40,873 nucleotides of DNA from contig CANRPE010000008.1 in the NCBI GenBank assembly GCA_947632405.1, positions 1 to 40,873 on the forward strand. Direction: 5' to 3'. The notes beneath the pieces were generated by a model. The model saw nothing but the letters and a program-made list of their open reading frames with translations. It was not told the origin of the DNA and did no database searches. This document shows, one piece after another, positions 1 to 40,873 of this stretch (position 1 is its first letter; every line of letters starts with the position of its first letter). A program made the position numbers and the translations under genes. This DNA comes from an uncultured Bacilli bacterium (GTDB lineage Bacteria; Bacillota_I; Bacilli_A; RF39; UBA660).

Positions 1-6
1 TGGGGT

Positions 7-31
7 AAGGGGAAGTCTGCCCTTTTTTACA
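7..31 (+). terminator. possible rho-independent terminator at window edge
   Basis: A short stem AAGGG/CCCTT followed by a T run reads as a weak terminator for a gene upstream of the window. Nothing else is recognisable in the first 100 bases. Confidence 0.3.
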
Positions 32-99
32 TATTTTTATAAAATAAATTTTGTTTTTCTTTTCAGACTATCACCTACAAAATATTATATCATAGATAA

Positions 100-128
100 A
101 AAAAAGAAAAGAAGCATAAGCTTCTTTT
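100..128 (-). terminator. terminator of the HU gene
   Basis: Read on the minus strand, the stem AGAAGC/GCTTCT with loop TTAT is followed by a T-rich tract. It lies just downstream of the HU stop codon. Confidence 0.75.
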
Positions 129-133
129 TTTTA

Positions 134-406
134 CTAGTTTACAGAATCTTTTAATGCAGAACCTGCTTTAAATGTAACAGCATTTCTAGCAGCAATTCTA
201 ACAGTTTCTCCAGTTCTTGGATTACGACCTTCACGAGCTTCCCTTCTAGATACTGCAAAAGTTCCAAATCCAACTAGTGGTACTTTATCTCCATTTGCTA
301 ATGCTTTTGTAATTGCTGCAAAAGTTGCATCAATAGCTCTAGTTGCATCTGCTTTTGTTAATCCAGCTTCTTCAGCAACTGCTTCAACTAATTCTACTTT
401 TTTCAT
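134..406 (-). CDS. hup: HU family DNA-binding protein
   Basis: This 90-residue protein is the histone-like nucleoid protein HU, which binds and bends DNA non-specifically as a dimer. It has the family length, the N-terminal helices (MKKVELVEAVAEEAGL), the GFGTF turn and the arm motif GRNPRTGE with basic flanks. The start is supported by a strong GGGAGG ribosome-binding site about 10 bases upstream. In B. subtilis the orthologue hbs lies immediately beside spoIVA, and the same linkage to spoIVA is roughly kept here. A small palindrome (AAGCAT/ATGCTT, 434-449) lies in the leader. Identification is secure. Confidence 0.96.
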   Translation of the reverse strand: MKKVELVEAVAEEAGLTKADATRAIDATFAAITKALANGDKVPLVGFGTFAVSRREAREGRNPRTGETVRIAARNAVTFKAGSALKDSVN

Positions 407-566
407 ATGTAATAAATACCTCCCTTGTTTTTTTAAGCATGATATGCTTACATATTAAACTTATCATGAATTAATCTAAATTGCAATAAAAATAGCAAAA
501 AAACACTATTTTTTAACACTTTTAAACATTGTTTTTATAGTATATAGTAAAAAAAAGTACTATCTA

Positions 567-1538
567 TTACTTCTTTTTACTTAAATTTTGATTTATAGAT
601 TCTAATAAAGATACAATATGACCAATTGCATAAAAGAATACACATACTAAAAATCCTATAAACCAAATACATATTGTTAAAGAAAAATTAAATTCTGTTG
701 TATTACAAACATTATTATATAAATTTGATGTAGAACCACAAGAAGGAAATAAATTACCAAAAATAATACCTACACAAAGACATATACCCATTGTAACTAG
801 AGCTACAATTTGATAACCATTTAATTCATGAGCTGTTACCTCATTAGCAAGTTTTTTTAATTTTGGAAAATCTTTATCTATTTTATCTATTTCATAAAAT
901 AAATCTTTAGAATAATTTTTCTTCTCAGTATCAGATAAACTTAAATAAACTTGATATATATAAATATATCTAGTCAAAATAATAGTATATACCATTCCAA
1001 TTAACGATAAAATAACACCATCAATATTAACAGAATCAATTAAATTAATTACTAATAAAATAATTGATAATATAATTTGAGCATAATAATAATTTTCATT
1101 TTTTATTTCATTAAATGGAGATTTTTCTAATTTAAATTCCGTCCAAAATCTTGTTTTTTTAAGAAATACATGAATCATATAAATTAAAAATACTAGATTT
1201 ATTCCTAAAGTTATTAACGAAGTAATTCCAAAAGAGCGAATAATTGATAATAATCCTGTAATTGAAAAAATAAAGTAAATAATTATTAAAAATAAATTCA
1301 AATAATTGAAGTATTTTTTCCCTGTTTTTGTTTTTAATGGAATAAAATATATTAAACCAATTATATATATCATATTATGATTTAATAAATTTCTTAAAAT
1401 ATCATTTGTAGATAAATTATTTTTTACTGCATAAGATTGAGATAATATAATAATAACAGTTAAAAGTGAAATTGCTACTGTTGTAATAATATTAGAACTA
1501 TCATACCATTCTCTTTCTTTTTTTGGAGTTTGTTCCAT
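567..1538 (-). CDS. multi-pass membrane protein of unknown function
   Basis: The product is about 323 residues with roughly seven or eight hydrophobic segments. A charged, probably cytosolic stretch (residues about 205-235, KDLFYEIDKIDKDFPKLKKL) precedes the last two segments. I do not recognise the family. The start is placed at the ATG at 1538 because an AAGGTG ribosome-binding site lies just upstream. A longer reading from an in-frame GTG at 1547 would put that site inside the gene. It is divergent from der and shares a 140-bp promoter region with it. No catalytic motif is evident. Confidence 0.7.
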   Translation of the reverse strand: MEQTPKKEREWYDSSNIITTVAISLLTVIIILSQSYAVKNNLSTNDILRNLLNHNMIYIIGLIYFIPLKTKTGKKYFNYLNLFLIIIYFIFSITGLLSIIRSFGITSLITLGINLVFLIYMIHVFLKKTRFWTEFKLEKSPFNEIKNENYYYAQIILSIILLVINLIDSVNIDGVILSLIGMVYTIILTRYIYIYQVYLSLSDTEKKNYSKDLFYEIDKIDKDFPKLKKLANEVTAHELNGYQIVALVTMGICLCVGIIFGNLFPSCGSTSNLYNNVCNTTEFNFSLTICIWFIGFLVCVFFYAIGHIVSLLESINQNLSKKK

Positions 1539-1577
1539 AAATATCACCTTCTATAATATATAGTATAACACGTAATT

Positions 1578-1626
1578 AAATAAACTAAAAGATATTAATT
1601 TAACTTAAATATCCTTTAGTTTATTT
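1578..1626. repeat. 19-bp inverted repeat between divergent promoters
   Basis: The arms 1578-1596 and 1608-1626 match at 18 of 19 positions as inverted copies (AAATAAACTAAA core), with an 11-bp loop. The right arm touches the -35 of the der promoter. The left part overlaps a possible leftward promoter (TATACT -10). It could be an operator or a transcript hairpin. Confidence 0.6.
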
Positions 1627-1653
1627 GCAAGAAAATATGACTTATGGTATAAT
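1625..1653 (+). promoter_or_regulatory. sigma-A type promoter of der
   Basis: TTGCAA at 1625-1630 and TATAAT at 1648-1653 are separated by exactly 17 bp, 23 bp before the der start codon. Confidence 0.8.
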
Positions 1654-1676
1654 ACCACTAGTTTGGAGGGGATAAT

Positions 1677-2987
1677 ATGGCTGTACCTGTAGTAGCAATT
1701 GTTGGTAAACCTAATGTTGGAAAAAGTACCCTTTTTAATAAAATAGTCGGTAAGAAAGTTGCAATTATCGAAGATATACCCGGAGTAACTAGAGATCGAT
1801 TATACCAAGAAGCAACTTACAATAATAAAAAATTTTTCTTGATTGATACTGGTGGAATCGATGTAAATGAAGCTACATTTAATGATGAAATTAAAATTCA
1901 AGCTGAAATTGCTATTGAAGAAGCAGATGTAATCTTATTTGTTGTTGATGGAAAAGAAGGTCTTACTCATAATGATATTGTAGTAAGAGATATTTTAAGA
2001 AAAAGTCAAAAAAGAGTTGTTGTAGCAATTAATAAAATTGATGTAAAAGAAGCCAAAAATAATCTTTATGATTTCTATGAACTAGGATTTGATACATATA
2101 TTCCAATTAGTAGTATTCATAATACTGGTTATATTGAATTATTAGATTGTATTACGATGGATTTTGATAAAATGCAAGAATCTAGTGATGATAATAGATT
2201 AAAATTTTCAATTATTGGAAGACCTAATGTTGGAAAAAGTTCTTTAATGAATGCACTTTTAAATGAAGAAAGAGTAGTAGTTTCTAATGTTGCTGGTACT
2301 ACTCGTGATTCAATTGATTCCATTTTAAAGTATAATAAAGAAGAATATATTTTAATTGATACTGCTGGAATGAGAAAAAAAGGTAAAATATTTGAATCCA
2401 TTGAAAAATATAGTTTGATTAGATCTATGCGTGCAATTGATCGAAGTGATATTTGTTTAGTTGTAATTGATGCAGCAGAAGGAATTACTGAACATGATAA
2501 ACATATTGCTGGATACGCAATTGAAAGAGGAAAAGGAATTATTTTTGTTGTTAATAAATGGGATATAGTTAAAGATACTACTATTCAAGATTTTAAAAAA
2601 TTAATGCGTTCAGAATTTCAATTTGCAACTTATGCTCCAATTGTAATTTTATCTGCTCTTACTAAAAAAAGAATACATACTTTAATGCCTGAAGTAATTA
2701 AAGTTGCTGAAAATATAAAAAAAGAAATTAAAACTAATATCTTAAATGATGTAATTTTAGATGCTTATCAACTAAATCTTCCTCCATCATATAAAGGAAA
2801 AAGACTTAAAATTTATTTTTCTAGTCAAACAGGAATAAAACCTCCTAAATTTACTTTACGAGTAAATAATAAAGGATTAGTTCATTTTTCATATGAAAGA
2901 TATCTTGAAAATAAATTACGTGAAAACTTTGATCTAGAGGGTACTCCCATTATTATTCAATTTAAAAATAGAAGTGGTGATGAATAA
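1677..2987 (+). CDS. der: GTPase Der (EngA), ribosome assembly
   Basis: This 436-residue essential GTPase acts in maturation of the 50S ribosomal subunit. It has two tandem G domains, the first with GKPNVGKS at residues 10-17 and the second with GRPNVGKS near residue 182. Each has its DTGG or DTAG switch and an NK.D specificity motif, followed by a C-terminal KH-like domain. Length and domain order are those of the family. A GGAGGGG ribosome-binding site precedes the ATG. The next gene starts within the stop codon (TAATG), so the two are translationally coupled. Confidence 0.97.
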   Translation: MAVPVVAIVGKPNVGKSTLFNKIVGKKVAIIEDIPGVTRDRLYQEATYNNKKFFLIDTGGIDVNEATFNDEIKIQAEIAIEEADVILFVVDGKEGLTHNDIVVRDILRKSQKRVVVAINKIDVKEAKNNLYDFYELGFDTYIPISSIHNTGYIELLDCITMDFDKMQESSDDNRLKFSIIGRPNVGKSSLMNALLNEERVVVSNVAGTTRDSIDSILKYNKEEYILIDTAGMRKKGKIFESIEKYSLIRSMRAIDRSDICLVVIDAAEGITEHDKHIAGYAIERGKGIIFVVNKWDIVKDTTIQDFKKLMRSEFQFATYAPIVILSALTKKRIHTLMPEVIKVAENIKKEIKTNILNDVILDAYQLNLPPSYKGKRLKIYFSSQTGIKPPKFTLRVNNKGLVHFSYERYLENKLRENFDLEGTPIIIQFKNRSGDE

Positions 2988-3172
2988 TGTTTTTTAAACC
3001 TATAAATCCAAAAACAGAATTAGATAGCTTAGAAAGAGCCTTAGAAATTCTTCAAGACCGTTATGCCAAAAAAGTAATTACTATTGAACAATTTTCTAAA
3101 GAATGTGAAAAGATTGCTAAAAAGAAAGAAAAATATCTAAAATTAATTCAAAAACAAAAAGAAAATTATTAG
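2987..3172 (+). CDS. small basic helical protein, SHOCT-like
   Basis: This 61-residue, lysine-rich protein is predicted to be helical and overlaps the der stop codon by one base. The pattern of a helix (LERALEILQDRYAKKVI), then TIEQFSKE, then a second basic helix resembles short SHOCT-like modules. It is too short to assign a function. The coupling to der makes it a likely real gene rather than a chance frame. Confidence 0.65.
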   Translation: MFFKPINPKTELDSLERALEILQDRYAKKVITIEQFSKECEKIAKKKEKYLKLIQKQKENY

Positions 3173-3187
3173 TCTAAATATTTTTCA

Positions 3188-3216
3188 TTCACAAATATTT
3201 TATTCCTACATATAAT
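3188..3216 (+). promoter_or_regulatory. promoter upstream of spoVIF
   Basis: TTCACA (3188-3193) and TATAAT (3211-3216) are spaced by 17 bp. This fits the vegetative consensus. No clear sporulation-sigma site was found for this gene. Confidence 0.55.
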
Positions 3217-3234
3217 TTAGGTAGGAGGATAAAT

Positions 3235-3474
3235 ATGTTTGGAGATAGCTTTTTTAAAAAGGTTGAAAAAAAGACTAACGTAAATAAAGAAACAATTCTA
3301 TCTTTAGCAAAAAAACTTCAAAATTCTGATATGAAAGATGAAAAGGTACTTAGAGATATGGTTAAAGAAATTTCAACTATTACTGGAAAAGAAGTTTCTA
3401 AAGAAAAAGAAGATAAAATTGTCAATGCTATCGTAGAAGATAACGTTCCTAAAGATATTCAAAAAATGTTTTAG
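3235..3474 (+). CDS. spoVIF: stage VI sporulation protein F family protein
   Basis: This 79-residue protein matches the SpoVIF family as I know it: a VEKKTNV.KETI start, a KDEKVLRDMVKEI middle helix and a GKEVSKEKEDKIVNAI segment near the end. In Bacillus the family acts in late spore-coat assembly. A GTAGGAGG ribosome-binding site precedes the start. Its position directly before spoIVA, a coat basement protein, supports a sporulation role. The assignment rests on recalled family motifs, not a search. Confidence 0.8.
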   Translation: MFGDSFFKKVEKKTNVNKETILSLAKKLQNSDMKDEKVLRDMVKEISTITGKEVSKEKEDKIVNAIVEDNVPKDIQKMF

Positions 3475-3510
3475 TAATATGTTTTATTTTACATATTACT
3501 TTTTATTTGT

Positions 3511-3540
3511 TAAATTTACTTATTATTTATGGCATATCTT
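3511..3540 (+). promoter_or_regulatory. possible sigma-E promoter of spoIVA
   Basis: A CATATCTT element at 3533-3540 with an A/T-rich TAAATTT 16 bp upstream loosely resembles the mother-cell sigma-E consensus expected for spoIVA. The match is weak. Confidence 0.3.
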
Positions 3541-3584
3541 TCTTTATTTTTACATAAGTTTAAATTGAATAAAGGAGAATGTGA

Positions 3585-3977
3585 ATGGATAAACAAGAAA
3601 TAATTAAAAATATAGCTGCACGTAGTGGTGGAGATATTTACCTAGGTGTTGTTGGTGCAGTTAGAACTGGAAAATCTACTTTTATTAAAAAAATGGTAGA
3701 AACTTTAATTGTTCCTAATATTGAAGATGAATATGAAAGAAAAAGAGCTCTAGATGAAATTCCTCAAAGTGCAGCAGGAAAAACTATTATGACGACAGAA
3801 CCAAAATTTGTTCCTAATAATGCTGCTAAAATTAAAATTGATGATTTTAGCTGTAATATTAGATTAATTGATTGTGTCGGCTATATCATTGATAAATCCG
3901 TAGGATATGAAGATGAAAATGGACCAAGAATGGTTAAAACTCCATGGGAAGTTTACCCAAAAGTGATACCCCAATAA
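3585..3977 (+). pseudogene. spoIVA: SpoIVA N-terminal part, gene interrupted by mobile element
   Basis: SpoIVA is the mother-cell ATPase that polymerises on the forespore surface and forms the base of the spore coat. The first 121 codons are intact and include the Walker A GAVRTGKST (residues 24-32) and the highly conserved PQSAAGKTIMTTEPKFVPN stretch. After TPW (codon 121 is the TGG at 3945-3947) the frame runs into the inserted element, adds nine foreign residues and stops at 3977. The missing part lies at 9144-10256. Joined at the shared TGG, the gene would encode 491 residues. It is interrupted rather than decayed, because neither half carries an inactivating change. A GGAG ribosome-binding site precedes the start. 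Confidence 0.93.
3945..3971. other. left attachment site (attL)
   Basis: The shared TGG (3945-3947) is followed by 11 bp and then a 13-bp arm, AAAAGTGATACCC (3959-3971). The right end carries the exact inverted copy of this arm at the same distance from its TGG. Confidence 0.8.
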
Positions 3978-4064
3978 AAATTAAATAAATCCTTATAAAA
4001 TAAGAAAAAAACAATATTTCACTTGTTAGTCAAATTTAAAAAAACTAGGAAGTGAGATTTTTTT

Positions 4065-4244
4065 ATGAGAAATAATGAAAATATATTTAAAAGTGAGTTA
4101 ATTCCTTTGCTGATAAAATATAAAGAAACACTTGGTATTGTGTCTCCTATTAAAAGATTAAAATATTTTATTTTAAATAATAAAAAATATGAATTTAATA
4201 TAAATAAGTTTAATGATACGAGAGAAAAAAATATAATATTCTAA
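4065..4244 (+). CDS. small protein of unknown function next to attL
   Basis: This 59-residue lysine- and asparagine-rich ORF starts about 90 bp inside the left end of the element, after an AGGAAGTGAG ribosome-binding site about 8-12 bases upstream. I see no recognisable motif. Its size and position recall recombination directionality factors, which are small proteins (SprB of SPbeta is about 58 residues) that switch a serine recombinase to excision. That is a guess from context only. Confidence 0.45.
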   Translation: MRNNENIFKSELIPLLIKYKETLGIVSPIKRLKYFILNNKKYEFNINKFNDTREKNIIF

Positions 4245-4325
4245 ATTTAATTATGTCAATTTGAATCTTTTTGATATTTAAAAACTTGAGCTTTTCAGTT
4301 CAAGTTTAGTATATATAATTAATTA

Positions 4326-5234
4326 TTACTTGTTTAATATTTGATTAATAAATAATTCAGGATTATTCTCTGAATCAACAACTACTTTTTGTAATTCATT
4401 ATCTATTATGTATTCAATTTTTATTTCATATTCTACATTATAATTAACCTTATCATAATTATTGGATAATGTATTAAATAATGTATTGAATCCACTATTT
4501 CCTGCTAATTGCATCAAAGGATTTCCACCAAATACGACAGCTGATAATAATGCACTTTTTGTTTCATTTTCTTCTACTTTTTTCATGGAATTACTAACTT
4601 TTACTTTATCACGATATGTTATATTTCTAATTGCATCTAGAGGAATTTTTTTAATTTGTTTATTATTACTTACTGTATAAATTAAATCAACAGTTTTATC
4701 AGGAATATTATTGACTAATAAAATTGTTGTATAATAAGGTATTCCTTTAAAACCTAAAATTAAATTGGTAAAAAGAAAATTATTTTTATCTATATTACCA
4801 TCATATGTTAAAGGTTCACTATTTATATTACTACTATTTGTTAAAGATTTATTTTGTGGTTCACTACTTTCTATATTTTTAATATTAAAAAATAACGAAA
4901 TAATTAAAAAAAGTGCTGAACTATAATAAATGTACAAATTAGGTTGAAAAACAAATTTAAATTCAGTTAAATAGGTAACCATTTGATTAACTAAATAATA
5001 TGTCCAAAGATAAGTAAATAACGAAATTATAATAGATATATTTGCATTTTTATTTCTAATTGTACTATATATAGCTACTATTATAGCTACTACATTTACA
5101 TAAAAGCTTTCAAAAGTAAATATAGAAAGACTTCCTTCATTGGTAGTGATTATATTACCTGTTAATGAAATTATAATTAAAATTACTGCTATAACTATAA
5201 ATAACAACTTAAAATATTTAGATTTAGATTTCAC
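4326..5234 (-). CDS. membrane protein with soluble C-terminal domain, unknown function
   Basis: The product is about 302 residues. Four hydrophobic segments lie in the first 120 residues. A serine/asparagine-rich linker follows (about 125-150), then a mixed alpha/beta C-terminal half with a Gly/Asn-rich patch (VVFGGNPLMQLAGNSG). No family is recognised. I place the start at the GTG at 5234 because AGGTGAT lies just upstream. An in-frame GTG at 5243 overlaps that site. It is cargo of the intervening element, convergent with the small ORF to its left. A long AT-rich gap follows to its right. Confidence 0.6.
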   Translation of the reverse strand: MKSKSKYFKLLFIVIAVILIIISLTGNIITTNEGSLSIFTFESFYVNVVAIIVAIYSTIRNKNANISIIISLFTYLWTYYLVNQMVTYLTEFKFVFQPNLYIYYSSALFLIISLFFNIKNIESSEPQNKSLTNSSNINSEPLTYDGNIDKNNFLFTNLILGFKGIPYYTTILLVNNIPDKTVDLIYTVSNNKQIKKIPLDAIRNITYRDKVKVSNSMKKVEENETKSALLSAVVFGGNPLMQLAGNSGFNTLFNTLSNNYDKVNYNVEYEIKIEYIIDNELQKVVVDSENNPELFINQILNK

Positions 5235-5424
5235 ATATATCACCTAGTTAAATTATACTATATCCTTATTTTAAATAAATATATTAATTTTCCTAATATG
5301 CAAAATTTTACATTTTATTAACTATATTTTATTATTAAACTCCCTTCATTTCATTTTTTTCAAAAACCTATCTTATGGTAAATTTATATACCAAATTAGA
5401 AAAAGTTCCAAGTAAATTTCTAAA

Positions 5425-5490
5425 TGAAGTGTTAGTTTAACCACCTTAAATGATGTGCATATATTTTTTAATACTTGGGTATCATTTTTT
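5425..5490 (+). repeat. internal copy of the element's right end
   Basis: This 66-bp stretch matches 9065-9130 at 61 of 66 positions at a constant offset of 3,640. It includes the last codons of the recombinase reading frame (EVLV, stop) and the GGGTATCA arm of the right attachment site. Similarity ends where the crossover-proximal 11 bp begins. The rest of the 5244-5584 gap shows no gene. Confidence 0.85.
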
Positions 5491-5584
5491 CACCACATAG
5501 TGAGTGAAGTTTTATTATGTCCTAACTAAGAAATAACAAATATGACTAGTATGAAAAAACAACATATGTACAAAATTTTAATTA

Positions 5585-6925
5585 TTATTTATCTTTTTCA
5601 TTTAAAAATCTTTTTAAGAAGAAAGCCATAAAATATGGAAATGTATAAAACTTACCATTAAATCCTATATTTTTATTACATAATTTAATTCCATATTTAA
5701 CATTTTTATATTGCTTTTCTTCTATTAATTTATTTAATGAATAAGTTGGATTGTCTGATGCTTTAACTTCTACCGGAATTATATTTTGCTCATCTCTTAT
5801 TATAAAGTCCATTTCAATTTTATTTTGTTCATTCCTATAGAAGAATAAATTAAATCCAGCCTTAGTAAGCATTTCTGCAACTATATTTTCATATAGGGCA
5901 CCTTTATATGTTCCAAGATTTTGATTATTTCTTAGATCTTTTTGAGATTCTTCATCAAGTGATCCTATTAATAATCCTGTATCTCCAAAATATAGACGAT
6001 AATTATCTGGATTATAATTAACTTTTAAAGGCATTTCTAAGTGATCTAGAGAATAGCTTATATTAATTATTCCAGCTCTATCTAGCCAATCTATGACACC
6101 AACATACTCTCTATTTCTAGCACCATCTTTAAGTTTAGTAATTTGAAATTTTTTATTATCATTACCAAGAAATATTTTAATTTTTTTATATGCATCTAAT
6201 ATTTTAGATTTATCAAGTCCACCAGCATATTTTGTAATATCTTCTTCATAGTCAGTTAATAGTTTTTGTTGTCGTGCTAAAATACCACTAAAATTTTTAT
6301 TATCAATAAATGTACTTACGATTTCAGGCATACCACCAGTAATTAGATAATCTTTGAAGTTACTCATCATCACATCAAATTGCGTATTAGTTAAAGGTTT
6401 AACTTCTTTCATACATGTATATAAATCTTCTATTTGTTCATCACTATATCCTTTAGCCCATAAATATTCTTCAAAATCTAGTGATCTCATTGTATAATCT
6501 TCTTTATTGCCAACACTATTTGAATGTATTTGACTATAATTTATACCCATTAGTGATCCAGAACAAATAACATCAAATCTACCATCCTCATGAAAAAATT
6601 TTAAAGCAGTTGCTGTATTTGGATATTCTTGCATTTCATCAAAGAATATTAATGTTTCTCCAGGTATAAATTTAAAATCACTATTTAATAAACTTATATT
6701 TTTAATAATTTTATCAGTTGTATATCCATCTTGAAATACTTGCATAAATTGTGGCATAGAAACATAATTAATTTCAATAAAAGATGTATAGTTTTCTTTT
6801 CCAAATTTTTCTATTGATGTTGTTTTTCCAATTTGTCTTGCACCTTTAATTATTAATGGTTTTCTGTCTTTTGAATTTTTCCAATCAACTAAATACTTAT
6901 CGATTTTTCTTCTTAATTGTGCCAT
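5585..6925 (-). CDS. AAA ATPase with DUF4143 domain
   Basis: The product is about 446 residues from the ATG at 6925, preceded by TTGGAG. Reading from the in-frame TTG at 6940 would include that site. The N-terminal AAA domain has Walker A GARQIGKTT (residues 28-36) and Walker B LIFFDEMQEYP. The C-terminal half is of the DUF4143 type and ends with a PD-(D/E)XK-like motif, EMDFII followed by IPVEVKAS. Proteins of this architecture are common accessory genes whose substrate is unknown. Some have been discussed as stress or defence ATPases, but I assign no function. Upstream lie three 33-bp-spaced repeats. It is cargo of the spoIVA element. Confidence 0.88.
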   Translation of the reverse strand: MAQLRRKIDKYLVDWKNSKDRKPLIIKGARQIGKTTSIEKFGKENYTSFIEINYVSMPQFMQVFQDGYTTDKIIKNISLLNSDFKFIPGETLIFFDEMQEYPNTATALKFFHEDGRFDVICSGSLMGINYSQIHSNSVGNKEDYTMRSLDFEEYLWAKGYSDEQIEDLYTCMKEVKPLTNTQFDVMMSNFKDYLITGGMPEIVSTFIDNKNFSGILARQQKLLTDYEEDITKYAGGLDKSKILDAYKKIKIFLGNDNKKFQITKLKDGARNREYVGVIDWLDRAGIINISYSLDHLEMPLKVNYNPDNYRLYFGDTGLLIGSLDEESQKDLRNNQNLGTYKGALYENIVAEMLTKAGFNLFFYRNEQNKIEMDFIIRDEQNIIPVEVKASDNPTYSLNKLIEEKQYKNVKYGIKLCNKNIGFNGKFYTFPYFMAFFLKRFLNEKDK

Positions 6926-6949
6926 ACTATCACTCTCCAATATAATCCT

Positions 6950-7030
6950 ATCACATTTTTAGAAAAGAAATCAATACAAAAAATCACATTTTTAGAAAGA
7001 AATATCGACATAAAAATCACATTTTTAGAA
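6950..7030. repeat. three direct repeats with 33-bp period upstream of the ATPase
   Basis: ATCACATTTTTAGAA occurs at 6950, 6983 and 7016, exactly 33 bp apart, with unrelated 18-bp spacers. The array lies 25-105 bp upstream of the ATPase start, where operator sites would sit. The remaining gap to 7297 is AT-rich, and I see no other gene in it. Confidence 0.85.
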
Positions 7031-7297
7031 TATTTTGACATAATTTAATATAGATACTTAGTTAATAAAAAAATATAATAAAAAGTATCTATGAATATTA
7101 CTATATTAATTTTCAAATTGTTCATAATTTACTTATGTTAAAAATCTCAATCATATTTCCTAACATAGGTTATCTAATCTTTAAAAAATAATAATGGTAA
7201 TAATATTAACTCTAGAAAGAATAATGTCTAATTAATATAATGTTGTTCTTTTTCTTTTTTTAAGTTCATACAATTTATAGAATTGGAGGATAAATCT

Positions 7298-7513
7298 ATG
7301 TATGAAATATCAGAGTTTTATGCAGTAGATGGAAATAATTTAAAGGATTTATTAAAAAGTTGTATTTATAATTATTATGTTAAAAATAAAGATAAAATTT
7401 TATCTTCAAATGATTTGCAAAATCAAAAAAAACATTGTATATTGAAAAAATCAACTAACAAGTATGAAATATTGCCTGAAAAAGGAGAAAATAATGTACA
7501 AACAGTGCAATAG
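7298..7513 (+). CDS. small protein preceding the recombinase
   Basis: This 71-residue protein starts at the ATG at 7298, seven bases after GGAGGA. An in-frame TTG at 7283 would include that site. It begins MYEISEFYAVDGNNLKDLLK and is followed by a lysine-rich tail. It overlaps the recombinase start by 20 bp, so the two are coupled. I do not recognise the family. A regulatory or directionality role is possible from its position alone. Confidence 0.6.
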   Translation: MYEISEFYAVDGNNLKDLLKSCIYNYYVKNKDKILSSNDLQNQKKHCILKKSTNKYEILPEKGENNVQTVQ

Positions 7514-9080
7514 TGACAATATTAATTACAAAATTGGTTTATATATAAGATTATCTCGTGAAGATGGTGATGATTTAGAAAGTGAATCAGTAACTAATCA
7601 AAGAAGTCTATTAATTGGTTTTTTGAAAGCAAATGGATTACAAATAGTAGATGAATATATAGATGATGGTTATTCTGGTGGTAATTTTAATAGACCTAGT
7701 TTTCAAAGACTAATCAAAGATATAGAAGATGGTCGTATAAATATGGTACTTACTAAAGATTTATCAAGATTAGGTAGAGACCATATTCAAACTGGTTTTT
7801 ATGTTGAAAATTATTTTCCAGAAAAAGGAATTAGATATATTGCAGTAAACGATGATATAGATACTTTTTATGAAACAAGTGGTAGTGATATGATGCCATT
7901 CAAATTGAGTATGAATGATATGTATGCTAAAGATATTTCTAAAAAAGTTCGATCGCATTTACTTCAAATGAAACAAGATGGTAAATTTTGTGGTAGTGTT
8001 CCTGCTTATGGTTATATAAGACATCCAGAAGATAAGCATCAATTAATACCAGATCCTAGAACTGCACCAGTAGTAAAAAGAATTTTTGATTTATATATTA
8101 GTGGTTATGGTAGTTGTGCTATTGCTGACATATTAACTAGAGAGGAAATACCAACTCCTATTATGTTAAAGAATAAGAAAAAATCTTTAAAAAAATGTAA
8201 TCATCCAGAAATTTGGAAACATTGTTCTGTGGGAAATATACTTAAAAATCCAATTTATACTGGTGTCCTTATACAACATACTTCTCAAAATATAAATTAT
8301 AAAGTTAAAAAAAGAAGAAAAGTTGCTAAAAGTGAATGGTGTATAAAAGAAAATGCACATGAGCCATTAATTACTAAAGAAACTTTTGAGTTAGCTCAAC
8401 AAATTAAAGATAAATCAAATAATTATAGTGAAGATAGAAGAAATGTGGAATACATTTTATCAGATTTTGTATATTGTAAAGACTGTGGTGCAAGAATGAG
8501 TATTAGTTATGATAAAAAAAGAGATCGTGTAACCATGAATTGTAACAATTATAGAAAATTTAGTAAATATGATATATGTTTCTCTCATTATATGAATTAT
8601 ACTAAATTGGAAAAAACAGTTTTTCATAAAATTAGTGGATTATCAATGCAATATATGGAAGATAAGGAAGAATTTGAGAAAATAATTAAAGAAGATTATG
8701 TAGATCCAAGAATTGAACTTAATAAGAAAATAAATACTTTAACTAAAAGTATTGAAAATTTAAAATTAAAACAAGATTCATTATATGATGATAAATTTAA
8801 TGGTGTTATTAGTGCTGACACTTACCAAAGATTATATAGCCAAACTGATGAGGAAATAAATATAGCCAATAAAAAAATAAAAAAATATAGAAATGAAATA
8901 AACTCTATAAGTGATGAGTCAGTAGTTTTTGCAGATTACTTAACAGTAGTAGAAAACTTTTTAGAAATGAAAAATCCAACAAAAGAAATGCTTAATAAAT
9001 TAATCGACAAAATCTATGTAACAAAAGATAAAAAATTAGAAATTCATTATAGAATTGCCAAAAGTGAAGTATTAGTTTAG
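7494..9080 (+). CDS. large serine recombinase (site-specific integrase/excisionase)
   Basis: This 528-residue recombinase starts at the ATG at 7494, seven bases after AAAGGAG. The N-terminal resolvase domain has the catalytic serine in YIRLSRED (Ser21), then TKDLSRLGRD with its conserved arginines. A recombinase domain follows (ILTREEIPTP, WKHCSVGNILKNPIYTG). Next come a zinc ribbon (YCKDCGARM with a later Cys pair) and a C-terminal coiled coil. The order is that of TndX/SpoIVCA-like enzymes, with no truncation. The gene ends 60 bp from the right attachment site, as usual for such elements. It should catalyse both integration and excision, the latter normally with a directionality factor. Confidence 0.95.
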   Translation: MYKQCNSDNINYKIGLYIRLSREDGDDLESESVTNQRSLLIGFLKANGLQIVDEYIDDGYSGGNFNRPSFQRLIKDIEDGRINMVLTKDLSRLGRDHIQTGFYVENYFPEKGIRYIAVNDDIDTFYETSGSDMMPFKLSMNDMYAKDISKKVRSHLLQMKQDGKFCGSVPAYGYIRHPEDKHQLIPDPRTAPVVKRIFDLYISGYGSCAIADILTREEIPTPIMLKNKKKSLKKCNHPEIWKHCSVGNILKNPIYTGVLIQHTSQNINYKVKKRRKVAKSEWCIKENAHEPLITKETFELAQQIKDKSNNYSEDRRNVEYILSDFVYCKDCGARMSISYDKKRDRVTMNCNNYRKFSKYDICFSHYMNYTKLEKTVFHKISGLSMQYMEDKEEFEKIIKEDYVDPRIELNKKINTLTKSIENLKLKQDSLYDDKFNGVISADTYQRLYSQTDEEINIANKKIKKYRNEINSISDESVVFADYLTVVENFLEMKNPTKEMLNKLIDKIYVTKDKKLEIHYRIAKSEVLV

Positions 9081-9130
9081 CCACCTTAAATGGTGTGCAT
9101 ATATTTTTTAATAATTGGGTATCACTTTTT
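9065..9130 (+). repeat. right-end sequence duplicated inside the element
   Basis: Partner of the 66-bp copy at 5425-5490 (61 of 66 identical). This copy contains the recombinase stop codon and the right attachment-site arm. Confidence 0.85.
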
Positions 9131-9143
9131 AGGTTCACGGTGG
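9117..9143. other. right attachment site (attR)
   Basis: GGGTATCACTTTT (9117-9129) is the exact inverted partner of the left arm. It is followed by 11 bp and the shared TGG (9141-9143). The spacing is the same on both sides. Confidence 0.8.
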
Positions 9144-10256
9144 TATAATGAAGAAATTCCATTTATAGAAGCTGCAGAAATTGGAACAGAAAAAGTTATT
9201 AAAGATCACTCAACTATTGGTATTGTAGTAACAACAGATGGTTCTATTGGAGAATTTGATCGAAATGATTACCTTGAAGCTGAAAATAGAGTTATTAATG
9301 AATTAAAAGAAATTGGGAAACCATTTATTGTTATTTTAAATTCTACTCATCCTACTCTACCAGAAACAGAAAGACTTGCTAATGCCTTAAAAGAAGAACA
9401 TCAAGTACCTGTTTTACCAATTAGTATTGAGGCAATGAATGAAAAAGATATGTATGAAATTTTAAAAGAAGCATTATATGAATTTCCTATTCTTGAAGTT
9501 AAGGTTAATATGCCAGAATGGATTGCAATACTAAATTCTGATCACTCTGTTAAAAAAGAATATATTAAAGCAATTAAAGAAAGTGTTGTAGAAGTAGATA
9601 AACTACGAGATATTGAAAATATTACTCAACATTTCTTAAATAGTGAAATGATTGAAAAAAGTTATTTATCAAATGTTGACCCAGCAACAGGAATTGTTAC
9701 AATTGACTTAGAAGCACCACCTATATTATATAATAAAACTTTAACCGAAATTATTAATGTTGATGTTAAAAACAAGGCTGATTTATTAGCACTATTTCAA
9801 GAATTTAATATTGCTAAAAAAGAATATGATCAAATTAAGTATGCTTTGAAAATGGTTAAACAAACAGGATATGGTGTTGCTACTCCTTCATTAAATGATA
9901 TGAAATTAGAAAAACCAGAAATTATTAAACAAGGACCTAGATATGGAGTAAAATTAAAAGCTATTGCTCCTTCGATTCATATGATTAGAGTAGATGTTGA
10001 ATCTACATTCGAACCAATTATTGGTAGTGAGGTTCAAAGCAAAGAACTAATAGAATATCTTATGAAAGACCAAGATACAGATCCTACAAGTATTTGGAGA
10101 AGTGAAATATTTGGTAGAAGTTTAGATAATATTGTTCAAGAAGGAATTCAATCAAAAATAAATCTAATGCCTGATAACATTAGATATAAACTTCAACAAA
10201 CCTTAACTAAAGTAGTAAATAAAGGTTCAAATAATATGATTACTATCGTAATTTAA
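9141..10256 (+). pseudogene. spoIVA: SpoIVA C-terminal part, separated from its start by the element
   Basis: From the TGG at 9141 onward this encodes W-YNEEIPF and 370 further residues that follow B. subtilis SpoIVA closely: HSTIGIVVTTDGSIG, VILNSTHP, the ALKMVKQTGYG segment, KLKAIAPSIHMIRVDVES, and the C-terminal LMPDNIRYKLQQTL. An open frame extends back to an ATG at 9090, but that leader is element DNA and has no good ribosome-binding site, so it is unlikely to be translated. The coding sequence is undamaged, which argues that the rejoined gene is under selection. Confidence 0.93.
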
Positions 10257-10278
10257 AGAGGCTAGCCTCTTTTTTATT
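10257..10278 (+). terminator. terminator of spoIVA
   Basis: The perfect stem AGAGGC/GCCTCT is followed by a T run directly after the spoIVA stop codon. A run of A on the other side could let it serve the convergent gene as well. Confidence 0.8.
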
Positions 10279-10738
10279 TTATTTTCTTTGCACTCATTAA
10301 TATTTCTTTAGCATCATCTCCATAAATAATTCTTCCCATATCTATAAGCTTATTAATATTATCTATTTGTTCTATATCAACATAAAATTTATTATTATAA
10401 TATCGTATATTAGGTGTATTTTTGATGAAGTCATATTCTTCTGTTTCAAATAAAAATTTTTCATTTTGAAATAAAATTATTCTAAAATCAGCCTCATTAC
10501 TAAATTCATTATCATCTATTTTTATAACATTTAGAAATAACCCAATTTTTATATTAAAATATGCTTTTATTTTATAAAATCCGCTTAAATTTAATTTATA
10601 GCGATGATTTATTTTCAAAAGAAATTCTTTAATACAATTTAAAATTGTATCTTTATCATAGCAAGAAATATCATTAAAATTATAAGGATTTATATAAATA
10701 TCAATATCTTCATCATTAATCATTTCTACTCTCATCAT
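10274..10738 (-). CDS. hypothetical protein
   Basis: This 154-residue soluble, acidic and aromatic-rich protein has no signal peptide or membrane segment. A GGTGG ribosome-binding site precedes two adjacent ATG codons. The middle (residues about 33-75) alternates hydrophobic strands. I do not recognise the family. It is convergent with spoIVA and followed on its right by the leftward engB operon. Confidence 0.55.
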   Translation of the reverse strand: MMRVEMINDEDIDIYINPYNFNDISCYDKDTILNCIKEFLLKINHRYKLNLSGFYKIKAYFNIKIGLFLNVIKIDDNEFSNEADFRIILFQNEKFLFETEEYDFIKNTPNIRYYNNKFYVDIEQIDNINKLIDMGRIIYGDDAKEILMSAKKIK

Positions 10739-10758
10739 ACCACCTACATTATTGTATG

Positions 10759-10795
10759 AAAAAAGAGTTAAATGGTTTCTATTTCACTTAACTCC
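10759..10795 (-). terminator. terminator of the ackA-nrnA-engB operon
   Basis: The stem GAGTTAA/TTAACTC overlaps the last codons of engB and is followed on the minus strand by six T. Confidence 0.65.
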
Positions 10796-11364
10796 TCTAT
10801 TTTCTGTAGAACTTCTTTTACCCCTAATTTAGTAACTGAAGAAAATAAAATTAAATCATCACCTACTACTAAATCTAAAGTATCCAAAATTACCTTTAAA
10901 TTTCTATCTTTTTTACTTGAACCTACTTTATCTGCTTTTGTAGCAATTATAGTTACAGGAACATTATAATATTTTAGAAAATTATACATTAACAAATCAT
11001 CTTCAGTAGGTTTATGTCTAAAATCAATTAACATAAATACTCTTTTTAATTGTTCCCTTTTTTCTAAATATTCTTCTATCATCATTCCAAATTTAGCTTG
11101 AGTTTTTTTATCTACTTGAGCATAACCATAACCTGGAACATCAATTAAATATAAAGTATCATTTACCGAATAAAAATTTAAGGTTCTAGTTTTCCCTGGT
11201 CTAGATGAGGTATGTGCTAAATTTTTTCTCGATAAAATTGTATTAATAAAACTACTTTTTCCAACATTACTTCGACCTACTAGTAAAAATTCAGGTCTTG
11301 TTCTATCTGGATATTGACTTCTTCTTATCGCAACAACTTCTAACTCTGCACGCTTAATTTCCAT
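10768..11364 (-). CDS. engB: ribosome biogenesis GTPase EngB (YsxC)
   Basis: This 198-residue essential GTPase acts in late 50S subunit assembly. Motifs are GRSNVGKS (G1), DVPGYGYA (G3) and ATKADK (G4). The length is typical. It starts one base after the nrnA stop codon, so it is cotranscribed with nrnA and ackA. A GGAGG ribosome-binding site lies in the end of nrnA. Confidence 0.95.
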   Translation of the reverse strand: MEIKRAELEVVAIRRSQYPDRTRPEFLLVGRSNVGKSSFINTILSRKNLAHTSSRPGKTRTLNFYSVNDTLYLIDVPGYGYAQVDKKTQAKFGMMIEEYLEKREQLKRVFMLIDFRHKPTEDDLLMYNFLKYYNVPVTIIATKADKVGSSKKDRNLKVILDTLDLVVGDDLILFSSVTKLGVKEVLQKIEELSEIETI

Positions 11365-11365
11365 A

Positions 11366-12328
11366 TTACTCCTCCTCAGTTTCTTTTATTTTTTTTAAAT
11401 AATCTTTCATAACATTATCTAAGTCTTGAATTAATTTCATAGCTTCTTCAAAAGAAGTAACTTTAGCGCCACTAGCGAATTTATGACCGCCACCATTATA
11501 TTTTTCAGCTATTGTATTTATCTCTGGTCCACGTGAACGAATAGAAATACGTATCAACTCATTTTTACTATCTTCAGTAATAGTAGCCCACACATACACA
11601 TCTTCAATAAAATTAAAATTATTTACGACATTACCAGCAGAGGCTGAATCTACATTAAATTTATCAATAATTTCATCTGTAACTTTAATATATCCAACCT
11701 TATGTTTAGTCACTTCCAAATTCTCTGCCATATATCCTTCAAGTCGAACTTCTTTCAATGGTCTAGCATACATTTGTTGATAAATTTCATACATATCAAA
11801 TGAATAGTTTTCTAAGAAATCTGCAACTAATCTAAAAGTTGAAGGAGAACAACTATTAAATAAAAAACGATTAGAATCAGAAGTTAATCCTATAAATAAT
11901 GTTTTAGCAATACTTTGATTGCATAATAACTTTGTATTTTGAATTAATTCCATAATAATTTCTGAAGCAGATGATTTAGTATCTTCAATGAGTTCAATAT
12001 CACAAAATTTTTCAATAAATGGATGATGATCAATTTTAATCATTTTACTAAATCCAGTAAAACTTGAAATATCAACTCGTTTTTGATCTGGAGTATCAGT
12101 AACAATGAGTAAAGCATTATTTATATCTTCTAATTTATCTAATGTACCAATATATTTGAACTTTGCACTACCTGTACCAACTGCTAAAACTTTTTTTTCA
12201 GGAAAAGTTAGTTTAATCGAATCTCTTAATGCTATTTGACTAGCCATTGCATCTGGATCTACTCCAATATGACGTGCAATTACAATTGTATTATATTTTT
12301 TTATTTCTTTAAATATTTGCTTAAACAT
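11366..12328 (-). CDS. nrnA: DHH-family nanoRNase/pAp phosphatase
   Basis: The product is about 320 residues. NrnA-type enzymes degrade short oligoribonucleotides and dephosphorylate 3'-phosphoadenosine 5'-phosphate. DHH-domain motifs are HIGVDPDAMAS, the TDTPD segment and DHHPF. The DHHA1 domain ends with GGGHKFASGAK. The start is placed at the ATG at 12328, four bases after ackA. An upstream in-frame TTG at 12349 would overlap ackA. The enzyme could also be a related cyclic-dinucleotide phosphodiesterase, but the lack of PAS/GGDEF domains favours NrnA. Confidence 0.85.
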   Translation of the reverse strand: MFKQIFKEIKKYNTIVIARHIGVDPDAMASQIALRDSIKLTFPEKKVLAVGTGSAKFKYIGTLDKLEDINNALLIVTDTPDQKRVDISSFTGFSKMIKIDHHPFIEKFCDIELIEDTKSSASEIIMELIQNTKLLCNQSIAKTLFIGLTSDSNRFLFNSCSPSTFRLVADFLENYSFDMYEIYQQMYARPLKEVRLEGYMAENLEVTKHKVGYIKVTDEIIDKFNVDSASAGNVVNNFNFIEDVYVWATITEDSKNELIRISIRSRGPEINTIAEKYNGGGHKFASGAKVTSFEEAMKLIQDLDNVMKDYLKKIKETEEE

Positions 12329-12332
12329 ACTT

Positions 12333-13529
12333 TTACCTATTTGTAGCAATTCTTAATGTATCTCTAGCCATTACTAATTCTTCATTAGTTGGAATTACAT
12401 AAACTAAAGATTTAGAATCATCTGTACTAATCTTTCTAGCCTTTCCATTTAAAGGCATCTCATCTTCATTTTTTGCTGCATCAATCTTAATTCCTAAGCA
12501 TGCTAACTTTTCAATTACTCCTGCACGTACTGTAGGTCTATTTTCACCAATTCCTGCAGTAAATACAATCGCATCAACACCACCTAGTAAAACATAATAT
12601 TGTGCAATATAAGTTACAATTTTTCTTAAATAAATTTCAAAAGTTAATTTGCATCTTTCATTTCCTTCTGGAATTAATTTTTCAATATCTCTTAAATCTG
12701 GACTAACTTCACTAAGTCCTAACATTCCAGATTCATTATTTAAGTCATCTAATACTTCTAATGCATTTTTTCCTTCTTTTTCCATAATATAAGTAATAAT
12801 GGATGGATCTACATCACCTGAACGTGTTCCCATCATAATTCCAGAAACTGGAGTAAATCCCATAGAAGTATCAACTGATTTACCATCTTCTATAGCACAA
12901 ATACTTGCTCCACTTCCTAGATGGCAGACTATAGCTTTATAATGATTTTTATTTAATTCTTTTTCTAATTCACTTACGATATAACGATAACTAGTACCAT
13001 GAGCTCCATATTTACGAACTCCATAATTTTCATACCAACGATATGGAACAGAATATAAATAATTTTCTTTCTTCATATCTTGGTGAAAAGTAGTATCAAA
13101 TATCGCAACCATTGGTGTATTTGGTAAGACTTTTTCAAATGCTCTCATCACTTGAGCTGCTTTTGGATTATGAAGTGGAGCAAAATCTTTTAAATTTTCT
13201 ATATTTTCAATAACTTCATCTGTAACAAGTACAGATTCTTTATATTTTTCTCCACCTGATACAACTCTATGACCAATTCCTTTAATTTCATCTAAAGATT
13301 CAATAATTTCTAGAGCAATTAATTTATCTATTAAAATACGAACTGTTGTTATTATATCAGGAAGATCTACTTCTTCTCTAATACTTTCATTATTATATTT
13401 AATTGTATAAAAACTTCCATCAATTCCAATACGCTCAAAATATCCACTAGCAATTACATTTTCTGTTACCATATCAAATAGTCTAAACTTTAACGAACTA
13501 CTACCAGCATTAATGGCAATTATTTTCAT
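12333..13529 (-). CDS. ackA: acetate kinase
   Basis: This 398-residue enzyme interconverts acetyl phosphate plus ADP with acetate plus ATP, a main ATP source in fermenters. Motifs are NAGSSSLKF at the start, FDTTFH, GAHGTSYRY, the CHLGSG phosphate loop, TRSGDVDP and a TAGIGENRP segment. Full family length. It is the first gene of a run leading to nrnA and engB. No phosphotransacetylase gene is nearby. Confidence 0.97.
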   Translation of the reverse strand: MKIIAINAGSSSLKFRLFDMVTENVIASGYFERIGIDGSFYTIKYNNESIREEVDLPDIITTVRILIDKLIALEIIESLDEIKGIGHRVVSGGEKYKESVLVTDEVIENIENLKDFAPLHNPKAAQVMRAFEKVLPNTPMVAIFDTTFHQDMKKENYLYSVPYRWYENYGVRKYGAHGTSYRYIVSELEKELNKNHYKAIVCHLGSGASICAIEDGKSVDTSMGFTPVSGIMMGTRSGDVDPSIITYIMEKEGKNALEVLDDLNNESGMLGLSEVSPDLRDIEKLIPEGNERCKLTFEIYLRKIVTYIAQYYVLLGGVDAIVFTAGIGENRPTVRAGVIEKLACLGIKIDAAKNEDEMPLNGKARKISTDDSKSLVYVIPTNEELVMARDTLRIATNR

Positions 13530-13611
13530 ACATTCACATCCCTTCTTACTATATTATACTATATAATTGTTTTTTTTCCTATACTAATTAACAAGTAAAC
13601 TTTTTAATACT

Positions 13612-13652
13612 AATAAAAAAAACAAAAGATAGACCCTAAAGCCTATCTTTTA
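13612..13652 (-). terminator. terminator of the SASP gene
   Basis: On the minus strand, AAAAGATAG/CTATCTTTT with a 9-base loop is followed by an eight-T run, just after the SASP stop codon. Confidence 0.8.
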
Positions 13653-13660
13653 AGCTATCA

Positions 13661-13873
13661 TTATTTATTGCTATAGCTTCCACTAACTTGGTTAAGTCCG
13701 CTTTGAACTAAACGTCTTGTAATTTCACCACCAACTGATCCGTTTGCACGAGAAGTTGCATCTGGTCCTAAATTTACACCTAATTCATTAGCTATTTCAT
13801 ATTTCATTTTATCAATAGCTTGTTTAGCTCCTGGTACTCTCATTTTCATGCTTGAGTTATTTGAGTTGTTCAT
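13661..13873 (-). CDS. alpha/beta-type small acid-soluble spore protein
   Basis: This 70-residue protein coats spore DNA and protects it from UV and heat. It is then degraded by the GPR protease as an amino-acid source at germination. Family motifs are clear: the YEIANELGV region containing the protease site, [19 protein letters not shown] and RRLVQSG. A GGAGGTG ribosome-binding site precedes the ATG. This gene, with spoIVA, shows that the host makes true endospores. Confidence 0.95.
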
Positions 13874-13894
13874 TTATTTCACCTCCTACACTTA

Positions 13895-13924
13895 TAGATT
13901 GTGAAATAAATAAAAATTAATACA
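13895..13924 (-). promoter_or_regulatory. possible sigma-G promoter of the SASP gene
   Basis: On the minus strand, TGTATT and CAATCTA are 17 bp apart, close to the forespore sigma-G pattern (TGAATA, CATACTA). SASP genes are normally sigma-G controlled. Confidence 0.4.
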
Positions 13925-13947
13925 TAAAATTAATTGGTAATTTATAC

Positions 13948-15135
13948 CTATAAAAATTTTTCAAATTTTTTTGATACTTCATCAGTTATTTTTAGTGTAT
14001 AAACAGATTCAACTGCTTCTGTAATCATTTCTTCATAATTAATTTTTTCTTCCATTTTAATACATTCATCCTCTTTTGGATTAATAACAGGATGCTTTGG
14101 AACAAATATCGTACAACAATCTTCATATGGTAATATGCTAATTTCATAAGTATCTATTTTTCTTGCTATATCAATAATTTCTAATTTATCCAAGCAAGCA
14201 ACTGGTCTTAAAATTGGCATATTTGTTACACTATTAATAACATTCATACTTGTCAATGTTTGACTTGCTACTTGACCAACACTTTCTCCATTTACAATTG
14301 CTAATGCATGATTTTTTATAGCAAGTTCTTCCATAATTCTATACATCATTCTTCTCATAATTGTAATACAATAACTTGATTTAGCTTTTTTATAAATTTC
14401 CTCTTGAATTTTAGTAAAATTAACTATATGAAGATTTATTTCATCAGTATATTTAGCAAGTTTTTTTGTTAATTCAATTACCTTATTACGTGCTTCTAAA
14501 CTTGTATGAGGAATAGCTTCAAAATAAACTGCATCTAGTTTAATTCCACGTTTCATAGCAAGATAACCAGCAACTGGAGAATCAATACCACCACTAAGCA
14601 TTAACATTGCTTTATTTTGAACTCCTGATGGATAACCACCACATCCCTTATAACCATTAGTATAAATATAAGAATGATATTGTCTTATTTCTATAGTTAT
14701 TAAAATATCTGGATTATGAACATCAACTTTAATATTCCCTATATTTTTTAATATATAAGTTCCTAATAAAGGATTTAATTCTGTACTCTTATAAGGAAAG
14801 CTTTTATCACTTCTTTTAGTTTCAATTTTAAAACTTTCAAAATTTTTTGTTTTTAATATTTCTAATAACTCTTTTTTTATGGAATCTATATTAGTATCTA
14901 CAATTGTCGCAATATGATACATATGAATTCCAAATATATGATCAATAATTTTTTTAATTGAATCTAATTCTTCTTCCTCAAATTCAATATACATTCTAGA
15001 AATATCTTTAAATATTTTTACATTATAATTTTTTAATTTATTTTTAATATTATTATATAAAGTATTTACAAAAAAATTACGATTTCCTTTTTTAGTTGTA
15101 AGTTCTCCATATTTAATTAATATTACTTTATTCAT
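13948..15135 (-). CDS. thiI: tRNA 4-thiouridine synthase ThiI
   Basis: The product is about 395 residues from the ATG at 15135. An in-frame ATG at 15153 would include the TTTGGAG ribosome-binding site. The enzyme adenylates and thiolates U8 of tRNA and can supply sulfur for thiamine. The N-terminal THUMP region is followed by the PP-loop MLSGGIDSPVAG and the NGESVGQVASQT segment. There is no C-terminal rhodanese domain, as is usual in Gram-positives, where a dedicated cysteine desulfurase assists. No such desulfurase gene is adjacent here. Confidence 0.93.
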   Translation of the reverse strand: MNKVILIKYGELTTKKGNRNFFVNTLYNNIKNKLKNYNVKIFKDISRMYIEFEEEELDSIKKIIDHIFGIHMYHIATIVDTNIDSIKKELLEILKTKNFESFKIETKRSDKSFPYKSTELNPLLGTYILKNIGNIKVDVHNPDILITIEIRQYHSYIYTNGYKGCGGYPSGVQNKAMLMLSGGIDSPVAGYLAMKRGIKLDAVYFEAIPHTSLEARNKVIELTKKLAKYTDEINLHIVNFTKIQEEIYKKAKSSYCITIMRRMMYRIMEELAIKNHALAIVNGESVGQVASQTLTSMNVINSVTNMPILRPVACLDKLEIIDIARKIDTYEISILPYEDCCTIFVPKHPVINPKEDECIKMEEKINYEEMITEAVESVYTLKITDEVSKKFEKFL

Positions 15136-15184
15136 ATTATCAACTCCAAACATTTATATTTTATCATATTTTATATTCTATAAT

Positions 15185-15219
15185 AAACAAAAAATCTATA
15201 CTATAAAAAGCATAGATTT
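15185..15219 (-). terminator. terminator of ezrA
   Basis: On the minus strand, AATCTATGC/GTATAGATT is followed by six T, overlapping the ezrA stop codon. Confidence 0.75.
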
Positions 15220-16933
15220 ATTCATTATCGTATAAAGAAAGCATTTTTTTATAAATTTCTTCATCTACTAGAGCACAAGTTTTTAATACTAAATCTAACG
15301 ATTTTTTATAATCACCTTTATAAAAATAATCTTCAGCTTCATTAAGTCCTACTTCTACTTGATCATAATATGCTCTATATCTATTACTATATACAATACA
15401 CTTTTCTGCTAAAGTTGCTGTTTTAATCATTTCATTAGTTGTATTATATAATTTTAAAACTAAATCTCTTGCTGTATCTACTCTTGTATTTAAAGTTTTT
15501 ATAACAATTGGTTTTCTTTCTAATTCTTTAATTACTTCAGCAATAGCTTCATTAGCTTCTTTTAACTCTACAAAATAATGATCAGAGATAATTGGTAATT
15601 TATAGCATCGCATCTTCTCTTTAGAAGATTTTAAAAATTCTTCTATATCCTTCAATTGTTCTCTTGCTCTTTCCTCATCATCATGCAAATTTCCAAGCGA
15701 TTTTAAAGCTCTATCTAAATCTTCTTCCATAGTTTTTAATCTATTCATTAAATCTTCTATATCTTTTTGCAATATTGAATATGGAGAAGAAGTTGCTCCT
15801 ACTTTACCCAATATATTTTTATAATCATCATTAATAACAATTAAATTTTTCTTAACTTCATGAATAGTATTTACATCATCTTCATTTAAATCATACATTT
15901 TTTTAATATCATCTAACTGATTATATAATTCTTCTACTATTTTATTAGTTTTCTTTATTTTTTTACCAAAATCTTTTTCTATTTCTTCATATACTTTTTT
16001 ACTTAATCTTTCTTTTTCAAAATCAACAAATAATGAATCTAAATAATCTAAAATAGTTTTTAATTCAAACATACAATCTTCTAAATTTAATAATTTTATT
16101 TTATCTAAAATTTTCTCTATATTTTTAGTTGATTCTTCAATATTATAATTAATATTTAAATATTCTAATGGATATCCTTCCTCAGTCATTTGTTTATAAA
16201 CAGATTCTATTTCTTTAATACGTTTTGGTATCAATTGCTTAGACATTAGTAATAAATCTGGTATTTCATCAACAATAATTTGCATATGAGCAATCATTGC
16301 ATCTAATGCTTTCACAATATGAACAACTTCATCATAATCATTTTTTTCCATTACTTTTTCAAAATCTAAGAAATTTTTTTCAATATTTTCTAGTTGAAGT
16401 TCTATAGCTTCTTGCATTTCTTCATATAACTCTTTATGATTTTGATATTCTGAATTTAATTTTCGATATTTCGTTTTAAGTTTAATAATAATACTACGAT
16501 ATTTTTCTTCACTCAAAGTAATTTCTTTAATTTCATCTAATAGTGTATCAGTTTTTTCTTTAGTTTTATAAATTTGCATTTCAATTTCTGCTATCTTTAT
16601 AATAGAATTTTTAAAATTTCTCTTTTCTAATAAAACATCCAAATCTATTAATAAATCATCAATTAAAGAAATTTCATTTTCTTTAATTTCAATAAATCTA
16701 TCTTGCCAATTATCATATTTTTCTTCCATTAATTCGTTTTTAATAATTGTTTCTAATTTAGAAAGTTCTAATAATACAGGTGTACTTGTAATTAAATTTT
16801 TATCAATTTCCAATTGGTTAGCAATATCTACATAAACTTTTTTCTCTTTATATCTTACAAGGAAAAAACAAACAATTGTAATAATTGCACATACTAATAT
16901 AGTTGTTAAAATTATTAATATTTGTCCTTCCAT
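15218..16933 (-). CDS. ezrA: septation ring formation regulator EzrA
   Basis: This 571-residue protein has one N-terminal transmembrane helix (residues about 4-26) followed by a cytosolic, spectrin-like coiled coil along the rest of its length. EzrA binds FtsZ and coordinates Z-ring position and cell-wall synthesis. The typical early segment with NWQDRF and the overall length fit the family. It lies upstream of thiI, with a terminator between them. Confidence 0.9.
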   Translation of the reverse strand: MEGQILIILTTILVCAIITIVCFFLVRYKEKKVYVDIANQLEIDKNLITSTPVLLELSKLETIIKNELMEEKYDNWQDRFIEIKENEISLIDDLLIDLDVLLEKRNFKNSIIKIAEIEMQIYKTKEKTDTLLDEIKEITLSEEKYRSIIIKLKTKYRKLNSEYQNHKELYEEMQEAIELQLENIEKNFLDFEKVMEKNDYDEVVHIVKALDAMIAHMQIIVDEIPDLLLMSKQLIPKRIKEIESVYKQMTEEGYPLEYLNINYNIEESTKNIEKILDKIKLLNLEDCMFELKTILDYLDSLFVDFEKERLSKKVYEEIEKDFGKKIKKTNKIVEELYNQLDDIKKMYDLNEDDVNTIHEVKKNLIVINDDYKNILGKVGATSSPYSILQKDIEDLMNRLKTMEEDLDRALKSLGNLHDDEERAREQLKDIEEFLKSSKEKMRCYKLPIISDHYFVELKEANEAIAEVIKELERKPIVIKTLNTRVDTARDLVLKLYNTTNEMIKTATLAEKCIVYSNRYRAYYDQVEVGLNEAEDYFYKGDYKKSLDLVLKTCALVDEEIYKKMLSLYDNE

Positions 16934-17052
16934 AGAATTACACCTCTTATCTTCTATATTTTATTTTAGCATAACTTAACAGCTTTTTCTACAAAATTAG
17001 ATAAATTGTTAAAAATTAGTAATAGACTTTAAATTTAAAAATTCATAAAAAC

Positions 17053-17081
17053 TTGACTATTTCATATATTTTTTATATAAT
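17053..17081 (+). promoter_or_regulatory. promoter of rpsD
   Basis: TTGACT (17053-17058) and TATAAT (17076-17081) are 17 bp apart, about 160 bp before the rpsD start. That leaves a long leader. Confidence 0.85.
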
Positions 17082-17091
17082 TAATACTGCA

Positions 17092-17200
17092 TATTGACTT
17101 AGATGGCAAATTTAGAGTTCTTTAATGTGTTTTTCAATTAGTTAGTAACTGACGCCATTAAGGTGAAGAAAAACTCCCTAAAGTTCGACTAAATTAAATT
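17092..17200 (+). promoter_or_regulatory. probable S4-binding autoregulatory leader of rpsD
   Basis: The leader can form an outer helix (TTTAGAGTT with AACTCCCTAAA), an inner helix (TTAATG with CATTAA) and a small hairpin (GTTAGTAAC). Firmicute rpsD leaders fold to mimic the S4 site of 16S rRNA and mediate feedback repression. This was assigned by hand folding and position. Confidence 0.6.
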
Positions 17201-17238
17201 TAAGTATTTATGTAATATTTTTAGAAAGGAGCAAAGTT

Positions 17239-17841
17239 ATGTCAAGATACACTGGATCAGAATATAAAAGAGCTCGTCGTGTTGGATTTTCTATTTCCGA
17301 AACAGGAAAAGAATTAGCTCGTCGCCCATATGGTCCTGGACAACATGGAAACGCTCGCAAAGGAAAATTATCAGACTATGGAATCCAACTTAAAGAAAAA
17401 CAAAAAGTTAGATTTATGTATGGATTAAGTGAAAGACAATTTAGAAAAACATTTGATGAAGCTGCTAAAATTAAAGGTATTCATGGTACAAACTTTTTAA
17501 GACTTTTAGAATCAAGACTTGATAACTTAACATATCGTATTGGATTTTCAACAACAAGACGTGGTGCTAGACAATTAGTAAACCACGGACATATTACTGT
17601 TAATGGTAAAAAAGTTGACATTCCATCATATAGAGTTAAAGTTGGAGATGTTATTTCTTTAAAAGATAAAGATAAAGATTTAAAAGTTGTTCTAGATTCT
17701 TTAGAAAAAGTAAATAAAAGAGTTGAATTCATTAGTTACGATGACAAAAAAATGGAAGCTACATATGTAAGACTTCCTGAAAGAGGAGAACTTAACGCTG
17801 ACATTAATGAATCACTAATTGTTGAATTCTATAATAAATAA
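17239..17841 (+). CDS. rpsD: 30S ribosomal protein S4
   Basis: This 200-residue primary 16S rRNA-binding protein nucleates 30S assembly. It has the conserved N-terminus ([14 protein letters not shown]), RPYGPGQHG, an S4 domain with LESRLDN..YR and [13 protein letters not shown], and the usual C-terminal LPERGEL. AGAAAGGAG precedes the start. It is a stand-alone gene with its own promoter, leader and terminator. Confidence 0.98.
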
Positions 17842-17868
17842 AACTCGAAATCAATCGAGTTTTTTTAT
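17841..17868 (+). terminator. terminator of rpsD
   Basis: ACTCGA/TCGAGT stem followed by a run of T. Confidence 0.85.
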
Positions 17869-19088
17869 TTAGTTTCTATTAATTTTCCAGATGTCGTATA
17901 AATAATAATTTTTGCTAAATAGCTGCCATCATAAGTAGAATAACCACTAATTAGATACTGTTTATTATTTTGCTTTATGTCAGTTAGATAGTCGTCTTCT
18001 TCATTGCCATAAAATTCAATTAATACTTGATCTAAATTACTATTATATTTTGCTAAAATACCATCATAAGTAAATACATTTAATTTATTAGTTGATTTTT
18101 TTTGATCATAAATACCTGTTTGACCAACTACTACAAGATTAGAATTAGTATCAGTAATTATTTTATTATATCTTTCCATTCCTTTTCCTTTATAAGTATT
18201 TTCTGATATATATTTTAAATCAAAGTCATACTTAACAATCAAAGCATCAGTATCATAATCATTTTGATCTTCTTTTATTTTTTTAGAGCCAACTACATAT
18301 AAAAAATTACCATCAGTTGCTATACCTGTAAAGCCTAATGTATCTGTTAATTGATATTGGTTAGTAGAAACAATATTTCCATCTAGAGTATATTTTGAAA
18401 TAATACCTAATCTTGATGAATCTTTTCCTACTACATAAATAAAACCATCATGAATAAGAAAATCATTATAAATTCCTGATTTTGATCCACCATAATTTTT
18501 TTGCCATATTACATTTAAATTCTTATCATATTTAATTAAAAAAGCTCCACCATCTTTAGACATACCTAAAGTCATATCTTCATAAACACTTTGACCAATT
18601 ACAAGATATCCATCATCTACAACTAAAATATTAGTAAATTTTGAATTACCTAATATTTGAAAACTTTTTTCAGCCAATAATTTACCATCTTCTGAATATT
18701 TTGCAATCAAAGCACTACGAACAGAATCATCATGCTCTTGTTTTGAAGATTCATAGCTACCTACTGCAATAAATTGGTCTTTATCTTTTTTTATATTAAA
18801 AAAACTACTATTATATTTTTTATTATATAAAGTTTCCCATATTTTATTATAATTATAGTCATATAAAGTAATTTTAGCTTTTTCATAGCCTTTATCATTA
18901 TTACTGTTACTTCCAACTGCAATAATACTATTATTATCCAGTACCTCAAAAGCATTTATACTATCAAAATATACACTTTCTTTTTCTTTAAAAAAGTGCT
19001 GATAAATAATAAAAATTAAATCAAATATTAAAATTAAACAACAAATAACAACAATACACTTTATTAAATTCCGATATTTTTTACTCAT
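17865..19088 (-). CDS. membrane-anchored beta-propeller-like repeat protein
   Basis: This 407-residue protein has one N-terminal transmembrane segment (residues about 10-30). The extracellular region is built of about seven repeats of roughly 50 residues with the pattern hydrophobic strand-VGxS-...-hxKYDxNhNxhWxKxY. This resembles the domain found in surface proteins with delta-60 or beta-propeller repeats. The ligand is unknown. Its ribosome-binding site is formed by the end of tyrS and a run of eight G (19096-19103), seven bases before the ATG. It is probably cotranscribed with tyrS. Confidence 0.75.
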   Translation of the reverse strand: MSKKYRNLIKCIVVICCLILIFDLIFIIYQHFFKEKESVYFDSINAFEVLDNNSIIAVGSNSNNDKGYEKAKITLYDYNYNKIWETLYNKKYNSSFFNIKKDKDQFIAVGSYESSKQEHDDSVRSALIAKYSEDGKLLAEKSFQILGNSKFTNILVVDDGYLVIGQSVYEDMTLGMSKDGGAFLIKYDKNLNVIWQKNYGGSKSGIYNDFLIHDGFIYVVGKDSSRLGIISKYTLDGNIVSTNQYQLTDTLGFTGIATDGNFLYVVGSKKIKEDQNDYDTDALIVKYDFDLKYISENTYKGKGMERYNKIITDTNSNLVVVGQTGIYDQKKSTNKLNVFTYDGILAKYNSNLDQVLIEFYGNEEDDYLTDIKQNNKQYLISGYSTYDGSYLAKIIIYTTSGKLIETK

Positions 19089-19095
19089 ATAAATA

Positions 19096-19103
19096 CCCCC
19101 CCC
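19096..19103 (-). repeat. homopolymer of eight G serving as ribosome-binding site
   Basis: Eight C on the plus strand give AGGGGGGGG on the sense strand, seven bases before the start codon of the repeat protein. The final base of the tyrS stop codon TAG is the first G of the run. Confidence 0.85.
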
Positions 19104-20335
19104 TAAACAAATTTTATGATGTAATATTTCTTTTTTCCTCTCCTTATAACTAAATATTTTTGTTCTATAGCTACATTTTTTGTAACTTTAAAGTCATAAT
19201 TATCTATTTTATTTCCATTTAATGTAATTGATTTAGTATCGATAAATTCACGAGCTTCTCTTTTACTTTGACAAATTTCTTCTTCAACTAATAAATCAAT
19301 AATATTTTTTTCTTCACTTATTGTTTTAGGAACTATTCCTTTAAAAGCCATTTCAATTTGTGTACCATTCAATTTTTCAATATTACCATTAAATAAAGCT
19401 TCACTAATTTTAACTGCATCTAAATAAGCTTCTTCTCCATGTAAATCAGTAATAATTTCACGTGCTAAAGCCTTATGTGCCTCACGTAATTCTGGTTGTT
19501 GCTTATTTTTTTGTTCCAATTGCTCTATTTCATCTTTTGTCAAAAATGTAAAGATTTTTAAATAATCAATTACCATTTCATCATCAGCATTAATTAAATA
19601 TTGATATAATTCATAACTTGTAGTTTTTTCTTTATTTAACCATAAAGTTTTACCTTCACTTTTACTAAACTTTTTACCATACTTATCAACAACAAGAGGC
19701 ATAGTAAAGGCATAAGCTTCTTTTCCTTCTAATTTTCTAATTAAATCAATTCCAGTTGTTATATTTCCCCACTGATCTGATCCTTCTACTTGCATAATAC
19801 AATTTTTTTCTCGAAATAAATGAAGAAAATCATATCCTTGTATTAATGTATAAGAAAATTCTGCAAAAGTAATACCTGTTTCCAAACGTCTTCTAATAAT
19901 ATCCTTATCTAACATATAATTAATATTAATATATTTACCTACATCACGTAAAAATTCTGTAAATGTAAATTTATTCATCCAATCATAATTATTTACAACT
20001 TCAACATTTCCATCAAAAATATCTTCTACTTGTTTTTTTATTGATTGAAGATTACAGTTTACTGCTTCTTTTGAGATAATTTCACGTTCAGAAGTTGGAC
20101 GTGGATCACCAATTAAACCAGTAGCTCCTCCTACTAAAAGTATAGGATGATGCCCTGCTTTAGCTAATCTTTTTGCTGTTACAAGTGATGAATAATGTCC
20201 TAGATGAAGACTATCTGCAGTTGGATCAGTTCCCCAATAAAATGTAATTTTTTCATTATTTAATTTTTCTTCTATATCTTCACCAGCAGTATCCTTAATT
20301 AATCCTCTCCATTTTAATTCTTCAAATAATGTCAT
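19103..20335 (-). CDS. tyrS: tyrosine--tRNA ligase
   Basis: This 410-residue class I synthetase charges tRNA-Tyr. The ATP-binding motif LHLGHYS (HIGH class), the KFSKSEGK loop (KMSKS class), the tyrosine-pocket segment VEGSDQWGNIT and a C-terminal S4 RNA-binding domain are all present. Its start overlaps the CYTH gene stop (ATGA). Both genes lie behind a T-box leader. A GAGGAGG ribosome-binding site lies in the end of the upstream gene. Confidence 0.97.
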   Translation of the reverse strand: MTLFEELKWRGLIKDTAGEDIEEKLNNEKITFYWGTDPTADSLHLGHYSSLVTAKRLAKAGHHPILLVGGATGLIGDPRPTSEREIISKEAVNCNLQSIKKQVEDIFDGNVEVVNNYDWMNKFTFTEFLRDVGKYININYMLDKDIIRRRLETGITFAEFSYTLIQGYDFLHLFREKNCIMQVEGSDQWGNITTGIDLIRKLEGKEAYAFTMPLVVDKYGKKFSKSEGKTLWLNKEKTTSYELYQYLINADDEMVIDYLKIFTFLTKDEIEQLEQKNKQQPELREAHKALAREIITDLHGEEAYLDAVKISEALFNGNIEKLNGTQIEMAFKGIVPKTISEEKNIIDLLVEEEICQSKREAREFIDTKSITLNGNKIDNYDFKVTKNVAIEQKYLVIRRGKKKYYIIKFV

Positions 20336-20877
20336 TTTCTATCCTCCTCTAATTTTAATTCTTTTAATTCTGATATTTTATATCCATAATCTAAATATAT
20401 TCCTTCTACGTCTCTTGTAGTAATATTTTCCTTATTTATACCTAATAATTCTAGTGTATAGTAAACTGCTTCTTCACTTAATCCTTCAATTTCCATATAT
20501 GTAGGAATCATAGGCCAACTATCAATATCTATTTCTACCCCATTAAAACTATATTGTCTTCGCTTATTTTCCTGGTAACTTTTAGGAATATAACCTAATT
20601 CCTTTAATATTAAATTACACCTTTCAAAACTGTCAACTTCTATTTCTAATTCCTGAGTTCCATCTATTTTAGATGTAGCAATATTTTTGATTGCCAAAGT
20701 AGTTTTTTGACCATTTGTTCTAAGTCTTATCCATTTACTATTTTCCTTTGGAATAAAATCATAAACATAACGTTTTTGTATAGCCTCCCATTCAAATTTC
20801 GCATTCAAACTTTCAAGTTTTTTTATTATTTCATCTTCATTAATCTCTAGTATTCTTACTTCATATTCTGTATGCAT
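20332..20877 (-). CDS. CYTH domain protein (class IV adenylate cyclase-like)
   Basis: This 181-residue protein starts at the ATG at 20877 after TAGGAGGA. It has the CYTH signature near the N-terminus (YEVRILEIN in place of ExExK), an RLRTNGQKTTLAIK strand pair and acidic strands (ELEIEVDSFE, GVEIDIDSW, YMEIEG) that would form the charged tunnel holding triphosphates and metal ions. Family members are tripolyphosphatases, thiamine triphosphatases or adenylate cyclases. The substrate cannot be read from sequence. Its place in a T-box operon with tyrS means it is induced by tyrosine starvation. Confidence 0.85.
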   Translation of the reverse strand: MHTEYEVRILEINEDEIIKKLESLNAKFEWEAIQKRYVYDFIPKENSKWIRLRTNGQKTTLAIKNIATSKIDGTQELEIEVDSFERCNLILKELGYIPKSYQENKRRQYSFNGVEIDIDSWPMIPTYMEIEGLSEEAVYYTLELLGINKENITTRDVEGIYLDYGYKISELKELKLEEDRK

Positions 20878-20924
20878 ACTATTTCCTCCTAACATTTAAT
20901 TTTTTATAATAAGAAAAAATCCTT

Positions 20925-21140
20925 ATAAATAAAAAACTACTCATCCATATAAGGACGAATAGTTCGCGGTACCACCTTATTTTATAGTTACTACTATACA
21001 CTTTAATGTCTTAACGCAACAAACGATTTTTCTCATAATTTGTAATTCATATAAATAAATATCTCAGTTTTCACCAACCACTAAGTCTCTAATATTATTT
21101 ATTTATACTACTGGTAATTAATCAAAGAAAATTACAATAT
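20925..21140 (-). promoter_or_regulatory. T-box leader of the CYTH-tyrS operon
   Basis: The canonical AAGGTGGTACCGCG (20965-20978, minus strand) is followed by a terminator stem (20935-20964, AACTA...TAGTT with T run). Upstream is a stem I region with a probable UAC tyrosine specifier at 21042-21044. Uncharged tRNA-Tyr would favour the antiterminator. The specifier register is uncertain by one base. Confidence 0.92.
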
Positions 21141-21164
21141 TAGTATAACACATAAAATTAAAAA

Positions 21165-21195
21165 AATAAACCAATAAGTTCATACATTGGCTCGT
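21165..21195 (-). terminator. terminator after surface-protein cassette 1
   Basis: On the minus strand, AGCCAAT/ATTGGTT is followed by a T-rich run. It separates the cassette from the T-box operon. Confidence 0.65.
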
Positions 21196-21201
21196 TACTA
21201 A

Positions 21202-22203
21202 TTAATTTTTATCAATTTCAACAACAGCACGAGCACTGCCGTTAGTAGAATTAATATCATCATATTGACTTAAACTACCATTGCTATATATACCCCACGG
21301 ATGATTAGTTTTACTAGAATTAACCGACATTGTCCAATAATATTCGCTATATAATCCATTTTCGTTTACTGTATCGTTATTATAACTACCACCAAAACTT
21401 TTTGAACTATATAAATAATTATGCATAAAATCTGGACATGAGCCACCATTATATTCATTTACACTTGGAGATATAATTCTTTTATCTATTGCTCCATTTT
21501 TCCATACTAAACAACCTGTACTTCCTGCTTCTAATGCTGTGATCATCCTAGCTCGTGCTTTTCTTACTCCTAATACTGAATTTGTATATGTATTTGTTTC
21601 GCATCTTATTTTATAGTTAGAAGTTGTGCTTTCAGTCCATGTACAACCTGTATTGGCATTTTCATATAATGTCGTTACTCCAGGTTCGTATTCTAGCACA
21701 TTTACATTTACCCAGGTGGAAGTTGCTTGTTCTAAGACTGGTAATACTGTAGTTGGTCCTTTTGTACTATCAGCACTTTCTAAATGCCATGGTATATTCC
21801 TTATGGTGTTTTCTCTTTGTTGCATTGTTATCTTTGTTCCATCATCTCTTAATACATAGAAATAATGATATTCACTATCATTTACATAGTATTTTATTAC
21901 TGTTCCTTGTTCACATGTTTGTCCATTTTTGTAGCAATCTGTTTTTACACATGTTTTTTCTTCTCCATTTATACATTTTGGATCTTCTTCACTATATTCA
22001 TATGCTGTTATTAGTTCTTTATTAAAACTTTTATCATACACTTCATCTATGGCTTCTTGAACATTATCTGCTATTAATTTTGAATCTTCATTACTATAAC
22101 CAACATTTATACTTGATATGATAGATACTGCGTATACTCCACTTATTGATATTACCATTACTGCTAATATTATTATTACAATAGTTTTTATTTTATCTTT
22201 CAT
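21202..22203 (-). CDS. surface-protein cassette 1, membrane-anchored lectin-like protein
   Basis: This 333-residue protein has an N-terminal hydrophobic anchor and a family module (SSINVGYSNEDSKL, then NVQEAIDEVY). A Cys-rich segment (CINGEEKTC, TDCYKNGQTC) comes next. The C-terminal domain has HYFYVLRDDG, WTMSVNSS and SARAVVEI, resembling a C-type-lectin/formylglycine-enzyme fold. The ligand is unknown. The C-terminal variable segment is AT-rich and does not share the third-base pattern seen in cassettes 2 and 4. AGGTGAG lies upstream of the ATG. Confidence 0.75.
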   Translation of the reverse strand: MKDKIKTIVIIILAVMVISISGVYAVSIISSINVGYSNEDSKLIADNVQEAIDEVYDKSFNKELITAYEYSEEDPKCINGEEKTCVKTDCYKNGQTCEQGTVIKYYVNDSEYHYFYVLRDDGTKITMQQRENTIRNIPWHLESADSTKGPTTVLPVLEQATSTWVNVNVLEYEPGVTTLYENANTGCTWTESTTSNYKIRCETNTYTNSVLGVRKARARMITALEAGSTGCLVWKNGAIDKRIISPSVNEYNGGSCPDFMHNYLYSSKSFGGSYNNDTVNENGLYSEYYWTMSVNSSKTNHPWGIYSNGSLSQYDDINSTNGSARAVVEIDKN

Positions 22204-22239
22204 CCTAGATCACTCACCTATTTTTATTTATCTAAGATT

Positions 22240-22270
22240 ATTATACCCCCCCCCGTTTGTATTTTTGCAA
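22240..22270 (-). promoter_or_regulatory. cassette 1 promoter with G9 spacer tract
   Basis: The -35 TTGCAA is at 22265-22270 and the -10 TATAAT at 22240-22245. The 19-bp spacer ends with nine G (22246-22254) adjoining the -10. Confidence 0.85.
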
Positions 22271-22271
22271 G

Positions 22272-22293
22272 AAAAAATTACACCAAGTGCAAT
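22272..22293 (-). terminator. terminator of cassette 2
   Basis: The stem ATTGCAC/GTGTAAT (22277-22293) with a T run abuts the -35 of the next cassette promoter. Confidence 0.8.
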
Positions 22294-23289
22294 TTATGGC
22301 TTGGTTATTTCTACGACTGCTCGTGCACCATAGTCAGCATAAGTAACGTTGTTGTTGACCAGGCCATCACGGGCTACATACCACGCATAAGGAGTGTTAC
22401 CAGAGTTAGCAGACATAGTCCAGTAATCATAGTTATATTCTCCGTTTTCATTTACTGTATCATTATTATAGCTACCACCAAAATTTTTCGATTGCCATAA
22501 GTAGTTATGCATCCAGTCTGGACAAGAACCTTGATTATAAGCATTTATACTTGGTTTAATAACTCTGCTATCAGTAGCGCCATTTTTCCATACCAAACAA
22601 CCTGTACTACTTGCTTCTAGGACTGTTATCATTCTGGCTCGTGCTTTTCTTGTTCCTAATACTGAATTTGTATATGTATTTGTTTCGCATCTTATTTTAT
22701 AATCAGAAGTTGTACTTGCTGTATATGTACAACCTGTATAAGCATTTTCATATAAATTAGTTACTCCAGGTTCATACTCTAAGACATTTACATTTACCCA
22801 CGTAGAGGTTGCTGCTTCTAATTGTGGCAAGATTGTATCAGGTCCTTTGCTGTTATCATTTGCTCCTGCATGCCATGGTATATTTCTTATTGTATTTTCT
22901 CTTTGTTGCATGGTTATTGTTGTTCCATCATCTCTTAATACATAAAAATAATGAAATTCACTATCATTTACATAGTATTTTATTACTGTTCCTTGAGAAC
23001 AAGCCTTACCTTTTTTGTAACAATCTGTTTTTACACATGTTTTTTCTTCGCCATTTATACATTTTGGATCTTGTTCACTATATTCATAGGCTGTTATTTG
23101 AGTTTTATTAAAACTTTTATCATATACTTCATCTATAGCTTCTTGAACATTATCTGCTACTAATTTTGAACTCTCATTACTATAACCAACATTTATACTT
23201 GATATTATAGTTGCTGCATATACTGTTGTTCCTGCTATTAAAAGTCCTACTATAATTCCTACTATCAATTTATAATTTCTCTTTATCAT
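22294..23289 (-). CDS. surface-protein cassette 2 with hypervariable lectin-like C-terminus
   Basis: This 331-residue protein has an N-terminal anchor (residues about 8-26), the SSINVGYSNESSKL module, the Cys-rich segment and a lectin-like C-terminal domain. The last ~40 codons (22312-22428) are GC-rich for this genome and contain runs of NNC/NNT codons. They differ from cassette 4 nearly only at codon positions 1 and 2. The fold and the terminal GARAVVE motif are as expected for targets of diversity-generating retroelements. It is followed by its own terminator. Confidence 0.78.
   Translation of the reverse strand: MIKRNYKLIVGIIVGLLIAGTTVYAATIISSINVGYSNESSKLVADNVQEAIDEVYDKSFNKTQITAYEYSEQDPKCINGEEKTCVKTDCYKKGKACSQGTVIKYYVNDSEFHYFYVLRDDGTTITMQQRENTIRNIPWHAGANDNSKGPDTILPQLEAATSTWVNVNVLEYEPGVTNLYENAYTGCTYTASTTSDYKIRCETNTYTNSVLGTRKARARMITVLEASSTGCLVWKNGATDSRVIKPSINAYNQGSCPDWMHNYLWQSKNFGGSYNNDTVNENGEYNYDYWTMSANSGNTPYAWYVARDGLVNNNVTYADYGARAVVEITKP
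22312..22428 (-). other. putative variable repeat (VR) of cassette 2
   Basis: 39 codons from GAT-TAC-TGG to CGA-GCA-GTC-GTA. In alignment with 38740-38859, outside a small indel, 23 differences fall at codon positions 1-2 and only three at position 3. Confidence 0.6.
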
Positions 23290-23325
23290 CTTAGATCACT
23301 CACCTATTTTTATTTATCTAAGATT

Positions 23326-23356
23326 ATTATACCCCCCCCCGTTTATATTTTTGCAA
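23326..23356 (-). promoter_or_regulatory. cassette 2 promoter with G9 spacer tract
   Basis: TTGCAA at 23351-23356, TATAAT at 23326-23331, 19-bp spacer with nine G at 23332-23340. Confidence 0.85.
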
Positions 23357-23357
23357 G

Positions 23358-23380
23358 TAAAAATTACACCGAAGTGCAAT
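23358..23380 (-). terminator. terminator of cassette 3
   Basis: ATTGCAC/GTGTAAT stem with a CTTCGG-type loop and T run, directly before the cassette 2 promoter. Confidence 0.8.
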
Positions 23381-24595
23381 TTATCTACTTTCCCATTTTA
23401 ATATTGGATTACCTCCATTTTTATTATTATCAACTATAAATGCGTTATCTTTATTTATTATATCTAATACTTTTGGCATTGACCCTTCATCTAATGAAGA
23501 TGCTCCAAGATTATCTGATAATTCTGGAAAATTACTATTACTAGAAAGGTATATTCCATATAAAGCTTTTCCCTTTAAATAATGGTTATCTTCTAATGTT
23601 TGATTAGCATTAGTATATATATCCGAAACTATGCCACCTTTACTAATTCCAGAGTTATAAGAGCTTTTTATAGAACCATTAGTATATAATTGACCTACTA
23701 TTCCTCCAGATCTTTCAGACAAATTAGCAGTTAAATCGCCTAAATTATACGTATTAGTAACTTTACCAGTTAAACTTCCTACTATTCCACCTACATCACG
23801 ACCACCAGTAATTTGACCAACATTATAACAGTTTTTTATAGTTCCACCTAAACCATATCCAACAATACCACCAATAAATTGTTGTTTATTATTATCGACT
23901 GTACCAACATTATAACAATTAGATATTGTAGAATTAGATAACATTCCTATCAGACCTCCTGTATTTTTTTGTCCTTTTACTTTTCCTTTATTATAACAAT
24001 TATCAATTGTTGAATTAACTAGATTTCCAACTAACATGGCAGTATTTGAAAAATTTGAAATTATTGATGCAGAATTTATAGAATATGAATCTTCTATTCC
24101 TAAATTTTTAATAGTACCATTTGCTACATGTCCAAATAATCCAACATAACCTTCTGTTTTTCTTTTACTATATAAATTTCTTATTATGTGACCCATGGCA
24201 TCAAATGTTCCACTAAATGGATGTTCATCCGTTCCAATTGGTTCCCAGTTTGTTGATCCTGGAAGCATATTTCCACTTTCATCAAATTTACCACCTAAGT
24301 CTAAATCATTAATTAAAACATATATTTTTCCTTTTTTACTATCACCACTATTTACTTCTTGTCTTAATGTTTGTAATTCTTCAACTGTTGATATATAGTT
24401 TATATTTTTTATTTCATTTACATTTTTATATACTTCGTCTATGGCATCTTGAACATTATCTGCTACTAACTTGGAGTTTTCATTACTATATCCAACATTT
24501 ATACTTGATATTATAGTTGCGGCATACACTGTTGTTCCTGCTATTAAAAGCCCTATTATTATTCCTACTACTAATTTATAATTCCTCTTTATCAT
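23381..24595 (-). CDS. surface-protein cassette 3 with GLUG-type repeats
   Basis: This 404-residue protein shares the N-terminal anchor and SSINVGYSNENSKL module with its paralogues. The rest is different: repeats of about 25-30 residues with GGIVG or GGLIG and a following S.NCYNxG, typical of GLUG-motif adhesins that form a beta-helix. A domain similar to the start of such adhesins (WEPIGTDEHPFSGTFDAMGH) comes first. It shares promoter and leader with the lectin-like cassettes, so the promoter/anchor unit has been joined to a different ectodomain. Confidence 0.82.
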   Translation of the reverse strand: MIKRNYKLVVGIIIGLLIAGTTVYAATIISSINVGYSNENSKLVADNVQDAIDEVYKNVNEIKNINYISTVEELQTLRQEVNSGDSKKGKIYVLINDLDLGGKFDESGNMLPGSTNWEPIGTDEHPFSGTFDAMGHIIRNLYSKRKTEGYVGLFGHVANGTIKNLGIEDSYSINSASIISNFSNTAMLVGNLVNSTIDNCYNKGKVKGQKNTGGLIGMLSNSTISNCYNVGTVDNNKQQFIGGIVGYGLGGTIKNCYNVGQITGGRDVGGIVGSLTGKVTNTYNLGDLTANLSERSGGIVGQLYTNGSIKSSYNSGISKGGIVSDIYTNANQTLEDNHYLKGKALYGIYLSSNSNFPELSDNLGASSLDEGSMPKVLDIINKDNAFIVDNNKNGGNPILKWESR

Positions 24596-24630
24596 CCTAG
24601 ATCACTCACCTATTTTATTTATCTAAGATT

Positions 24631-24661
24631 ATTATACCCCCCCCCGTTTATGATTTTGCAA
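24631..24661 (-). promoter_or_regulatory. cassette 3 promoter with G9 spacer tract
   Basis: TTGCAA at 24656-24661, TATAAT at 24631-24636, 19-bp spacer with nine G at 24637-24645. Confidence 0.85.
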
Positions 24662-24685
24662 GAAAAAATTACACCGAAGTGTAAT
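24662..24685 (-). terminator. terminator of the ytxG-ytxH-like operon
   Basis: The perfect stem ATTACAC/GTGTAAT (24668-24685) with a CTTCGG-type loop and T run, just after the YtxH-like stop codon. Confidence 0.85.
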
Positions 24686-24688
24686 GTT

Positions 24689-25096
24689 TTAATTAATTTC
24701 AATTGATTCTAATTTTTTTACTACGTCTTTTGTTACTTCTACAGCTTTATCTCTAACTTCTTCTGCAGCATTTTTCAAAATAGGAGTTCCTTTTTTTACT
24801 GCTAAATCAACTAAATCATCAGCTTTCTTTTTTATTTGAGAACATTTTTTCTTAGCAATTTTCAATACTTTTTCTTTATCTAAATCTTCTAATTCACTTT
24901 TGATTTCTGCTACTTTTTTATCAAATTCATCTTTCAATTCTTCTGGATCTATCTCTTTTACTTTATTTAATAAATCCTCCATCTTTAATTTTAAATCTTT
25001 TCTTAATTCTTTTCCTTTTTTAGGTGCAAATAAAAGTCCAAGTCCTGCTCCTACAGCAGCTCCTAATACAAATTTTCCTGTTCCTTTTTTATCCAT
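24689..25096 (-). CDS. YtxH-like protein
   Basis: This 135-residue protein begins with a glycine-rich hydrophobic segment (FVLGAAVGAGLGLLFAPKKGKELR), the hallmark of the YtxH family. A long charged helix follows. The start is at the ATG at 25096 after AGGAGGA and overlaps the stop of the upstream YtxG-like gene by eight bases. In B. subtilis ytxG-ytxH form a stress-induced operon of unknown function, and the same order is kept here. Confidence 0.85.
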   Translation of the reverse strand: MDKKGTGKFVLGAAVGAGLGLLFAPKKGKELRKDLKLKMEDLLNKVKEIDPEELKDEFDKKVAEIKSELEDLDKEKVLKIAKKKCSQIKKKADDLVDLAVKKGTPILKNAAEEVRDKAVEVTKDVVKKLESIEIN

Positions 25097-25379
25097 AAAT
25101 ATCTTCCTCCTCACTTTTTTCTTTTTTAAATATTTTTGATATTATACCTGTAATACCATTTACTATTCTAGTACTAATTAAGTCTATGCCACTAGTTGTC
25201 TTATTAATTACATTGAATAATCCATTTAGTGAATTTACTTTATCTTCTACATTATCCATAATTCTTTCCATTTTATCAAATAATTGTAATAATTTTAGTC
25301 CTACTATAATTAATACTATCATTAATATTATACCAAAAATATATAATAATATTGGTAAAATTGTAGTTAAATCTGCCAT
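25089..25379 (-). CDS. DUF948 (YtxG-like) membrane protein
   Basis: This 96-residue protein has one N-terminal transmembrane helix (residues about 8-30) followed by an amphipathic coiled coil (LFDKMERIMDNVEDKVNSL). This is the layout of DUF948 proteins such as YtxG. It lies in one transcription unit between the acidic protein and the YtxH-like protein. Confidence 0.75.
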   Translation of the reverse strand: MADLTTILPILLYIFGIILMIVLIIVGLKLLQLFDKMERIMDNVEDKVNSLNGLFNVINKTTSGIDLISTRIVNGITGIISKIFKKEKSEEEDIYG

Positions 25380-25393
25380 TTTACATTTCTCCT

Positions 25394-26398
25394 TTACTCT
25401 TTATCATACATTGAATCAATTAAATCAAATAAATTATCATCATCTATATTTTCATCTGTTTCTTGATTTTCTTCTTTGTTTTTTATTTTTTCTTCATATT
25501 CTTCTTTATCAACAACTGGAGTAATTTCTTGATTGTTTATAGTTTCGTCTTTTTCTTTTTCAACAATCTCTTGTTCTTCTTCGTGATATCTTCTTCCAAC
25601 TATTTTTTCTTTAGCTCCATCTTTATAATCTACATTATATTCTAACCCTAAATCATTAAAATATTCTTCTGCATCTCCTACTGTTACTTTTTTAATTTCT
25701 GGTGTATCTGATTCGTTTGTTAAATCTAATAAATCTTGATCCATAAAATTGCTAGTATCAGTAGTTTCTTGACTTTCTTCTTTTATTTCATCTTTTGCAG
25801 TACCATATGCTTTATTTCTAATAGCATCTACATCTAAATTTTCACGTGAATAGCTACTAGTTAGTCTAACTTCCCTTTTTGGAATGATTTCTTCTTTTCT
25901 ATAATTTTTATCAAGTATTCCATAAATTGGAGAAATAATTGGTGATGGCTTAAAATATGTTCTATCTTCTTTTTCATAAGTACCATATTCTGGTTCTGGT
26001 ATTGACATATCATCTATTCCATACAATTTCTTATGTTGATTTTGTTCTTGATGGGAATGATACACTTCTTCTGAATCATTATTATATGATGGTGTTTCTT
26101 CTTCAACTACTTTTTCTGTAGAAGTCATAAATTCATTATCACTTACCATTGGAAATTTATATTCTTTCTTTTCCTCTACTATTTCTTCTGGTTCTTCTCT
26201 ATCTTCATGATTTGTTACTTTTATTTCTTTTCTCTCTGGTAAAACTATTTTTTTAGCTATTGGTTTTTCTTCTTCAGTTTTAATTTCTTTTTTTGCAATT
26301 TTTGATTCTTTTTTAGGTTTATTTTTCTTTGGTTTTTCTTCTACTTCTACATATTCTTCTTCAAAAAGGGCATTTTTTAGTTTCTCTAGTAATTTCAT
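25394..26398 (-). CDS. acidic, largely disordered protein of unknown function
   Basis: This 334-residue protein is very rich in Glu and Lys. Most of it looks disordered, so function cannot be read from a fold. Two islands look ordered: the N-terminal MKLLEKLKNALFEEE and a mid-protein FKPSPIISPIYGILDKNY motif (residues about 148-165) that may be a peptide docking site. There are no membrane segments. It lies 14 bp upstream of the DUF948 gene and probably in one operon with it. A role at the cell envelope or division site is only a guess. Confidence 0.6.
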   Translation of the reverse strand: MKLLEKLKNALFEEEYVEVEEKPKKNKPKKESKIAKKEIKTEEEKPIAKKIVLPERKEIKVTNHEDREEPEEIVEEKKEYKFPMVSDNEFMTSTEKVVEEETPSYNNDSEEVYHSHQEQNQHKKLYGIDDMSIPEPEYGTYEKEDRTYFKPSPIISPIYGILDKNYRKEEIIPKREVRLTSSYSRENLDVDAIRNKAYGTAKDEIKEESQETTDTSNFMDQDLLDLTNESDTPEIKKVTVGDAEEYFNDLGLEYNVDYKDGAKEKIVGRRYHEEEQEIVEKEKDETINNQEITPVVDKEEYEEKIKNKEENQETDENIDDDNLFDLIDSMYDKE

Positions 26399-26408
26399 AA
26401 TTACACCT

Positions 26409-27068
26409 CTATTCTTCTTCTATTTTTAAATTATCCTCATCTGTTGTATCTTCATCGATATTTTCATATTCTTTTACATAATCTAAAAAGTTACTTGTAT
26501 CTTTTTTTGTATCAAAAATATTATAATCTTCTTCTTTGTAACTTAAAATATTTTCTCCAATTATCGTATCCAAAACTTTATCATTATATTTTATAGATGA
26601 TAAGATTGTACATATATCTACTACAGCATCATTAATATTTTCTTTTTTTATAAAAGCTTCTATCTTAGTATAATAATACATAGCTTCTATAAAATAGCCA
26701 TTTTTTTCTTCATTAATTTCAAAATAACCAAATTTTTTCTTATTACTTAATTTTCTAGAATAATAAGCATTTTTATCTTCTTTATAACTTTTTTTAACTT
26801 TATGATAATAACTAACTGCATCTACATATATATAGTAGTAGTTATTATTTTGATCTTTTAAACTAGCATTATAATCATTTTTATTAATAAAATATAATTC
26901 TCTAGGAATATAATAGCTATATCCATCAAAATTAGTATTCTTTAATTTGGTATTTTTCATTAGTACAGAATCAATTACTTCATCTATTGTTTTATTATTT
27001 AAAGATACTACACTACATCCAGTTAAAAATAAAGTAATGATTGAGAGTATTATAAATAATTTTTTCAT
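26409..27068 (-). CDS. putative lipoprotein
   Basis: This 219-residue protein has a signal peptide and lipobox LTGC, so it should be lipid-anchored outside the membrane. The mature part has alternating strands with many Tyr and Lys and an acidic tail (DEDTTDEDNLKIEEE). No family is recognised. It is the likely first gene of the operon running on into the acidic, DUF948 and YtxH-like genes. Confidence 0.75.
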   Translation of the reverse strand: MKKLFIILSIITLFLTGCSVVSLNNKTIDEVIDSVLMKNTKLKNTNFDGYSYYIPRELYFINKNDYNASLKDQNNNYYYIYVDAVSYYHKVKKSYKEDKNAYYSRKLSNKKKFGYFEINEEKNGYFIEAMYYYTKIEAFIKKENINDAVVDICTILSSIKYNDKVLDTIIGENILSYKEEDYNIFDTKKDTSNFLDYVKEYENIDEDTTDEDNLKIEEE

Positions 27069-27137
27069 ATTTCACCTACTCTATACTTCATTATAACAAA
27101 AAAATATTAAAATAAAAATATTTTCCTACATAATTTA

Positions 27138-27782
27138 CTATTTTAGACACTGATTACTTGTTGCTACTAAAGAATATATAGGTTTATTTTCTTTTACAAA
27201 TTTATCTTCATACTCTGTTGTAATTAATTTTTCTTCTAACAACTCTTTATGTAAGTTCAAAGATATGTTTTTTAAATAGTAATTATGATTACTTAGTGTT
27301 TCAATAGAATAAGTATATAAATCTTGATTATCTGTTCTTAAATAGATTTCTTTAGTTTCTTTAAAGATTTTATCATACTTATCTAAAAATATATTACTAG
27401 TCAATCTCCTAAAATGATGTCGTTTTTTTGGCCAAGGATCAGAAAAATTTAAATAAATTCGATCGATTTCTTTAGAAAAAACTTCATCTATTATTAAAGC
27501 ATTCATTCTAATAATAATTAAATTTGGAATTTTTTCATCTATTTTTTTTATACATTTAGCTAAAATACTATCTTGTCTTTCAATACCAATAAAATTAATA
27601 TTAGGATACATTTTAGCATTCTCAATAATAAATTTTCCTTTACCCATGCCTATTTCTATATAAATTGGATTATGATTATTAAAAATAGTATGCCATTTAC
27701 CTATATAATCTTTAGGATTTTTAATTAAATATTTTGATTGATTTAAAATTTCTTCTTTGTTCTTTACATTTCTAATTCTCAT
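27138..27782 (-). CDS. trmB: tRNA (guanine-N7)-methyltransferase
   Basis: The product is about 214 residues from the ATG at 27782, after TAGGTGGA. The in-frame TTG at 27800 would include that site. It methylates G46 of tRNA using S-adenosylmethionine. Motifs are the SAM loop EIGMGKGKF, FIGIERQ, and the family signature NFSDPWPKKRHH followed by RRLT. Length is typical. Confidence 0.96.
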   Translation of the reverse strand: MRIRNVKNKEEILNQSKYLIKNPKDYIGKWHTIFNNHNPIYIEIGMGKGKFIIENAKMYPNINFIGIERQDSILAKCIKKIDEKIPNLIIIRMNALIIDEVFSKEIDRIYLNFSDPWPKKRHHFRRLTSNIFLDKYDKIFKETKEIYLRTDNQDLYTYSIETLSNHNYYLKNISLNLHKELLEEKLITTEYEDKFVKENKPIYSLVATSNQCLK

Positions 27783-27953
27783 AGTATTTCCACCTAGCAA
27801 TATTCTAGCACAATTTTACTATATTTGCATATAATAAAAAGAATAAAGAAGATATAAATAATGTTGTATTTTATATAATTATTTAAACATACTTATAACA
27901 ATTATGAAAACAAATTTACAGTATAAAATATTATATAATAAAAAAATTTAATA

Positions 27954-27994
27954 GAAAGGATTAATCAATTATAGAATTATCTCTAAAATTGATT
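27954..27994 (+). promoter_or_regulatory. hairpin between ribosome-binding site and start codon
   Basis: GAAAGGA (27954-27960) is followed by an inverted repeat AATCAATT/AATTGATT (27963-27970, 27987-27994). The ATG at 28005 has no closer ribosome-binding site. Folding would bring the two within about 12 bases. Confidence 0.4.
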
Positions 27995-28004
27995 ATATGA
28001 GTTT

Positions 28005-28226
28005 ATGAATAATATGTCATATCCATTTATGCCAGACATGAACATGATGAATCTACCATATCAATACAATAAAATTGCAGAATTAGAGCAAAGAATAAAT
28101 AAAATAGAAAGAGAAGTCCATAGATTAGAAAGAAAAATGACTAATATTGAAAATAAAAATCCTAGGCCTTTAGTTTCTACTCCAAATAATGATTCAAATG
28201 ATAATTCTAGCATGTATATGGTTTAG
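28005..28226 (+). CDS. small Met-rich coiled-coil protein
   Basis: This 73-residue protein has a methionine/proline-rich N-terminus (PFMPDMNMMNLPYQY), a coiled coil (KIAELEQRINKIEREVHRLE, continuing to residue 50) and a polar tail. Short Met/Pro/Tyr-rich proteins of this kind are common among spore-surface proteins of Firmicutes, but I do not recognise this one. It is a single-gene unit with its own strong terminator. Confidence 0.6.
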   Translation: MNNMSYPFMPDMNMMNLPYQYNKIAELEQRINKIEREVHRLERKMTNIENKNPRPLVSTPNNDSNDNSSMYMV

Positions 28227-28250
28227 AACACAAATGTGTTCTTTTTTTTT
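28226..28250 (+). terminator. terminator of the small coiled-coil gene
   Basis: GAACACA/TGTGTTC stem followed by nine T. Confidence 0.9.
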
Positions 28251-28303
28251 AATTTGAAAACTTTTGTGTTATAATAAAAATATAGTAGAAAGTTGGGATA
28301 ATC

Positions 28304-29608
28304 GTGGAACTAGTTGAATTAGAAAAAGAACCATATGAAGAATTTTTAAAACATAACAAAAAATCTCATTTTTTGCAATCTTATTACTGGGGTGAATTTG
28401 CTAAAGAAAATAAAAATCTTACACCCTATTACATGGGACTTTTAAATGATCAAAAAAAGATTTTAGGAACATGTTTATTACTTCAAAAAAAACTTCCCTT
28501 TAATTATTCTTATTTCTATTGTCCTAGAGGATTTGTTCTAGACTATACTGATTATAGTATATTAAATGAAATGACTAAAAAAGTAATAGAATTTATTAAA
28601 AAAAAGAAGGCTATTTTCTTAAAAATAGACCCTGATATTATTAAAAAAGCTTATAATTATCAAAATGAAGAAGTAATTCTTCCATATAATTCTACAAAAA
28701 TTTTTAATGATTTAATAAAGTGTGGATATCATCATCTAGGTTTTACTAAAAATTTTGATACTATGCAACCAAGATATACTTTTAGAATAGATATGAATCA
28801 AAGTTTAGATGAAATTTATGATCATTTTTCTAAAACAACTAAACAAAGAATTCAAAAAGCAATTAAACTAGGAACAGAAGTTAGTATAGGTAGTTCTAAA
28901 GATATGGACACTTTCTATACATTAATGATGTTAACAGAAAATAGAAAAGATTTTGTATCTTATTCTAAAGATTACTATCTAAATCAATATAAAATTCTTT
29001 CTAAAAATAACATGGCAAAATTATTTTTAGGTAAAATTAATACAAAGATAGTTATTAGTAATTTAGAAAAAGAAAAAGTAGAAATTAAAAATAAACTAGA
29101 CTCTATAAATCAAAATTCTTCTAGTAAAAGTTCAAAAAGTAAAAGAAAAGAATTGACGGCTAGTTATGAAAAATTAGATAATGAAATTAAAAAATATCAA
29201 GAAGCTGCTAAAAAATATGGTGATATTATTACGTTAAATGCTCATATGCTTATTACATATAATGATAAAGCTTGGGTTTTATATGCAGGTAATCATAATA
29301 TTTTAACAGAAAGTTATGCTAATTATCATACCTATTATGAACATATAAAATATGCTTATAATAATGGAATTAAAGTATATGATCAATTTGGTACAATTGG
29401 TGATTTAAGAAAAGATAATCCTCGTTTAGGACTTCATGAATTTAAGAAAAAATTTGGTGGAGATTATGTAGAATTTTTAGGTGAATTTGACTATGTAACT
29501 AAACATTTTATGTATTTCATATTCACAAAATTAGTACCATTTTATAGAAATATAGTTAAAAAAAGAAGTAAGAAGGAGATTAGTAATGAGGTTAAGAGAT
29601 ATCAATAA
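28304..29608 (+). CDS. FemAB-like peptidoglycan interpeptide ligase
   Basis: This 434-residue protein resembles FemX/MurM aminoacyltransferases, which add amino acids from aminoacyl-tRNA to the lipid II stem peptide. It has two GNAT-like halves, the opening F.QSYYWGEFAK, a helical coiled-coil insertion typical of the family (residues about 255-300) and the ending YDQFGTIGD..KDNPRLGLHEFKKKFGG. The start is a GTG at 28304. It is coupled to a second family member downstream. Confidence 0.9.
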   Translation: MELVELEKEPYEEFLKHNKKSHFLQSYYWGEFAKENKNLTPYYMGLLNDQKKILGTCLLLQKKLPFNYSYFYCPRGFVLDYTDYSILNEMTKKVIEFIKKKKAIFLKIDPDIIKKAYNYQNEEVILPYNSTKIFNDLIKCGYHHLGFTKNFDTMQPRYTFRIDMNQSLDEIYDHFSKTTKQRIQKAIKLGTEVSIGSSKDMDTFYTLMMLTENRKDFVSYSKDYYLNQYKILSKNNMAKLFLGKINTKIVISNLEKEKVEIKNKLDSINQNSSSKSSKSKRKELTASYEKLDNEIKKYQEAAKKYGDIITLNAHMLITYNDKAWVLYAGNHNILTESYANYHTYYEHIKYAYNNGIKVYDQFGTIGDLRKDNPRLGLHEFKKKFGGDYVEFLGEFDYVTKHFMYFIFTKLVPFYRNIVKKRSKKEISNEVKRYQ

Positions 29609-30782
29609 AAAAGAATTTGAAGATTTTTGTAAAGAAAGTAAACAAGATAATTTTTTCCAAACAAAGTATTATGCAGAGATTATGAGGAAAGAAGGATATC
29701 ATACCTATTTTGTTGGATTGGAGCAAGATGGAAATATCCGTGCTGCAGCAATGTTATTATCAAAAAATATTTCTTTATTTAAAAAAAGAATATTTTATGC
29801 TCCTCGTGGTGTCATGATTGATTATAAAAATTATGAATTATTAAAATTTTTCACTGATTCTATTGAAAAATATGTCAAAGAAAAACATGGTATATATATT
29901 AAAATAAATCCATATTTAATATTACATGATCGTGAATTTGATGGAAAGTTAATTAATGGTGGATTAGATAATACAAAATCTAGAGAAAATTTAATTAAAT
30001 TAGGTTGGTTAAAAAAAGATGATGCCAATGATGATTATGAAAATATTGATGATATAGAACCTAGTTTATTATATGAACTAGAATTAAGAGGAAAAAATGA
30101 ACAAGAATTATTTTCTAATTTTTCTAGTAGACTTCAAGAAATTATAAAAAAGAATGAAATTATTGGTATAACTACTAGAAAATTATCTAAAAATGAATTT
30201 CAAAAATTCTTAGAAATATTAGCTAATAGTTCAAATACTACTAACTTTTTAAATATTAATTATAAAAATTATAAAGATATATTAAATATCTTAGAGCAAC
30301 ATAATATGTTAGATATGACTATTGCTAATTTAAATCTTGATAAATATAAAGAAGCTACACTAAAAAGTAAAAATAATATTAAAAATGATGCACAGTTAGA
30401 AGAAAAAATTAATAAACAACTAGACTCTATTGAAAAACTTCAATATAAATATGGTCATAATATCTTGTTAGGAGGAATAATGGCAGTTTCTTATCATAAT
30501 GAATATCTTGTCCTAGCTAGTGGTGATATTGATCAATTTCATAATTTCCATGTTTTAAATACATTACATTGGGAAGCTATAAAAAATGCAAAAAAATTAG
30601 GAAATGAAAAATATAATTTTTATGGTATAGGTAATACATTGGAAGATAATCCAAAACTTTCAGAATATCAAAATTATCATGGGAAAGTAGTTCAACTAAT
30701 AGGTGAATACGATTATATTATCCATGAATTTGCATATAAAAAACAATTAAAAAAAGAAAAAGATAAAAATAGATATAAATAA
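29586..30782 (+). CDS. second FemAB-like peptidoglycan interpeptide ligase
   Basis: This 398-residue paralogue overlaps the preceding gene by 23 bp and has an AAGGAG ribosome-binding site. It has the same layout: an NFFQTKYYAEIM opening, a coiled-coil insertion at residues about 255-290 and an NFYGIGN..EDNPKLSEYQNYHGK ending. Two tandem ligases suggest sequential addition of at least two residues to the cross-bridge. The terminal KKF.G motif of the first protein is replaced by YHGK here, a possible specificity difference. Confidence 0.88.
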   Translation: MRLRDINKKEFEDFCKESKQDNFFQTKYYAEIMRKEGYHTYFVGLEQDGNIRAAAMLLSKNISLFKKRIFYAPRGVMIDYKNYELLKFFTDSIEKYVKEKHGIYIKINPYLILHDREFDGKLINGGLDNTKSRENLIKLGWLKKDDANDDYENIDDIEPSLLYELELRGKNEQELFSNFSSRLQEIIKKNEIIGITTRKLSKNEFQKFLEILANSSNTTNFLNINYKNYKDILNILEQHNMLDMTIANLNLDKYKEATLKSKNNIKNDAQLEEKINKQLDSIEKLQYKYGHNILLGGIMAVSYHNEYLVLASGDIDQFHNFHVLNTLHWEAIKNAKKLGNEKYNFYGIGNTLEDNPKLSEYQNYHGKVVQLIGEYDYIIHEFAYKKQLKKEKDKNRYK

Positions 30783-30785
30783 AAA

Positions 30786-30818
30786 TAAAGAGAACTTCAT
30801 ATTTTGAAGTTCTTATTT
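30786..30818. terminator. bidirectional terminator between femAB-like gene and murJ
   Basis: AGAACTTCA/TTGAAGTTCT stem (30791-30812) between convergent genes, with A-rich and T-rich flanks. Confidence 0.75.
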
Positions 30819-32471
30819 CTTTAAATGTAATTTTTTTAATATTTTATCACCGTATACTTCTTCGATTGATTTTGTTTTATACATATATATAAAATAAATT
30901 ATCATACCAATAATTGTATAAATCATAATAATAAAGATATTTAAAAATCTAGAAGTAACTGATATTGGAACAACTAATTTTACAAGCATTAATCCAATTA
31001 CCATGATTACAGTTCCACATAAAGTATTAATTCCTTGTTTAACTGTTTTTTCATAATTAACTCCACACTTTCGATTAAGCGCTACTAAGCAAATAATAAA
31101 TGACAGCGTATAACCTAAAATTGAAGCTAAAATTGAACCATAATATCCAGGTAAACCTAAATGATATAATTGTCTAATAAGACTAACATTTACTAGTGAT
31201 TTTAATAATAAACCTGAAAATAAACTAATAAATACTACTTTATAATATTTTAATACTTGTGTAATTGTAATAGCTGTTGTGAATAAAGCTGTAATAAAAG
31301 CAACAAATATATAAAATGATAAAATAATTGGCCCATATTTACTAGCACCATAGAAAACTGTATATACAGGTTTAGCTAAAAAACTAAGTCCTACAGTCAT
31401 TGGTAAAATTAAAAAGATAAGCATTTGAAAACTTTGATTAATCTTTTTATGAATATCTTTGATATTGCCAACTACTGCTGCTGAAGTTAAATTTGGAGTT
31501 AAACTAACAATCATTCCTGTTGAAATAGAAATAATAATCATATTAAACTTAGCAGCCCAAGTAGATAATATACTCATAATACTTTCTGCTGTTTCAGTAC
31601 CATAAATTGGTCCTAAAGTTTTTACAACAGTAACTGTATCAACCATACTATATAATGATTTAAATATATCAATCATAATTAGTGGAAAAGCATATATCAT
31701 TATTTTTCTTAATATTTCTTTATTTGTAATTTTTGGTTCCTTTACATTTAATTCTTTCTCAGCAAATTTTCTTTTGTTCTTGTAACGTTTTTCAATTAAA
31801 TAAAAATAAGAAGCTAATGAACCAACTGTTGCTCCAAAAACAGCAACTCCAACAGCAGTAGTTAAAGATAAATGAAATATTTTTAAAGTTAAAAAACTAC
31901 CAATAACAATAACTAATACTCTAATAATTTGTTCTAAAACTTGAGAAATAGCTGTTGGTGTAATAAATTTATGTCCTTCGAAATAACCACGATAAATACT
32001 TAATACTGGAACTATTATGATAGCAGTTGAAATTACTCTTATAACAAAAGTAACATCTTCAATAGTATTACCACCTTTTAAATCACCTAAAATAGCATTA
32101 GCTAATTGTGGTGCAAAAATAAATAATATAATAAAACATAATATTCCTAAAGTAATAGCTATTTGTTTTCCTATTTTAAAAGCTCGTTGCTTAGCATCAT
32201 AATATCCTAAAGTCTGATATTCACTAATAATTTTACTAATTGCCAATGGAATACCTGCTGATGATATTGCCATAAAAACTAAATAAATAGAATAAGCATA
32301 TCCATATAAAGCTCCACCTTTTTCACCAATAATATCATAAAAAGGAATAACATATAAAATTCCCAATACTTTTGTAATAACAATACCAAGTGTTGCAATA
32401 AAAGCACCTTGAACAAAATTATTTTTTTTCATTATTTCATTATTTCTTCTATTGGAACGTGTTTTTTTCAT
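30813..32471 (-). CDS. murJ: MurJ/SpoVB-type lipid II flippase
   Basis: This 552-residue polytopic membrane protein has about 14 hydrophobic helices and belongs to the MOP exporter superfamily. The opening (FVQGAFIATLGIVITKVLG..YVIPFYDIIG) and the SIYRGYFEGH segment in loop 4 match the YtgP/MurJ and SpoVB group, which flips lipid-linked peptidoglycan precursors. TAGGAGAA precedes the start. The convergent FemAB-like ligases act on the same lipid II, so the neighbourhood is a wall-synthesis one. A SpoVB-like sporulation role cannot be excluded. Confidence 0.85.
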   Translation of the reverse strand: MKKTRSNRRNNEIMKKNNFVQGAFIATLGIVITKVLGILYVIPFYDIIGEKGGALYGYAYSIYLVFMAISSAGIPLAISKIISEYQTLGYYDAKQRAFKIGKQIAITLGILCFIILFIFAPQLANAILGDLKGGNTIEDVTFVIRVISTAIIIVPVLSIYRGYFEGHKFITPTAISQVLEQIIRVLVIVIGSFLTLKIFHLSLTTAVGVAVFGATVGSLASYFYLIEKRYKNKRKFAEKELNVKEPKITNKEILRKIMIYAFPLIMIDIFKSLYSMVDTVTVVKTLGPIYGTETAESIMSILSTWAAKFNMIIISISTGMIVSLTPNLTSAAVVGNIKDIHKKINQSFQMLIFLILPMTVGLSFLAKPVYTVFYGASKYGPIILSFYIFVAFITALFTTAITITQVLKYYKVVFISLFSGLLLKSLVNVSLIRQLYHLGLPGYYGSILASILGYTLSFIICLVALNRKCGVNYEKTVKQGINTLCGTVIMVIGLMLVKLVVPISVTSRFLNIFIIMIYTIIGMIIYFIYMYKTKSIEEVYGDKILKKLHLKK

Positions 32472-32545
32472 AAATAATTCTCCTATTAATACATTATTAT
32501 TATCGTAACATAAATAAGAAATTTATTCAATTATAAGAAAAAAAT

Positions 32546-32719
32546 TCACGCATAGTAAATTATCATTGCAGAAAAACAAAATATTTGTTCTTCACCAAAA
32601 ATAGAACAACTTACTTGATATTTAATATCTATAATTTCTTTAGTAGTATTTTCTAAAAAATCATTAACAGCATTTTCTAAATCTTGTTCATCTTCTTCAT
32701 CAAATACTTTTATTTTCAA
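32546..32719 (-). CDS. Cse60-like sporulation protein
   Basis: This protein is about 57 residues if it starts at the TTG at 32719, six bases after AGGTGA. An in-frame GTG at 32728 lies inside that site. The pattern KIKVFDEEDEQDLE, EIIDIKYQVS and EQIFCFSAMIIY matches the small sporulation protein Cse60 as I recall it. In Bacillus that gene is under sigma-E. The function is unknown. Confidence 0.75.
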   Translation of the reverse strand: MKIKVFDEEDEQDLENAVNDFLENTTKEIIDIKYQVSCSIFGEEQIFCFSAMIIYYA

Positions 32720-32769
32720 TTTTATCACCTAATAGTATCATATAAATTTTTATCCACAAAAATTGTTGA

Positions 32770-32806
32770 AAAAAAGAAAATGTGAAGATATTTTCCACAT
32801 TTTCTG
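32770..32806 (-). terminator. terminator of leuS
   Basis: AGAAAATGTG/CACATTTTCT stem followed on the minus strand by a seven-T run. Confidence 0.85.
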
Positions 32807-32813
32807 TTAAAAC

Positions 32814-35645
32814 TTATTTTAGAACAATATTTACTATTTTATTTTTAATTACTATAATTTTTAGAATTTCTTTACCAGCTATATGATTTTGAACATTTTC
32901 TGCTGCTAAAGCTTTATTTTTAATAGTATCTTCTGAATCATCTGTATGAATTGAAATTGTTGCACGAACCTTTCCATTAACTTGTACAGCTATTTCTTTT
33001 TCAGTTTCTTCAATCTTATTTAAATCATATGTTGGCCAAGAACTTTTACAAATAATATCTCCTAACTCATATTTTTCATTTAATTCTTCTGTAATATGTG
33101 GTGCAATCGGATTAAATAGTAGTAAAAATACTCTATAATCAGCTTTTGTAATTTCTTCTTGACGTTCAAATTCATTTAATAAAATCATTAAAGCAGAAAC
33201 TGCTGTATTAAATTTCATTGCATCAATATCTTCGGTTACTTTCTTAATAGTTTGATTAATTAAGGTTTCTAATGATTTTGAATAATTTCTATCATTATTT
33301 ACTTTTTCTCCTATTCTAACAATACGATCAATAAATCTTTTACAACCATTTAAACCTTGTTCACTCCAAGCAACTTCCTTTTCATAATCACCAATAAACA
33401 TTTCATAACAACGTAAAGCATCAGCTCCATAACTTTTAATCATATCATCTGGATTTACAACATTTCCTAGAGATTTTGACATTTTAACGCCACCTTCACC
33501 AAGAATCATGCCATGAGATACTCTAGTTTCAATAGGTTCTTTATTTGGAACTAATCCAATATTATATAAAAATTGATTCCAAAATCTTGCATATAATAAA
33601 TGCCTAGTTGCATGCTCCATACCACCATTATAAAAATCTAGTTTACCCCAATATTTTAAAGCTTCTTGAGATGCAAATTCTTTATCATTATGTGCATCCA
33701 TATAGCGAAGGAAATACCATGATGAACCAGCCCAGTTAGGCATTGTATCAGTTTCTCTTTTTGCTTTTTTACCACAATGTGGACAAGTTGTATTAACCCA
33801 AGAAGAAATTGAAGCTAATGGACTTTCACCTGTTTCTGTAGGTTCATAATTTGTAACATCAGGAAGTAAAACTGGCAAATCCTCCTCTTTAACTGCAACC
33901 CAACCACAAGAATCACAATAAACTAGTGGAATTGGTTCTCCCCAAAATCTTTGACGAGAAAATACCCAATCTTGTAATTTATAATTTGTTTTTTTCTTAC
34001 CTATACCTTGTTCTTCTAAATACTCAATCATTCTAGCAATAGAATCTTTCTTATTAGTAAGACCATTTAAAATTCCAGAATTAATCATTTTTCCATCACC
34101 AGTATATGCAGTTGGATTTAATAAATTTTTGAAAGTATTAATATGTAATTCATCTGTAATTTCTTTTTCAATTTCATCCTTTGTTTTCCATTCAACTATG
34201 AAATTATCTATTTCATCATCATCAAGTATTTGATCAGTTTTTTCATGATTAATTAATTTAAATAATAATCCTGTTGATTCAATTTCAAAATATTGATTCT
34301 TATTATAAGCAAAATAATGATGATTAATTGGAAAGCAACTATCTACATATTCTATATTTTTATATCCAGTTTCTTCTTGAATTTCTCTTATTGCACAATC
34401 TAGTGCTGATTCATTTTCCTTGATTGTTCCTCCAATAAACAATCTACCACCTAAGTTTTTCCAATTAATTGTTAAATACTTGTTACTTTCTTCATCATAT
34501 ACAACAGCAACAATACTTCGTTTTTGTTTTTCGTTATCATGTTTTTGTCCTGTTATTTGTTCTATTACAGGAATAATTGGAATATTAAATTTCTTAGCAA
34601 ATTCAAAATCTCTTTCATCATGAGCAGGAACAGCCATGATAGCTCCTGTTCCATAATTCATCATTACATAATCAGATATATAAATAGGAATTTCTTCTTT
34701 TGTAATTGGATTAATTCCTGTCAATCCCTCTAATTTAACTCCCGTTTTATCTTTATTAATTTGAGTACGTTCAAATTCTGTTTTATTTTTAGCTTTTTCT
34801 TTATAAGCATTTACATCATTAATATTACTAATTTTATCTTGATACTTTTCAATAAGTGGATGCTCTGGAGAAATTACCATAAATGTTACACCATACAAAG
34901 TATCTGGACGAGTTGTATAAACAACTAAATCTTCCGCAATTTCTTTGATTTTAAAAGTTACTTCTGCACCAGTTGATTTTCCTATCCAGTTAATTTGAGC
35001 TGTCTTAATTCTTTCTTGAAAGTTTGTATCATCAAGACCTGTAATTAAATCCTCAGCATAATCACTCATACGTAGCATCCATTGTTCTTTTTCTCTTTGT
35101 TCTACTGAATGACCACAACGTTCACAAACTCCTCCTGATGAATCTTCATTTGAAAGACCCATTTTGCAGTTTGGACACCAGTTAATATTTTTCTTAGCTT
35201 TATAAGCCATTCCATGTTCAAAAAATTTTAAAAATTGCCATTGTGTCCACTTATAATATTCAGGATCAGTAGTTGAAAACTCCCTTGTCCAATCAATTGA
35301 TAAACCTAAAGATTTAATTTGATTTTTAAATGTTTCAATATTCTTTTTTACTGCATCTTTTGGATGAATATGATTTTTAATTGCGTATTGTTCTGCTGGA
35401 GCTCCAAATGCATCCCACCCCATTGGAAATAATACATTATAACCATTCATTCTTTTTTTACGAGCTAATGCATCTAATGCAGTATAACTTCTTACATGAC
35501 CAACATGAAGACCTGCCCCTGACGGATATGGAAATTCTACTAAATAATAATACTTAGGTTTACTACTTGCATTTTCTGCTACAAAAACCCCATTATCTTC
35601 CCAATATTTTTGCCATTTTTTTTCAATATTTGTATAATTACTCAT
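32814..35645 (-). CDS. leuS: leucine--tRNA ligase with inserted Nudix domain
   Basis: This class I synthetase charges tRNA-Leu. At 943 residues it is more than 100 longer than usual bacterial LeuRS. HIGH motif is at residues 47-50 (HVGH), two zinc-type Cys pairs at 157-177, editing-domain TRPDTLYG at 245-252, MNYGTGAIMAVPAHDERD at 329-346, and KMSKS (GVKMSKSLGN) in the C-terminal half. The extra length is one insertion, residues about 371-508, carrying a perfect Nudix box. Normal sequence resumes at AYTGDG. The start overlaps the upstream gene by eight bases. Both are under a T-box. Confidence 0.96.
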   Translation of the reverse strand: MSNYTNIEKKWQKYWEDNGVFVAENASSKPKYYYLVEFPYPSGAGLHVGHVRSYTALDALARKKRMNGYNVLFPMGWDAFGAPAEQYAIKNHIHPKDAVKKNIETFKNQIKSLGLSIDWTREFSTTDPEYYKWTQWQFLKFFEHGMAYKAKKNINWCPNCKMGLSNEDSSGGVCERCGHSVEQREKEQWMLRMSDYAEDLITGLDDTNFQERIKTAQINWIGKSTGAEVTFKIKEIAEDLVVYTTRPDTLYGVTFMVISPEHPLIEKYQDKISNINDVNAYKEKAKNKTEFERTQINKDKTGVKLEGLTGINPITKEEIPIYISDYVMMNYGTGAIMAVPAHDERDFEFAKKFNIPIIPVIEQITGQKHDNEKQKRSIVAVVYDEESNKYLTINWKNLGGRLFIGGTIKENESALDCAIREIQEETGYKNIEYVDSCFPINHHYFAYNKNQYFEIESTGLLFKLINHEKTDQILDDDEIDNFIVEWKTKDEIEKEITDELHINTFKNLLNPTAYTGDGKMINSGILNGLTNKKDSIARMIEYLEEQGIGKKKTNYKLQDWVFSRQRFWGEPIPLVYCDSCGWVAVKEEDLPVLLPDVTNYEPTETGESPLASISSWVNTTCPHCGKKAKRETDTMPNWAGSSWYFLRYMDAHNDKEFASQEALKYWGKLDFYNGGMEHATRHLLYARFWNQFLYNIGLVPNKEPIETRVSHGMILGEGGVKMSKSLGNVVNPDDMIKSYGADALRCYEMFIGDYEKEVAWSEQGLNGCKRFIDRIVRIGEKVNNDRNYSKSLETLINQTIKKVTEDIDAMKFNTAVSALMILLNEFERQEEITKADYRVFLLLFNPIAPHITEELNEKYELGDIICKSSWPTYDLNKIEETEKEIAVQVNGKVRATISIHTDDSEDTIKNKALAAENVQNHIAGKEILKIIVIKNKIVNIVLK
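34122..34535 (-). other. Nudix hydrolase domain inserted in LeuRS editing domain
   Basis: Residues about 371-508 of LeuS. The box fits GX5EX7REUXEEXGU exactly at residues 406-428: Gly406, Glu412, Arg420-Glu421, Glu424-Glu425 and Gly427, with Tyr428 at the last position. A core strand SIVAVVYDEESNKYL precedes it. Confidence 0.85.
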
Positions 35646-35985
35646 TTTTTATCAATCCTTTCTTTACATAATATCTACCTATAAAAAAATAACTAATTAA
35701 TATTACTGGAAATATTAATATAATTACAATAATTAATTGAACTAAATAAGACTCCATTAATAATGCAATTGTCACAATAATAGAAATATCAAAAGAACTT
35801 ACTATAGAAATAGCTAATAATAAATTCTTATAATTAACTTTCTTTATATCAATTTTATAAATATTTTCTAATAATTTTACCTCTAATGGTTTTGCATTTT
35901 TCTTTTTAACTTTTCTATTAATCAGAAATTGATATAATAAAAATACAAAAACATAAGTAATAATAAATAAACCTATCTGTTGCAT
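35638..35985 (-). CDS. small membrane protein in the leuS operon
   Basis: This 115-residue protein has three predicted transmembrane helices: one N-terminal (residues about 4-22) and two C-terminal. A basic cytosolic loop with KKVNYKNLLLA lies between them. I do not recognise a function. It starts after TTTGGAGGAG, lies between the T-box and leuS, and overlaps leuS by eight bases, so it is induced together with it when charged tRNA-Leu is scarce. Confidence 0.7.
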   Translation of the reverse strand: MQQIGLFIITYVFVFLLYQFLINRKVKKKNAKPLEVKLLENIYKIDIKKVNYKNLLLAISIVSSFDISIIVTIALLMESYLVQLIIVIILIFPVILISYFFIGRYYVKKGLIKNE

Positions 35986-35994
35986 TTTTCTCCT

Positions 35995-36190
35995 CCAAAT
36001 AAAAAGTCCTTATTAATATAAGGACGAAATTTTCGCGGTACCACCTTACTTCATAGATATCTATGCAGCTTAATAGAGATAATGGTCTTACCCAAAATAC
36101 TTATAGGTAGTCAAGTTCATAGTATTATTTGTATCTATTTCCACCAAGCATAGACTCTCTTAAACAAATTAATATTATTACTACTACTAC
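35995..36190 (-). promoter_or_regulatory. T-box leader of the leuS operon
   Basis: AAGGTGGTACCGCG (36034-36047, minus) is followed by a terminator stem (36003-36024, AAGTCCTTA/TAAGGAC, T run). The specifier loop has CUU (Leu) at 36113-36115. Confidence 0.93.
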
Positions 36191-36219
36191 CAATATTTAA
36201 AATATTTTTAATTATTATA

Positions 36220-38640
36220 CTAAAATTCACTAATATATTCAAGTAATTTTAAAAATAAATTAGTATGAACTCGCGATAATCCCTTTTTACGTAATTTTCT
36301 TATTGCAATACGTTTCTTACTAATAGAATCATTACTAAACATAATATCAGCAATATCTTCTTTTAAATAAGCATTAATTTTTAAATCTAACAAAATACTT
36401 TTTACATCATCATTAATAACACGCACTGCATCTATTTCTATATCTTGTCCACGACAATTAATAGTTAATTGACCTATTGTAGGAACACCTAATACCTCAA
36501 CTACAAAATCATTTCCATCAAATTCTGTTCTTACTTTATAAGGTTGTCCATTATAATATGCAGTTACACTCTCTGCTTGCTTTGTATTTCTAAATACTAC
36601 TTTATAATTTCTTTTAGCTGGAACAATTCCACTTTTTCCTTCTATTGAACGAATAATAACCGTATAATTATTTTTTAAATAATTATAATCAATTGAAGTT
36701 TTTAAATAATAACCATCTTTATATAAAGATGTAATTCCATCATCATCATATAAATTATAAGTATTTGATACCCCTGGAAATATTTGAATTTCTAAATCAG
36801 TTGGAATTCCTGTATTATTATAATCACTTCGATTAGATAAAGGAATAATTGAACCAGCATGTGCAAATATTGGATAATCTTCTTCTTTGTAAAATGAAAT
36901 ATATTTCTTATTTCCAGGAAATTTCTTTCCAGTCGTAAAATCATACCAAATTCCTTCAGGAATAAAAAATCTATGAATAGTACGATTCATTACAGGATCT
37001 CTTTTTGTTAATATTGGACAAACTAATAATTGTGAACCAAAATAATATTGATTTTTATATAATTCATCATCATAAGTCCACATATAATTATAATAAAATG
37101 GTTGAATTAATGGAGTACCAGACTTTGTATAATTATATGATTCTGTATATAAATATGGAATTAAGCGATGACGAAGTCTCAAATAATCTGCTGCGATATT
37201 TTGAGTTTCAAAATCCCATAGCCATGGTTCTTTTTTATAATATGGACCTCTTGCTCCATGAAATCTTAAAATAGGAGAAAAGACACTTAATTGCAAATAA
37301 CGAATATAAAGTTCATCTTCTTCTATTCCACCATGATTTCCTCCAACATCATGACTCCAAAAAGAAACACCTATATTAGCAGCATTCAAATAATATTGAG
37401 GAAGCTTATTTAATTCCTCCCAACTGATTTCACTAGAGCCGCCATAAAGAATTGGATACTTATGTGGAGCAAAAATTCCATTTCGTGCTAAAATCATACT
37501 TCTTTTAGCTGCTTTGCGACCAGAATCAAGATATAAATAATGATTATAAAACCACAAATTAGTTAAATTAGACTTTCCTTTATAATCGCTCCAAAAAAAA
37601 TCAACTCCTAAATCTTCCAATGGATGAAGTAATACCTTAAAATATACATCCAAAAGTTTTGGATTTAGTGGATCAAACAAAATAATTTTATTATCTGTAA
37701 CTCCCAAATATTCACAAACATTTTTATAATACTGTTCATGTGGAAAAATTCCTTCTTCAGGATCAATTACTAAACCAAGTCTTATTCCTTTAGAATGAAG
37801 TTCATCAATAATTTGTTTAGGATTAGAAAATAAAGATTTATTAAAAGTAAAACCAGTCCTTAAATTTTTAAATTCTCCAATATTTCGATAATGCCAATCA
37901 TTATCTAATAAAAATACTGATAATGGAATCTTTTTCTTTTCAAATCTTCTAATTGTTTCCCTTAAAGTTTGTTCATTATAATCAATATTTCTACTCCACC
38001 AATTACCTAAAGCATATCTAGGTATTAATTCTGGAAAACCAGTCATTTTATAATAATCAAGTAAAGCTTGTTTAAAATCTTGATCATACATAAATACATA
38101 AATATCAAGAGAATTTGGTTCACGATTTTCCATTGTTCCATCAACATTCAATAACTTATTAGGTGTATCATTAATACTTGCAAAACCTTCTAAAGAATAT
38201 AATCCTCTTTGCAAAGATTTATCACATGGAATATCAATAGATACCATATTTCCACCCATGTTTCTAGCTTCTGGATGATTATAATACCAATCTCTTTGAC
38301 GACTAGGATCTCTAGACATTAGAGTAATCTTTAAATTTTTTCCTGGATCAACTTTAGTTCCGATAAAAGGTTGTCTTTTTAAATAAGTAAGTTTAAAGTA
38401 TTTTGTTGTTATTTCTAAAAAATTTTGATCTTGATTAACTCTAAAATTAGGATAACCTAAATTTCTTGATTGAATTAATTGTGTTGGTGCATCTACAAAT
38501 TTACCATTAGGATTATATTCTAATCGCACTACGCGTTCAGTAATTACACTAATTCTATAATTTGGCCCTTTAAAAGTAGACTTTTCTTCTGCACGTGACT
38601 TTGAATTATCAATTGAAAACTGCTTTCCTAATGGATACAT
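36220..38640 (-). CDS. glycoside hydrolase family 31 (alpha-glucosidase type)
   Basis: This 806-residue cytosolic enzyme (no signal peptide) starts at the ATG at 38640, preceded by AGGAAGGTG. The (beta/alpha)8 catalytic domain shows PRYALGNWWSR, the nucleophile region VDFFWSDYKG (Asp) and the acid/base region WSHDVGG. RFHGARGP and YLRLRHRLIPYLYTE follow. A beta-sandwich C-terminal part comes next, then a short helical tail of basic character (KKRIAIRKLRKKGLSRVH). Likely substrates are alpha-glucosides or alpha-xylosides, which cannot be decided here. It stands alone between the leuS operon and surface-protein cassette 4. Confidence 0.92.
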   Translation of the reverse strand: MYPLGKQFSIDNSKSRAEEKSTFKGPNYRISVITERVVRLEYNPNGKFVDAPTQLIQSRNLGYPNFRVNQDQNFLEITTKYFKLTYLKRQPFIGTKVDPGKNLKITLMSRDPSRQRDWYYNHPEARNMGGNMVSIDIPCDKSLQRGLYSLEGFASINDTPNKLLNVDGTMENREPNSLDIYVFMYDQDFKQALLDYYKMTGFPELIPRYALGNWWSRNIDYNEQTLRETIRRFEKKKIPLSVFLLDNDWHYRNIGEFKNLRTGFTFNKSLFSNPKQIIDELHSKGIRLGLVIDPEEGIFPHEQYYKNVCEYLGVTDNKIILFDPLNPKLLDVYFKVLLHPLEDLGVDFFWSDYKGKSNLTNLWFYNHYLYLDSGRKAAKRSMILARNGIFAPHKYPILYGGSSEISWEELNKLPQYYLNAANIGVSFWSHDVGGNHGGIEEDELYIRYLQLSVFSPILRFHGARGPYYKKEPWLWDFETQNIAADYLRLRHRLIPYLYTESYNYTKSGTPLIQPFYYNYMWTYDDELYKNQYYFGSQLLVCPILTKRDPVMNRTIHRFFIPEGIWYDFTTGKKFPGNKKYISFYKEEDYPIFAHAGSIIPLSNRSDYNNTGIPTDLEIQIFPGVSNTYNLYDDDGITSLYKDGYYLKTSIDYNYLKNNYTVIIRSIEGKSGIVPAKRNYKVVFRNTKQAESVTAYYNGQPYKVRTEFDGNDFVVEVLGVPTIGQLTINCRGQDIEIDAVRVINDDVKSILLDLKINAYLKEDIADIMFSNDSISKKRIAIRKLRKKGLSRVHTNLFLKLLEYISEF

Positions 38641-38699
38641 AGCCAACACCTTCCTATTATTCTAGTATTATAATACCATAAAAATAGGTTATTTAAAAG

Positions 38700-38721
38700 T
38701 AAAAATTACACCAAGTGCAAT
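38700..38721 (-). terminator. terminator of cassette 4
   Basis: ATTGCAC/GTGTAAT stem (38705-38721) and T run after the stop codon, the same design as cassettes 2 and 3. Confidence 0.8.
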
Positions 38722-39708
38722 TTATGGTTTATTTATTTCGACGACTGCTCGCGCACCACCGTAAGTAAGAGTAGTGTTGTCGCGGTTCAAGTCACCCACA
38801 TGGGGCACAAGCCACGCATCAACAGTGCTACCAGAGTCAGCCGACATAGTCCAGTAAGCATGGTCATTTACTCCTTTTTCATTTACTGTATCATTATTAT
38901 AACTACCTCCATAACTTGTAGATTGCCATAAGTAGTTATGCATCCAGTCTGGACATGAACCTTGGTTATAAGCATTTATGCTTGGAGGAATAACTCTACT
39001 ATCAGTAGCGCCATCTTTCCATACTAAACATCCCGTTGATGATGCTTCTAATGCTGTGATCATTCTGGCTCTTGCTTTCCTTTTTCCTAAGACCGAACTT
39101 GTATATGTATTTTTATCACAATTTATCTTATAATCTTCTGTTGATATACAACCTGTATTGGCATTTTCATATAATGTTGTTACTCCAGGTTCATATTCTA
39201 GCACATTTACATTTACCCACGTGGAAGTTGCTTGTTCTAAAGCTGGTAATACTGTAGTTGGACCTTCACTGTTATCATTTTTCCCTGCATGCCATGCTAT
39301 ATTTCTTATTGTATTTTCTCGTTGTTGCATTGTTATTATTGTTCCATCATCATGTAATACATAGAAATAATGATATTCATTTTCTTTGACATAATACTTT
39401 ATTACTGTTCCTTGTTTACAAGTTTTTCCTTTTTTGTAGCAATCTGTTTTTACACACGTCTTTTCTTCGCCATTTATACATTTTGGTTCTTGTTCACTAT
39501 ATTCATATGCAGTTATTAAGTCTTTATTAAAACTTTTATCATACACTTCATCTATGGCATCTTGAACATTATCTGCTACTAGATTTGAGCTTTCATTACT
39601 ATATCCTACATTTATACTTGATATTATAGTTGCTGCATATACTCCAATTCCTCCTAAAATTATTCCCCCTAATATAAATGATACTACTATTTTAATTTTT
39701 TCTCTCAT
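38722..39708 (-). CDS. surface-protein cassette 4 with hypervariable lectin-like C-terminus
   Basis: This 328-residue close paralogue of cassette 2 has the N-terminal anchor, the SSINVGYSNESSNL module, the Cys-rich segment CINGEEKTC with TDCYKKGKTC, and a lectin-like C-terminal domain ending GGARAVVEI. The last 40 codons (38740-38859) are strikingly GC-rich. Against cassette 2 they change at codon positions 1 and 2 while keeping third bases. Its own G9 promoter lies upstream and a terminator downstream. Confidence 0.78.
   Translation of the reverse strand: MREKIKIVVSFILGGIILGGIGVYAATIISSINVGYSNESSNLVADNVQDAIDEVYDKSFNKDLITAYEYSEQEPKCINGEEKTCVKTDCYKKGKTCKQGTVIKYYVKENEYHYFYVLHDDGTIITMQQRENTIRNIAWHAGKNDNSEGPTTVLPALEQATSTWVNVNVLEYEPGVTTLYENANTGCISTEDYKINCDKNTYTSSVLGKRKARARMITALEASSTGCLVWKDGATDSRVIPPSINAYNQGSCPDWMHNYLWQSTSYGGSYNNDTVNEKGVNDHAYWTMSADSGSTVDAWLVPHVGDLNRDNTTLTYGGARAVVEINKP
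38740..38859 (-). other. putative variable repeat (VR) of cassette 4
   Basis: 40 codons, GCT-TAC-TGG to CGA-GCA-GTC-GTC, one codon longer than the cassette 2 region. NNC/NNT codons dominate the variable positions. Confidence 0.6.
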
Positions 39709-39740
39709 CTTAGACCACCTATTTTAATTTATCTAAGATT

Positions 39741-39771
39741 ATTATACCCCCCCCCGTTTGTATTTTTGCAA
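39741..39771 (-). promoter_or_regulatory. cassette 4 promoter with G9 spacer tract
   Basis: TTGCAA at 39766-39771, TATAAT at 39741-39746, 19-bp spacer with nine G at 39747-39755. Confidence 0.85.
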
Positions 39772-39772
39772 G

Positions 39773-39795
39773 AAAAAATTACACCGAGGTGCAAT
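39773..39795 (-). terminator. terminator of cassette 5
   Basis: ATTGCAC/GTGTAAT stem (39778-39795) with CTCGG loop and T run. Confidence 0.8.
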
Positions 39796-40710
39796 TTATG
39801 ATTTAGTTATTTCTACAACTGCTCTAGCTCCACCTATATTTTCAATATAATATGAGTTAATTATATTATGCATTATTCTGAATGACATGTCTGTACCCCA
39901 TGCTGCTGCAGACATAGTCCAATAATCAAAATCAACATAATTGTCAGCATTTTTTGTTCCACCATATGAAGTTGAAGTTGTTAAATAATTTATCATCCAA
40001 ACTGGACAAGCATCATAGCACCCAAAACTAATTGCTTCTTGAAATGTTATCATTCTTGCTTTTATATTTTCTTTTTCTAAACTATAACTTTTAGTAGCAC
40101 AACTAGGTATATGGCAACCAGAATACCCTAATGTTGAATCTTTTGTTCCTATTGAATAATTAAATTCATTTACATTGCTCCAATTACTTGTTGCATCTTC
40201 TAATGATTCTAATATAGTCAGTGGTCCTTTTGTATTGTCATTTGCTGCTTCATACCATGCTTTTTGACTTACCGTATTTTTTTGACTTTGTAATGTTAAT
40301 GTACTACCATTATCTTTTATTACATGAAATCTTATTTTTTCTTTTTCATTTACCATATATTCTACTATTGTTCCAGGTGAACAACTTCCTTCTGTATTAT
40401 TTAAATAACAAGTATTAACTTTACATGTTTTTTCATCACCTGTTACACAAAAGTCTTTTGATTCCTTATTTTCATCATAATAATACATTGCTTTTATATT
40501 TTCATTTTTTGGTTGAGGAGCTTTACTTTCACTAGCTTTTTTATATACTTCATCTATGGCATCTTGAACATTATCTGCTACTAACTTGGAATTTTCATTA
40601 CTATATCCGACATTTATACTTGATATTATAGTTGCTGCGTATACTGTTGTTCCTGCTATTAAAAGTCCTATTATTATTCCTACTATTAATTTATAATTTC
40701 TCTTTATCAT
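39796..40710 (-). CDS. surface-protein cassette 5, lectin-like, diverged
   Basis: This 304-residue protein shares the anchor and SSINVGYSNENSKL module almost exactly with cassettes 2 and 3, then has a diverged ectodomain. It has a different Cys-rich segment (CVTGDEKTCKVNTC), HVIKDNG, WTMSAAAWG and a GGARAVVEI ending. Its C-terminal codons are AT-rich and lack the NNC/NNT pattern. It therefore looks like a family member that is not, or no longer, subject to the proposed diversification. Confidence 0.75.
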   Translation of the reverse strand: MIKRNYKLIVGIIIGLLIAGTTVYAATIISSINVGYSNENSKLVADNVQDAIDEVYKKASESKAPQPKNENIKAMYYYDENKESKDFCVTGDEKTCKVNTCYLNNTEGSCSPGTIVEYMVNEKEKIRFHVIKDNGSTLTLQSQKNTVSQKAWYEAANDNTKGPLTILESLEDATSNWSNVNEFNYSIGTKDSTLGYSGCHIPSCATKSYSLEKENIKARMITFQEAISFGCYDACPVWMINYLTTSTSYGGTKNADNYVDFDYWTMSAAAWGTDMSFRIMHNIINSYYIENIGGARAVVEITKS

Positions 40711-40741
40711 CCTAGATCACCTATTTTATTTATCTAAGATT

Positions 40742-40772
40742 ATTATACCCCCCCCCGTTTATATTTTTGCAA
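40742..40772 (-). promoter_or_regulatory. cassette 5 promoter with G9 spacer tract
   Basis: TTGCAA at 40767-40772, TATAAT at 40742-40747, 19-bp spacer with nine G at 40748-40756. Confidence 0.85.
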
Positions 40773-40773
40773 G

Positions 40774-40796
40774 AAAAAATTACACCGAAGTGTAAT
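40774..40796 (-). terminator. terminator of a gene beyond the right edge
   Basis: The perfect stem ATTACAC/GTGTAAT (40779-40796) with T run implies another leftward gene ending just upstream. Confidence 0.75.
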
Positions 40797-40806
40797 CGTA
40801 AATTTT

Positions 40807-40872
40807 TTATTTAATTTTCCTTTTTTTTACAAACGGTATTTTAATTCTACAAAACTGCAGGGAATATAAAAA
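40807..40872 (-). CDS. possible 3' end of a leftward gene
   Basis: A frame open from the window edge encodes 21 residues ending in IPFVKKRKIK and stops 11 bp before the terminator. It is too short to identify, and a second frame is also briefly open. Confidence 0.25.
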   Translation of the reverse strand, partial: FLYSLQFCRIKIPFVKKRKIK

Positions 40873-40873
40873 T

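Follow-up and report, generated by a model that had tools for sequence, protein, structure and literature searches.

The window, i.e. the whole stretch of DNA analysed here, comprises 40,873 nucleotides from an uncultured Bacilli bacterium (contig CANRPE010000008.1). The sporulation gene spoIVA is found in two pieces on its forward strand. A SigE-type promoter lies ahead of the gene at 3532–3556, with a -35 element GCATATC (3532–3538) and a -10 element CATA (3553–3556), a pattern common to 63 spoIVA upstream regions of the family. The two halves match consecutive parts of the SpoIVA families of Pfam. The 5' half (3585–3947) covers positions 1–123 of SpoIVA_ATPase, and the 3' half (9141–10256) covers positions 120–237 of SpoIVA_ATPase followed by SpoIVA_middle and SpoIVA_C. 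The split therefore falls within the ATPase domain. The TGG at 3945–3947, Trp121 of SpoIVA and the junction codon in 25 genomes, is the attL core, and the forward-strand TGG at 9141–9143, placed by junction comparison with relatives, is the attR core. The gene joined across the shared TGG has 491 codons without a stop and reads TPW-YNEEIPF in frame. As it stands, the 5' ORF continues for nine codons inside the element and ends at 3977, and the spoIVA coding capacity before excision is, from the sequence, a 130-aa fragment only. The initial annotation had claimed a spoIVA split by a serine-recombinase element, with two intact halves that share this codon and join in frame into 491 residues. All of this was borne out, since the ORF coordinates are right, the Pfam families match both halves and the recombinase, and the joined gene is free of stops. 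The further claim that removal restores the gene exactly is also true, but it holds for any precise excision by a large serine recombinase (LSR) and is not in itself evidence of developmental control. An intact second spoIVA, which the annotation had raised as an argument against its own reading, was looked for elsewhere in the genome (1.35 Mb, 96% complete) and none was found. The sole extra match was a sub-threshold one of 52 residues on another contig. Other spore genes are kept, as had been stated, namely those for Spo0A, SpoVIF and SigE/SigK-like sigma factors. An apparent split of sigK over two contigs of this genome was rejected as a 77-base overlap of contig ends with no insertion there.

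The element between the two TGG copies (3948–9140) is 5,193 bases long (5.2 kb), and its limits follow from the junction comparison and from intact spoIVA. Its left attachment arm GAAGTTTACCCAAAAGTGATACCC (3948–3971) is an imperfect inverted copy of its right arm GGGTATCACTTTTTAGGTTCACGG (9117–9140), both given on the forward strand and both conserved in the elements called type A below. The predicted attB is ...AAAACTCCA-TGG-TATAATGAAG.... Many elements open with a protein of about 330 aa that has a C-terminal cysteine cluster. The window holds a 59-codon remnant of it on the forward strand (4065–4244), whose start resembles cluster 3 proteins (11 ORFs from other elements). The reverse strand encodes a 305-aa protein without a Pfam family (4326–5243) and a 451-aa AAA_14/DUF4143 ATPase (5585–6940), which is related to the PADLOC candidate defence family PDC-S01. 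A copy of the right end of the element, 91% identical and including the last recombinase codons, is located internally on the forward strand (5422–5490). It is apparently the remnant of an earlier tandem element that has been lost in part. Just upstream of the DUF4143 ATPase gene, ATCACATTTTTAGAAA is repeated three times with a spacing of exactly 33 bases (6950–7031); these copies are possibly operator sites.

The right part of the element is a forward-strand operon. A SigE-type promoter match (7243–7274) consists of TTGTTC (7243–7248) and CATACAAT (7267–7274). It is followed by an ORF for a small 71-aa protein (7298–7513) that overlaps the start of the LSR gene (7494–9080). The LSR has 528 aa from its conserved start, in a frame open from 7464, and shows the Resolvase, Recombinase and Zn-ribbon domains of Pfam. 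The small protein is conserved in the other elements, just upstream of the LSR or overlapping its start, with 60–77 aa. It matched no Pfam family, and its AlphaFold model gave no confident fold (mean pLDDT 63). Its position, size and conservation make it a candidate recombination directionality factor. The cargo differs between elements, with the DUF4143 ATPase in the window and Fic, Mob_Pre relaxase (carried by type B relatives) or proteins of 2317 and 2747 aa elsewhere. The latter two are each the single very large protein that forms the main cargo of the spoIVA elements L081 (G275) and L120 (G098), respectively. Neither a relaxase gene, as expected of an integrative mobilizable element, nor phage structural genes, as expected of a prophage, were found among the ORFs of the element in the window. 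Several features of sporulation-gene intervening elements are present: the reading frame is restored by removal, the host gene has no other intact copy, and the element encodes its own site-specific recombinase, the LSR at its right end.

A survey of spoIVA in relatives for filled and empty sites, as the initial annotation had proposed, covered 385 genomes of the order, of which every listed one belongs to the same family, and a SpoIVA_ATPase match was obtained in 352. Split cases were re-examined and their junctions were read; G216, G112, G118, G002, G094, G109 and similar cases were left out as plain contig breaks. An element at the same TGG was identified in 25 genomes of 19 genera, the genome of the window included, which corresponds to about 7% of the sampled species (25 of about 352 spoIVA-bearing genomes). 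Type A elements end in GAAGTTTACCCAAAAGTGATACCC on the left and GGGTATCACTTTTTAGGTTCACGG on the right, type B elements in GTGTTGTTGAATAAGTGATACCC and GGTATCACGAAAACAGGTCATAC, and type C ends occur in two genomes; the left ends of G220 and G344 are variants. Within an element, each end is an imperfect inverted copy of the other about the core, which is what LSR attachment arms should look like. Both junctions lie on one contig in four surveyed genomes and in the named public contig L149, and further named public contigs also carry an element at this codon. Genera with filled sites also include species with uninterrupted spoIVA matches. Seven other genomes of the genus of the window are uninterrupted at the TGG codon, one of which (G004) is interrupted at a second site.

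The recombinases were then compared. All right ends recovered with enough DNA carry an LSR 68–97% identical to that of the window. On GTDB contigs, the LSR clade with at least 60% identity is located at spoIVA wherever flanks exist, and the next relatives drop to 42%. The low target specificity of TnpX-type elements was not found, as flanked members of the clade all sit at the same spoIVA codon. Genera with SpoIVA proteins of only about 61–75% identity have LSRs that are more than 90% identical to each other, and fully identical in two pairs. The sister species G098 and G173 have SpoIVA proteins 95% identical and LSRs only 75% identical. This mismatch indicates that the elements move horizontally and re-enter the same site, and the insertions look recent. 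Because the elements move, vertical occupancy over the long term is unusable as a test. Viral contigs hold distant LSRs only. A class-wide LSR search at E <= 1e-200 returned family members only, with a cut-off and a number of candidates scored that are too strict for a statement on absence elsewhere.

Stops in the spoIVA halves of relatives had been named as another observation that would count against the initial annotation. All of the joinable filled genes (21/21) are open, with 487–492 codons. The dN/dS values were 0.03–0.12 for filled against empty relatives, a range similar to that for empty against empty ones (0.02–0.10). Since the insertions look recent, the open halves and the dN/dS values reflect an absence of decay and are not a proof of function.

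The promoter ahead of the small ORF was evaluated with a matrix trained on the 63 spoIVA upstream regions of the family, whose signals are a -35 [GT][CT]ATAT-like element and a -10 CATAnnnTT. The upstream region in the window scored 17.5 bits, with CATA 31 bases ahead of the start. None of 1000 dinucleotide shuffles and 0.8% of the upstream regions of control genes reached this score. Among the controls, high scores came from spoIVA itself, gerS-like and cwlD-like genes and, with 400-base windows, other LSRs. Compared by group, higher scores than in the controls were obtained for the LSRs of spoIVA elements (p = 7e-9) and for the remaining LSRs of Bacilli assemblies (p = 3e-17), but not for LSRs of other classes (p = 0.63); these p values are indicative only, because the sequences are related and thus non-independent and the base composition is unmatched. 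Type B elements score lower, at about 10 bits, and G195 shows no match. Similar promoters also precede related LSRs that are located in genes without a known spore role, for example a ZIP transporter gene. A conserved, spoIVA-promoter-like block ending in CATAAnTTTAAGTG was observed about 200 bases ahead of the recombinase in other LSR operons of these Bacilli (L165, L166, L168, L171, L172, L185, L187, L202 and L235). SigE of Clostridioides difficile targets spoIVA and also controls the skin directionality factor (PMC5025042). The skin- and SPbeta-like logic proposed in the initial annotation has gained a SigE-type promoter ahead of the small ORF and the recombinase; excision in the mother cell is the part that we infer.

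The second interruption of spoIVA was found at APSIH/MI (around residue 403). In G193, which also has a type B element, the insert at this site measures 7.1 kb and encodes an unrelated LSR of 546 aa; the last spoIVA piece follows intact 7 kb on, and all three gene pieces are intact (L285, G193:C70:18800-28000). A 6.1-kb element occupies the same second site in G004 (L291, G004:C15:1-9800), and the left end of a second-site element is visible in G107 (L033). These cases point to independent targeting of spoIVA by two LSR families. A matrix scan ahead of the second-site LSR in G193 found no spoIVA-type promoter. The initial annotation had foreseen neither the mobile family at one codon in about 7% of sampled species and its horizontal movement, nor the empty sites in related species of the same genera and the second LSR family elsewhere in spoIVA.

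Other genes are split as well. In the genome of the window, another LSR element divides a gerS-like (LolA-type) lipoprotein gene (L236, G000:C13:8000-24000; 3463–3801 and 9876–10694), which has a full-length match in six congeners and its own spoIVA-like promoter. Several species of the genus, among them that of the window, have a LysM N-acetylmuramoyl-L-alanine amidase gene that is interrupted at nearly the same position, after SNHINAGG. The LSR elements in it have different cargo (L234 and L268–L276; G000, G001, G002, G003, G006 and G008), and G002 also has an intact copy of the gene. An LSR 42% identical to that of the window adjoins the 3' end of the spore coat gene cotZ (L157, 5574–5819). 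Other related LSRs sit at ZIP transporter, FtsW/SpoVE-like and cation-ATPase genes. Therefore, not every LSR target is a known spore gene.

On these data, we propose with a probability of roughly 78% that a mobile element uses the Trp codon of the TPW-Y/F motif of spoIVA as its attachment site in the manner of skin, and that the gene is rebuilt in the mother cell. The use of one codon, the conserved ends and the orthologous LSR shared by 25 genomes from 19 genera support this reading, and the SigE-type promoter ahead of the small ORF and LSR lends it independent support. The restriction of the LSR clade to spoIVA on contigs with flanks, the 21 open joined genes with their low dN/dS, the retained Spo0A, SpoVIF and sigma factors, and the SigE control of spoIVA and of the skin directionality factor in C. 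difficile agree with it. The second LSR family at spoIVA and the doubly filled yet intact gene also count for it. The sequence shows that the LSR inserted the element at TGG and that spoIVA can yield only the 130-aa fragment before excision. By this scheme, the gene would remain interrupted during growth and, later, in the forespore. Upon activation of SigE in the mother cell, the spoIVA-like promoter may drive the small ORF-LSR operon. The 71-aa protein, as putative directionality factor, would turn the LSR to attL x attR excision, and spoIVA would be rejoined in frame to give the 491-aa protein for coat and cortex assembly. As the mother cell lyses later, the element would be kept in the germ line and the spore.

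Traces of excision were searched for in contigs, and no excised junction was seen. In viral contigs, the circular attP junctions of both types, A and B, had no matches other than unrelated chance ones. Contig ends as a proof of excision were rejected in general, since the breaks in G132 and G180, which lie some 77 bases inside the element, fit an element shared between hosts. Two contigs of G069, C16 (L121) and C45 (L122), end flush at the TGG core from either side, which is suggestive of filled and empty sites mixed in the sample. An LSR of the spoIVA clade was not found in the G069 bin. A wider version of the proposal, to which we give slightly less than even odds, is that LSR elements under mother-cell promoters are removed during sporulation across this family of uncultured gut Bacilli, from spoIVA (at two sites) and from the gerS-like lipoprotein, LysM amidase and cotZ genes. 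In some species, every mother cell would then have to restore several genes, beginning with spoIVA as an early SigE gene.

The main competitor of mother-cell excision is that these are ordinary mobile elements with an attachment site that lies by chance in a conserved gene. In that case spoIVA would be inactivated, filled strains would be short-lived and non-sporulating, and excision would be rare and serve transfer. The sporadic distribution, the horizontal spread of recent insertions, the relaxase of type B and the related LSRs that split genes without a known spore role all agree with such elements. However, they would not explain the SigE-type promoter ahead of the small ORF and LSR, none of the 21 joined genes shows decay, and even the doubly interrupted gene retains three intact pieces. 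We regard this explanation as unlikely.

The two halves might instead function as separate assembling polypeptides that need no excision. Both halves are conserved, and in the window the right frame extends without a stop as far back as an ATG at 9090. However, none of the right halves has a start codon together with a ribosome-binding site and many lack any start codon, which makes a function as two polypeptides highly improbable, and a break within the ATPase domain speaks against it as well. An assembly artefact or a chimeric bin is equally improbable. The genomes are apparently all draft metagenome assemblies and many filled sites are near contig ends, but the same junction at the same codon was recovered from independent assemblies, with both ends on a single contig in four surveyed genomes and in L149. 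The recurrence in 24 other species of the family therefore argues against chance or misassembly.

Mother-cell excision, if true, would mean that programmed genome rearrangement in spore formers begins as early as the onset of SigE. Its carriers would be non-phage elements that spread horizontally, and it would be frequent enough for evolutionary tests. The known developmental excisions concern a handful of host genes, each reported separately. In the present case, elements with unrelated recombinases have repeatedly used an early spore-assembly gene as attachment site, in many species and at two positions. Metagenome-based predictions of sporulation should be made with caution, as they may score filled spoIVA genes as broken.

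The known hosts of sporulation-gene intervening elements are sigK, spsM, spoVFB, gerE and yabG (PMC10747680, PMC5595907). In agreement with the initial annotation, for which spoIVA was not a known host of such an element, no earlier report of one was found in the literature searched, most subscription papers lying outside the search. With the probable excision in the mother cell, spoIVA would be a new, early-acting host gene for developmental DNA rearrangement. Tn4451/TnpX-type transposons share the LSR domain order, and among solved chains the N-terminal domain of TnpX comes closest. Target specificity is low in TnpX-type elements, whereas all sites found for the spoIVA LSR clade are at a single spoIVA codon. 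Skin (sigK) and SPbeta (spsM) of Bacillus subtilis, vfbin (spoVFB) and yin (yabG) likewise split a spore gene precisely and in frame and carry the recombinase on the element (PMC10747680). However, they are prophages or prophage-like and have other host genes, and excision has been shown for them, whereas we infer it for the spoIVA element. The gin element in gerE of Bacillus cereus is likewise a non-phage genomic island in a mother-cell gene, has a factor needed for excision, for which the spoIVA element has only a candidate, and occurs in identical copies between strains (PMC5595907). In contrast to gin, with 28.6 kb and three recombinases, the spoIVA elements have one LSR of another lineage and range from 3.3 to more than 26 kb in 19 genera. 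The skin-Cd element of C. difficile (sigK; LSR CD1231, directionality factor CD1234) is also an LSR element within a mother-cell gene (PMC5025042). A small excision factor, a candidate one in the spoIVA element, is common to both; it is under SigE-type control in skin-Cd (PMC5025042) and has a SigE-type promoter match ahead of it in the spoIVA element. In contrast to sigK, the host spoIVA is a SigE gene itself and is needed earlier. The spoIVA elements also differ in that the small ORF and the LSR form one operon behind the promoter, the cargo is non-phage and many species are occupied. The spoIVA element thus appears to work like the sporulation-gene intervening group, with excision presumably taking place in the mother cell.
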